Of a stretch of 64,000 nt of DNA, positions 1 through 64,000 are shown piece by piece; position 1 is the first letter of the stretch; every line of letters begins with the position of its first letter. The notes below the pieces were generated by a model. The model had not been told where the DNA came from and made no database searches. It saw only the letters and a program-made list of their open reading frames with translations. The stretch covers positions 1,426,001 through 1,490,000 of the forward strand of contig JAGVRJ010000002.1 in the NCBI GenBank assembly GCA_019059635.1, read 5' to 3'. Both the position numbers and the translations under genes were made by a program. The DNA is from Proales similis. Lineage: Eukaryota; Rotifera; Eurotatoria; Ploima; Proalidae.

Positions 1-2448
1 ATCACGCTTTTCAATTAGACCTACGTCCTGTTGAGATCGAAGCTGCTGCCATCATACAAGCCTACCTTGTCTTTTTTGCTTTTTTTTATTATCCTCTCTC
101 TCTCCCTCGCACAAACACACAAACTCGCCTTCTCTTCGTTTCGACGTTCAGTCAGCGCAGCATCGGAAAAAAATCATCGGCCATCTTTCAAAGAGACAGA
201 CAACAATAGAAAAAGGAAATCGAATTTGAACACAAATCGTCGCAGTCACGGTTTACTACTGCAACGTTAATTAGAATCTATCATGACCAACTTCGCTCCG
301 GACGTTTGTGTGTGTGTGCTTGCCTCCATCTCTCTCTCTCTCATTGACTGGTCGTTTGTGTGTTTTATTTAAATTATTATTTTCATTGATCTTTTGGCAT
401 TCGACTGGCTAGTACGAGCAGCGTGCTTTCATGGTTGAAATGTTCGGCGACAAATAAACAGGCTTCGCGTGATAAGCATCGCTATGCTCAAAGAGAGAAA
501 AGAGCGGCGTTAATCGTCTCGTCTCTTCATTTGTTTAATTCGTCGTCGTCGTCTTTCAAGAGTATCTTTAAGGCTTACTCAGACGCCAGAGAGAGAAAGG
601 CTAGCCCTTGACACGCTAAATATCAATCATAAATTAAACGCAACCCTTTCGAGTCTAATTGAAGGATTGAAAACTCGGCGTAACGATCTTTTACGATACA
701 TGCCGCCATCATTCATGCGCACGTCATTTATTCGTCTACAGGCAATGCTGCGTCCAACTTTCTTCGTTTCGTTTTATTTCTATCTTGCCATTGTTCATTA
801 CACAGCATCGTTTGGGAGCCGTTACTCAAACGATGAAAGCAGCGACCGGTCCAATAATTAGGTAACCGGCAAATTAATTAAATTTAGCATTCGCTTTCAT
901 GAGCTTTCAGACCTCATGCTGGCTGTTAACAAATCTAAATAAAATAGCAAGCACGCGTGCACATACCGCCTGACAAATTCTATTTAATAGCCCGGAGCCG
1001 AGTAATCTGACGCATCGATTGTGTTCGCATTCTGTGTGTCTGATTGTGACTTGTGCAGAGGCTATTTTGACAAAAACCAAACGAACGGACACTGCCTAGC
1101 TTCCTTTTGATAAGTGAGCGTCTCCATGTCGATTGGCCGACTGGGAGCGATAAGCTTTTCACCCGAAATTCGACTCGCCACATTAAGACTGTCAATACAG
1201 CCGGTGCCTTAAATCCGCCGTGTAAGCCTTTTTTTCGATACTTTGAGATCGGCCGACACCATGTCGCTTATCACAAGATGTGAAATTGCGCCTGTTGAGA
1301 TTAGGCTCCTGCCTGCCTGCCTGTGAGAGATTTCAGTTGTTTGAGCCCATAAATACACGGTCGCCGCGGCCGTCTCGTTTTCTTGTTGACGGCTTTGGCG
1401 CCGCTATCGCTTTTTTTTGTCCTCATTCAGGCTTTCGGTGCTTGCAGCGGCCTGTTTCTTTGGCTCCTGCTAATCGCGTCTCTAAATCTTTTATTATTTT
1501 GCCTACGTATTGTATTTATGCGGAACGATTCAAGTCATTGTGTGCAGGCTCTGTGTGCTTCGGTTTGTGTTGTCAACTCTCACGCAGCTAGCTTCTTCGC
1601 ATAGGCGCCCACACTTTACAACCGGTTACTTCATTAGTGCACATTAGCTTCGTCTTTATCTGATTACACTTTTCTTCGTCCTTTTCTATTTTTAACCGGC
1701 TTTTGTGGTTCAGTAGGAGTGATCTGCACTTTCCAGAAAAAAAACCCTGGTCTCTCTCTTTGACGTTACTTAAATGAGAGGGAAAAAACAAACAGTTCTG
1801 CACTTGTTGCGGATCATTTTCTTTATTTCCAAAGTCAGCGTAATTTTTTTTTCTATTTTCCTATTCCTCAATGGCAAAGCTATGGCCTGAATCAAATAGA
1901 ATTAAGTTAATTAGAAAGCGAAATTGTTGATTTCATCTTGTATTTGGCCAGGCAAGCCGAGGCTGGCAGCGCTCAAAGCATTATGAATTAAGATTTTGAC
2001 GCCAATCGAAATGAATTGACATATACAATTAGCGAGTATGTGTGTGTGTGTGTGTGTGTATACTTAGAAGAGGTGCTTGGGAGGGGGCGAATTTATCTGA
2101 CGTCGAGTCTATCCGAGCATAAGAAATATGTTTTAGCGACCAATCATATGCATTTGCTTCCAATTCAACGCTTCAGCACGCATCGGCCAATCACTGCGCA
2201 GGAATTACTCGCTCGACAAATGCGATTGGAAGCTCGCGTTCATTTCGCTCATTTCCATAATTGGATCGACTTAAATACTCAATTACGATTTTTTATTTTC
2301 GCCAATCGTCGTTTAATGCTCTTGTTGGCGTTTGATTTCATTTCGCTTCTCGACAACCATTCCCTGAACCATTTGCGCTATTGTGCAACCTTTTTCTCAT
2401 TTTTCTCCTCTTATTTACTATTTGTTTGCTCTTTGCACAGATTCCTCC
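1..2448. other. 5' flank of HMX gene, no coding gene seen
   Basis: No convincing coding exon is seen; the open frames are short and low in complexity. The stretch holds TG/CT-rich tracts near 301-345 and a (TG)n run at about 2039-2058. A pyrimidine-rich tract ending in CAG at 2440 is a splice acceptor, so at least one upstream non-coding HMX exon and its promoter probably lie here. Confidence 0.5.
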
Positions 2449-4261
2449 ATGTCACAAGAGAGTAAAAGCCAATCGCTGTCAGTCGACGATGAAAAAGTCG
2501 ATCTGAAGTCAAGAAAGCCGGTTGCTGCCGCCGAATCTCAAGCGTCGTCTCAAAACACTTCCCTGGACACGTCTGATTCAGTTTCGAGTGAAAATCTCAC
2601 TTCGCCTTTAGCGGAAAAATCTGCTCCAAATGGCTCGTCCAAGAGAAAACAACCGACAGATGACGACGAGCCCGCAACTAGGAGAGCTGCTAAGCACTCC
2701 AAAATGAGCTATTCGATCATGAACATACTTGGCCACAACCCAGCCGGAGACGACGAGCAGTCCAAGACCGAGTCTGGTGACGAGAGAAATTCGGGCGCCG
2801 ACTTGAAACAAAGAGCAACTCAACTCGCGTCATCTTTTCAGCCATTTAACAGCCCTTTGGCGGCGGCTGTCGGCCTCAATCCCTACATGCTTAATCCTTA
2901 CATGAGCTCAATGTTGGCCAATTCGCCAAATTACGACTCTCTCATCCAAATGAGCAACGCTCAAACAAATGCAAAGGATCTCTGGCCTTGGATCAACCTC
3001 TCTCCGACTGGTTTCTCAATTGACGGTAATTTAATCTCAGCCTTCTCTTTACTTGTCGCTATTTTGGTAAATTGTTTTTAAAAATTCAGCGGCTGGCGCG
3101 AATCAGAGTTTGACAAGCTCTTCGCCCATTACCAATGGAATGGCTCAATTTGGATCGGCACAAGCAAACGCTTTTAAGAAGCAATCGACTGAGAATGTTT
3201 CTCTGATGCAGCAGCATTTCTTACAAATGATGAACCATTTCCTCAAGAACAATCAGCGACTTGACCAAGAGCGCATGGATCCGGCTCTGATCGAAGACGT
3301 TTGCCAGTCGAGTTTGGACAAGAGAACGGGCCTAGACAGTGACACGAGAGAGTGCGAGATTGGCAAAAACTTTCAGCTCTGGTCTAACAAACGGTCGTCG
3401 CAGAGCCATTCATCGGGCGACGACGAGAGTGCCGAAATTGGTCGTGAGAATGAAACTGAATTCGACGACGCCGACACCGAAGAGACCGGCGAGGAACAGT
3501 TTGAAGAGGGCGAGTCTTTCGATGGATCGAACAGAAAAAAGAAGACGCGAACTGTATTCTCCCGCAACCAAGTGTTTCAGCTAGAGAGCACGTTTGACAT
3601 GAAGAGATACCTGTCGAGCTCAGAGCGTTCGGCGTTGGCCAGCTCTCTCAAGTTAACTGAAACGCAAATAAAAATCTGGTTTCAGAATCGACGTAACAAG
3701 TGGAAGCGGCAATTGGCCGCCGAAATTGAGTCCAACTCGGGATTCGGTTCTCAGCCCAATTCTCGATCGAGTCCGAATTCATCGCCCATCGGCTCAGCTG
3801 TTCACCATCAGAAAGGGCTGTTTACAAGCATTGAACCATCGATGGGTGCCAGAGCGCCTGGTTTTAGTCAAAAAGTTCATCGGCCCCAGCTTTTGTTTGG
3901 CAGCAATGAGCAGCACAACAAGAATGAAGCGCAAAAGAATGAATGTAAATTAAGCAAACATCTGAACCCTGAGACAAGTCCTAAACTGGGCTCGCAGCTA
4001 AAATCAATGTCGCCAGTTCAGAGTCAAAACGCTCTGATGGGCCACCTGAATGCGGCCGAATTGAACAACTTGGCTAAGCATGCGTCCGCGCTCTCCAACA
4101 GCTCGTTCTTTTCTCCGTCAATGCTGGCTGCCGCTGCTGCTGCCACTTCATTGTACTATTCAGCCGCCAGTGCTCAAACTCAAGGCCAGTCTTTTCCTTC
4201 GAATTTCAGCCCTAACCCATCGGCTGCGCTGAAGCAGCCTCTGCCTGGAATGCTCTCGTAG
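2449..4261 (+). CDS. HMX: HMX-family (NKX5) homeobox transcription factor
   Basis: Two coding exons, 2449-3025 and 3090-4261 (64-nt intron, phase 1), give 582 residues. The homeodomain starts near residue 341; it begins [11 protein letters not shown] and has recognition helix [16 protein letters not shown], followed by AAE. This is the HMX/NKX5 signature, including the [17 protein letters not shown] stretch. Residues 87-95 (SYSIMNILG) form an engrailed-homology-1-like motif of the kind that recruits Groucho co-repressors. An acidic run precedes the homeodomain and an alanine-rich stretch lies near the C-terminus. The start ATG is the first after a pyrimidine-rich CAG acceptor ending at 2440, so a 5' non-coding exon is expected. 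HMX proteins are nuclear regulators of sensory-organ and neural cell fate; that role is inferred from the family. Start and frame are secure; the unseen 5' exon is not. Confidence 0.93.
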
Positions 4262-4535
4262 TCTGTTGAATGGTCGACTCTGTTTTGCGTAATTTATTAT
4301 TCGCAATTTATTTCTCGCTCCCAACCAAAGTTTGTCGTTGGCCGTCTCGTGTTTTCAAAGTTCACATGAATCCAACGTCGTGTAGTTTTATTTAACCCAT
4401 TCATCATCCAAATCAATCGTTCGTTCGTTTGTTTGATCTTTTTCTTTAAAACGAGAAAAAAAGTAATTTCTTTCTACTTTCGTATGCTTTGTTTGTTTGT
4501 CAAGTCGTCCTTGATGCATGCTTTTATTGTCTAAA

Positions 4536-4541
4536 AATAAA
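4536..4541 (+). terminator. polyadenylation signal of HMX gene
   Basis: AATAAA about 275 bp after the HMX stop codon, the first canonical signal downstream on that strand. Confidence 0.55.
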
Positions 4542-5757
4542 CCAGCAACGGTCTTGAAGTCGCATTTCCTCCTTGCTTTTTTTCCTTAATAGAGTTCGCA
4601 ACGCTCACCGTTGCGATTAGTGAAAGGCCAACAGCGAGATGGAAGGTATTCGAGGCGTGTTGACGCTATCCCCTGGGCACTACTGCATTCCGCCTGGTTG
4701 GATTCGGCACGGATAAGTTCAAAATGACGACCTCTCTCCGGTTTTGGAGGCGATCAAGCAAAATAATTACTTTAGTCTTAATTAAGTGCATGCGTCACTC
4801 GTCGTCTCGTCTTGGTCGTTATTCGCTTGTAAGTGAATAATTAGACATGGCGGGTTGCACTGATCTGACCCCCTGCCCATCATCTTCATGCACTTCTTTA
4901 CCTTTTTTGTTGATTACTTTAATTCTCGGCCCTAATCGAATTAATTTGGAGAATAATCGGCGACCGACTTGGCCTAGCCGTGCTTTGTTTGCGTCCGATT
5001 TTTTACGCCTTTTAAGCCGAATAGCTGCTGCTTAAATGAGGTCGGCGCAGTCAATTTGCCCAAACGTCACATGAATGACGTTAATAAGAATTTAAAATCT
5101 AAAATTGGATTATTTCACGTCAGCCCCTGTATTTGCTGGAGCCATTGTTTAAATTTCCCCCACATATGGCCTATTGACATGAGATTACTTAATTTAATGA
5201 AGAAACGTCGCTTATCAGCAATTGTCCTATCAGCATTTATCAGAGAAATGATGAAAAATTTATCGATTTGAAATTGACACAAATCGTTTCGCCTGATAAA
5301 CAAATGGAAGAGAAGAACATTCGAGAAAGGCTAGGCCAGGAAGCAGATTAAGAGTCAGACTAACTTGTAATTATCAAGTGGAACGCGATTAGCCTTTCAT
5401 CTGGCCAGAGAAGATCCTGAAAATGTTCCTTGCGAACCAAATGTTTGCCATGAAGGTGATTGAAGAGAGCTGCTTCACCTAGTAATTTGTCTAATGGGAC
5501 CAGGAGTGCTCACAGGGGCGTATAAAACGTGCATGCAATTATAAATTAATTTCATCATCATCAGGCGCTAATTCCCCGTTGAGATGCTCGGTTGCGATAT
5601 GGCTCCTTAAATAAGGCCTCTTGAATGAAATTGCCCCTGAAGAGTCGGGCCAAAGATAGCAATATTCTAAAGAGGCAAGCGCCAAGACAAATAGAAATTC
5701 AAATCAACCCAGTTTCAGCATCTAGTCGAAATATCTGCGCAAGACTTGACCGCAAAA
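4542..5757. other. intergenic, HMX to GPCR 1
   Basis: AT-rich non-coding sequence with several homeodomain-type TAATTA/ATTA cores. No exon, RNA gene or repeat could be supported. Confidence 0.5.
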
Positions 5758-6820
5758 ATGAGGAATACGAGCGATTCGGGAGAAAACTCTTCTACATGGA
5801 TTGAACTGCTTAATCGAGGCACTGCAGGCATTCTATTTATCGAAATGTCTCTGGCGGTCTTGCTCAACTTCACTTCGATCACGTTCATTGTTTGGTCGCG
5901 GTCTTTCTCAGCCTTGAACATATTCGTCATAAATCTGGCCATAGCCGACTTGCTTTATGCGGTCTGTATACCCTTCTACGCGGCGCAATTTTACCAAGAG
6001 TCCACCTCTCATTCTCTATTCGGCTGTCGGACATTCTATCTGGTCGACGTATTGAGCATGCTGGTAACTCACAATTCAACCTTAACTCTCTCCACTTCTA
6101 ATGCGCTCGTTTCTCAAGGTGATTGTTTACTCAATTGTTGCTCTGGCCCTAGAACGCTACTTCTGTCTCAGTCAGGTCAAAGTGGTTGCAAACGAATACA
6201 AACGACGTCGCTTTGCTCCCATCTACTTGACAGTCGTCTGGACCGGCTCGTTTGCGTTTGCTCTTCCCAAGACATTGAGCTTAGAATTAGTTAATCTGGA
6301 ATCGGGCATGTTCTGCTCTTCGACATTTAGTCAAAATGCTCTTAAAATCTACACCGCATTCACATGGATATTAGCGTTCGTAGTTCCCTACATTGCCATA
6401 ATCTACTGTGGCCTGTCCACAATTCGCTTCTTGAAAGAATGGAAGATCAAAACCAATTCATTGTTCAAGAGTGAGGCGCGCTCCACATGCCTCTCCGAGC
6501 TCAATTCGACCGCCACCACCCGGCTAAATTCATGTTCAAGCTCACATGGACCAAGTGGCCAAATGAGACGGAAGCTAAAACGGCTGAGAAAAAGCACCAG
6601 ACTAGTGCAAGCGATCATAGTCAGCTTCTTGTCGTGTTGGTCTCCTCTTTGGATCAGTCAACTTGTGATGGTGTTTTACCAAACGGACGGCCTCGCCTTG
6701 AGACTAGTCCATCACTTGACTCTCGTAGTCGTCTACGCTGGAGGAATAGCTAACCCATTTTTCTATCTTATGCTGACTGATCACTTTAAGCGGTCTATCC
6801 GCAGTCGCTTTTCCCAATGA
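5758..6820 (+). CDS. class A (rhodopsin-like) GPCR, copy 1
   Basis: Exons 5758-6063 and 6119-6820 (55-nt intron, phase 0, acceptor AAG) give 335 residues. Seven hydrophobic segments are present. Class A landmarks are NLAIAD in TM2 (58-64), a TM3 cysteine at 90 matched by an ECL2 cysteine in FCSS, ERY at 114-116 in place of DRY, CWSP in TM6, and NPFFY (NPxxY) in TM7. The short N-terminus carries NTS and NSS glycosylation sequons. The basic third loop contains RMRRKLKRLRK-type clusters. The ligand is not identifiable; the topology suits a peptide or small-ligand receptor. The gene is a tandem paralogue of the next one and shares its intron position and phase. The longer frame opening at 5746 uses TTG; the ATG at 5758 is preferred. 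Confidence 0.85.
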
Positions 6821-6826
6821 AATAAA
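6821..6826 (+). terminator. polyadenylation signal next to GPCR 1 stop
   Basis: AATAAA begins at the base after the TGA stop, giving an extremely short 3' UTR if it is used. No other AATAAA was noted close by. Confidence 0.4.
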
Positions 6827-7609
6827 TCATTTATCTCCGCTACTAAGCTTCTACACGTAGCTCGATGAGATTAGAATTAGGGTTTAGGGTTTTCTCTCCT
6901 ACTTATTTACATGAAGCCTTTTGCCAAAAGCCTAAGTCGACGGTTCTTAAGAATGTAGACGATTGAAACCTTTGGCGGAATCAGTCAAGCATTATGTTAC
7001 AGCGTTTTACATTATTGATATGACGAATCACACAGTGAGCGTTCAAGTGATGCATTTTAATAAGAGCTAACGTTGGCAAAATGTAATAACTCCCTTCAGG
7101 CTCTGGACCATTTCAATTATTCCTTTATCCTTTCTCCTTTTAATTTCAAGAACTGTCTGCTCGTCGAACGGAATTCTTTACAATTCATGCATCGTAATTG
7201 CTGGTCTATCAGCCACAACGCATTGAATTGAACCAGTCGAACGAAAGAAAGCGATGCGCAAAGCTCTCGATTTCACGCAAATCTAGCCGATCCGAACATG
7301 CGCACGAAACAGACATTTTGCTTTTCAAACATGATCTCCTCTACTCGATCGCTAGAGCTGCTTGATTTGATTAGTCGATGCTTGTTCAATCAGAACTGGT
7401 TGTCAATGCAAAAGACGAATTCGTCTTGTCAAGAATATGCTTTCGCTTGGCCAAACATGCGGCTGCCAAATTACTGTTCTAGTTTTCATGCAACATCAGA
7501 CAGCGACGACAATTAGCGTCTTTTTCTTCGTTTTTACTTCATCGGCGCAAACATTTCTCTTCATTTCAACTAGAAAATATTGAATAATTGCGATCGTGTC
7601 TAGAAAACA
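6827..7609. other. intergenic between tandem GPCRs
   Basis: No exon supported. A 72-codon open frame at 7298-7516 has no recognisable features and is treated as chance. Two telomere-like units at about 6886-6898 are too few to mean anything. Confidence 0.45.
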
Positions 7610-8694
7610 ATGCTGAGAGATGAAAGTCTTGATCTTATCGGCCGAGTGACCACTGCCGTACTCTATGTAGAAATGGGCGTCAGCATCCTGTTGAACACGG
7701 TCTCGGTTCTGTTCATTGTGCTCACGAGAAGCTTTTCGACCACCTATATATTGATTCTAAATCTGGCAATTGCCGACATATTCTACGCCAGCTGTATTCC
7801 ATACTACGTTCGGCAGTTCTCGACCAACGTGGTTTTCAACAAGTTGTTCACTTGTCGCCTCTTTTACATGCTCGATGTAGTCAGCATGATGGTAACACAT
7901 TCAAAAATCGGCGCGCTCTCTTCCAGTCTAATTTAAGCTAAATTAAATAGGCGATTGTGTTTACAACTGCACTATTGGCCATTGAAAGATACCAATGCCT
8001 GTCAAATAAGAAAGTGAACGAACAAGGAGCATCTGTGAGCAAAAGACGACGCCTGTTTTTGATCTACCTATTGGCTATTTGGATCGTCTCGATCATATTT
8101 GCATTGCCCCGGGCGGTAAATATGGACGAAGGCGATTTCAACAACCAGACCATCTGCGTTTCCAAGCTTGGCCCAAGTCAAGAGAAATTCTTTACGATGT
8201 TTACTTGGATCGTTGCATTTTTAGTTCCCTACTTGGTCATATTTGTGTTTAGCGCGTTCATACTGAGATTTCTGCGAAACTGGTCGGAGAGGACTCGTCA
8301 TCTGTACATCAAAAACACCAGCAAATTAGAGGAGAGCGGCGAGACGCGCAAGAAAAGCAATGGATTCCTGTTGCGGCAATCCTTGTCGAACAGAAGCCAG
8401 CCGAGCGGTAATCATCAGATGAAAAAAAAGCTGCGCATGCTGAAGAAGACGACCGTGTTTGTAATGGCCGTCATAGTCGCCTTCCTCGCCTGCTGGACCC
8501 CGCTCTGGATCAGTCAGATTTGGCTGCATTTTTCAAAAACAGAGTCGTTTGTCATTTTCATGACCAATTTAGTCAGCACCGTTGTTGTTTACCTGGGCGG
8601 CATATTCAACCCGCTTCTGCACCTCATCTTGTCAAACAATTTCAGAGAGCAAATTTCTCGTTGCATTAGACTGTCCAAAAGACAAAGCGTCTGA
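7610..8694 (+). CDS. class A (rhodopsin-like) GPCR, copy 2
   Basis: Exons 7610-7891 and 7951-8694 (59-nt intron, phase 0) give 341 residues. The intron interrupts TM3 just before the ERY motif, exactly as in the upstream paralogue. Landmarks are NLAIAD in TM2, the TM3 cysteine in TCRLF with its ECL2 partner in TICV, AIERY, and CWTP in TM6. TM7 reads NPLLH in place of NPxxY, so the tyrosine involved in activation is replaced by histidine. The third loop is long and basic (KKKLRMLKKT). The ligand is unknown; the pair probably arose by local duplication. The replaced tyrosine may mean altered signalling or desensitisation; this is inference. Confidence 0.85.
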
Positions 8695-8758
8695 GGCCTA
8701 TTTCTTATTAGGTGCGATTCATCGCTCGTTGCTTAAAGTGTTCATATTTCAAAATTAA

Positions 8759-8764
8759 AATAAA
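8759..8764 (+). terminator. polyadenylation signal of GPCR 2
   Basis: AATAAA 65 bp after the stop of the second receptor gene. Confidence 0.5.
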
Positions 8765-10640
8765 ATCTCATGTCTAACAATGCACAGATTATCTTGCTCC
8801 TCTCTTTTGTTCGCTTGGAGCTGCACACAGCCATCAAAATCTAGTTCTTCTATCAAGGCGATCTGGGCTGATTGATTAAAAAGAAAAAAAAACTGACTGG
8901 AATAAATCATATTTGACACGCATGACCAGATGATTGAAATTTTGCGACTTGGAGCCGATTCATTTGAACCATTTTAGTTTCTGCTTCTATTTATCGACGT
9001 GGGCGAAGCAGACCTTATCAAATGGCGATGGCTTTTAGCATGTGCTCGAAGAAATTCACTCTCGTCACGCAGCATCAATGAATGAAAATGATATTTGCTG
9101 ACGTCATTCTGCTCTTTTCCTCTTCTTCTTTAATTTATCCATTTCTGACATTCACTCTTCACGTGGCATTCGCTCCTCCGTCTGCCCGTTCGTCGTTTCA
9201 TTTTGCTTGAATCGACTGAGTGACTAAGACGGGCTTGAATGCGTCGGCAGCAAACATCAACTTCAATGCGTCATTTAAATACTCGATCGATCGATGCTCG
9301 TGTTTGTTGTCCGAAATCGCGACTCGACTGCTTAATTTTGGGTGTCAGATTGGCATCTTGCAAATAAATGACGTTTTTGTTATTGTAGCAGTTTGTCACG
9401 AACAACCATGTCACACCATTTGACAGTTTGAACCGAAATTTGACTCCATCGGTTACGTAATGCGCTTTTATCAGCCTCAGAGCGCCTCACCATCAAGCGG
9501 GCCCATTTATTCTGCTTTATGCATGGCTCGGCCATTGCCTTATGCCGACTTTTCTTCCACACATGAAATGCAAGCAGGCCGTCTCTGAAAGGAACCATCA
9601 GCTCCATCTCGCTCAGCTGAAACAGCGCTCTTCTCTTTGCCTCAATTCTCGATTGCAATTCTCTTCACTTTGTTCTATTGTCGGCATCACAGCTCATTAT
9701 ACTGGCCGTGCGAACAGGACCTTTTTCAGTCGGTTTCTGCTCGCGGCCATTAAGCGTGCAAGTCAATTCGACTGTTTTTATTGCATTTCTATAAAAAGCT
9801 TCCTTTAGCGCCAATTGATTCAATAGCAACATTTGCCTCTCATTTCTCTTCTTTCTTACAATTCTCTACGCACGGCGGCACTGAAATGCATCGATCGAAA
9901 AGGCCTCCAGGCAGTGCTCTTCGAACGAACTCTTTGACGACGTTACATTGAGAACTGCTGGCTGAGTCATTGATCATTCAAGTGAGCGCGCCCTCCCAAT
10001 TTGTTATTTTGTTGTTTATTCTTCTCGTTCTTTTTGTAGTTGTTGGCGCTTTTTTGTTGTTCGTGTTGTTTTTAAGGCACAATAGCCTTTTGACTCGAGC
10101 GCTGTGTAAGCAAAATCAAGTCGAATGATTACGCAATCGTCAGAGCAAGTCCCGAATTCTCTCTAATTTGCGATGATAAATCAATAGAGGATAAATTTAA
10201 TTTTTGACGCCATCACTCTAAGCTCATTTACAATTTGCTCAAGAGCTGCTCGCCTCTTCTTTCCTCTCTGTCTCTCTCTATCCTCCTTTCTATCTCCATT
10301 CTTTTGTCCTCGGCTGTGCCGGGTCCTTGCCAGGCCACACGCGCACACAACCCAGCAGTGTGCAAACACAATCAACTCAAATAAGCCGTTCGCGCATGCA
10401 ACCACTATTTCATGCTATGCTGTGGAGTTGTTCGAAACCAGTATTGATGGCGACGATTTTGATCGAGAATTTCTTATTTCAAGCCAATCGGCCTCGTGTT
10501 TCGTTCAATCGATGAGCAAGCTTGGCTTTCGGCACCAGTGCTTCGGCTCCGATGACTAGGCGATTTAGATGCGACTACCGGAACTGGCTCGGATTATGCC
10601 TAATCCCAATTTTTCCCCTCACTCCCTCTCTCTTTCTGTG
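8765..10640. other. intergenic, GPCR 2 to synaptotagmin-like gene
   Basis: AT- and pyrimidine-rich non-coding DNA. The open frames around 9220-9810 and 10181-10515 are short and overlapping, with no protein-like features. No RNA gene seen. Confidence 0.45.
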
Positions 10641-10650
10641 TATATAAATA
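10641..10650 (+). promoter_or_regulatory. TATA box of synaptotagmin-like gene
   Basis: TATATAAATA lies 106 bp upstream of the ATG at 10756, placing a transcription start near 10675. A pyrimidine-rich tract ending in GCAG at about 10700 may be an acceptor for a 5' UTR intron, which would instead require an upstream promoter. Confidence 0.45.
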
Positions 10651-10755
10651 CCTGGCATTCGATCTAAATGAACTGGCTTATTTTTATTTTCTTGCTTGCA
10701 GATTATGAGAGAATTTTAGGAGTTAAAGCGGCCGAAAAATTTTCAACCGACCAAA

Positions 10756-13700
10756 ATGCAATTCAACATCGATCATTTCACCAATATATTAGTAATTTTG
10801 ACCTGTTTATCTGTGCTCGCGTTTATGTTCGGATATCTGGTCATCAAGCTGGCCGGCATTCTCTCCGGCAAGAGGAGGCGAACTAATCCAGAGCATAGAT
10901 GCGCCAACTGTTCATCGTCGGTAGTGAACACGGCAACATCTCAAATTGAAGAGTCGCCGAGCTTGAACGGAGACAGCGAGTTTACATCAGAAACACACAG
11001 CGCCAGTCGATCAGAGTTCTTCAAAAGTTTAAAAGCTCGAATCGGCTTAAAAACAGCGGACGACAGTCAAGCAGACATTGAAAAAGGCCGAATCGATAGA
11101 GAAGGCTCGAAGAAGAAGAAGACAGCCAAAGCAGTTGAACTGTCTGAAACTGAAGAGAAAAGAAAACAGAGAAGGAACTCGAGTGTACCGTCGGCAAGTT
11201 TAAGCGTAAAATTTAAAACAATAAGCAACGACTCGCTGAGCTCCAACTCAAGCAACAAGTCAGACGAGAGAGAAGATAGCCATTACACTAAAAGTCGTGC
11301 CTCTTCTGTATTTAGCTCGAGCGGCTATTGCTCAAGGAAAACGTCTACATCTACAAACGCTGACTCGTCCATAGTGGATGCGTATCGGCAAAAACGTCTA
11401 TCCGAGCTCCCGGGCAATTTCAGTTCGAAATCGAGCCTGGCGTCCAATCAGAACCGAAAGCATTCGGTTAATTTCAACTTTGCACCAGTGAATAGCTTGA
11501 AAATGGTGGCGCTCGAGCAGCAGACCGATCTGAAGGAAGAGGAGAGTGCAGACGAAAAGCGCAGATACAAGATCTCGCCGTCATCGGCCCGGGCGAAGAG
11601 CGCATCTCTTCTAATGGATGCAAAGAGAAGATACACATTGTTAACCAGTGAACCTCAAGCAGCAGATCAGCAATTTTGGGTGCCTGATAATATCATAGAG
11701 AAGATAAAAAGCGAAAAGCAGCGTCACAGTCTCCCAGAGGATACGAGCAAGTTCAAGTCAGATAGTGCGAATCATTTTAACGAAATTGGTTCGTTTGGCG
11801 CCAGTCCACCCTCGACTCTCAGCTCATCTGCTGCCAGGCAGCTCGATCAAACAGGTAAAGCAATCCAGCCGTTGCTGATTTATTTCCAAATCTTCTGCTT
11901 GATCGGCAACAGTCACATTATTATGCCAGCGTTTGTCGCTTGGGTGTGTGTGTGTTTGTTAATGACGATGGCAAACGAGCCACGATATTTAGATGAAGCA
12001 CATTTTATCAAAATTGGATAGCGTGAAGAAGAAGGGAGGAAGGAGATCGAATGGGATCGAAAAAGACAAGGCCCCGCATCCAATTTGAGTGAACTAATCA
12101 CATATCCCTCAGGCAGTACCTTTTTACACTCTTAAGGCCTTGTTTCAGTCTTTCGGGTCCGTTTTAGTTCATCAAACCGAACGAGCTGTCGAACTGCTTG
12201 TCGTTCTAGTTCCTTTACTTTTCAAAATCGATTATCATTGATAAATTGAATTTGTTTCACATTTGCAAGTGTTGAGAACAGAGTATTCAACATAATCATG
12301 TGAAGATTGTTTTCATGGTCTAAATCTTGTGTTAGTGAGGCAACTGACGTTTGCGCGTCTCTAATTTAATTTGTCGCTTCCTAGCCGCGTACTCCTAAAG
12401 CGATGCGTGTCTCAATACAATTTTATAATTCCCCAGTGGTGGTTTTTCATCAACTTGCTGATCTACTCTCTACAGATACTTGATGCCAATTCATAATTAA
12501 TTTCTGCCAGCTTTTGCCTAATAAAACCGGCAAACCCAACCATCCTCTCATACATGTCGCCACTCACTCAGACATCCTCGTCTCCGTTCGTCTCGCGCAT
12601 TTATTTTATTAATTCTGCCGATTCACGGTGTAAACATCATGCATCTAGGCCCAGCTAAAGGTTCAATAACGTCCAATTTCAGATTGCAGTTGAGGCCAGA
12701 AAATGTTTAGTTCAAATGCACCGAGCGCTCTGAGATGGAACCAGTCCTAGGTTCCTATATGCTGATTTAATTCACCGCCCATAATTACTTCCTCTCCATT
12801 TTCTTTTCACCAAAGAGTTTCAAGAATATCGCAGAAAAGCAGAAGCGCTCTAGCACTCATTTTCGTTTTATTCTGCTTTGTGTGTGTGTGTGTGTGTGTT
12901 TGGCGAAAATGTCTTTGGGATCGGAGCAGCGCTCATCGCCCATACTAATCTTCTCGAACGGCTGTCGGCTCAATTAAGAAATAATTTCGAAACAAGACAC
13001 AAAAAGAAGTGTCACGAGTGGTTCAAGTCTGAGCGACTTGATTTGATTGATCGATTTAGGTGATCAACTATAAGCGCACTCTTTACGAAATACGAAATTC
13101 GAGCACTCTCTTCTCAGCATCGAGCAAGTCACGCGCGCTCAACGCAATTCATTTCGCATCGAAGCAAATCACTCACGCCCTTAATCTTTTCATATAATTC
13201 CCGTCCGCCTGGCAAAAATAATTTGAATTACTCTCTCCCCTTCTCTTTTCTTCTTCCTCTTTCTCTCTTCAGTATTCATCTATCTTTAAAGGCTTTCACA
13301 TATCTGCTAAATCTCTGATTCATTTATGAACGGCAACCAGAGTCAAACCGAGAGCCTTTCGATCAATCTTATTATGTTCTGTTCTAGGAGCGTTATTTGT
13401 CGTGGATGACGATGATCATGCTATATTCTGCGTCAGTGCATTGTCAATTTAATGCCATTCAGACAATTTCTGCCTGGCTCGCCACCTGTAAGTGGCGCTT
13501 TCGTCTTCAATGCTCGTCAACAACTGCTGAGTTGAGTAGTAAATCGTGTCTCAGACTGCTTCTTTCTTTAAGCAGCCGCTTTTAACCAACAGTCCGAGCT
13601 AGATTATGTACCATCATGTAAATAGTGCTGATTTGAAATTCGATGATTTTCAATTCCAAAACGCACTTCAATTAAACCCTGACGCATATTGTGCGCTAAT

Positions 13701-15575
13701 CATCAGTTAAATGCATCTTAATTTTCATTTCGCTCATGAACAATGTAGTAGGGGTGGTCTGTTCGACTCTTCCCTCTCTTTACCCTCCTCTCTCTCTCTG
13801 TTCTTACCAAATTCTGTAATTGGATTCAATTATTTAAATCGCAATGACGATCATAAGCTTGAAACATAGTTTCTTATTCGATGCATGAGGAACCTATTTT
13901 ATTTGAGATCGAGGCAGGCGGCAGCGATGAGTGGGAGGAAGTAGCTAAACAGGAAGTCTGACCCTTCTGCCAGAGCTGAAATTTTGCATAATCGCAGTTG
14001 TGCTCGTGATCGCGTTTTGATATTTTAGAGTGGAAAATGATGCAGTGGCTGCGTTTTGCGTTTATTTCTAATTCCGACCTCAGCGTCGTCACCACGATCG
14101 TTATCGTCATTGAAAAAATATGAAGCGCGATTTTCTTAATGAAACGGCAATCCATCGTGGGAATGCGCACGTCAAATCATGCGCAAAATCCAACTGATCC
14201 AAAATTTTTAAAATTGTTTCTCTCTTTATCAAGAGCCATATGGAAACAGCAGCGAGCCAGAAATGGAACACGACCGTACAAAAAGGGGCTCAGAGATGAG
14301 CATAGACTCAGAGGCATTAATGCATAGGCAAGCATCTCGCCCGAGCATCTCTCAAGGTCGCCGCCGTGCTTCCATGTTCGATCCGATCGATCCGACCGAG
14401 CTTCAAAAGACTCTCTATCAGAGTGTTCAAGATGTAAGACCTTTTAGCATCTCACTCGCTCTTGCAATCCACTTCATGTTTTCGTCACCTCTCTCTTTCT
14501 TTCTCTCGTTCTCAAAGGCAAAAGAGAAGAAAAACTCGATGGCCGGCGACATGGACGACGAGGAGATATTCGGTTCAATTGAGTTCGGCGTTGAGTATTC
14601 AAGCGATTCGCACAAGCTTCAAATAGAAATATTACGCGCGTTCGATTTAATACTGAACGCCACGACCAACTCGAGCGTGTTTTGTCGCTGCACTCTGATG
14701 CCCGACAAAATATCTTCGCAATCCAAAGTGGTCAAGCACACGGCCGATCCGATATTCGAGGAGACGTTCGATTTCGAAAACTTGGATCCGGCCAAGCTAG
14801 ATGCTCGCCACATTGACATTTCTATATTTGAGTTGGTCAAGGGCCCGCAAGAAGTTTGTGTGGCAAGTTGCTCTTACAAGTTGAATCAAAGCATTAAAGA
14901 CAGCAAACGCATTCTGCTCCGTGATCTCAAGTCGCCCAACAAACAAGACGAGGTGAATGTCTGAATGCAGAGAAGAGTGACGGTTACATTTTCTAAACTT
15001 GTTCACCTCAATAGGAATATATCGGTGATTTGATGTTCTCATTGGCCTATCTGCCGGCCTCCGAGAGACTGGCCGTGGTGGTCATGAAAGCTCGTAATTT
15101 GCCGAGCATCGGCCAAGAAAAGCGATCGGCGCCCGACAGCTATGTTAAAATAAGCGTGTTAAGCAAAGAGGGCAAACGGCTCAAAAAGAAAAAGACTTGT
15201 ACTCAGAAAGGCAACTCGAATCCAGTGTTCAATGAGGAAGTTGTATTCACGCACATAAAAAAAGACAAGCTCAGCGAAATGGTCATTCAGCTTGAGGTGC
15301 TGCACGAACACTTGACGCACAAGGACCTGTTGGGAGTACTTCAAATATCGGCCGGCTCAAAGGGCAACAAATTCCTGCAGTGGAAAGAAATGCTCGAAGG
15401 CAAGAAAACAAACGCGTGGTGGCAGAGTCTAGAATACTCCGGCACAATGTCGAGTATGAACTCGAACCACGAGGACAGCGACGGAAACACAGGCAGTCCT
15501 AGTGAGCGAAAGAACTCGAGCTTCAAGAGTCTCAATTTTTCAGGTCTGAAGATCAACGGCTTTGGCCACAAATGA
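10756..15575 (+). CDS. synaptotagmin-like tandem C2-domain membrane protein
   Basis: Exons 10756-11854, 14234-14433, 14518-14952 and 15015-15575 give about 764 residues. Residues 10-34 form one transmembrane helix followed by KRRR, then a cysteine pair (CANC) and a long Ser/Lys-rich linker. The C2A domain starts about IFGSIEFGVEY and the C2B domain about YIGDLMFSLAYLP. The C-terminal WWQSL resembles the synaptotagmin WHxL motif. C2A loop 1 lacks the usual aspartates (FDLILNATTNSS), and C2B keeps only part of the set (APDSYVK), so calcium-independent membrane binding is likely. This fits the synaptotagmin superfamily (types 12/14/16-like); the exact orthologue is not resolved. The second exon may start at 14261 instead of 14234 (both keep frame); 14234 is preferred for its pyrimidine tract. 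The 2.4 kb first intron is far longer than others here. Confidence 0.82.
11855..14233 (+). other. long first intron of synaptotagmin-like gene
   Basis: A 2.4 kb intron with a (TG)n microsatellite at about 12879-12900 and pyrimidine-rich tracts. No further in-phase exon could be identified, though a small alternative exon cannot be excluded. It may hold neural enhancers; that is inference from its size alone. Confidence 0.5.
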
Positions 15576-15616
15576 GACGTAGCTAGCCAGACACACCAAT
15601 TTAAAGAAAGCAAACG

Positions 15617-15622
15617 AATAAA
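15617..15622 (+). terminator. polyadenylation signal of synaptotagmin-like gene
   Basis: AATAAA 42 bp after the stop and about 110 bp before the 3' end of the convergent ninjurin gene. Confidence 0.55.
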
Positions 15623-15734
15623 GCCTAAAAAGCGGAGCAGTTTTTACTTTCCTTTTTTTTTTGTCTTGCGCGTTGTTGAGTGCGAGAGATGAGTAAGCGA
15701 AAGCGAGAAGGCGACACGAAGCGCTGCCAATTAT

Positions 15735-16277
15735 TTAGATGCTAAGGAAAACGTTTATGAATATATTTACAACGGTGATGATTAACACAAGAATGGTAAT
15801 TGCGTTGTTTTTCTTGATGCTCGCGTCTCGATTCGCATTGTCGATGAACTGTTGCCGCTTACTCGTGTAGATCAGAATTATACCGCAGCCGAACTGAAGC
15901 AGTAGAGACAAGCAAATTGAGAACATGATCATGATTTCGAGCGTTTCCCATGGGCTTGATCGCTTCGTCACGATCAAATGCTTCATTTGAGTAAAATTCG
16001 TTGCAATCAAGGCCAAGTCGAGCAGGCCGGTTGCATAAGTTTTTCTTATCGACATGGTGTTTAGCGACTCGTTCAAATTAGCCAGGTCCACATTGCGCAC
16101 TGAGATCAGGTTGTCGGCGTCGATCAGATTCCTCGAGTTTTCCTCCATTGCGTTCAGCTTGAGGGTGCTCCTTTCCAGAATGGCCTCGGTGTTTCGGTAC
16201 AGAGGACTCGAACGAGCGGCACCATGTTCGCCCGCATCCACCATTGGCCTCATCTCAAACACAGTGCTCGACGACAT
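15735..16277 (-). CDS. NINJ: ninjurin family membrane protein
   Basis: A single-exon frame of 180 residues. The C-terminal 110 residues match the ninjurin fold: an amphipathic segment (TYATGLLDLALIATN) followed by two hydrophobic helices (IMIMFSICLSLLLQFGCGIILIY, shortened here to its centre SICLSLLLQF, and ITILVLIITVVNIFINV). Vertebrate NINJ1/2 are adhesion proteins, and NINJ1 oligomerises to rupture the plasma membrane in lytic cell death; the role here is inferred. The N-terminal 70 residues are polar and family-variable. The gene is convergent with the synaptotagmin-like gene, stop codons about 160 bp apart. Absence of introns contrasts with most neighbours. Confidence 0.85.
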   Translation of the reverse strand: MSSSTVFEMRPMVDAGEHGAARSSPLYRNTEAILERSTLKLNAMEENSRNLIDADNLISVRNVDLANLNESLNTMSIRKTYATGLLDLALIATNFTQMKHLIVTKRSSPWETLEIMIMFSICLSLLLQFGCGIILIYTSKRQQFIDNANRDASIKKNNAITILVLIITVVNIFINVFLSI

Positions 16278-18320
16278 TTCTTCTTGACCCCTACTGGAGC
16301 ACTCCTCTCCTTAGTTTTCAATTTATACATTCTATTTGTCTGGTGCTTATTTTAGAATAAAACAGTCCACTGCGTAATTTCTAATTTTAACGCCGATGCT
16401 TCTTCGCTAATTCTTTGCCTCTTCGCTCGCTTGAACTTGCTATCATGGTTCATTCGATCGCCTTTTCCTTCATTGTCAACCGTTTGAGGCCGTTCTCAGC
16501 CTCCCGACGAATTTTTATTTGGCCAAACAAGACACACAAACGGAGTTTGCATTCAAACTGATCACATGAGAATTGTTTGCCTTCAAAAGATTCGATTGGC
16601 TCGGATAGGTCGCTTACAAATTCATATTTGCTTTTGCTTTTCTAATTTGTGAATGATTGAATCAATTCGAAATGAGGCGTTGAAAAGATAAGAAGCCAGT
16701 TTGCCCAGGCATATTATTATTATTATTTGCAGCCTAATCGGCGGAACAGGTGAGGGAGTATAGTCGGAGAGAAGGGTGAGAACGAAATGCGTGGTTGTTC
16801 AATCGGAATCTATTTGGTACATGTTTGCTGCGCATCAAACAGATGACGCGAAAGAGAACGGTCGGGTCGGTTGATATGGCAACGCATTGAAAACTGGGTT
16901 CTTTGCAGGCGACTGAGGTGAATGAGTCAATATTTTTGCTGAATTCGAAACGGTTCTCTACTCAATTGATAAGTAATGTAAATTGAGGTCAACGTGAAAA
17001 AAAAAACGAAGCTCATTTAGACACATGATCACATAAATTATTATATTTGAGGCGATTTAGAAAGAAAATAATGGAAATTCGTACAAGTCGTCAGCTCAAG
17101 TTGGCTGGTCTTTCAGATGGAATAAATGCAATTTAATGAATCCTCGACTCAGTTTTCTTTGTTGTCGAGCCGACACATTAAGCTGGCGTAAGAATTGATT
17201 TAGATCGTTTCTTCTCGTCAGAACAGCGCTTGCATTACTATTTGCCTTTGCATTCATTTGCACTCAGCCAACTTGGTCTAATAGCGACCCTCACACACAG
17301 TCGTCGTCGTCGTCTCCTACTCGTTCTCTCGCTCAACAATCGAGCGTGTTTATTTTTAATTCAGCTCTCATTGTTCGTGATACTGTGCATGTTAGTACAA
17401 GTGGTTTGATGCATGCGATGCCGCCTCTCATGAAATGAGGTCGATCACCGACATGCAACGAGCAAGGTAACCGTGGTGACATGGGGTCACTTGTGCGCGG
17501 CACAGATCGTCCGGTAATTGCTGCAGTTCCATTATGAATTATTTTGTCACTCTTTATACTCCTGCGGAGACTATTAATCTCGGCCGAGCCATTTTACTCC
17601 GCTTAAGCCAAAATATTTATTCTCTAATTAGAGAGTGGCCGGACCAGCCCTAGAATTGATGGCTACTCAGGAAATCATCCATTTGTGCGCACCAATAATT
17701 TCTGAGCAATAATTCTTGTTCAGTCATGAGCGCGACTCGCTGAGAGATGACGAAAATTAGCCAACTTTGTCGCTCGGCTCCGCTTCTCTTCTCTTCACTT
17801 TCCTGCCGCCGCAATACCTGAGAGTGCTTGTGCTTGATTTTTCTGCTGCCTTCAATCGCTTAAAGATTTCTCACTACCCGATATTAATTCATTAATTTGA
17901 ACTTGCATAATACGCGCCCGATTCCACCTATTCTTGTTTGTCGATTTAGGGCGAGATGAAAAAGAAAAATAACGACGCATGCGTGACAAGCAGTTGGCCC
18001 GATCGAATCGGATGTTTGCCTTTTGGGCGATTATATAACAACAATAATACACATTTCCTCAGTTACTCTCTGCTACTGCTTCTTTCTTTCTGGCGTTTAA
18101 TTCTTTGATTATTTGATCGCTTCTTTCTATTTCATCGCCGAGCAGCGTTTACTCAGCAGCACCTTGGCCCATGAGCGAATAATAATTGTTTTCTCTTTGT
18201 GTCCCTTTTGTTTCAATTGAATCTGTAAATAAATCCAGATTTAGATGAGGCGCCTCTCGATTCCTGCCTGATTGGCTTCATGTGCGTTTACGAGCCTGGA
18301 CGAGTTTGACGATTATTAAA
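16278..18320. other. intergenic between ninjurin and AKNA-like gene
   Basis: A 2 kb flank shared by two divergent genes. It is AT-rich with ATTA cores, a short ATT repeat near 16715 and a (GTC/GTCGTC) tract at about 17300. No exon or RNA gene seen. Confidence 0.45.
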
Positions 18321-21300
18321 ATGGATCGTAATCTCGTTAGCAGCGTCATATTCTCTTCTTCTTCCTCTCCGTCGGCGAACAAGGCAGGCTGGAGCACGAA
18401 CGAAGCGGACGACATGGAGTCAAAGTTGGACACAAAGGCCCGATTCGAGCAAGAGGTCGAAATCGACTCCAACCTGCAAGACGAGAATCAGTTCGATCTT
18501 GATCACGAATACTTTCCGCAACACACTGAGTTCGAGTCGCAACGAGACGATTCGCTCAACGACGTGGTCAGTCTCGGAAAGCAGACGCCGTTTCGACTGG
18601 ACACCAGTGGCAAGGAGAATCGGAGCAGCGAGCATTACGAAGACTCGCTGAGGAACTCGCCTCGCAAAGAAGCAGGTGGCCAATTGGACTTGTCAAATCG
18701 ATATTCTCTCATCGAATGTGAATATTTGCCCGAAATGAGTCAAAGTTTCGTAAACGATCAAACAACTGACTTGGACGGAACAAACATCGATGAAATTCTT
18801 TTAATTGCCGACGACACCGGTCATCGATCGTACGGTTTGCCCCAGCCCGGCAGACCGATGAGCGAGTTGATTGGCAAAGGCCGCCTTAGTTCGTCAGATA
18901 TGTGGAAAGTGCAATCCGAAACACTGTTCCGAGCTGAGCCGTTCGATGGAAGCGAAAGCCGGTCGAGAGAAGAAAACCGCAAAGAAGAAGACGATACCTC
19001 AGAGCAGGAGGAAAACGTCTATCAGGCGACCGTGGTCAGAATCGAGGCCGAAGACAGCATGAACTCGAGCGAGTGGAGGAAGGCTGAAAAGCAAGCAAAT
19101 GCCGAGCAAAGTCCGCCATCAAACGAACAACAGCAGCTGCAACAGAAAAACGTGGGAGCATTTAAACTTTATACAAAGCAAGATCTTAAAGAGCCAGGAG
19201 ACGATATGTGGTCTTCCGACTCAATGAAGCCAAATAGCAAGTCGAATCAACAACAGCGCGCTCAACCCAAGCCCAATGATGGCAATCCAGTTCAAACTTC
19301 GAGCTCAGTGACTACTGACAAGAGTTTGGAGAAAATTGGACAAAGGCAAAGTGCCAGAAGAAAGCTCAAGTCGTACAGGGGAGGCTCGACCAGCGCCCTG
19401 AACGTAGAGAAAAAGAATCGCTACAGCTCGCGGGACGACTTTGGACGCATTCGGTCTCGGCCGTCAACGCATGATATCACATATTCGCTTGAGAGCGACG
19501 ATTCCATCGTGGCCGAGAGCTTGTTGAACGACAAGGAAAGACTTAAAGAAAGACTGAAACGGTCAAAAGAGGACCGCGAGAAGCTGATTCAACTCCAGCT
19601 CAACTACCAACGCCTGCTGGAGCAGTACGCAGAGGCAGAGAATTTCATCGATACATTTCGCCTGGGCATGAGCAACACTAACCCGACACCGAGTTCTAAT
19701 CAACAGGTGAGCTATTCTGCATTTTGTTGACTAAAAGACCAGAACCGCAAGCGGGCCCACAAGCTCTCTTTTCACCTGATGGGCGAGAGTTGCTTTTTAT
19801 TGCATTTCATTGTATATAGTTAGCTCGGCAGTAAATTTCCTGCCAGTCAGCTCTGCATGCTTTAGAGCATCAGGGCGGCCTAGGTGGTCATTGTGGCCAA
19901 AACAATCAGCGTCTCATTATTGAAATCGAATAGCGAAAGCTAACACAGATGCAGGCACACCACCACTAATATAACAACAACAAAAACGAAAAGAAAAACG
20001 AATTCAAAAGTTGTTTCGAATCGAATCAATTAGGTTCGCTGATCTCTCTTTCATTGTTTATTAGTTCTGCTTGTTAACTAGCGAGCGTGCCCAAGCTGAC
20101 CATTCGCTTTCATCAGCTCATTCATCGCTTGGGCCGGCGCGTTCGGGTGTACTAAAGCTTTTTGAAAAATCAGTTAACAATCGAAAACGAAAAAGCCAAA
20201 GCTGCTCAATTGACCCGAATGAAACATAATTTATTGATTTGAAATGCTTCATTTAGTAGTAGAGGATTTTTCAACTCTTGTTATTCAAGTTGAGCATTAC
20301 ACAACGGTCATTTCTGATTGTTTGAGTGCTGCGTTCTGGTGACGCTCTTTATTTACTAGGTCATTAGCCAGTTGCATAATGCTGGCTGCCGCACCGCAGA
20401 AAGAAAGAGCCATCGAATGACACCCACGCCCAAAGGTGATGGCTCATAGTTGTTGCATCATATCAGCCAGATCATGAGGTTCTTCTCTATTGTGTGTGCG
20501 AACCGATAGTGGCCGTTTGCAAGAAAAACACAGAATCCCTTTCTAGCCGAGGTCTATTCAATCGGGTGACAAAAAAAAACCGAAGAAAGGAATAGGCTTG
20601 AATCGAGGTTTCAGATTGCAAGCCTTTTCTTGCGCCCGCTTTGATCTCGTTTCGTTTACTTTTTTTATTTAAAATAACGCCAACTACCCTTGTCTAGTTC
20701 AGTGTGGATTTGCAAGCTTACTTGGCGAGCGCGCAGATATTCCAGGAAAAGACAGAATCGCCTTGCACCCGTCAAGTGTTTGCGCTTGTCAATGACCGGC
20801 TCAGGTTATTGTTGGCAAATAAATTTTAATTTGCGTTTAGTACACACGAATTAATTGGCCACTTGAACTTGTGCTCAGTGCGTTTCTGTTATTTTTCATG
20901 ACTAGGCGAGCTTTTAATAAGTGAGAGCTCTCACTTGTTGCTAATCGCTCTGCAACAAGTCCGCGTTGGTCATTTCAATTATTACCCAAGTCACGCAATT
21001 ATACAAGAAATGAATTTTTTTTTTGTTCATCGCTCAAGAACCTTGCCCCGAGCCAGTTGCTGCTTGACTGACTGCATTTTAATCATTTCTTTCGCAACCG
21101 CTAGGGTTCGTCGGACGCCAACAACAATTCGGGGAGTTTCACTCTGCGACCGGATGCAAAACAACCAGTGGCCTCTCGAGCCTCAATTAAATTATTCCAG
21201 AGCCAGGAAGCGCTTAGCTTAGCAGGCCGCGAAAAGCCAGATGAACCAGCGAGTCCATTATTAAACGAGTCCAACAACCAAGAAGCTTTCTTACTTAAAA

Positions 21301-24231
21301 ACTGGTCACTAGCTGAAGAGCAGTCGGACAACAGCTTCAATCCGAGCACCTCTGTCAGTCCAGATCGGGCAGCCGAACAGCAACCGGACGCCGAGGAGAT
21401 TCTTGTGGAGGCCACTTCAAAGCTCGGCATATTGGTGCAGACAAAAATACTGGAAGAGAGGGTAAGACCACATGTTCACGTTGACTGGTTTCAACTTTCG
21501 GCCCTGACTGCTCAAACTAGATGCAATCGTTTCTCACTCTCATGCAAGAAAAGCAGCTGAATGAACACGAGCAGAAAATGGGCTTCAAAAGTATAAAGGC
21601 AGATTATGAAAATCTGATGAAAAACTACGAACAAGTGAAGAGCAATGAGGCTGACTTTGAACTCGACATGTAATCCTATCCGAAGGAAATTTGAATTAAA
21701 TTAAAAAACTCTTTTTGACGCTTATAACCAAACAAGGGATTTGAACAACGGACTGGACAAAATGAAAGACCTTCTGTCGAACATTGTGGAGAAGATGGGA
21801 CGTAATCTAATTGAACGGTCGCCGTCCGATTCTATGCTGTCCGCCCTTCCATCAGCTTCGAACGGATCCAGCGTAAGTACCTCAGGCTGCGGCCATTGTT
21901 CAAGAGCGAAAAGACTCAATTGTTGCCACTCGCCAGACACCCCAGTCGTACGGAAACCAGGACGAGCTTATAGAGCAATACAACCGACTGCTTGATGTGT
22001 TCAATGGAAGCACGACCGAAAAGGAGCTGATGAACAGTCTCAGACTTGACCGGAGTGGTCAGAAGACGTCGTCTAAAACGATGCCAAAGGGCATTGTTCG
22101 TTCTCAAGAGTCAAGGCATTTTGAGTCAGAAGAAAGGAAGAGCAAAGCCCCGAAAGCGAGCAAGGAGCATTTGGCAAAAGCTCAAGGCAACAATTTGACC
22201 GAAAAGCGAGAAAAGACCGTGAAATCTAGCTCAAGCAGTTCAAAGTTGACTGACCGTGTCGGCCAGCAAACATCGAATGAAAGCACGAAATTGAAAACTA
22301 AACTGCTCGCCAAAAAAGAATTATCAGGCAGCTCAGGCGAACGCACGCAAGGCTCAGGGAAATACGCAGCTGGCTCAGCAGCAGCAGGCAGCGCAACTCG
22401 AAACTCTTCGGAGTATCAACAGGATCTTGGTTTGAACGCTCAGACGGCAGTTTACCATCAAAATAAAACGGGCGAGAAAAAGCGGGCCAGTAAGCATTCG
22501 CCGAAAGTGGTCATGCCAAGTCAGAAAGGCGAGGAAGCGTTTGAGCAGTCGGATCGTTACCTAGTGGAAGTGAAGCAAAAATCGAACAAGTCAAAAGAAA
22601 GAGTAAAGGCGATTGAGAGTCGCAAGGCCAAGTCTAAGATCGTTTTGAGAAGCTCTGAAGATAGGACTTGGAGTCGAGAGAAGCCTGACAAAAAGCCGAG
22701 TCCGCTGACGAATGAGGAGGAAGAGAATTGGACTGAAAACGACATCGATTCTTACCTGTCCAATTACGAGTCGGATAGAACCAGTTTGATCGACGAGAGA
22801 GATTTCGAGCGGAAAGCCATTGACGACACGTGTTCGTCCGAATTTGAAGGCGACAACGTGAACCGAGTGCGAGCACAGAGAACTTTCAAAAGAGCGGAAG
22901 CACACGCCAAGCAGAGTAAAGCTCGCGACGACAAGCGATCATCGAAAAGGCAAACAAAGCAAAGCGTTCAAGTGGCCAGTAGCCAAGATACGAGTCTGGA
23001 CGACGCTTCGACTCTTAAAGAAGATCAGAGTTGTTTTGAATCTGACTCGACAAAGCAGTCAAGCCAAACTCTGTCTCAGTCGAGTTCGTCTGACAATTCG
23101 TCAAGTTCAGCAGATCCCAAGCGACCAGAGTAGGACGAGTCTTGAATCTTTTCCAATTGAATGATTTTAAAGGACTCTTGATTAGAATTATGGTTGCGCG
23201 TCTAGCCAAGGAGGTAGAAGCTCTGAAAAAGAAGATTCTGATTGAAAAAGCCACATCTCAGAAGCCGCCTTTGAGTTCGAAGGAAAAGCCGAGGAAGAAA
23301 GATGGTAAGAGGAAGCATGAAAATTGAAGAAAATTGTTTTTTTTTTTTAAATAAAAAAGGTCTCGTTGGACCAGAAAAAGAAATGCCGCGCGAAAAGTCA
23401 AATGGAAGAAGAAAAGCGGAACGCAGCGACAGAGACGTGCGAATGAATTCGTGCAGAAAAGAGAGCCAAAGCGACAGCAATTCCTACGAGGTTCGAAATC
23501 GTCGAATGGTGGCACACGATCCAGTCAAACAGAAAGAAAAGCTCCATCGCTGCTGGTGTGAACGCTTGAAAGAGAAAAGGACGCATCACGAGTGCGACGG
23601 TAAGAAGAGAGATTTCTGAAGCGACTGTTCGCAAATTCTCCAATTTGGCAAATGCTCTCGTTCACAAGATTCGGCCGTGACTACAGATTTCGACAACGAC
23701 TCGCAATATTTGAGTGAACGGTGGTGTCTGCCTCCCGAACAAATGCGCAGATTGCAGAAAAGTCAGTCGGCACGAAATCTCAACTATGCCTATCGAACCG
23801 AGTTTATTCCCCACCCTCGACCAGCGCCTGCGTATGCGGTCGGCTTGGGCTACCCGGCCCGAGCTTACTATAATCCTGAAAGCGGCGCATTTCGTAGCAA
23901 TCAACGTCTCAACTTGGCAGATGTCGACATTGAGGGCGCAAACGACTACATAAACGCGCAGACGATTGCAAATCCGGTTCGTCTGGTTCAAGCTCGGCCT
24001 TCCACAGCAAAGCCGGAACTAATCAGCGAATCTGGTCTCGGAAACAAGAAATCTCCACTTTTTAACCCTGCGGACCGAGCGACATGCAAGTATGTCTCTG
24101 CCTCTCTATCAGGCAACGCCTCGAGTCTAATTAATCACGCAAGGGCCAGAAAAGTGCACTACTACATCCGTGAGTATGGTGAGATATCTCAGTCGGAGAA
24201 GGCACAAGCTGCGGCCCTAAGGTTGTTTTAG
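18321..24231 (+). CDS. AKNA-like: AKNA-domain coiled-coil protein
   Basis: Eight exons: 18321-19706, 21105-21461, 21521-21669, 21737-21872, 21937-23129, 23186-23304, 23360-23599, 23669-24231; frame is kept throughout, 1380 residues. Residues 436-449 (YAEAENFIDTFRLG) match the hallmark of the AKNA domain. It is embedded in a helical stretch starting KERLKERLKRSKEDREK, and a second helix-rich block follows in exons 3-5. Vertebrate AKNA is a centrosomal subdistal-appendage protein that promotes microtubule nucleation during neurogenic delamination; earlier it was called an AT-hook factor. The remainder is low-complexity, Ser/Lys/Glu-rich and probably disordered. The first intron is 1.4 kb, the rest 55-69 nt. 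The donor at 23129 (GA before GTAGGA) is weak but is the only join that avoids the stop at 23131. Identification rests mainly on the short motif. Confidence 0.75.
19707..21104 (+). other. 1.4 kb first intron of AKNA-like gene
   Basis: No in-phase exon, RNA gene or repeat recognised inside. Confidence 0.45.
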
Positions 24232-25181
24232 ATTGAATTTCGTATTCTTGGTGTTGTTCGTTGAGATTGCTTGCACTCACTCGATGTATCGAGCTAATCC
24301 AACGTTCTTTGGGTTTTAACAATTAATCGATCACATTAATAATAAACCCTTTTTGGTGATTGGACACAAGCTGTCGTCGTGCTCTTTGTAATTAATGTCT
24401 AAAAGTTTCTTTGTTTCTAATTTTTGCGATCTATTTTGCTTTGGTCACTGCGCTTCTGTATCTTGTGAGTTAATCTGCTTTTGGCCTCTCTAACGAGCTC
24501 TCTAAAACGAGCTTAATAATTGAACAATTTTTAAGACAAGACACAGTTCGGCTACCTCAAAAAGGAACCAGTGAGCCAACAGCGCCTGCACTCCGGCCGC
24601 CAGACCAGCCGATCGGTCCAGAACCATATTTAGACTATGACCTCGTCCCGAACTCTGCCGAGCTCTGGCGAGCTGCCTTACGATACGCCAATAGTTGTAG
24701 ATCCAAATCAATTCGTATTAGACAGAAGCTTTCTTGTTTGGTTGATTAATTTTTAACTTGTGAGCCCGATCGAGTCATCATGATTGAAATAAAGTCTATA
24801 TTTGTAGAAAAAACAACAACAACAAGAGCAACAACTCGGCAGACAGAACCGAGAGAACGAAAGATGAGATGAAAGGGCAGTGCAGACATGCTGGTGAACA
24901 TCGTGCTCGGGTCACACGAATTGTATGCGTCGAATAAATTATGAAAATGTAGAGACCCGTACTGGTAGTACGCGGCCGAGGGAAGACAGAAGGGAGAGAG
25001 TGCTAGAGAGCGCATAGTTGATTGATCGATCGCCATTAGTCGAACGGGCATAATAAGCAATTCAATCTGCTGACCGATTTACCTGAGGGCTTTGCCAGTG
25101 TTGCGTCCGTCATCGTCGTCGGTTACTGATCGTGTCTGTTCAAAGTGATTTTAACAATCTTCTCTTAAATTCTTCAATCAA
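24232..25181. other. intergenic, AKNA-like to PBX
   Basis: AATAAA at 24341-24346, 110 bp past the AKNA-like stop, is the likely polyadenylation signal. The remainder is the PBX 5' flank; no TATA box is obvious and no exon is seen. Confidence 0.5.
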
Positions 25182-26216
25182 ATGGAGCATTCTCATCAAA
25201 TGAGCGGCGGCGGCGATCCCGGTCTCGGCATCGTTAGTTACTCTAGCGAAACGGCCGCTGGTGCAGATCTAAATGCGAACGAGGCGATACTCGCCCCAAC
25301 CGGCAGCAACAATGAAAATCTGAATCCAATGCTCGGCGGACAGGCAATGAAGATGGACATCAGCCATCTACTGCAGCAGATCATGTCAATCACCAATCAG
25401 AGTTTGAAAGACGCGCAAGAGAAAAAGGACGAGCTCGAGAACAATCGAATCAAGCCGGCCCTGTACCAGGTTCTGTGCGAGCTGAAGGAAAAGTCCAACA
25501 TCTCAATGCGGCACAATCTTGACGAAGATCCTCAAGATCCGCAAATCGCCCGCCTGGACAACATGCTCATGGCCGAGGGCGTGTCGGGCCCTGAAAGGCT
25601 CTCAAACGACCCGAGCTCTCCGACCAACCAAGGCACAAGTTCGAGCGGCGCCGACTCTATGGCGCTTGAACACTCTGACTATCGCCACAAGCTGTCTCAG
25701 ATCAGGGAGGTCTATCATAGTGAGCTGGAAAAGTACGAGCGCGCCTGCAGCGAGTTCACCACTCACACTGTGCATTTACTCAAAGACCAGGCCAAAATGC
25801 GACCCATCTCGCCGCGCGAAATCGACCGCATGGTTCACATAATAAGACGCAAATTCAGCTCAATCCAAGTGCAGCTCAAGCAGAGCACGTGCGAGGCAGT
25901 CATGATCTTGCGATCGAGATTCCTGGACGCGAGAAGAAAACGACGCAACTTTTCCAAGCAGGCCAAGGAAATACTCGACGCCTATTTCTACTCTCACCTT
26001 TCCAACCCTTACCCGTCTGAGGAGGCCAAAGAAGAGTTGGCGCGCAAGTGCGGCATCAGTGTCAGTCAAGTGAGCAACTGGTTCGGCAACAAGCGCATCA
26101 GATACAAGAAGAACATTGGCAAGGCGCAAGAGGAGGCGTCCATGTACGCAGCCAAGACAGCGGCCAATGTTTCGGACGTAGTCGCCAGTCCCATGAACAG
26201 CACCTACTCTGAATAG
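25182..26216 (+). CDS. PBX: PBX/extradenticle TALE homeobox protein, intronless
   Basis: One uninterrupted exon of 344 residues. PBC-A begins about residue 58 ([18 protein letters not shown]), PBC-B spans about 160-240, and the three-residue-extended TALE homeodomain covers about 250-312 (starting [11 protein letters not shown], with the SNPYPSEE loop and [15 protein letters not shown] helix). PBC proteins bind DNA with Hox and MEIS partners and set segment identity; PBC-A/B mediate MEIS binding and nuclear export. The linker between PBC-A and PBC-B is Ser/Pro-rich. Animal PBX genes normally have several introns, so a single exon suggests intron loss or a retrocopy that replaced the parent. 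No frameshift or early stop, so it looks functional. Confidence 0.95.
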
Positions 26217-26844
26217 GACGTCGCAAGCATTAGTCGACGTCCGTTCAAGTATTAAGTTAAACCTCCTCCATCTCTGTTTGTATGAAATTTGTTCAAATGT
26301 TGACGAGGACAAGCAACTCGCAATCTAGCAAGCGTGCAGCATTTTATTTCACTTTTTTTTCAGTTAAATTCTGTTTTTTTATTCACTGAATATTTTTTAC
26401 TTTTTTTTTGTGCTCAACCATTAGTCGCTGTGTTTTAGATCCTATTTTGCAACAATTTTGTCAATCCTTTTGCATCCTAAATTCGTGAAATAAAAAAATC
26501 TTTGTCAATTGAACACTTTGGAATGTGGCCATCTCCTCGATCGAGCCGCAGCTTGAAACCAAAGTTGTACTCGATGCCTTTAATTGTCTTTTCGATGCAT
26601 CACTCCACGTCTAATGAGTCCAAGAGAGCAGGTTGCAATTCTAAATGGCTATTTTCATTTTGCCGGCACATTTTTCTTTTCTCTCGTTTCTCCTCACTCA
26701 GGGTTCAATGACAAGATGTGATCAAACACGCACGCCCCAGCAACGAGAAAATCAAATCAGGATTCGAAACCGACCAGTTCAAGTCTAACTATACACTTCT
26801 GGCCTTTTTGCATCTTTTAGAATTCACTTGATTGCCAGCGCAAA
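26217..26844. other. PBX 3' UTR and BOP1 5' flank
   Basis: T-rich 3' UTR-like sequence with AATAAA at 26489-26494, the likely PBX polyadenylation signal. A frame at 26502-26711 has no protein features. Confidence 0.5.
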
Positions 26845-29187
26845 ATGAACGGAAGTGAAACGAAGCACGTGTCCAATTATGATTTGGACACATCGGACGA
26901 AGAGGTTGGTTCCTTTAAATTTTTGCTGCTGCTAGATCAGATCTTGAAGACAAAGGCGATTAGGACCTGAGAAACACGATCGGCAACGTTCCTCTGAACT
27001 TGTACGAAAATTTCGACCACGTTGGCTATGACTTGGACGGCAACAAGATTCCGAAGCCGGAAAATAAATTCGGACAGAAAACGGACGAGCTCGACGAGTT
27101 CTTGAACAAAATGGAGGATCCGGACTACTGGAGAACGGTGGTCGATCCGCAGACTGGCGCCAAAGTGATTCTCAACGACGAAGATATCCAGATAATCAAG
27201 CGGCTGGCCACCGGACGTCTTTGTGCAGATTCAAGCGTAGACGAATACGAAGCGAGCTCGTTTTTCACTCAAGACGAAATGAAAACTCCGTTGAGCGGAC
27301 GGCCCGAGCACAAGCGAAGCTTTATTCCTTCACAGTGGGAGAGACTCCAAGTCGGCAAATATGTGCATGCGATCAAAATGGGCTGGATTAAGCCTCGACT
27401 GAAAACAGTGATCAAGAGAGACCTTGAAGAGCCCAAGTTCTACGACTTGTGGGGCGAGGAGAACGAGGAGGACAGGAAGAGGAAACATTTGCACCATTTG
27501 CCCGCACCCAAATGTCCACTTCCAACTCACTACGAGTCGTACAACCCGCCACCCGAGTACTTGTTCGACGAAGAAGAGAAAGCCAAATGGATGGGCCAGG
27601 AGCCCGAAGATCGTCGCATCGATTTCATTCCGAGCAAGTACAAGTCGCTGCGACTGGTGCCATCCTACGACCAGTTCATCAAGGAGCGCTTTGACCGATG
27701 CCTTGACCTCTATCTGTGCCCGCGGCAGCGCAAGATGCGCGTCCAAGTCGATCCACAAGATCTCATTCCCAAACTGCCCAAGCCAAAGGATTTGCAGCCT
27801 TTCCCCAACACTCTCGCCATTGTAACTCTTCTTTTCGTGTTTGTGGCCACAGCTCCGAGTTTAAACCTGTTTCCCTTTTCAGACCTTCAAAGGACACAAA
27901 TCATTCGTGTACTCGATCAGCGTTCACCCAAGCGGTCAATGGCTTCTTTCTGCCAGCAAAGACAGAACAGTCAAGTGCTGGGAAGTCAGCACCGGGCGCT
28001 GCCTCAACACCTGGAAATTTGACAGCAAATGCGTCTACTGCGACTGGGTGCCCGTTTCGTCGGTGGTCTTGTTCTCAGTTGCATAGTAAGTGTCTGCCGA
28101 AAGCACATCTGACGCCGTCTTGATCAGCTCTGGTTTGAATTTGAAGCGAAAGCAACGTTCTCATTGTCAACCCTAAGGTCGGCGATAGAGTTCTGTGCAG
28201 CAATACTGATTCGAAGATAAAGCAGTTGCAAGAGAAATTCGAAGCCGGCAGAACAACAAGCCAAGAGGGCGGCGACGAGCTTTGCAAATGGACTTTCTAT
28301 GAGGAAAAGCCGAGCGAGGTTGCTTTCAAGGCCGGATTTAGAATTAAAATTAGCTTGTCCCGGGTAGAGTTTTGTTGTGTATTTTTTCATTTTTCCTAAA
28401 TACTAATAACGAAGACCCTTAGAATGTCAAAAACCTCGCCTGGCATCCGAAAGGAGATTACTTTGCCACCGTGCTTGAGAACAAAAACACGAACGACTCA
28501 GTTGTGATGCATCAGCTGTCCAAGCAAAAGTCTGTTCGGCCTTTTGCCAAGATGAACGGCATCGTGCAGCAAGTGATGTTCCATCCTCAAAAGCCGATAC
28601 TGTTCGTGGCCACCCAAAGATACGTCAAAGTCTACGACCTGGCCAAACAGGCGATGGTGAAGAAGCTTCTCACCAACGTTCGACACGTCAGCTCGATTGA
28701 TATTCACCCGGGTGGCGACAACTTGATTATTGGCAGCTTCGACAGCCGCATCAGCTGGTTCGACTTGGATCTCTCCACCAAACCTTACAAAACGCTCAAG
28801 TAGGTTCTTGTCGTCAGCCATCGATTTTCACGCTCTTTTATTCTATCGACGTTTTGGCAGGCATCACAAGATGGCGGTTAGGTGTGTCAGCTATCACAAG
28901 AAATATCCGCTGTTCGCATCTGCATCTGACGACGGCACTGCGATCGTTTCACACGGAATGGTCTACGAGTAAGCGAGCTTACACAATTGCTTCTTTTGCT
29001 TGAACGCAATAATTATTTGATGCAAATTAGCGATCTGATGCAGAACGCACTAATCGTTCCGCTCAAGATTCTCAAGGGCCATGAGATTGTCGATCGAGTC
29101 GGTCTAACTTGCTGCAAGTTCCATCCAAATCAGCCGTGGCTGTTCACGGCCGGCGCCGACTCTACCATCAAGCTCTATTCAAATTAA
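26845..29187 (+). CDS. BOP1: ribosome biogenesis protein BOP1
   Basis: Seven exons: 26845-26904, 26964-27821, 27883-28085, 28147-28318, 28423-28799, 28861-28968, 29031-29187; 644 residues. BOP1 is part of the PeBoW complex (PES1-BOP1-WDR12) that matures 27S/32S pre-rRNA into 5.8S/25-28S rRNA in the nucleolus. The BOP1 N-terminal domain is clear ([30 protein letters not shown] at its equivalent; [16 protein letters not shown]). It is followed by WD40 repeats, e.g. [20 protein letters not shown] and [19 protein letters not shown]. Introns are 59-104 nt; the fourth has a TACTAAT branch-point-like motif at 28401. Normal family organisation, with an N-terminus shorter than the acidic one of vertebrates. 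All joins keep frame. Confidence 0.93.
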
Positions 29188-29192
29188 AAATG

Positions 29193-29198
29193 AATAAA
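29193..29198 (+). terminator. polyadenylation signal of BOP1
   Basis: AATAAA 6 bp after the stop; a second copy lies at 29216-29221. The 3' UTR is therefore minimal. Confidence 0.55.
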
Positions 29199-29253
29199 AG
29201 AAAATTTCTAATTGAAATAAACAGTTAAAATAAGCCGCACTTAGTTTAATCCG

Positions 29254-29259
29254 TTTATT
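29254..29259 (-). terminator. polyadenylation signal of small secreted-protein gene
   Basis: AATAAA on the minus strand, 60 bp past that gene's stop and only about 35 bp from the convergent BOP1 signal. Confidence 0.5.
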
Positions 29260-29318
29260 CAAAGGCTACACCAGCAGACAGGAAAATTTAGTTAATTGGG
29301 GCAGTTTCTTCTACTCAA

Positions 29319-29765
29319 TCAGAAGCGGGTGTTCTTCAGATCGGACTTGAGTTTTATATTACGAGCAATCATATGCTTGAACATGTCGATGGCATTCTGA
29401 CTTTTCTTGTGCAGCCGCTGACCTCCGAATCCATCCAACATTGAGCCTTGAAAATCGCTGTTGCCTCTAAGTCTCATTTCGGCGTCCCATTTTCTAAGTA
29501 GGTACTCAAGACATATTTCAAATCGGTTGTGAAGTTGACATTTGTAAAGTTCAACTGTAAACGCTCCAAATTAAGAACCTGTTCCGGACGAAATTAGCAA
29601 ACACGCTCAATTACCCGGGTCAATGAATGGCTGGCTGGGGTCCATTGGAACAAGCTGTTGGCCAAATGTCGGATCCAGATCGTACGTGTCTTTTTGAGCA
29701 CTTTCCTCTGCATTAGCAGAAACACCCAGCAAGCAGATTAAAGCCATAAATGCAAAGAATTTCAT
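29319..29765 (-). CDS. small secreted protein, family unknown
   Basis: Two exons on the minus strand, 29765-29615 and 29554-29319 (60-nt intron, phase 1), give 128 residues. Residues 1-19 (MKFFAFMALICLLGVSANA) are a textbook signal peptide. The mature part is acidic at first (EESAQKDTYDLDPTFG), then has a two-cysteine segment spaced CX8C (KCQLHNRFEIC). After that come a Gly-rich piece (GSMLDGFGGQRLHKK) and a basic C-terminus ending LKNTRF. RK and KK pairs could be prohormone-convertase sites, so a peptide-hormone precursor is possible, but there is no amidation glycine or repeated peptide. I do not recognise the family. A TATA box lies about 95 bp upstream and an AATAAA downstream, which supports a real gene. 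Confidence 0.7.
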
Positions 29766-29856
29766 TTTCAGGTTTGCGATTTAAGTCTTTTAGTGTTTGT
29801 TCGGCTTCTTGATTGGCAAATGATTGAAAGTGAAACGAAAAGAACAAGCAACGCCG

Positions 29857-29864
29857 CTTTTATA
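29857..29864 (-). promoter_or_regulatory. TATA box of small secreted-protein gene
   Basis: TATAAAAG on the minus strand, 92 bp before the ATG, flanked by GC-rich sequence as in strong TATA promoters. Confidence 0.6.
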
Positions 29865-30057
29865 GGCAACAAACGCCATTAGCCAACCAGCTTTGTTCCT
29901 TTTATCTGGCGAGAATTTTTTCACTATCAAGTCTACTTCACTTGGCGCGTGTTTTCTCTCACTTCCGTTGACGTGCGTCGCTCCCCGATGCGTGGTTAAT
30001 TCCGAAATTGCCGCCCCTTATTCTCTCGCTCTCGCTTTTTTTCTATGATTTATTTCT

Positions 30058-30063
30058 TTTATT
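30058..30063 (-). terminator. polyadenylation signal of TRMT11
   Basis: AATAAA on the minus strand starts 5 bp after the stop; another lies at 30049-30054. Confidence 0.45.
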
Positions 30064-30067
30064 TCAA

Positions 30068-32017
30068 TCATTTTTTGCTTTTGAAATAATCAGCGCGAAA
30101 CTGGTTAAGCCTGTTCATGGTATGTTCGTCGGCATCAAGACGGCCTTCAGAAATTTGTTCTTTTGTCACGCCTCGGGGGGATTCATGAATCTTTTCCATA
30201 GTGACTAGCAGGCGTGATGTATAGAGCGTTAGCCTTTGTTCGGAAAAGGAAATTAGACACAGTCGATTATTTGTTGGTATCATGCCTTTTAGCATCGCTC
30301 TTATTTCTGCTACTCTAATGATTCGATCGAAAGCAATTAAATCAAGTCGGCGAAAGAATTAATCAGAAAACGAACTTACGTCATGGCATCTCGGTCTATT
30401 TCAAGATAGGCAGGCAGCCAGAAAACCAGGCGCCCCTTTTCTTTGAGATGCTCGGCCGCAAACGTCAGCAAATCGATGAATATGTCTGCCAAATGATATT
30501 TGCAGTTTCTTGCGCTCTTTGCCTCCTCTGCTGCGGCTTCCGGGTCGAGGTTCACTTCACCACTTGACTCCGGGCAGTCTACTCGTGCTGTTTTCTTCGT
30601 CTTTTCTCGTATCCCATACGGCGGATCGGTTACTATAGCGTCGAATTTAAAGCCCGGTCTTATGTAGGCTGTGCTAAAATCTGCAATTAGAACGTCCACG
30701 AATTGAGACTCGAGCCCGTATTGCTTGAGATTGTTGCGAATGTTTTCATCTCTGCGTCGATACTTTTGCCCTTTGCGACTAGAGAGGCCTGCACACAGGC
30801 ATTTAACTTTAAGCTATCTGGCTAGAAAGTGCCTGCAAATGACATCAAAGTCACCTCGACCACGAATCAAATTGGCGTCTAGATCCGCTCCAGCCACATG
30901 AGCGCCATAGAATGCGGCACCGACCAATATACTTCCGGTTCCCACGAACGGGTCGTAGACCATGTCTCCGTTCTTGATTTTGGCCATGTTGTTCATTATG
31001 AACGCCAGGCTCGGATCCATGCTCGTGTTTCCGATAAACTGGCGATCTTTGAGATTAAATCGCGCCAGCGTCGTGCTTTGTCCGTTAAAAAGCTAAAACG
31101 TGTCGAGCGGTTTTACTTTAAAATTCAGCTTTTCTCGCTACAAGACCGAGCCATCAACTTACCACCTTTCCCAAGTAGACTTGGTTCAGAAATTTTTCCT
31201 GCCCGTTCAAGTCGATCCATTCTTCCAAATAATAGAGTTTGTGCTTGACTACGTTCGGGTTTAAGCAAACTTTGAGCTTTTGAAGCTCTGGCCAAGAATC
31301 GACAAGTTTCTATGCAAATTGTTGGAGATAAGAGCGCCTTGCAACGCCATTCAACGTCCCACCTCAATCATGTCGACCTTTTCCTGATGCTCGTAGATTT
31401 TGCCGAACGTATAAACTTCTACTTTGAACGTGTCCGCTTGATCGAAAACCTTCGAAAAGCAGTCCAATAGAAATTGTCCCTTGAACATTTGACTCTTGCA
31501 AGCTTTCAAACCTCGAATTGAGAGCTCTCTCTTTCGAGCTTCGACTTGAGCTCGTTAAGATCGGCGCCGACTGCATACAACTTGGATACATTTCTTTTTT
31601 ATCTTTGATTAAGCCATTTCTATTGTTGACAAGCGAAATAAGAAATTGAAAAAGCTCACTTGACTAGAAAACTTCGACTCGCGATCTGTTCAGCCACTTG
31701 CTGGTCGCGGAGATTGGCGATGAAAAACGGACTCTAAATCACTTGATTGGAACCTTGAAACGCAGACGAGAGACTGAGACTAGACTACTTGGCTAGAGTA
31801 AGTGCTGTCCTTCAAACAGCCCGGGTGACCGATCAGCTCACAAATGCTTTCCAGCTCCTTTGAAATAGAGTGAAATCAAAGTCAAGCGAGCTCTTTATTT
31901 GCTAAAACACTCAACCGGTAGGCGAAATTCAACAAAGTCATGAACCAAATGAAACAGGAACTGGCCGCCGTCGCCGCTTGCTTCTGTTGTTTGCCTCATT
32001 TCTTCAATTTTGGTCAT
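30068..32017 (-). CDS. TRMT11: tRNA (guanine10-N2) methyltransferase catalytic subunit
   Basis: Nine minus-strand exons, 5' to 3': 32017-31916, 31857-31789, 31733-31660, 31593-31546, 31492-31363, 31309-31163, 31092-30855, 30788-30380, 30314-30068; 487 residues. With TRMT112, this enzyme methylates G10 of tRNAs using S-adenosylmethionine in the cytosol. The N-terminus has the family opening (FVEFRLP). The SAM-binding motif reads VYDPFVGTGSILVGAAFYG and is followed by acidic ADLD. The catalytic motif is TDPPYGIRE, and the C-terminus holds TSRLLVTMEKI. The fourth-fifth exon boundary is uncertain: the chosen join uses donor 31546 and matches family length. The alternative, a later donor at 31512, would leave an impossibly short intron. 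TRMT11 and PMPCA run head to tail, 322 bp apart. Confidence 0.88.
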
Positions 32018-32339
32018 TTATGCGATTCAAAAGCATGTAAACGAAAATAAAGCAGAACCAAGTTCAACTATTCACGTTGTCGATCGAGTTCATCAAGACA
32101 GGCGGCTGTGTTGATTTTTATTTGCTTTCTGATTTTGCACGGTTGTTGTTCAGAATTAGAAAGAGTGAAAGAAAATAATGAACATGGTCACCATGAGGAA
32201 GGAAACAGAAAGAGAACTCTAACGGCTTTGCTCGTGTTCGGTCTCTTTAGCGGCTGGTCTGGCCACAAATAGAGAATAGAGAGCGTAGTATTTGATTAGG
32301 AAAAAGCAAACGAGCAACAAGAAAACGATTATTTGTTCG
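32018..32339. other. spacer between PMPCA 3' end and TRMT11 start
   Basis: Must hold the PMPCA 3' UTR and TRMT11 promoter. A minus-strand AATAAA at 32117-32122 is a candidate PMPCA polyadenylation signal. Nothing else seen. Confidence 0.45.
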
Positions 32340-34451
32340 TCAGGAACGAAAAAGCCGCCGGGAAGTGCTCGTCGACTTGTTGGCCAAAATGCGCTTTATC
32401 TTCTCATACGGATCGATGCCCTCTAAACGACCGAGAGTGGCCACAGCCGGCGCGCTCTCCAGCATTTGTCGAGCAACACGCTGCACGTCTTCCTCTTGAA
32501 TGGAGTCGATCCGCTCGAAGTAGTAGTGTGCCTGTTCTCTTTTGCCTCGGCTCAGAACTTGACGCGCAACGTCTTCGAATAGCACCGGCCGTTGTTCAAG
32601 ATTCATGAAGAGCATCGATTGAAGTTGTCGCTTCGCTCGCGTGAGTTCAATCTAGCACACACACACACACCGAAGGGTCGGTCAGGGTTTCTTCTTTCGA
32701 ACATTTGTTGCCGCGAAATTGCTCTTACCGGATCGCAAGGTCCGGCCATTCTCAGCAGCTCTTGAGCGATCTTCTCGCACATTGGTGAAAGGAATTGAGG
32801 CGGGGCCGATGCATGAATATAGAAAATGCCTTGATAAAACGTTTCTGGTCAAGAATGGAGGCAAGATGCCAGAAAAGTTGCAAGTACCCGAATCAATGTA
32901 GGCCTGGTTGTAGGCGGTCGCGCTGAACATGTAGTGGTACCTGTTCAGTACATTGAGATAAAGCCGCGAGTACATTCCTTTTCCGGGACCGCCAGCGCTG
33001 AATGATCCGCCGCCGCCCATCAACGTGTTTATCACGCAGCTGGTCACAAAGTCCTTTTCGTTTAGGAAGCATGGACTCTCAAGGCCGACCATAAGATGAG
33101 TCAACTCAGGCAGCTGGTTGTTAGAGCCCTGAATGAGATCGGACAGGTCTCGCTCGATTATTGTTGAACCGCCCACCCATTTAGCTTTGCGTTTATCAAT
33201 GTGCTCTCCTACTTCGACTTTTTCCTTCAGGATTGCTGGCTGCTCCTGCCAAATGGGCACAACCGACGAGAAGTGTTCTCGGGCCATTCGTACAAACTCG
33301 TCGTGCTTTGTGCCCACACAGGCAAGCACTGTTCGATTTGGAACGTAAAGATTCTTCATGAACGCGTACAAATCCTCTGAGTTGATTCTGTCCAAATTCT
33401 CCGCTGGGCATAGCTTGGCATTTCCTAACGGTCCGGACTGATACGCGGCTGCATGAAGCATCTCGACCAGAATCGGCTCCGGGTCAGGCCGGGTGTTGAG
33501 ATCCTCGAGCTCGAACGCCACTGTTTGCCGCGCCAGATTCATCTTTGCATCTTTTGAATAAATCGATTTTCATTTTCAAACTCGTCTGATGGCCTTACTT
33601 CTTGTTCGCCGATGATTGGACGATAAAGTGTGTCGGCCAGAAGTTTGAGTATTTCTGGCAGACCAGTGCGTCTACAAGAGAGCGCATAAACAATGGCGTC
33701 TCTTTAACGGAGAACATCAAGATCAGAACGTGAATTTCCTGTATGGTGGACTAAAAGAGCTCACCTTCCTGCTTGGCAGTCGCAGATCGCACCGTGCTTT
33801 TCCATTACTTGAAGAATGTGGTCCCGATTCGGGTAATTACTTGAGCCCTGGAAATCTGATGTTTTCGTCAATGTCGCTGAGAATGCTCGTGAGACTTACG
33901 TTAAACGCGAGTTTTTCGAGAAAGTGAGTAACTCCGCTCGGGAACCAAGATTCGTAGCGAGGACCGGCGTCGATTATAACTTCAAAAGCTTTTGTTCAGC
34001 AAACGCCAAAAAAGTTTTCTTGTCGGACCCGATTTACCTCCCACAGTGCAAAAATCACCGAACATCTCCTCTGACGCTATTTGAAGTCCATTTTCCATCA
34101 CCGACACGTGAGTCTTGTACGCGTCACTGGACACTCTGCTTGGCTGCTTAATGCCAGGCAGCTCGCCAATCTTCTGAGTCAGAGGAGGAAGGTCATATCC
34201 TTCGACTCCGACGCGACTCTGTCGAATTGAAGCAGTCCAGTCAGTGTTGGTCCTAGCCGAGAGTCTTATCAGTCCAGCCCTCTGTAAGCGAGGAATCGAA
34301 CAGGCATCTACCTGAATATAGTGGCCAAAGCAGGCGGCGGTGGCTAGTTTGAAGACAATTTCCATTTCTAATGGTGGTAAACCTGCGGCAGTGCGATTCC
34401 ACTTACCCGGAAGCGTGCAAGAGCGCGGCATTTGCTCAGAGTTCGAAGCAT
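32340..34451 (-). CDS. PMPCA: mitochondrial processing peptidase alpha subunit
   Basis: Eight minus-strand exons, 5' to 3': 34451-34407, 34281-34038, 33979-33900, 33847-33765, 33701-33599, 33542-32888, 32829-32729, 32651-32340; 540 residues. MPP cleaves presequences of imported proteins in the mitochondrial matrix; the alpha subunit binds the presequence while beta carries zinc. The N-terminus (MLRTLSKCRALARFR) is basic and amphipathic, fitting a targeting peptide. The helix that would carry HxxEH in beta reads VTHFLEKLAF, as expected for alpha. The hallmark glycine-rich loop is present (LMGGGGSFSAGGPGKGMYSR). The second exon could start about 30 nt earlier at an alternative in-frame acceptor. 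The gene is divergent from UBA1, 811 bp apart. Confidence 0.92.
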
Positions 34452-35262
34452 GTTTGGACAAAAGCAGCGTTTCAGAAGCGGACCGTTGGTTGGTGTTTGA
34501 AACTAAATAAAGATAATTTTGCATTGAGCATGTAAGCGCATGTGTGGGCATCGCGAAACATTGCGAGTTTATTCATGAAGAGTCGACTAGCACTGCAAAG
34601 AGTCTCAAAGCTCATAATTGAAGTGAATAAAAATGAGTTCAACAGCCCATGGGCGTTCAGTAGTCATTCGATCGATCTTGTTTTAGAAGCCTTTGTTCTA
34701 CATTATATTCTAAAATGGATTGGCGAGCGTTTAGCTCAAGAACAGAGCGGACCAACTTGGCACCGATTTGGTGAGCTTTTATTTGCATTTGTTTGTAGCT
34801 GCCCTCGAACTCGACTACCCTCGCTTTCTTTGTAAATGTGTGCGTGCGGTTTTTTTTTAACAGCGCTCGCTAGTCGCTTAAACTTAAAAAGCCGAACAGC
34901 GACTGGAAGGTCGAAGCAAACCAATGAGACGAATCATTGCCTTGGCTTAGCCTTGTGATTGTAGATCAATTCCTTTTGTTTTCACTTTCATCCTTCAATG
35001 CAGTTTGAAGCTTGACCTCAAATTGTCGACTGACTGCTAGCCATTCGGCCAATATCTCATTCATCGTATCTCACTTGGCTATATATAATTCATGCTAATT
35101 CTGGTAGCTGCGCTGGTCTCATTGGAGCATGCGTGATGACTCACAAGTTCAATTCGAATCCAAATTATTTAATGGAAGTTCACTTGTTGGCGACTAGATT
35201 GCTCAATTGAAACAGAGACGAAGCAAGTAAACTAAAGTAGCAAGCGAGCTAATCCAAAGCAG
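34452..35262. other. divergent promoter region of PMPCA and UBA1
   Basis: Non-coding, between two start codons facing away from each other. A TATATATAA run near 35080 may be part of the UBA1 promoter. No exon supported. Confidence 0.45.
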
Positions 35263-38200
35263 ATGTCATCATCATCTTCGTCATCGGGCACTCAAACACT
35301 GCAGCATCACTCATCTATCCTAAACGGAAACTCGAACGCCAACGGTAAAGTAAAGAGCCCGACAAAGAACAAACTGAATCTGGCCGAGCAAGAGGCTCCT
35401 CGTGACAACAAGCGTATCAAACTCGAGGACGAGAGCAAGGTAAACCAGTGCGGTCTGCATCACAATCCTGCTTTATCCACTTTCTCGCCCTGCTCCGATT
35501 CTAATGCAAATTTAATGAAATATTGCTCGCTCACAGGCGACGCGCGCGCTCTTTCTTGGCCATTCACTCGCACTCGCATAATACGTTGCCACTCGGCCCA
35601 CCAAATCGACATCGTCATTCTTTCACATTAATCACGCACAAAAACACACACACACACGAAGTGACACTGAATATTTTAATTGTGGCAAATTTCATCTTAG
35701 GAGAACAGCAGCGCTAACGGAATCCTAAATCGACTAGAATCAAGCGCTCATCAAACGACACATCAGGAAGCAGCGGCCAACTTGAACATAAACCAGGAGA
35801 ACCAAGCAAACATGAGCCCGACTGAGACCAATCACAACAACTCGGCGAACGCGCAGGACATTGACGAGAGCCTTTACTCTCGTCAGCTTTACGTGCTCGG
35901 CCACGATGCCATGCGACGCATGCAGGCGTCCAACCTTCTCATCTGCGGCATGGGCGGCCTAGGCCTTGAGATAGCCAAGAACATTGTGCTTGGCGGTGTC
36001 AAGTCAGTGAGCATCTTCGATGAGCAAGAAGTCACGCACGACGACCTTGCCACCCATTTCTACCTGAGCGAGAAGGATGTGCGAAAGAACCGCGCTGATT
36101 GCACTTTGCCGCATTTGGCTGAATTGAACACGTACGTGAACGTGAACGTGCTCAAGGGCCCATTGAGCGTGGATAAGCTGTCCAACTATCAAGTGGTTGT
36201 CTTGACCGAGTCAAGTCTAGAGCAGCAGATTGAATTGGGCAATTACTGCCACCAGAACAACATCAGGTTCATAGTGGCTCAGACTCGTGGCGTGTTTGGC
36301 CAGATTTTCTGCGACTTTGGCGACAAATTCGAAGTGAATGACGTGGACGGCGAACAGCCGCTTAGCACTATGATTTCCGCCATAAACAACGACGCCGAAG
36401 GAACGGTGACCACTCTGGACGAGACAAGGCACGGACTCGAAGACGGCATGATTGTCACTTTCTCCGAAGTCAAAGGCATGAGCGAGGTGAACGGACGCGA
36501 ATTCAAAATCAAAGTGTTCGGCCCGTACACGTTCGGCATCGGCGACACCAAATCGTTCGGCACCTACATTCGCGGCGGATACGTGCACGAAGTGAAGAAG
36601 CCGCGCTTGTTATCGTTCAAGCCGATCAGCGAAGCGATGAAAGCTCCCGAATGCCTGATCAGCGATTTCACCAAGCTGGACGACTCAAACTCGACCCACT
36701 TGGCCTTCACTGCCCTGGAAGAGTTTGTGAAGCAAAAGGGCAGCTTGCCTCGTCCATGGCACCACGAGGACGCGAGCGAGTTTGTTCGCATCGCCCAAGA
36801 GGTCAACGCCAAACTGTTCAATTTCGAAAACGTCAGCGAATATATTCTGCGTTTGCTCTCGAGCACTGCCCGCGGACAGCTCATACCGATGATGGGCGTC
36901 ATCGGTGGCACCGCCGCTCAAGAGGTGATGAAAGCCTGCTCGGGCAAGTTCACCCCAATTAGCCAATACTTCTATTTCGACTGTCGCGAGTGTTTGCCAG
37001 AAAAGCCGCTGTTCGAGCAGATCGATCCGGCCAACTACTTGGTGAGCGACGAGAGTCAGCTGCGATACAAAGCTCAGATCGCCGTTTTTGGCACTCAATT
37101 CCAGCAAAAGTTGGCATCTTTCAACGCATTCTTGATCGGAGCGGGTGCGATCGGCTGCGAATACCTGAAGAACTTGGCTATGATGGGAGCCAGCTCAGGC
37201 ACTGGCAGATTGACCATCACCGACATGGATACGATTGAAAAGTCAAATCTAAATCGACAGTTCCTGTTCAGATCAAACGACCTTCAGCAGCCAAAATCGA
37301 CCGTAGCGGCCCGAGCAGCCAAGAAAATGAATCCAAGTCTGAACATTGAAGCTCACACGAACAGAGTGGGCGCCGAAACAGAGCACATTTACAATGACTC
37401 ATTTTTCGAGGGCCTTGATGTCACCCTGAACGCCCTTGACAACATCGACGCTCGAATCTACGTCGATCGACGATGCGTCTTTTACCAGAAGCCGTTGATC
37501 GAGTCAGGCACTTTGGGAACCAAAGGAAATGTGCAGCTGGTCAAGCCGTTCTTGACCGAGTCCTACTCTTCCTCGCAAGATCCTCCGGAGAAGTCGATTC
37601 CCTTCTGCACCCTAAAGAACTTTCCCAACGCGATCGAACACACACTGCAGTGGGCTCGTGATGCGTTCGGCGGTATGTTCACCAACCCGGCCATGGCTGC
37701 TGTGGAGTTCATTCGAAAACCGAGCGAATACATCGACAGAGTGACCAAGCTGCAGGGCTCGCAGCCTTTCGACGAGCTCAGTCAAGTCCATAAAGTGTTG
37801 AGCGAAGAAAAGCCAAGCTCGTTTGCCGACTGCGTCAGATGGGCGCGTTTGACGTTCCAAGAATTTTACCACAATGCGATCGAGCAACTGTTGTACAATT
37901 TCCCGCGCGACCAACTCACAAGCAGCGGCGTGCCGTTCTGGTCTGGACCCAAAAGATGCCCTCATTCGCTGAATTTCAGCACCAGCAATCCCACGCATTT
38001 GGAATTTGTCTACGCGGCTGCCAACCTAAAGGCGCAGATGTACGGCTTTGAGCAAGTACGAAACAAAGAGAAGGTAGCCGAGATGGTGGATCAAATTCAA
38101 GTGCCCGCGTTCAAACCGAAACAAGGCGTGAAGATTCACACCTCGGACGCTGAGGCCCAGAACGCTTCAAACTCGGCTAGCGTTGAGCGCGATCAAATTG

Positions 38201-38961
38201 AAGAGCTCATTGCAAAGCTGAAAGCGATTTCCGACAATTTGCAGGGAGTCAAAATTGAGCCGATCGAATTCGAAAAAGACGACGACAACAACCTTCACAT
38301 GGACTTTATTGTGGCCTGCTCGAATCTGAGAGCTGAGAACTATGATATTGCACCAGCAGATCGACACAAGAGCAAACTGATTGCCGGTCGAATTATTCCG
38401 GCCATTGCTACCACTACCGCATTGATTGTCGGTCTTGACTGTATCGAGCTCTACAAGCTCATCCAAGGCCACGAGAAAATTGAATTCTATCGAAACACGT
38501 TTGTCAACTTGGCGCTGCCGTTCTTCGGCATGTCCGAGCCAGTGCCGCCCAAAAAGTCTAAATACTACGAGAACGAGTTCACTCTGTGGGACCGTTTCGA
38601 GGTTAAAGGCGAGATGACGCTCAAAGAATTCTTGGACTATTTCCAGCGCGAGCACAAGCTCGAGATCACAATGCTCTCTCAAGGCGTGACCATGCTTTAC
38701 GCTTTCTTCATGGACAAAAAGAAACTTGCCGAGCGACTTAACATGCCGTAAGTGGTTTAACTCAATCTAAAACCGTTAATTGAATGCGACAATTAATTGA
38801 CAAAATCTTTTGCTTGGCTCAGATTGTCCGAGGTTGTCAAGACGGTTAGCAAGAAAGACATTCCGAGTCATGTAGGCGCACTTGTCTTGGAAATGTGCTG
38901 CAACGACGCAGATGGTGAAGATCTCGAGGTGCCCTACGTCAAATATGTCCTGCCTAAATGA
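35263..38961 (+). CDS. UBA1: ubiquitin-activating enzyme E1
   Basis: Exons 35263-35439, 35701-38747 and 38823-38961; 1120 residues. UBA1 adenylates ubiquitin with ATP, forms a thioester on its cysteine and hands ubiquitin to E2 enzymes in cytosol and nucleus. Seen in order: a Ser-rich tail with a basic cluster (DNKRIKLED), the inactive adenylation half (SRQLYVLGHDAMRRMQAS), and the active adenylation half with FLIGAGAIGCEYLKNLAMMG. The catalytic cysteine is in SIPFCTLKNFPNAIEHTLQW (Cys695), followed by the C-terminal ubiquitin-fold domain ending YVLPK. The first intron (261 nt) splits off the disordered leader; the second lies near the C-terminus. The length exceeds vertebrate UBA1 (about 1058) because of the N-terminal extension. 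Confidence 0.96.
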
Positions 38962-39135
38962 GAATTAGATTCAAAGCAGTTCTAAGTTGGACTTTTTTTT
39001 AACTAAGTGTCGTTTAGCTGCTTTTTTTAAATTTTACGCATCTTTCCAGCAAAGCATATTCGTTTCCTCATTCTACATCCGCTCTAAGTAATTCGAATCA
39101 TTGGACACTAAACACTGCGCGTGCAATTAATATCA

Positions 39136-39141
39136 AATAAA
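39136..39141 (+). terminator. polyadenylation signal of UBA1
   Basis: AATAAA 174 bp after the UBA1 stop codon. Confidence 0.5.
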
Positions 39142-39274
39142 AATCGTAAATTAACAGCTCCTAGCGCTCCATGGGAAATTTAAAACTGTCACGTAACTGT
39201 GCTCCGTTATAGCATTTGTTGCTAGGACGCTGATTAGGGGCTCGGGAATTGCTCAACTGGATGCAATTCTTGCC

Positions 39275-39282
39275 TATAAATA
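39275..39282 (+). promoter_or_regulatory. TATA box of structured repeat, copy 1
   Basis: TATAAATA, 33 bp before the conserved block begins at 39308. A GGAATTGCTCAA element at 39245-39256 is shared (one mismatch) with copy 2 and sits at about -60, resembling the PSE-plus-TATA layout of small nuclear RNA genes. Strand and polymerase are inferred. Confidence 0.45.
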
Positions 39283-39307
39283 CAGGCGTTCTAGGTTAGT
39301 CTAGCTC

Positions 39308-39609
39308 GTGGATCTTACACGAACATCTAACAACATGATGTTCGACTGGAGGGAGATTCTCGCCAGAATAATATAGTGTTTCGCAAATCCAAAAAGGCAT
39401 ACTTCGTAGCTTCTTGCCCTTTCTAGAGTAAGAACCCACCGGCTCAGCCAGCCTGGCCCAGATGCCACACTGCGATCCCACTCAAAATGGGCAAAGTGTT
39501 TGGGCCAGGAGCGGCAGGGCCACAGTTGCAGCCGGCTGCGCGAGGCTTGAAAACCAAATTGTGCCTCATCAGCCCGGATACATCTGTGGCATGCTAGCAT
39601 CGCTTGGCT
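39308..39609 (+). repeat. structured repeat copy 1, candidate non-coding RNA
   Basis: Lines up with the second copy 1060 bp downstream at constant offset. Parts: leader 39308-39360 (six differences from copy 2), segment 39361-39392 (32 nt, unrelated to copy 2), core 39393-39567 (identical by eye), tail to 39609 with scattered substitutions. The leader folds into an 8-bp hairpin (39320-39327 with 39337-39344). The core has a long hairpin: CCTGGCCCA (39452) with TGGGCCAGG (39501), inner ACACT/AGTGT and CCCA/TGGG, loop CTCAAAA. The 3' tail lacks the closing stem seen in copy 2, so this copy may be defective. No match to U1-U12, 7SK, SRP, RNase P/MRP or tRNA that I can recognise. A 13-residue reading frame starts in the leader and stops in the variable segment. 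Confidence 0.7.
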
Positions 39610-40300
39610 TCTCCGAACGATTTGATTTCTTCCTTTGAACATAAAAAATGACTAAAAATCAAATGCCTTGTTGAGCTTAATTCAGCAAATTTGAACCGAA
39701 CTCGAGGTCAAGACTGCTGTTAGAAGAAAACCGTGCTGAATGAAAAAGAATCGAAGCAAAATGATAGCTGCCTGATAGAAGCAAAAGTTTTGGTATATTT
39801 TGGACAAAGGTCTCAAATTGCTAGTCTTTGATAATCGAGATAGAAAAGCCCTTCAAATTGTTTCGTTGTGAGCTCAAGCTTTGTGGATAACAGCAAGCGC
39901 ATTTGTCAAAAGAAAGCAAAAGAGTATTCTGCGCTGAAATTCGACTCTTATAAAGTCCTGTTCGATTCCGGCAAGTTTTAACGGGTGATTTGATTCACTT
40001 CAGCGGGTGATTTGAATTTATTGGGCGATTGTGTAAAACTCAACAATTTGGTTCTATTAGGGCTGGGTAAGTCTTGGCCAGTCTTTTCGATAAAGCTAGC
40101 CAGGCCTGAATTTTAGGAAATTCTCATTTAATAAAAGCATGTAATAAAAAACCATTTTGTGAATAATGTATTTAGTTGGAGTTATGTGCAGTCATCGCTA
40201 TATGATATGAGCGAAATGTAGAGATAAGATTTGCCTTCAAATCAGAAGTTGACACAATCCATAAATAGAGAAAGCTAATTGGTTGTCTGGTTGCTAGCAA
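39610..40300. other. spacer between the two structured repeats
   Basis: AT-rich non-coding sequence. A GTTCGATTCC motif at about 39961, followed by TTTT, recalls a tRNA B box but no tRNA fold is possible around it. Confidence 0.4.
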
Positions 40301-40335
40301 GGAATTGCGCAATCAAGAGAAATAATCAAGCTGGG

Positions 40336-40343
40336 TATAAAAG
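40336..40343 (+). promoter_or_regulatory. TATA box of structured repeat, copy 2
   Basis: TATAAAAG, 32 bp before the conserved block at 40368. The upstream GGAATTGCGCAA at 40301-40312 matches the copy 1 element in 11 of 12 bases, while the sequence between is not conserved, suggesting retained promoter elements. Confidence 0.5.
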
Positions 40344-40367
40344 GGACGCGATTTGAGTTCACAATTT

Positions 40368-40699
40368 GTGGATCTTGCACGAACGTCTAAAACCATGGCG
40401 TTCGACTGGAGGGAGATTCTTAGCTATGCAAAGCAAAATTACCCTTAAAGTCAAAGGCATACTTCGTAGCTTCTTGCCCTTTCTAGAGTAAGAACCCACC
40501 GGCTCAGCCAGCCTGGCCCAGATGCCACACTGCGATCCCACTCAAAATGGGCAAAGTGTTTGGGCCAGGAGCGGCAGGGCCACAGTTGCAGCCGGCTGCG
40601 CGAGGCTTGAAAACCAAATTGTGCCTCGTCAGCCTGGATACATCTGTGGCATGCTAGCGTTGCTCGGCTGGTGGCAGTTCTTTGCGAAGTATGCTTTTT
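40368..40699 (+). repeat. structured repeat copy 2, candidate non-coding RNA
   Basis: Parts: leader 40368-40420, unrelated 32-nt segment 40421-40452, core 40453-40627 identical to copy 1, then a tail. The leader hairpin (40380-40387 with 40397-40404) carries a G-C pair where copy 1 has A-T, plus a G-T wobble: paired changes that keep the stem. The core start AAAGGCATACTTCG (40453-40466) pairs over 14 bp, one wobble, with CGAAGTATGCTTTT (40685-40698), closing the whole core. The stem ends in TTTTT, which could end RNA polymerase III transcription. Predicted transcript about 330 nt. An alternative reading is an element with 14-bp terminal inverted repeats. A 17-residue frame begins at the leader ATG and ends in the variable segment. 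Confidence 0.7.
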
Positions 40700-41104
40700 C
40701 GACTCGTAAGAGGTGATTCGGGTTTTGATAGCTGAGATTCTCATCTAGTTTGAATTTTTGGTGGCTTTTATTCCAAGAACTCGACTAAGATTGACTGTTG
40801 ATTGCATCATAATGAATGAACTCGAAATGATTACTTTTTACTATTGAGACCCAAATTATGTGAAATGAAAAAGAATCGAAATTTGAGCTCGTCCCTGAAT
40901 GAAGCTACTCGTCGTTTAGCCTATTTTCCCGCATCCAAATGCAGGTGAGCATTTCGTGGTGATGATCACGCAAAATATAGCGTCACGCTTCACAGAGTCA
41001 TGAAGCAGTCTGATCATAAATAAAGGCCTTATGAAATCAGAAGCAGAAAAAAAAAAGCTTAAAAGAGCCAGTCAAAGTAGCTAATTTAAGAGCCGAATTG
41101 AATC
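40700..41104. other. 5' flank of tandem-thioredoxin gene
   Basis: Non-coding; an A-rich run at about 41046-41056. No clear promoter element. Confidence 0.4.
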
Positions 41105-42584
41105 ATGTCTGTGAAACACGTCAGTAGTCAAAAAGAGTTCGATGAGTTGACCAGTGGCTTAGCTGTAGTTGACTTCTCTGCCGTCTGGTGTGGTTAGTAT
41201 GACTTGAATTGAAGGCCTCCTTCTCGTTGTGTATTTGCCTTCATTGTATATAGGACCGTGTCGACGAATTTCGCCAACTTTCAAAGAGCTCGCCAAAAAG
41301 TACAAAGGAGAGATAAACTTCATTCATGTGGACGTTGACGAAGGTGCAGAGAAGCTGCCGAACGAAGTCGTCAAGATAAGCAGTGTGCCAACGTTTCACT
41401 TTTACCAGAACGGAAAACTCGTCGATCAATTCAGCGGCGCCAACACGACTACTCTCAAGACCAAGATAGAAAAACTGCATAAAAGTGCGGAGGAAAAAGC
41501 AACGTCTAGCCGCGAGAGTGACGAAAACGAAGTGCAGGCGGCGCAAGAGCAGATCAACGAAGTCCTGCATGTAAACACGGCCGAAGAGTACAACAAACAA
41601 ATAGCCGATGGCAAGGTGGTAATCGACTTTTCTGCTCAGTGGTGCATGCCTTGCAAAATAGTTGCGCCGATCTATGCCGATTTGGCCGCACGAAATCCGA
41701 ATATCAAGTTCCTTAAAGTGGACATTGACGAGGCAGCCGAAGAGCTTGAGGAAGTGCTTGAAAACATTCGCGCAGTTCCGTCTTTCCTCTTTTATCGAAA
41801 CGGCGTTCAAGTAGACACAATGGCCGGCGCGAATCCTGCCTCGCTGAAGAAGAAAATCGACAAGCTCAATTCAGAAGAGTCGTCCGACACAGTTGAACAA
41901 GCCGATAAGAATCAGGAGGCGAAAAAGGAGAGCGAAAACCAAAAAGAGGAAAAGAGCACGGACGATGCTTCGTTCGGCGAAGGTGACAAGTCTAGCCCAG
42001 AAGGCGATGAGGAGGCCAAGTCCGACTCGCCAAAACAAGCTGAAAACCAAACACCTGATCCGAACGATGACGAATTGCTACAAGATAAAGATGACCAAGT
42101 GCCAGAGAAAGATGTCGAAGAAGAAGAACAAAACGAGCAAGAGCAAAGCCAAATTGACGAAAAAGAGGAAAAAATGGACCAAGAGCCGGAAGTTAAGAAG
42201 GAGCAGTCTGACGATGAACAAATTGCCACTAAAATGGATGTTGACGAAAAACGTGAAGACGCACCAGAGCCGATCGAAAATGCCGAGAGTGAAAATGTTG
42301 AAGAGACAAACAAGCAGCAAGTGGAGAGCGGCCGCAATTCTGAAGAAGCAAACGATGATCATGATGATGCGGATGAAGCCACAGTTCATGCTGAGAAATC
42401 TGACTCGGCGATGCCTGAACAGAGCGAAGAAGGCAATGACCAGAAGAAAGAAGCTGACACTGAAGAGGCATCCGTGTCCAAATCAGATGAGACTACGAAA
42501 AAAGACGAAAAGCCAAAACGGGACGGACATCCCAAGTGTTCGAGCAAAAAACCCAAAAGGGCAAGCAACGCCAAAAATGACTGA
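41105..42584 (+). CDS. tandem thioredoxin-domain protein with long acidic tail
   Basis: Exons 41105-41192 and 41254-42584 (61-nt intron inside the active-site codons, phase 1); 472 residues. Domain 1 (about 1-105) has the active site WCGPC at 28-32 with the cis-proline motif SVPTFHFY. Domain 2 (about 132-235) has WCMPC at 159-163 with AVPSFLFY. Both CxxC pairs are intact, so disulfide reductase activity is likely. No signal peptide is seen, so the protein is cytosolic or nuclear. Residues from about 240 to the end are almost entirely Glu, Asp, Lys, Ser and Gln, apparently disordered, ending in a basic stretch (KKPKRASNAKND). Standard thioredoxins are about 105 residues and single-domain; the duplication plus acidic tail is not an arrangement I can name. 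Confidence 0.88.
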
Positions 42585-42698
42585 GCCTCCTCGAGATCGA
42601 TTTGGAGCTAAATGGAACCCGTTCGTCGTGAATTTAGCTCTGCCAATCTCGCTGTTCAAACATTTAAATTGAGTTTGGGAAATTTGTTTTTCGGCCAA

Positions 42699-42704
42699 AA
42701 TAAA
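42699..42704 (+). terminator. polyadenylation signal of tandem-thioredoxin gene
   Basis: AATAAA 115 bp after the stop and about 100 bp before the next start codon. Confidence 0.55.
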
Positions 42705-42805
42705 GAGCTTGGTCTAAAATAGACTTAATTATCCCAACCGACCGGGAGAGGAATATAATTCAGTCGAACTTGAGTCTAGCACTGCTTCTTCTTAAAGAAA
42801 AGCAA

Positions 42806-43631
42806 ATGCTTCTGATCGGCTTAACGGGTGGAATAGCCAGTGGCAAATCGACAGTCTCCAGGATATTCTCCGAGGAGCTTCATGTGCCAGTTGTCGACGC
42901 GGACGTTATCTCTCGCCAGGGTAGACACTTGGCCAATATCTCTACTCTCAGTCTGGTTGGTCTAAGTGGTCTCTCGCGTTCTAGTGGTTCAAACTGGTAC
43001 TATTGGATGGAAACGAGTAGTTGCTTTATTCGGAAGGGAGATTCTCGATTCGAATGATTCGGTCGACCGCGAGAGACTGGGACGATTAGTCTTTAGCGAT
43101 CCAGCTCAGCGCCGTAAACTAAACAAATGCCTTCATGGCCTCATACTTTTCGCCATTCTAAAACAACTTTTCTATCATTTGCTCAACGGTAATCTAAATG
43201 GCCACTAAGATGACTTCTAGCTCGATCTAAACACTGTTTCAGGGACCAGATATGTGATTTTGGACATTCCATTGCTGTTCGAAGCTAGGACGGGCCTCAG
43301 GTTTTTACATTCAAAGATTGTCGTTTACGGAGGCGACGAGCAACAGCAAATCACGCGCCTCTTAGCTCGCAATCCTGAGCTGAACGAGCGTGATGCTCGA
43401 TCAAGGATGTCGGCACAAATGGACAATTCAGAGCGACTGAAACTGGCCGATCATGTAATTGACAACTCGGGCAGCTTGGAGGCAACACGCACTCAAGTCA
43501 TAAGACTAAACGAGAAATTTCGTAAATCGAATCGATTCTGGATGATTCGTCTGCTTCTCTTCGCGTCGCTTTCATTGCTGCTCTTCGGCGCTCAAATGGC
43601 GTACCGGAGCGTTCGCAGCTACTTTTACTGA
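42806..43631 (+). CDS. DCAKD: dephospho-CoA kinase domain protein
   Basis: Exons 42806-42920, 42985-43188 and 43243-43631; 235 residues. The enzyme phosphorylates dephospho-CoA on the ribose 3' hydroxyl, the last step of CoA synthesis. The P-loop [12 protein letters not shown] is at residues 5-16. DADVISRQ and [12 protein letters not shown] match the CoaE fold, and [11 protein letters not shown] is the conserved C-terminal segment. A hydrophobic C-terminal helix ([16 protein letters not shown]) matches the tail anchor of animal DCAKD, which places it on a membrane, probably mitochondrial. The usual THP-type motif after the lid reads LHGL here, a deviation worth noting. Lies 248 bp upstream of PMS2 on the same strand. 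Confidence 0.88.
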
Positions 43632-43800
43632 TCTCAACGGCTGTTCAGACTCGTTCATCGAGCCGCTCCAGTTCAGATGAAGGCATGAAGAAATCAAAAC
43701 CTTCATCCACTAGCCTTCATTCAGCTGAGTTGAACGTAACGAAAGTGAACGAACGCATGCTAGTCATTCAACAAATCGCAGCGGTGTGTGCGCTCAAAGG

Positions 43801-43806
43801 AATAAA
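43801..43806 (+). terminator. polyadenylation signal of DCAKD
   Basis: AATAAA 170 bp after the DCAKD stop and 79 bp before the PMS2 start; a second copy starts about 10 bp further on. Confidence 0.4.
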
Positions 43807-43879
43807 AGCGAATAAATAAGAGCAAAAGTTGTTTATCACTCACTTGGTTTTTTGGTTAAATTTCATAAAAGAGCAGAGC

Positions 43880-46813
43880 ATGTCGAGTGTCAAATCGCTC
43901 GATGCAAGCACTGTTCATCGAATATGCTCGGGTCAGGTGATAATAAATCTAGCGAACGCAGTCAAGGAGCTGATCGAGAACAGCTTGGACGCCGGCGCCA
44001 AGACGATCGAGGTGCGTCTCAGGCAATACGGAAGCGAGCTAATCGAAGTGATCGACGACGGGCCGGGAATCGAAGAGAGCGAGTTTCAGAAGATCACACT
44101 CAAGCACTACACGTCCAAGATTCAAGCCTACGAAGACCTGGAGACGCTCAGCACGTTCGGATTTAGAGGAGAAGCGCTCAGCTCGCTGTGCAGCTTGTCC
44201 AACTTGCTCATAATCACTCGGCATTCTAGCGCAGAGGCCGGCGTTCGCATCCAATATGACAAGAATGGAATCATTGTGAGCAAGAGTCCGTGTGCCCGTT
44301 CTGTGGGCACCACAGTTCAACTGGAAAAGCTGTTTCACACACTGCCGGTCAGACACAAAGAGTTTCTGCGCAATCTAAAGCGAGAATACCACAAGCTCAT
44401 GCATGTCATTCAATGCTACTGTCTCATCTCGTCCGGAGTAAAACTGAGCTGCTTTCACCTGCTCTCCGGCAAGAGTACAAAGCTGATGAGCACTCACTCT
44501 AAAAACAGCCTCAAAGAGAACATTATTGAGATATTCGGTCTCGGCTGCGTTACTTCGATGCTCGAATTTGAGCAGACCGAGCCGAGCGAAGACTGCCTGA
44601 TCGAGTTCAAAGTGAAGAAGGTCAACAGCCAAGAGTTGCCCAGTTCGAACGAAACTGACGCATCGCAACTCGAGCAGTCCGACAAGTATCAGGATCTGTT
44701 CAAAATCGAAGGTTTCATTTCGAGCAGTGCGCACGGCTCTGGCCGAAGTGCACCCGATCGTCAATATTTGTACATTAACCGTCGCCCGTGTGACCACGCC
44801 CGCCTTACTAAACTAATAAACGAAATATTTCACCAATACAACCGAACCCAGTATCCAATGTACGTGCTCAACATGTCGGTGAACAGCCACGACGTGGACG
44901 TCAACGTCACACCTGACAAACTGCAAATGTTCTTGAAGAATGAAGCAGTTCTGTTGGCAATTGTGAAATCCTCTCTTCAATACATGTTCGAGAAGGTGAA
45001 CAAGAACCTGCGCATTGACGAGCACTCGTTTCAATTGAGTCAAAAAACCAGCAGCCTGATGGAGTCGTTCGTGACAGTCAAGCCACGGAGCCAGCCACGA
45101 CTGAGCGAAATCGAAGTAAACAATCAAGGCTTAGACGAGAACGAAGATGAGCCGATTCTGACTGGCACAAAGCGCACAGCCGAGCATCTGGAAAACGATG
45201 AAAACTCTCGCACTAACTCGCCGTTCAAAAAGAAAGCATTTGTGGACGACTCCTTGAGCGTAGGGCCCGTGGCCGAAAGCACTCGCTACTCTGTGTCTTC
45301 CACACCGGCAGCCATTCAAATATTCGAACGACGCAACTCTCCGTTCAAAACACTCACCCCTACGCGTTCGCCCAGGAGGCCAATGAACGCTCAAAGCAAC
45401 GACGGCAAAATTCAAACTGTGATCGGCGACGATTTTCAGGTTCGTCCTGCGTTCACTCTTTACTCGAGCGAGGGCCAGACAAAAGCCAGCGACAGCCCTT
45501 TCTCGCTCAGCGATAAAATGAACTTTTTTCAAAACCGAATTGGTTCGACCAAGACGGCCGACTCGCCGACTAGTTCCAATTTAAATGACTCGCTTGGCGA
45601 GCGGCTTGATTTGCACATGTGCAATCGAGCTACCAGAGCTCTTGACACTCCGCCTCCCAACAAAACAAAAGTGAGCGAGAACATGAAAACTTTGGGCTAC
45701 AAATCGGCAGATACTGACCATGACCTGAGCGAATATTGTAGTCCACTGCCTGCGTCGCCTCTTGCAGAAAAGTCCCAGCAGCAACGAGAATCTCCGGTCG
45801 TTTTGAAGCCTTCGGTCAGAGAAGCCGTCTCAATTGCTGACAAGTTCGTTTTTAAACCGATAAGCCGAACAGGCGAGTCAGAAAATCAGGCTCCGATCAT
45901 TCAAACGACAATTGGCTCACAAAATTCAGATAGTGGCGCAAGTCAAGAGTCCATAAGCTCTAGCTTAAAACAATGGATCCAAAGACGCAAGTGCAAAACG
46001 GTCAATTGTGATTGGGATAGAATTCAAGCGCGCCACGCGCACATGGTCAAACGAAACGAGCAAAAGCTTAAGGAGGACGAGAGGGGCGAGATAAAAGTGC
46101 GCTTCAGCACAAAAAATATGGAAAGCAAAGAGGCAGAGAGTGAGCTCGATCGCTGCATGAGCAAGGAGGACTTTTTAAAAATGAAAATCTGCGGCCAGTT
46201 TAACAAAGGCTTCATCATTTCTCGCCTCAATCAGGATCTGTTCATTGTCGATCAGCATGCTGCCGATGAAATTTACAATTTCGAGACATTTCAAAGGGGA
46301 GGTAATCTTCAAAAGCAAAAACTGCTGCAGCCAAAGTATCTCGAGCTATCAGCGTCGGCCGAGTCTGTTTTGATCGACAACATTCAAGTGCTAGAAAAAG
46401 CCGGCTACGAAGCGCAAGTGTGCAGCAATCGACGCACAGGCAATCAAATAATGATCACTTGCGTGCCAATGACCAGACAGAGCAATAAGCTTTTAGACCT
46501 CAAGGACATTGACGAGATCGTGTTCATTCTGAGCGAACAAGAGCTCAATCCGGGCTCGATCAATACGTCCAGCTCGGAGAAGTCGTCCATCACTCAAGTG
46601 AAATCCTCATCGCTTAGAGCTATATACGCGTCCAAGGCCTGCAGACGAGCCGTGATGATCGGCGACTCTTTGAACATGTCCGAAATGAGACGGGTTATAG
46701 ACCATCTCAGTCAAATAGATAAACCATGGAACTGCCCTCATGGCAGACCCACTATGCGCCATCTGATCAATCTGGATCTGTTACGCAGGACCAACACTCC
46801 GAGTGGATCTTAA
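43880..46813 (+). CDS. PMS2: mismatch repair endonuclease PMS2, intronless
   Basis: One exon, 977 residues. With MLH1 it forms MutLalpha, which nicks the error-containing strand after mismatch recognition. The N-terminal GHKL ATPase motifs are clear: ELIENSLDAGA, DDGPGIEE, TFGFRGEALSSLCSLS. The family signature LPVRHKEFLRNLKREY supports PMS2 over MLH1 or PMS1. The C-terminal metal-dependent nuclease motif DQHAADEIYNFE starts at residue 791, with ACRRAVMIGD, CPHGRP and RHL zinc-site elements following, so endonuclease activity should be retained. The middle (about 410-720) is a disordered Ser-rich linker. The frame extends upstream to a TTG at 43829; the ATG at 43880 fits the family start. Vertebrate PMS2 has 15 exons, so introns have been lost. 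Confidence 0.94.
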   Translation: MSSVKSLDASTVHRICSGQVIINLANAVKELIENSLDAGAKTIEVRLRQYGSELIEVIDDGPGIEESEFQKITLKHYTSKIQAYEDLETLSTFGFRGEALSSLCSLSNLLIITRHSSAEAGVRIQYDKNGIIVSKSPCARSVGTTVQLEKLFHTLPVRHKEFLRNLKREYHKLMHVIQCYCLISSGVKLSCFHLLSGKSTKLMSTHSKNSLKENIIEIFGLGCVTSMLEFEQTEPSEDCLIEFKVKKVNSQELPSSNETDASQLEQSDKYQDLFKIEGFISSSAHGSGRSAPDRQYLYINRRPCDHARLTKLINEIFHQYNRTQYPMYVLNMSVNSHDVDVNVTPDKLQMFLKNEAVLLAIVKSSLQYMFEKVNKNLRIDEHSFQLSQKTSSLMESFVTVKPRSQPRLSEIEVNNQGLDENEDEPILTGTKRTAEHLENDENSRTNSPFKKKAFVDDSLSVGPVAESTRYSVSSTPAAIQIFERRNSPFKTLTPTRSPRRPMNAQSNDGKIQTVIGDDFQVRPAFTLYSSEGQTKASDSPFSLSDKMNFFQNRIGSTKTADSPTSSNLNDSLGERLDLHMCNRATRALDTPPPNKTKVSENMKTLGYKSADTDHDLSEYCSPLPASPLAEKSQQQRESPVVLKPSVREAVSIADKFVFKPISRTGESENQAPIIQTTIGSQNSDSGASQESISSSLKQWIQRRKCKTVNCDWDRIQARHAHMVKRNEQKLKEDERGEIKVRFSTKNMESKEAESELDRCMSKEDFLKMKICGQFNKGFIISRLNQDLFIVDQHAADEIYNFETFQRGGNLQKQKLLQPKYLELSASAESVLIDNIQVLEKAGYEAQVCSNRRTGNQIMITCVPMTRQSNKLLDLKDIDEIVFILSEQELNPGSINTSSSEKSSITQVKSSSLRAIYASKACRRAVMIGDSLNMSEMRRVIDHLSQIDKPWNCPHGRPTMRHLINLDLLRRTNTPSGS

Positions 46814-46943
46814 CTTATAACGACCACAGTCTTTCCTACTCTCTACCCGGCCAGAATAGAAATTTCCGATTGCAATTTTGAAATTCACTCTTTTTTCTAA
46901 ATTAATCAATTTGACGAAACAAGCGATAGAGTATTTGCAAATT

Positions 46944-46949
46944 AATAAA
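46944..46949 (+). terminator. polyadenylation signal of PMS2
   Basis: AATAAA 131 bp after the stop; the convergent ACSL gene ends 36 bp further on, so the 3' ends nearly touch. Confidence 0.55.
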
Positions 46950-46984
46950 GAAAACAACGCGGCTGGCTGCTAACCGAACATGGT

Positions 46985-49290
46985 TTAAGAATAGAGCTCA
47001 TTAATCTCTTTGGCATAGAACTTTTCTATTTCTTTTCTTTTTAGCTTCAGCGAGTCGGTGACCAGTCCGGTGTCTGGTAGCCACTGCTCTTTGACAAACT
47101 TCACTTTTGTTGGCGCCTCGAATCGTTGGAGACCATGCGCCAAGCAGTGGTCTAATACCTGTTTGTTGAATTTCTCCCTGAACTCGCCGTTCTTCTCCAG
47201 AATTTCAATAAACTCTTTGATTATCTCTACACTTCCACGTCTGGACGTGCTCCTCGCTTGATCGCCAGTTTCGACCTCCACCTGGACAAAAGTTATTTGC
47301 TCGGCGATCTTTTGTGGATTGGGCGAAATCAAGCAGACACAGTTGCTTCTGGATGGATCAGCTACCACGCAGCAGTTGTTTACCATCGGCATTAGCTTAA
47401 TCACCGATTCGACCTTATTCAGTGAAACGTATTCACCGCCCTGGAGCTTGACCAGGTCTTTTTTGCGATCAATTATGCGCAAGTTTCCGTCGGCCAACAT
47501 CTCGCCAATGTCTCCGGTGGCGAAATAGCGGACACTGTCAATTGTGCGATAATCCTCATTGGTCTTTTCGGGCATTTTGTAGTAGCCGAGCGTGATATTA
47601 TCGCCGCCAACCCAAATCTCGCCTCTCGGATTGGGTCGATCTGTCGGATGGTAGCCGGCTTCGGGCCAAGCCACGAGTTTGATCTCGCAGCACTGCACCA
47701 CACTGCCCACCTGTTCGGACTCGGTCTGGAAAAGGAGTTGAGTTGTGGCAGCTGCACAGGTCTCGGTGAGCCCGTAGCCTTGCACCACCGGGCAAATACA
47801 GACTTGGGCGAATTCTTGTAGCTCCTTGTTAAGTAAAGCCCCTCCCGAAAAGAAGATCTTCAGCTCTCCACCAAGTGTCGCGTTGGCAATCTTCTGAAAT
47901 ACCAACTTGTCAAGAATCGGTGTCACTTTCTCCTTTTTGAACGCGGCCAGCTTCCTGTTGTAAGCTTCCTGATACATCATTTGCTTCAGAGCGCTCTGTG
48001 ATTCGACTTGATCTTTGACGGCTTTGCTTATACGTTCGAGAATAAGGGGCACTCCGGCCATGAACGTTGGCTTCAGTACCATCACATCACCGAGTTCGCC
48101 TTTTTTGATTGCTGTCGAAGCATTCGTTAGAGTAAACGGGCTTGAGTAGCCAATTGGAATTCCTTTCAACAAACAGGCGAGCTCACAGGCTAACTCAAGA
48201 ATATGAGCCAGCGGTAAATAGCCAATATATCGATCCTGGCTGTTAAAGTCGTTGAGCAAGCGCTCAGAAAGTGATGTAAGCGAAGTGATCACATTGCCGT
48301 GAGTCATCATCACACCTTGAGTGTTTTAAATGTAGAACGCTTTCAAGAGCCGGCGTTTGTTGATTGCTTACCTTTTGGATTTCCTGTAGATCCCGACGTG
48401 TACATAATAATGGCCAAGTCATCTTTGCGCGGTGCCGTGAAATCTCTTGATGCTTGCGAACTGCTGCCAATATCAATCACCTCGGTCCAGCTTAATGCCT
48501 GAACTTCCGATGCTTTGCGTTTGAATGTCTCCAGATTAACTTCGGTGAACTTGTTCGTGATCGCAACCACGCATTTCAGTCCTGGGCACTTGGAAATGAT
48601 TTTTTCGACTTTTGGCACTGTATCACCGCTCGCGATGAGGAATTTGGCCCCTGTTTGCTCGACCTTGAAAAAGTTAACTTTCGCCTGATTGGATGCGTTT
48701 GTTTCGAAAAAACATTTCAAACTTACGCCAAACGCGAGCGCATCTATGCCCAAAGTTGCATATTGAGTTACTACGACTGCGCCGATTCTGAAGCAGGCCA
48801 TCGCGCTCATGATCCATTCGGGAGAGGTCTCAGCGAAAATAATGACCTTGTCGCCGCTTTTAACTCCAAGTTTTAAAAGGCCGTTGCTAAAGTCATAGAC
48901 GCGCGCCAGAGAGTCTCGATAAGTAATCCAGTGATATTCGCCCAAGATGCTTTTTTTAAGACTTTTCCCATCCTCTTGGGCCTCGTTTTCGATTGCCAGC
49001 AGCTCGCGTACGCCGAACGTGTTCACTTCCGGGTGTTTTTCGACCGCACTGCGAAAAAATGTGAACAAGTTCACTCCGGAATCAGTGACTTTGAAGAGGC
49101 CTTGGATAAGCGTCGAACGGTAAGGAGAGTCGGGAACCTTAGGATTCACTTGCTCGCTAAGGACAAGTTTAGGCGGCTTGCTGAAGGGTCTTTTCTTGAA
49201 TAGACCCATAATAAGGTCGATCAGGCCGACTAGCGCCAGAAGAGGGTAGACGACCAAAAATTTGAGAAACTTGTTCTCTTTTTGAGCCAT
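46985..49290 (-). CDS. ACSL4: long-chain acyl-CoA synthetase (ACSL3/4 type)
   Basis: Three minus-strand exons, 49290-48727, 48663-48372 and 48315-46985; 728 residues. It joins long fatty acids to CoA with ATP through an acyl-AMP intermediate. An N-terminal hydrophobic segment (VVYPLLALVGLIDLIMGLF) anchors it to the ER or lipid droplets. The AMP-binding P-loop YTSGSTGNPKG is split by the second intron; QGYGLTETCAA and GDIGEMLADGNLRIIDRKKD are the other adenylation motifs. The N-terminal layout and length favour ACSL3/4 over ACSL1/5/6. The first intron (48664-48726, 63 nt) is a multiple of three with no stop, so retention would insert 21 residues in frame. Splicing is preferred because the family has no such insertion and the ends read GTAAGT and TTCAAG. 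Confidence 0.92.
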
Positions 49291-50084
49291 TTTCTACTAT
49301 TCTAAATTGAACGTATCTTCAACAGCCTTGCTCTTGGTTCTAAAATAAATGTTTTTGAAACATTTTCTACAGCTACATTTTAACCTCTGAACGCAAGCGG
49401 TTACACTTGAATGAACAAATCTGTGCATGTGTTGAGAAAACCGTCTGGCAAGCTTGTTTTTGAGCCGCACAATTTGTTAGATAATATGCGTCTCTCTCTC
49501 TCTCTCTTCACAGTGATTGCCCCTAATCCAAATTGAAAGCGTTTCTACAAATGTTTGGCAGAATAGTTTTTTGTTTTATTTAAATTACGACGTGAAATAG
49601 GCGCATAAAAGAGACGAAACGTAAAAACGTACTGAAGCAACATAATTTTGGCGGCAAGTTCATTATAAATTTTAGAGTTGGCTTTCAGCTTTCTCGAACA
49701 CGCTGATTCTTTTTTTGGAAAAATATTAGAGCGATTGAGGCATAAAAGTGCGACAGCTCAGACCCCAAAGCCTGTCGCTGTCTCTCTCTCTCTCTCTCGA
49801 GTAGTCGGCGTGCTCCTTACGCCTCGATATTTCTTCTTTTATTATTTTTTTCTCTTTTGTGTGTTGGCCGCATAAGCAAACAAGAGCAATGGCAATAGAG
49901 TAACTGGCATTGAAGCTTTCAACTTAATTGATTTGAGCGTATTAAAACGAAATGGAAAATAAAAAATAGAAAAAGAAGAAAGCTCGTCGAAACAACTTGA
50001 AATTGCGCAGCTCATTTGAAAAGCTCACGCGACAAAGCAGGCAACTCAATTCAAGCTCTTGAATGAGCTCGCACTGCTATTTAA
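49291..50084. other. ACSL promoter and chitin synthase 3' flank
   Basis: Contains CT microsatellites at about 49492-49510 and 49781-49799. A minus-strand AATAAA at 49838-49843 may serve the chitin synthase. A 65-codon frame at 49678-49875 runs through the CT repeat and is rejected. Confidence 0.45.
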
Positions 50085-53000
50085 TCATAAATCATCAATA
50101 TGAATTGTGTGCTCGTTGTTCGGGTTGCTGCTCTGGAATGACTGTTTTGATTGCCGATGCGCGTTTTGAATGTTGCTGCTTACTTGATGCATGAATATGT
50201 CATTGACTTTTACGCGAGGCTTGTTCTTTATATGATGGCCTTTGCCTTGGCTCAGAGCATGCCAGCGACGGCGGAACACAACGTCCAGCGACTTTTTATA
50301 CGAGCTCTTCTTGTTCTGTCTGTACTTGTAGTAATTGCTGTTGTAGGTTTGATTAGAGCTGGCGCCCACTGGCACATAGACGCTGTTGGCCGCGTCGGCG
50401 TCATAAACTTTTGAGCCCATTGAGGTGAGGTCTAGATTGCGCTCGAGCGTGTTATTCGTGTCATTGCTGATTATCTGCGATTTGAGCAGATTGCCTGGCT
50501 GATATTGACTCATGTTGTAGTTGCTCTTGAACGAGCTGGCGTCCATACCGCGTGCGCCTCGCTGCTTGGCTTGGAAGTTGGCCTCGTGGTAATTGTATGC
50601 TTCGACTCTTGACGCATACAATGCTCGCTGCTGCTGGTCTAGATCGACCATATCTTTGTCGCCGTCGTAGTCGGGCGCCGGCAGGTCCTCTTCTTCAAAG
50701 CCTTTTATTTGCTGTAAAACTTTCACTGTTTGAACAACGTCCTCGACTTCCATCTGATTTATGTTGAACTTGCGAGCGCACATCTTGAGATCGGTGGAGG
50801 CCAGCAAATGCAAAACCGTTCCATATCGATGCCATAACATAGAAAGAAACTGCACGAGCAGAATACTTGCGAAGAATATTAAAAAGCCGAAGCCCAGCGG
50901 TTCGAAGCGCAGCGGCTCATAGTTGAGTCTCGGAATCGGAATATAAATGTAGTCGCGCACCTTGTACTGCACCAGTTGTAAATGAAAAATGATCACCATC
51001 CAGAGAGCGTTGATCATGAAGAAAGCAAAGCAGCCGTTGTTTCGAAGGGCCTTGAGATCCCGAGCAACCTTCGCCTGGTAGTTTTTATCTTCGACCAGCG
51101 GATGAAGGTAGCGTTCAATGAGCTTTTCGAAAAACTCGGTCTCCTTTGGCTCCAAATAGTCGATCTCCGAGTCCTTGAGTGAATCGATTTCAATCCAGGC
51201 CGGGTTGATCAGATCGTTCCTCACTGGCTTGTATATCTTGTCCTCTTGCATGTAATAGTTGTTGGAAACATACGACTGCCCGCCAATGTTGACACGACGC
51301 TGAACGGCCGAAGACGCCACTCGCGAGTACTGTGAAGTCGGATGATAGTTTTGATCGGGCATGTCTTCTGGATTGATGAAACCCAAGTCACAGCCCTCGA
51401 TCTCCTCTTCGTTTTTTATCTTCTCGATACGCTCCAAGGTGCCCAATATTTGCTTGAGGATCACGTTGTTTGTCTGATTCGTGTCGATTCCGAGCCATTC
51501 TTTCAGGAAGTTTTTCAGCGTGTTGGTGTATTTAGATGGCTTGATTATATTTATGGTGAACTGGTTAAAAAATCCGCTCTGCTTCTTCTTCTTCAGAGCT
51601 TCTTTTTTCGCCTCTAATTTCAACTTTTCCTCCTCTTCTTTGCTCATGTTCTTCTTTACGGTTTTCTTTTTCTCCACTTCTCGTGTGCCCCAAGAGACAA
51701 TGTTCAAATTGCAGAGCGAATAGATCAGCAGAAGCAAGTAGCCGGATGGAATGCACAAAAAGTACAACATGCCAGGTATGATGCAGCCAAACTCTTGCGG
51801 ATGCACAATTGCCGCAATTAAGAATATGACCACCATGAGCATGAGGAAAATGGCATTCGGGCTTGTCCACGAGTCTTCGGCGATCTGAATTGTTGTGCCT
51901 ACCACGACCGCCATCATCACAATTGCATAAATGGCGCTCATAAATGCGGCCACTCGAATCTGAAAGTCTGTCTTGGTAATGTAGCACAAAGCCAAATAGA
52001 TCAGAGCGGGCCCGTTGGCCAACGAGAACGACTGCCACAAGCTTGTTCCCAGACATGCGTTGTAAGCGCCTGTGATCATGAGAAGCACTGTGGCCGGACC
52101 GAGTACGGTGGAGACCATCAGAAAGAACTGGTAGATTATGTAAAGGTACGAGATGCTGTCGTTTACGGCGACAATGTGCTTGTAGTCGCTGAGAAAGTCC
52201 ATTATATTGGCTATGGTCGACGGTACCCATCGTCTGCGCTGGTTGTAGAACTCGTGAAAAGTCTCCGGCGCATAGGTCAAAGCGTCTGAAGCAGCGCAGT
52301 ACTCGACTCGATATCCCTCTTGAAGTAGAAGTGTGCAAAGCCATCGGTCCTCTCCTTGATCGTATTGCACATAGTGACGTGCCTCGGACGACTTCATCTG
52401 ATAGGTACGAAGGACATGGTCGTCGACAAGCGAGGATCCTCTGAACAACGAGAAGCAGCCAGGACTGCACATTACACAGCCCAGAATGTGCTCGGCAGCC
52501 TTCTGAAGCCAATGACCGATTGCGTACTCAAACTTTTGATACCAAACCATTGGCCCGGAGCCGATCGGGTGAATGCGGCCGCATGCGGCGCCCACTTTCT
52601 TGTTCTTTTTCATTCGGTCGACCAAAAGCCGAACTGCTTCGGGTCGAAAGTCTACATCACCATCCAGAGCTAGCAAGAACGTGTTCTCCGCCCTCACTCT
52701 CAGCTTGTCGTCCATGTTGTTTAAAAGATTTCCAAACCCTTTGAAGCACTTTGACTTGCTCTTGCCCCTTTTCTTTCCGTACTTTTTCTTGTACAGCTTC
52801 TCCATGATATCGATGTCCCCGAACAGCTTGTAGGCCAGCAGGTAGTAAATATACATCACCTGACTCCAGCGTTTCTTGTGGCGAATTTTCATTTTGTCTT
52901 TTAGATGGGCGATCAATAGATTGCCTCCAGGCAACACCCAGACCAGCCTTCCACCGTACGGGGTCGGGATTTTGTAGGGCGGCGGTATCTTCATCGGGCA

Positions 53001-56000
53001 TTCGTGAACCGATCTATCAAGTCGATTGCTCAGCATCTGACACAGGTTCAGGCAAAGAAAAAGACTTACGTGGCAGCTTGGTCCATCACAGAGAGCAGAA
53101 TCTGCACGAATTTGTTCGGCACCATTTCGCCGTCGTCGTTCTCTTCCATTGCGTCGTCAAAGAATATATGGCCTTCGTACTCGTAGTAATCGGGGTCCTT
53201 GATTCCGAAGTACTCCTGTGCCTTTCGTCGAGCACTTTGATCAATATCGAGTCTAGAGCAGCAAGTTAGCGTCTCTTTAAAGCCGAGTATTCGATTGAGA
53301 CCAATTACCTCATAATGGACTTGAGCAGCTGAAGCATTTCGGTCTCGGTCTCGTGCCACATGGTTGCGCAGCTGTAAATCACAATGTTGACGTCCTTCTT
53401 AAGCTTTGCCTCAGAGTCATCGCTGTCAGCCGAAGCGTTAGAAACTGTCTCGACACGCTCGTCCAACACGGTGTAGGTTTCTGGCTTCTCATAACGCCGA
53501 CGGTTCATCATAAGCGACTGTTCAGTCAGGACTCCACAGTAGCCGGGAAGAACGAAAAGGCGCTCGGTGAACGCCAGTCTTTGCCCTTTTCCGAACCAAA
53601 TGTGTCCGCAAATCCAGAGCTGGGAGAGCCACCAGAGGCCGAGGCCGCATATGACTTGCCATTTGAACGAGCCCGTTTGATAGCCTTCGTGGCATGTCCA
53701 GTAGACAAAGTCAGGATAGAAGACAGCAGACTCGGGAAACCATTTGCATATGACCAGCGCGACGAACAGCGTTATCGGCGTGACCAAGGTGAGGGGCAGG
53801 GCGAAGCCCAGTCTTTGCATGCACAGCTTGCAGGCCAGCCTTCCAGTATAATAGCAAAGGCCAGAACAGAGCACTTGAATTATCATCGGAATGAAGTAAG
53901 TGATCCAGCGGTCCTTGTAAGTGATTGGAGGTGGCGGCTCTCTAAACGGTCTGTCCGGCGGTGGTGCCGCGTTCATATCAATTACGTTGGGGAGAGTGCT
54001 AAATGACGGAATGAAAGGTTGCTTCATTGTGAACGGATCGGCTCCGATTTGCCGAGCGATGTAGCTGATGTTGTTGGCCGAATATGCACTGCTTTGGTTC
54101 AAAGGCTGGGTGAAGTTGTTGAAAATGCTGTCACTTATAGACCGTTTAGCTATGATCGGCGGAGGAGGAGGCATCGGTCCGAATCCAAGGTCCATGCCAG
54201 GCCCCATGCCCGGAGCCATTCCCCAGCCAGGAGGAAATCGGCTCTCGAACTGCTCTTCTGGCAATTGAAAAACTTTGCTCGAGTTGAATATGCCCGGGTG
54301 AAATATGAACGCGAACAGTAAAGTGACTGAAATCTTCCAAAGACTGCTTATGAAATTTGTCTTGCATCTGGTCGCCACAATGTTCTCCTTGAGCAGTTTC
54401 ATGTCGACGATTTTTATCGATCCGCATTTGAGGTCGCGGTCGACAAAATTCTCCCACCAAACAAGAGAGACGAGCATCAGCGCAATAGGAAGCTCCCATT
54501 CCATTTGAAATGACGATATAATCTCTTCGATGTTGACAGGGCCGATGATGGAGTTGTTGAAGCTCATGCCCAAAATGTCGTTGGAGCCGGCTACTGGCGG
54601 AGCAGCTCCCATTGGGTTGTTGAATAGATCGTCGTAGTTCAAATCGGCTGCCCTCTTTTGAATTGTGTTTGCTGTCGAGTTCAACAGACTGAGAACAGTA
54701 TCGTTCACAGAGCGGCGGCGTCTTTCAGAGTCAAATGGATTGAAGTAGTCTTCGGATTCGGCCGGTGCACTGCCCACAGCGCCGCCCGAATCGACCACAG
54801 GAGTATGAACTTGAACGCCGTTTCGCGCAAACACATACTTGGACGCAAACACAATGCCAAACACGGTGCATTGCATGATCACAGCGAAAAAGTCAATGAT
54901 GAACATGAGCATACGCTTCATGACCGAGACGGTTGATTTGCTCAAGAAGAGCTTGAATATACCGGGCACTACGCATATGGCGTTCATCATGAGTATGGCT
55001 CGCGCTAGATCGAGCTTGGGCAGTACACGGAACACGAATATGGAAAGGCCGAAGCTGTGTGCGGTCTCCATCAACAGAACTAGAATTAATATTTTGAAAG
55101 TTGGCCACGGCTTGTTGCCGAACAGTGACTTGAAAATACTCTCGAAGAGAGTGAAAATGTACGGAGTGCAGATGGTGATGATTAGCATCCAGACCCAACG
55201 TTCCCTGTATGGCTTATCAGCGCTCTATTCAGTAGATGTTCGATTAACTGCTTGGCTTGGTCTTTTCAAACGATAGTTCGATTCGCTTACCGATGAAACG
55301 TTGCCAACCGCGTTGGTCATCAGAAGGAAAGCTCCTTTGCTGAGAATTGCACAGGCAAGCACAACAATACCGAGTACGATGTAGGTGGCTACTTTGAGTA
55401 TTTGAAGTGAAAGATGAAAAAAGTGGACTCGCTGCTCGTATGTTTCTTCGTTGTCGACTATACGTGCTGTGTCCCAAACGTCGTAGAGCAAACTAAACGG
55501 CGCCAGAGAAAACTTCGTTTAGGCCAAAATGCTAAGAGAACGCGAGTTGGGCATTAAAGAACCTTTTGTTGGCCGCAAGTGCGTCATCGTCCACATTGCC
55601 CGCGTGGCACTTCTGATTGTGCTCGGGATCGCCTTTGACGTAGCCGCTAGCCTGCGAGAAGTTCGAGAGGCTCGTGTCGTCAAAGTTCTTGTTGATTTTG
55701 TTTATTTCGCCCTGCTCCTTTTTCATCATGAACTGCTTTCGCTGGCCGATCATCAACTTGCGCAGTATGCTTCGTTTGTAGGCATAGTTGAAGGCGGGAC
55801 GTGCTTCGGCAGGCTGACCGCCGTGCACAACCGGTTTCGAAGCCAATGGCGTTGATTGACGAATTTGCGAGTTCTTGCGACTCAGCTCGATCATTTCATT
55901 CTCCGACTTTGAGTTGTAGCCGTTTGGTTGAAGATCGGAGGCTAGCACGGCGATCTCGTCGTCGGTAAGAAAGTCGCCGGCTGCAGCCGACTTGTAGTCA

Positions 56001-59000
56001 ACGTCGCTGTAATCCAGCTTATTCACTTCGGCCTCAAGCTCATCCCATTTGTCCGACGAGATTAGATTGAGCTTCTTAATCATCTTCAACATTTCCTCGT
56101 ACTCCTCTTGCTTGACATATGCCTTCATTTGGCGTTCAATCTGGCCTCTCAGTTTTTTTATTCGTTCGCCTTCGGGCTTGCTCTCTCGGCCCGACGGACG
56201 CAGCGATGACAGTTCGTGGTGATATGTGTAATCGAGCGCCTCTTTGCTCGACTCTCCACCGTAGATCTCTTCATTCATTTTTTGCACTGTTTTTATCTCT
56301 TGAAGATCTTTAATCTTGACGTGCATAAGCCTCTCGAGTCTTGTTTACATCATGCGATTTTAAACAGAAGCTTACTTTTACACGTGACTTGGTTTTGATC
56401 AGTCGATTGAACGCTGCGACGCCTCGCTTTTCTAATTGATTGATGAAACTGAGTCGATGAGTTGCTTGAATTTGAATTGTTCCCAATAAATGAACAAGTC
56501 GTCGCCTGGACAAGAAGCCTCGAACTAGTTTTTGGCACACGATCACGCGCTTAACAATTTTGTCCAGCTGTTGATTTAATATTTCCGGATGCCATGTTTT
56601 GAGAAACACCTACAGGGCGTAAGATTAGAAAAGAGCGAAACGGAAGCGGAAAATTAGAGCAGGAAATCAAAGAGGAAGAAGAAGAAGAGAGAAAGGAGGG
56701 AAGGGCGAGCGGAGGAAGAAGGAGCTGTGTCACAAGCGACTGCCTTAGATCGCGCTTCTTTCTTTAGTTGAAGCGAAAACGCTCACAAATCAGGCTCAGG
56801 CGAACGCTCCAACTTACATCATCTTAACCGATGTTTAACCCAGAGAAGTGAAATCAGTGCGTCAGAGTTAATCGTCGCTATCTCGATAAATGAGAAATAA
56901 AATTCTAAAACTAAACAAGAGAGGTTGATAGTCTTAACGAGGTATCCCGCTGGCCGGGCTTAGACACGAACTGGTTCGAATCTTTACAAAGTTGTACAAC
57001 GCGAATCCTCAAGTTGAACGCCAAATTTTCAAAACACCAATCTGAGCTTGTTTGGCGTGATCACAATTAGATAAAAACGAAATACAAACGCCAGTGGAAA
57101 AGCCCGCCCACGAGCGGTAACCAAACCACAAATTTTAATCCTTGCCATCGCTAATCAATCTCTTTTGTAATTAATCGCCGCTTATTTCCTTGGCCGCTCG
57201 CGGCTCTAATTCAACGCGTTGTCGCCCACAAGTTGGTTGTGTACGTGCGCGTGCTCTCGCTCCAACCTCGAGCTGGGCGTTTGAGGTCTTTCTCGTTAAT
57301 TAACAATAGGCTCGAAACAAACAACTTATCGCTCTCGCTCATAAGGAATTTCGATTGTTTCTAATCTGCTCGAACTCGCCTCTCAGAATAAGAGAGAAAA
57401 AAAATGCTTAATCTAGTATGAATGAGCAGAGACAATCGCTTGGCTCTTTTTATTCAAGCTACTCATTCTGCCGCTTGTTTTCGGCCACGCTTGATATTTC
57501 GCGTAGATTGCCGTACCTAATGTCACGTTATATCATTGCGTTGAGCGCGCGAGTGACCAGGCGAGCATGCTAGCCAGACTGTACTCGAGTTCAGCGAGCT
57601 GATCGGCTCAGGCAGGCTTATATTTAGCGAATAAATACGAATTGAATAGTTTATCACATATGAGAGCGGATAAATTGATTATATCTCATTTGGACCCATT
57701 TATTTAATCTCGATAGCATAATTTCAAATCCGTGTCTTTACGGCAATTAACCAAATGGCTAGCGGACCTTTCTCGGCGCATTTAATTAACTTAGCGCGGC
57801 GTTCTGCATTGGAACCTCTCTCTCTATCTCTCTCTCTATCCATCTTTCTCCCTCTCTCTCTCGCTCTGGTTGTCCAACCCTTGTTTACACTCGTGGGCTC
57901 GGTGATACGACTAACAGTCGAATGCAAAAATTGGTGAAAACATGGCAATATTTGGCCAATAATTAATCAGCTTTGCGGGATTAGCTCCGTTTATAAAGTA
58001 AATGAATCTTATTGTTTACACTCGATTTCGCATGCTTAAGCGCAATTAAATCTAGCCAGACAGAAGCTGCCTACTGGTCAACGCCAGATGGCATATACTG
58101 TCCATTTCGGTTGGATTTGCTTCGAGAGATATTAGCGCAAGTCGCTTGCCTACAACCAGCCATATTCGCACACACACACACATTGGCCATTAAGGCCAAA
58201 TAAAACTTGCAAAAAACAAATAAAAACAAAACAGTTACCTTGCTTCTACCCATTGCGTATTCCTTAATGCCCAGCTGTTTGAGAATCTTCTCACAGTTGC
58301 ATTCGTTGGCCTTGACGTTCTGGCTCATTGGAAAGACGATAACTTTGTACCTGTGGGTCCAAGTTATGAGACGTGATGCAGAAATTTTTCGCTTATCGAA
58401 TGCTCACTTGTTTATGAACTCGTCGAAAGTCAAACGAATGGGCCAGCCTTGATTCCTAATGTGCGCAATGTCCATTATGCCGTTGTAGCGAAGTTGTTCC
58501 GTCACTAGTTTTTCGTCAAACGCTTGAGCGGTCCGTTCGTGGTTTGGTTTGAGGCACCTATTGATTGTGAATGATTTATTTAAGGCTCACAGGGCCTGAA
58601 AACGACGGGATAAACTTGGCGTCTTGATTACCTAACGTGGCCACTCTCAAACCCACCCACTGCGTTGTTGTATTCTTTCTCGCTCTCACTTGCATTCACT
58701 GTATACTCATGCTCGTTGGGCGAGCTCTCATGATCCATCTCAACCGCACCGACACTGATCTCGAGCTCAGGCGCGAGATTATTAAAGTACGATTTGTCAC
58801 CCACATGCTCCTTATCGAGCTGATTCAAAGTGCTCGAGAGCAGATTGTCGCCGAATGGGTTCTGACTGCTTGCAACTCGACTGTCTGCTTCGGGCGATTC
58901 GATTCGATTGTGATAAATCAATTGATCTTCGACCATTGGCGAACTCAAGTAATTTACGCTCGAATATTCGATCTCGTTCGATATGGTGGTCAGATCAACC

Positions 59001-62000
59001 GCATTCATCTGATCGCCCAGCTGCAACTCTGTGAGGAGCACATTGTCACTCTCGCGTACCGATATTTTGTTATCGCTCAGCGTCTTATAATCATAATAGT
59101 TATCACCGATATCTTCCGTATCCTCCGATCCATTCATCGCAGACATTGCAGACTCGCTTATCTTGCCTCCCTATGTCACTATGTCTCCATACCAGTGTCT
59201 AAATTATTCAAGCTGAACAGTAGTCTTGCGTCCCGTTCACAAACACTAATAATGACAATGACAACTAGTCGCCCAAACAAAATTAAAACCTCAAATGTTC
59301 GCCTCGTCCGATTGGCCGAGACAGCGACGCTTACAAACTTTCTTATGTTTGCACGAACTTACGCTTTTTAATGCTCGCCAAACACAAGCGCGCAGAATGT
59401 TTATCAATTCAGCCAATTAGAGCTCTATTCTGCTCCAAAGCTGTCTAACTGTGGCCATGCTCAAGCGATCTACTGGCCGAGTCGAAGGCCGCGTGAGTAT
59501 CCACAATTGGAACTATCCGCGACTTGTTTGACTTGAATTAATTAATACTGGAACAGAAACTGAAGCTGTCTGAGCCAGTTGGTCAGCGAAAATCAAAGGT
59601 AGTCGGCCGGCTCGGCCTGAACTTGACCCGTCAAATACCGAACGTATTATCTTGTTTGCTCGCCATCGCACCCTTGTGCTTTCTCCTTCACGCTCATGCA
59701 GCCGTGCAACAAGTCGTTTGGTAAATAAAACCGCGCCAGCGTCTTTATTTTGGCCCAGCGTGAGTGTGCACGTTAAATGAGGCCTCTGATCGCCGTTGAA
59801 CATAGAAAGCGATGTGCGCCTAGTGAAACCACGCGTCTTAGGACAAACGGATTGACCGCCTATGCAAATATCTTTCATTCAGAAAACTTCATATAATACG
59901 CGTTCCCTTTTCACATTCACACCCTTAGACAAAACGGAGGTCGAAGCAAGACGTCTCCAAAGGAAAAACGCTCGAGAGCTTTCTGGGACAAAAATTTGCG
60001 TTTTGTTGACTCGATGGTCGTAAAAGAGTTTGTTTAGGAAGAGAATTGAAAATAGATTATTAAAGAATCGTAAATTGGGACGAATTTAAAAAAAAAAAAA
60101 CATTTCCATCATTCTACTCGCTGGCTTGCCTGACCTCATTGTCGTGAGTATCGTACTCGCTTGGTTAAACTGAACGAGAACAGCATAGAGCTAATGCTTT
60201 TATTTACTTATCACTAACTTATCCAATGCGATGAAGTTTGAATTTTTAGCTTCTAATCAAAGTAACAACGCCGTCAATACCCAATTAGCTTATTCTAATA
60301 CGCAGCGTGGCAAGATTATTATATTATCTCTCTTAAGCTCTATTTCATTATAACAAACAAAGATCGTGACAAGCACGCAGTTTGTTCGATCAGTAGAATA
60401 AAGTCAATTCGTCTAAGTTCGAATACGCTTACGCTCATACGGCTTAAGAGTTAGCGAGATGACAAAAAATGCCGAAACTCGGGATCGAACCAAGGACCTT
60501 TAGATCTTCAGTCTAACGCTCTCCCAACTGAGCTATTTCGGCTCTTGACATTCGCTCAGCAGATGAGGAGAGTTGACTCGTAGAAGAACGCCAAGCAAAT
60601 CCCGTGCAAAAAATAAAAATATTAATTTACCGTATGAAAAATGGATCCGCATCTTTCATTCTATCCAACAGCTCGGCCAACGAGTTCTGATTGCAAAAGT
60701 AATTTATCTCGTTTGCTTTTATTCGTGTCATCGGATTTTAGAAATAGTTACCCTATAATGCCATGTCACAGTGATTTGATTCCATTTGTCTTTTGGCAAT
60801 GTGTTCATTTTTAGAGTTTGACTAAATCGAACGGATATGCATTCAATTTCGATTATTTTAAATCTCTGCGCCAAGTGCTTACATTCTTTTCTTAAGACTT
60901 TTCGCCTTCTTTTGTGTAAGGCTTTCTCTCGGGCGTTTGATATCCACTGTTTTGGGACGAAAAGAAATGCTCGAACTGGACATTATGTTGCTACTTGATC
61001 TAGAAATTGAGCCCGATTTGGTCTGCTCGGCTGCAAACAAATTTGATAGCAGCTGAATTGAGCTCTTTTTCATGCAGTCGATCAGGTTCGAGCTTAAGTT
61101 GTCGCGATTCTTCTCTAAGAATCCTGCAGCGTTGTAGACCACCTAAATCAAATGGTTCTATTCTTGTTCTCAATTGGCTCGAGACCACGTCAAAGGTTAC
61201 TTTTCCGGCGTAGTGAAGTATTCCAAACGATAGACTGTCACCTTTCGGCCTCGAATAACGATTCGAGTTTTTGAAATGCTGATGGAATTTTTGCACTAAT
61301 GAAGTGTCCGTCGCTTTGGGAAACTTTGACTCTTCGTCGAGAAGAGCAAACACTCCCAGAGGCTGTTGTATAGAAGTAGTTAATTCTAAGTACATGAACG
61401 ATGTAGACGAAAGCTCGCAATTCACTCACACTCATGAAAACCTCGATGAGGTCTTCGTTGTTCTGAAATTCGATCGAAGCAAACTGAATTCCTTCCAAGT
61501 AGTACTCTTCTTCCTCTTGTAAGAAGATGTGCTCGTTGAAGTAAAACTGGAGATGCTCATTGGCCACATTGATGCACAACTGTTCAAAGCTGTTATCCTC
61601 GAAGTTTTCAAATCCGGACATGTCGAGGATTCCAATTGCAGGAAAGCTGTCCATTCTTGCTCTGGAGAAAACAATTTATCAAACGGTGTGGAAAAAAGAA
61701 GTGTTAGGAAAAAATGCCGAAACTCGGGATCGAACCAAGGACCTTTAGATCTTCAGTCTAACGCTCTCCCAACTGAGCTATTTCGGCTCATGACAGCATT
61801 CATTCTATTTGGCATTATTTACTTGACAATATTATTGGGCTGAAGAAGTTCATTTATCTGACGCACTATCCAGCCAAAGAGCCGCTCGTACAACGCTTTG
61901 GCCAGCGCATCTCGACAATCGTTTGCCTGGTCAATATTTTTAAGGCTGACCACTCGTTCGCCTGAAAATTGCCTTCAATTCGGTTCGTTTTAAAATCAAA

Positions 62001-63517
62001 CTAGAACTAGTTTGTTACCTTTAGCGAAGCTAAAAGTGGAAATTAAAGCGGTTGCAAGCAGTTCTTGGTCCAAAAGTAGAAGGTTGGAGACTATTTGAGT
62101 CGGCTGTCTTAATAGGCATCTCTCTGTTGCGCTTAGAACGACCAGCTTACCAACTTCAAGCGGATATTCATCCTCAATGTAAACGCCGTCTGTTTCTTCG
62201 TCCATTGAAAACTTGATGTTGGTCAAATGAAGAATGGCAGCCAACAAGATAAACACCAGAGTGATATCCTAAATTCAACAAGATGATGATTGATTCGGTC
62301 GTATTGGCCATCCGAAAAAGTGTTTTACATCGTTGGAAAATCCAACACTGTTCATGATTCGTTTCTGCTCAAAAAACATGTGACGGCAGTGTTTGATTTC
62401 GTCCGAATTCAGTTTTAAACTGCGACCCAGTTTGGTCCTCATTATCCTAAATATAGACACATCTTAGCCTGAGCTTATTTTCCCAAAAGATTTTGCATCA
62501 AGACTCACCGGTAGGTTTCTGGATGTGCCAAATAGAAAAATTCAAGCTCCTGTTGATTCAGACCATTGAACATGTAGTAAAAAATGTGATAGTTCCGTTC
62601 CCCGCTGCCATGCTGGACTACTCTCGACTTTTCCAGGAGATAGTCGAATATTTTCGCTATTTAAACTTGGAGTTGAACTTGAGGGTTGGTCTTTGCTTTT
62701 TAAGAGAGCTCACCTCCGAGTATTTTGCCTTCGTGAGTAAAGCTCATTTGAAGGTATTTTCCGAATCTGCTCGAATTGCTGTTCATGCAGGTCTGCGCAT
62801 TTCCAAACGCTTCCAGAAGGGTGTTTACCTTTGTTTGGTAAATTTAATCGACTTTTTTGCAAGGAATTCAGGACAAAGGTGACTACGTCTATGATTCGTC
62901 TTTGGAGTTCTTTGTCGACATTGTTTCTGCAAAGATGAATTATATGCTGCACCATGAGTTTGGTGCTCTCTGTTTTGCCGGCGCCCGACTCTCCTGAAAC
63001 TGCGATGCATTGAGTTGTTTTGGTGGCCATCATACGCTGATAAGCCGCATCTGCCACCCAAAATATGTGCGGCTTTAATGAACGACGAAACTTGACGTTT
63101 GTATAGGCTACATGTTGCTAGTGATCGCCAAAAACAGAAACAGTTTACTCGATCATTTGAAATTCAAGCTTTAGATCAGAACAAACCTCTTTTCCGTAAA
63201 CGTTGAGCTCTTTAAAAGGATTAATCGCAATAAGAACGTCTCCTATGTACGTCTGGAATCAAATTGAGAGAGACAGACAGATGCTTTTGAATTTGAATTT
63301 CAATATAATGGCCGGTCTTACATAGATGTGGCCCTTCTTGTAGCGAAGACCCAGCTCATGAACGAGACTTTGCTCATTTAAATGACTGAGTTTGGACAAA
63401 TCTTCAACTTCCCCTCTGCCCATCTCAACGGGTTCATTATCACACTTGAAACTGAATTTTAAATTTCGGAAGTCGAGCAAGAAAATTCAAGAAACTCACG
63501 GCCATGGCAAATCGCAT
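50085..63517 (-). CDS. CHS: chitin synthase with N-terminal myosin motor
   Basis: About 23 minus-strand exons, 5' to 3': 63517-63500, 63444-63322, 63252-63187, 63117-62887, 62828-62714, 62656-62509, 62446-62329, 62268-62151, 62090-62019, 61961-61823, 61661-61430, 61362-61189, 61142-60883, 60821-60752, 60686-60631, 58557-58408, 58350-58239, 56609-56376, 56332-55563, 55492-55291, 55212-53309, 53252-53070, 53028-50085; frame kept, 2812 residues. The motor head has P-loop [10 protein letters not shown] (111-120), LDMSGFENF and CLKPN, followed by an IQ-like motif ([12 protein letters not shown]). The membrane-bound synthase has CATMWHE (about 1751), DGDVDF (1954), EDRW (2058) and QRRRW (2095), all catalytic signatures. 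It makes chitin from UDP-GlcNAc at the plasma membrane; the motor may link it to actin. The first six residues, exon 60821-60752 and the 56376/56332 join (43-nt intron) are the least certain. Confidence 0.92.
56610..58238 (-). other. 1.6 kb intron of chitin synthase
   Basis: Lies between the converter and IQ-motif exons. Holds a CT-rich tract at about 57810-57850. No exon, RNA gene or repeat identified; a GGTTCGAATC at about 56972 lacks a tRNA fold. Confidence 0.45.
58632..59146 (-). CDS. alternative first exon of chitin synthase
   Basis: An uninterrupted minus-strand frame of 171 codons from an ATG, inside the 2 kb intron between motor exons. It ends AG before GTAATC, phase 2, exactly the phase needed to join exon 58557-58408; the split codon still reads Arg before CLKPN. 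Spliced this way the product would be about 2337 residues, starting with a 172-residue acidic, Asn/Ser-rich tail ([20 protein letters not shown] opening) in place of the motor's ATP-binding head. The converter, IQ motif and whole synthase would be kept. No known domain is seen in the tail. A chance frame of this length with a fitting donor is unlikely but possible; transcripts would settle it. Confidence 0.6.
59147..60469 (-). other. intronic region, possible internal promoter
   Basis: The part of the long motor intron upstream of the putative alternative exon. No TATA box close to it is evident; the region is AT-rich with no other exon seen. Confidence 0.35.
60470..60542 (-). tRNA. tRNA-Phe: tRNA-Phe (GAA), copy 1
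   Basis: A 73-nt minus-strand gene starting GCCGAAATAGCTCAG. The acceptor stem GCCGAAA/TTTCGGC pairs fully, the A box (TAGCTCAGTTGG) and B box (GGTTCGATCCC) are intact, and the anticodon loop CTGAAGA gives GAA. A run of six T follows the discriminator A and would terminate RNA polymerase III. It lies in an intron of the chitin synthase, on the same strand as the host. Confidence 0.97.
61715..61787 (-). tRNA. tRNA-Phe: tRNA-Phe (GAA), copy 2
   Basis: Identical over 73 nt to the copy at 60470-60542, again followed by a T-run, and also in an intron of the chitin synthase motor region (between exons 61961-61823 and 61661-61430). The flanks differ apart from a few bases, so the pair is not a recent large duplication. 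Confidence 0.97.
62091..62150 (-). other. stop-free 60-nt intron in chitin synthase
   Basis: Bounded by GTAAGC and CAAATAG, 60 nt, without an in-frame stop. Removal restores the continuous myosin sequence (DEYPLEVVSNLL); retention would add 20 residues in the motor upper domain. Confidence 0.65.
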
Positions 63518-64000
63518 CACGCTAACTGACTAGACCATTGATGGCTTATTGATGCATGCCGGTCGAACCTTAAGCTATCTAGACGCGTCAATCTCTTGAT
63601 TAGCAATCGGCTCGAATGGTTATATTCTTAGCGACCTGATGCCAAATGGCGTCTCGCACACCTGGCTGGCTGGCTGGCCACTAAGAGATGTGCAAGCAAA
63701 TTATTGTGTCATCAACTCGCACAGCTCCAAAAACGAAACAAACAGGGCAAAGGCCAAAATATTTGGAGAGGCTTTATGACGAGATGAGTTAGTGTAAACA
63801 TTGGTCCGAGATTGAACAGCGCAACATGCAGTTTGAGTAACGGGCGTAAGCAAGCCGACTAACAAGATGAGAATGTCGTGTAGTACAACTGCCTCAAAAC
63901 GCCAACGATCAAGCCGCGATCAAAGTCAACTTGAACTCAGAGGCGCTCGCCCTAATGGCCAATTATGGGCGCTATTGTGGCTATGTGCGCCGCGCCCCAG
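63518..64000. other. 5' flank of chitin synthase
   Basis: Non-coding as far as seen, with a short CTGG repeat at about 63660-63680. The promoter and any 5' UTR exon of the motor-containing transcript should lie here or beyond the window. Confidence 0.4.

What the first reader, a model, noticed from the sequence alone, without database searches (positions are those of the whole stretch)
39308..40699. Repeat pair with a fixed-length 32-nt hypervariable segment between conserved blocks
The two copies align at a constant offset of 1060. A 53-nt leader (47 of 53 identical) is followed by exactly 32 nt with near-random identity (about 9 of 32), then a 175-nt core identical by eye. Equal length with no identity, between conserved flanks, is not what neutral decay gives. 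It suggests a family whose members carry an exchangeable or guide-like segment, or strong selection on the flanks only. No known RNA family fits.
Basis: partly seen in the sequence, partly recalled or inferred. Interest (0 to 1): 0.85.

Follow-up and report, generated by a model that had tools for sequence, protein, structure and literature searches.

The report
Tandem pair of orphan structured-RNA genes
Two side-by-side copies of what looks like an unannotated gene for a folded RNA, in the genome of a tiny rotifer, share a start region and a folded core but differ completely in a 32-base linker between them, which is better explained as a loose spacer plus recent copy-to-copy repair than as an exchangeable guide.

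Summary
At offset 1060, leader 39308-39360 is 47/53 identical, 39361-39392 is 9/32, and core 39393-39609 is 212/217, its first 175 bases identical. Searches find only these two copies in the 32.7-Mb genome, which by contig statistics is the rotifer Proales similis. Each leader starts 32-33 nt after a TATAAA box. The leader is predicted to form an 8-bp hairpin; 3 of its 6 differences fall in the stem and keep pairing, one pair by a double change; 2 lie in the loop. Copy 2 folds far better than shuffles (z -5.9), its core closed by a 17-bp stem that copy 1 lacks. No Rfam match covers the pair. Best reading: an old tandem duplication of a TATA-driven, probably Pol II, structured ncRNA gene of unknown function; the 32 nt is an unconstrained linker and copy 1's core was recently overwritten from copy 2. 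Neither segment recurs in the genome at <=3 mismatches; antisense words in the window are at chance. With two members, equal length is weak evidence (4-24% by chance). A guide role is unsupported but not excluded.

The parts
39245..39256 (+). GGAATTGCTCAA, upstream motif shared 11 of 12 with copy 2
   Evidence: best local match between the two 130-nt upstream stretches; a fraction 0.03 of 2000 shuffles reach its score
39275..39282 (+). TATA box of copy 1 (TATAAATA), 33 nt upstream of the leader
   Evidence: TATAAA occurs 12 times on the + strand of the 64-kb window
39308..39360 (+). leader of copy 1 (inferred transcript 5' end), includes predicted hairpin 39320-39344
   Evidence: 47/53 identical to copy 2; hairpin with one compensatory pair
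39361..39392 (+). 32-nt divergent segment of copy 1
   Evidence: 9/32 identical to copy 2; single place in genome at <=3 mismatches
39393..39609 (+). core of copy 1; 39393-39567 identical to copy 2; no good 3' partner for the closing stem
40130..40148 (+). two AATAAA hexamers (40130, 40143), possible poly(A) signals of a copy 1 transcript
   Evidence: three AATAAA in 39150-41104 are not clearly above background (48 on the + strand of the window)
40301..40312 (+). GGAATTGCGCAA, upstream motif of copy 2
40336..40342 (+). TATA box of copy 2 (TATAAAA), 32 nt upstream of the leader
40368..40420 (+). leader of copy 2, includes predicted hairpin 40380-40404
40421..40452 (+). 32-nt divergent segment of copy 2
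   Evidence: single place in genome at <=3 mismatches
40453..40699 (+). core of copy 2 with its predicted 17-bp closing stem (5' arm from 40453, 3' arm running into the T5 run 40695-40699)
   Evidence: z -5.67 on + strand against -4.33 on - strand; stem energy not reached by any of 2000 shuffled tails
41019..41024 (+). AATAAA, possible poly(A) signal of a copy 2 transcript

Best explanation
Two tandem, same-strand paralogues of an unannotated structured non-coding RNA gene lie between a gene for ubiquitin-activating enzyme E1 (Uba1) and one for a thioredoxin-domain protein. Each is driven by its own TATA promoter, probably by RNA polymerase II. The transcript starts with the 53-nt leader (hairpin plus a conserved 3' strand), runs through a 32-nt linker with no sequence constraint, and then folds into a branched core. 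Shown by computation: the anatomy, the copy number, TATA boxes at -33/-32, pairing-preserving changes in the leader hairpin, predicted core folding, and absence of Rfam or protein relatives. Inferred: transcription; Pol II; that the duplication is old (upstream, linker and tail are at background identity while leader and core tail keep 88-89%); and a recent gene conversion that overwrote 39393-39567 of copy 1 with copy 2 sequence. The direction follows because the 5' arm of the closing stem is identical in both copies, but only copy 2 has its 3' partner. The linker's sharp right edge against the core and its equal length then need no special mechanism: conversion cannot run past the end of homology, and a spacer between two helices may be under length constraint only. 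The molecular role of the RNA is not known; the likeliest is a lineage-specific regulatory or scaffold RNA acting through the folded core.
For: Only two copies of whole, leader and core found in the genome. TATAAA at -33 and -32, a hexamer that occurs 12 times on the + strand of 64 kb. Leader hairpin: 3 stem changes, none breaking a pair, one double compensatory; simulated chance of no broken pair plus at least one compensatory pair 0.020, and 0.008 with at least 3 stem changes as well. The leader 5' end can pair with the core over 10 bp in both copies, its one difference there being A-U to G-U; against shuffled leader ends p 0.009 and 0.055. Full copy 2 z -5.90; its core z -5.67 on + against -4.33 on -. 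Closing stem -22.2 kcal/mol in copy 2, 0 of 2000 shuffles. Clustered identity, 0 of 100,000. For Pol II rather than Pol III: the U6 and MRP genes of this genome both carry GTTACC at -65 and a TATA-like box at -31, and neither copy has GTTACC even with one mismatch; copy 1 has no run of four T before 39788. One minus-strand ORF of copy 1 and one plus-strand ORF of copy 2 have no protein relative.
Against: No transcript data were available. There are only two sequences, so covariation is one compensatory pair. Copy 1 folds only modestly better than shuffles (z -2.82 and -2.98), as do the inner 174 nt of either copy (z -2.74 and -2.31), so much of copy 2's excess comes from the closing stem. The two predicted architectures (leader paired to core; core closed on itself) compete: forcing the leader-core helices in full copy 2 costs 22 kcal/mol, and the second leader-core helix is no better than shuffles (p 0.29 and 0.28). 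The promoter argument against Pol III is limited: RNase P and SRP genes, which are Pol III genes in other animals (recalled), show neither GTTACC nor the TATA-like words in the 120 nt before their model match, and copy 2 does have a T5 run at the end of its stem. Strong constraint alone, without conversion, could also give the identical 175 nt.
Confidence: 0.55

Rival explanations
1. Short-peptide or 5'-UTR mRNAs: the leader holds an AUG-started ORF (MMFDWREILARII in copy 1, MAFDWREILSYAKQNYP in copy 2), or the core is coding, and the divergent segment is the diverging end of a short peptide.
For: In both copies an ATG is followed by one differing codon and then by the same TTC GAC TGG AGG GAG ATT CT(N); copy 2's start codon lies in a good context (recalled rule); in one + frame of the core tail 3 of 5 differences are silent.
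Against: The leader ORFs differ in length (13 and 17 codons) and both end inside the divergent segment; the leader differences fit a hairpin's stem and loop; none of six frames makes all 5 core-tail differences silent, the best having 2 amino-acid changes; no homologue of the copy 1 minus-strand ORF or the copy 2 plus-strand ORF (candidates needed three shared 5-residue words, so distant relatives would be missed).
Confidence: 0.15
2. Guide-like RNA family: leader and core are a scaffold that presents a 32-nt segment which pairs with a target, different in each member.
For: Exactly 32 nt in both, no identity above chance, between conserved blocks; equal length by chance 4-24% over nine parameter settings.
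Against: Two members only; no second match, on either strand, at 3 or fewer mismatches in 32.7 Mb; longest antisense words in the window (10 and 11 nt, p 0.68 and 0.28) and in MRP, RNase P, SRP and U6 RNAs (6 and 7 nt, p 0.99 and 0.67) are at chance; part of the segment is predicted to pair with the RNA's own leader in copy 2 (p 0.027) but not convincingly in copy 1 (p 0.274). Short matches to rRNA or to the rest of the genome were not tested.
Confidence: 0.07
3. Non-functional relics: a partial duplication followed by decay and a chance conversion tract, with the leader kept alike by chance or by an earlier conversion.
For: Copy 1 lacks the 3' arm and folds less well; no expression evidence.
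Against: Both TATA boxes sit at nearly the same distance while the sequence around them is unrelated; pairing-preserving leader changes. Copy 1 alone may well be a decaying copy.
Confidence: 0.13
4. A very diverged known RNA: 7SK, telomerase RNA or a primary microRNA transcript.
For: No 7SK over the Rfam cut-off in this genome with the arthropod model, so a slot is open; copy 2's hairpin loop region holds CTAAAACC, a telomere C-strand 8-mer; the core hairpin GCCACAG...CTGTGGC is 72 nt with -37.0 kcal/mol in copy 2 and -31.8 in copy 1, of the size of a microRNA precursor.
Against: The only Rfam match to copy 2 at E<=10 is GRIK4_3p_UTR, E 2.1; the telomeric 8-mer is absent from copy 1, and a fraction 0.086 of shuffles of copy 2 hold such a word; the upstream element of U6 and MRP is absent. 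Conservation runs over leader plus 217 nt, more than a microRNA hairpin needs. MRP, RNase P, SRP and U6 are accounted for elsewhere.
Confidence: 0.1

Closest known systems
TATA-driven Pol II non-coding RNA genes in tandem pairs (general knowledge)
   Same: own TATA box, no lasting ORF, structured RNA, tandem paralogues kept alike by gene conversion
   Different: no sequence relative found in Rfam or elsewhere in the genome; transcription not shown
RNase MRP / RNase P / SRP / U6 RNA genes
   Same: about 300 nt and strongly folded, like MRP, RNase P and SRP RNAs; a TATA box about 31-33 nt upstream, as in U6 and MRP here
   Different: members over the cut-off were found elsewhere in the genome; the GTTACC element at -65 of U6 and MRP is absent
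Spliced leader RNAs (known from rotifers by recall; papers seen only in search listings)
   Same: a short 5' leader followed by structured RNA
   Different: the leader is found only at these two places, and the inferred RNA of about 300 nt or more is well above SL RNA length (recalled); trans-splicing was not tested

Membership tests
Any Rfam 15 family | score above gathering cut-off | tested here: not met
   whole window: only two tRNA-Phe; 40330-40730 at E<=10: one match, GRIK4_3p_UTR, E 2.1, 15 bits against cut-off 38; copy 1 was not scanned at the relaxed threshold
7SK | match to the arthropod 7SK model RF01052 | tested here: not met
   the two matches in the genome at E<=10 lie on other contigs, below cut-off; the vertebrate-type model RF00100 was not run genome-wide (it should be in the library, by recall)
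Pol III type 3 snRNA-like gene | upstream element plus TATA as in U6/MRP of the same genome | tested here: not met
   TATA present, GTTACC at -65 absent in both copies; RNase P and SRP of this genome lack it too
Pol III type 3 snRNA-like gene | T-run terminator at the 3' end | tested here: inconclusive
   copy 2 has T5 at 40695; copy 1 has no run of four T or more before 39788
Telomerase RNA | template of more than one telomere repeat | tested here: not met
   no common telomere C-strand 9-mer in either copy; one 8-mer in copy 2 only
Spacer/guide RNA family | several members with different segments between constant flanks | tested here: not met
   two copies only
Spacer/guide RNA family | segment complementary to a target | tested here: inconclusive
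   none at <=3 mismatches over 32 nt genome-wide; short matches tested in the window and four ncRNAs only
Transposable element with terminal inverted repeats | multiple dispersed copies | tested here: not met
   two tandem copies, despite 14-nt inverted ends around copy 2's core
Structured ncRNA gene | compensatory base changes | tested here: met
   one double change plus one wobble change in the leader hairpin; only two sequences
Structured ncRNA gene | transcription | not testable with these tools
   no RNA data held

The most novel reading that the evidence does not exclude
A rotifer-specific structured RNA family in which a folded scaffold (leader hairpin, leader-core helices) holds out a loop of fixed 32-nt length and free, paralogue-specific sequence that selects different RNA or protein partners in the two copies, while gene conversion keeps the scaffold uniform.
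Probability: 0.05. Interest if true: 0.8.

Novelty: new member of a known kind. Interest (0 to 1): 0.36.

Why it matters
If transcribed, this is an orphan structured RNA gene pair in a very small rotifer genome, in a group whose structured RNAs seem little catalogued (my impression from the listings of two literature searches). It is also a neat case of how gene conversion between tandem RNA genes can imitate a 'constant scaffold, variable guide' layout. The practical lesson for genome scans is that sharp identity borders between two copies need a third copy before a guide is inferred.

Tried and rejected
A mite origin was my first guess from genome size. It was dropped when the PBX/exd-like protein of the window matched a Brachionus calyciflorus protein at 81% and the contig statistics matched Proales similis.

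Telomerase RNA was considered because of CTAAAACC in copy 2's leader. Rejected: not in copy 1, and 0.086 of shuffles hold such a word.

A viral or bacterial origin of the core was tested with one exact 22-base word: no match in viral contigs or genome contigs; a blastn of 371 bases against plasmids gave none. Exact-word scans are weak tests.

Insertion of a repeat as the cause of copy 1's lost 3' end: the stretch 39600-40367 has no second match in the genome at E<=0.01, so no repeat was found.

Covariance models of the leader and of the inner core were built for a genome-wide search, which the tool does not offer for this genome. Neither model was used further.

A sigma-70/terminator scan is not informative for an animal genome and showed nothing above shuffles.

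Full report
Observation. The layout is as reported. The copies lie at offset 1060: leader 39308-39360 and 40368-40420 (47/53), a 32-nt segment with 9/32, and a 217-nt core with 212/217, of which the first 175 are identical and the last 42 carry five transitions. Outside these blocks, identity at this offset is at background. The clean run is not chance (0 of 100,000 placements).

Where it is. The genome held has 32,716,893 bases in 15 contigs. Contig 1 is 3,837,811 bases and contig 6 is 2,428,301, the largest contig and the N50 given for Proales similis in PMC11954553 (passages seen; that table gives 32,722,929 bases in 15 contigs, slightly more than here). The PBX/exd-like protein of the window is 81% identical to an unnamed Brachionus calyciflorus protein. 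The pair sits between a Uba1-like gene ending at 38961 and a thioredoxin-domain gene starting at about 41105, same strand (these two gene names come from recall on reading the translations, not from a search).

Copy number. Searches with the whole (371 nt, E<=0.001), leader (65 nt, E<=10) and core (256 nt, E<=10) each return the two places only; very diverged relatives would be missed. A 20-nt leader word at <=3 mismatches gives the two copies and two minus-strand sites, against 1 and 2 for the reversed control. The two 32-nt segments each return only themselves.

Promoters. TATAAA lies 33 and 32 nt before the leader start; the hexamer occurs 12 times on the + strand of the 64-kb window. A 12-mer, GGAATTGCKCAA, is shared upstream (p 0.03); it resembles a C/EBP site (recalled). 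In this genome U6 and MRP have GTTACC at -65 and a TATA-like box at -31; both copies lack GTTACC. With no run of four T in copy 1 before 39788 this favours Pol II, but not firmly: RNase P and SRP also lack GTTACC and the TATA-like words in the 120 nt examined, and copy 2 has a T5 run at 40695. AATAAA follows each copy (40130, 40143; 41019), but three in 1955 bases is not clearly above the window's background (48 on the + strand).

RNA structure. The leader hairpin is predicted from each copy alone. Of six leader differences, three are in its stem and none breaks a pair: 39325/39339 is A-U to G-C, and 39338 turns U-A into U-G; two are in the loop (39331, 39333); the sixth, 39317, keeps a possible leader-core pair (A-U to G-U). 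The simulated chance of no break plus a compensatory pair is 0.020. Copy 2 folds with z -5.90 and its core alone with -5.67, against -4.33 on the opposite strand. A 17-bp stem closes copy 2's core (0 of 2000 shuffles); the same arm has no good partner after copy 1 (p 0.10). Against this, copy 1 scores z -2.8 and -3.0 and the inner 174 nt z -2.7 and -2.3.

The alignment fold also offers a leader-core architecture: leader 1-11 with core GTAAGAACCCAC, and leader CTGGAGGG with core CCCTTTCTAG, which would make the 32 nt a loop region. Support is mixed: p 0.009 and 0.055 for the first helix, 0.29 and 0.28 for the second. In full copy 2 the closing stem wins by 22 kcal/mol; in copy 1 the difference is 1.3, and copy 1 cut at 39609 takes the first helix unforced.

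Why the 32 nt looks as it does. Promoters, linker and 3' tails are at background identity, while leader (89%) and core tail (88%) are not, so the duplication is probably old and the conserved parts constrained. The identical 175 nt, including its predicted loops, fit a recent conversion tract. Its left edge coincides with the end of homology, as it must. Copy 2 is the likely donor, since only there does the closing stem pair. Equal length is then the sole oddity, with probability 0.037-0.24 over nine settings of divergence and indel rate (assumed values).

Guide test. Longest sense and antisense words in the window, and antisense words in MRP, RNase P, SRP and U6, are at chance.

Coding test. 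No frame makes the five core-tail differences all silent, and two ORF searches found nothing.

Literature. Searches for Proales similis with genome (10 of 15 listed) and with RNA-seq (5 of 5), for rotifer non-coding RNA structure (15 of 27) and for rotifer spliced leader RNA (10 of 26) showed no title or abstract start about this locus. Only passages of PMC11954553 and PMC12133305 were seen beyond the listings. Subscription papers are not covered. A query for 7SK in lophotrochozoa gave no papers.

Verdict.

Noticed in passing
L015, L019, L023, L025-L028, L030-L032, first 1500 bases each (10 of 15 contig starts; L017 reads N, and L021, L024, L029, L033 were left out of the count as short, degenerate or not telomeric): Telomeric ends are irregular: C-strand units C2TA3 (739), C3TA3 (351), C2TA4 (141), C3TA4 (79), that is TTTAGG with variable T and G runs, perhaps from telomerase slippage on a short template.
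   Followed up: partly
60464-60550 and 61709-61795: Two minus-strand tRNA-Phe(GAA) genes in 87-nt copies 99% identical, 1245 nt apart.
   Followed up: no
L006 and L003, 65 nt upstream of U6 and RNase MRP: Both genes carry GTTACC at -65 and a TATA-like box at -31, a candidate upstream element of rotifer Pol III snRNA-type promoters; RNase P (L004) and SRP (L005) do not show it.
   Followed up: partly
genome G000: No 7SK RNA over the Rfam cut-off with the arthropod model.
   Followed up: no
41105-42584: Protein with what read as two thioredoxin-like domains (by recall, no domain search) and a long acidic, lysine/glutamate-rich tail.
   Followed up: no
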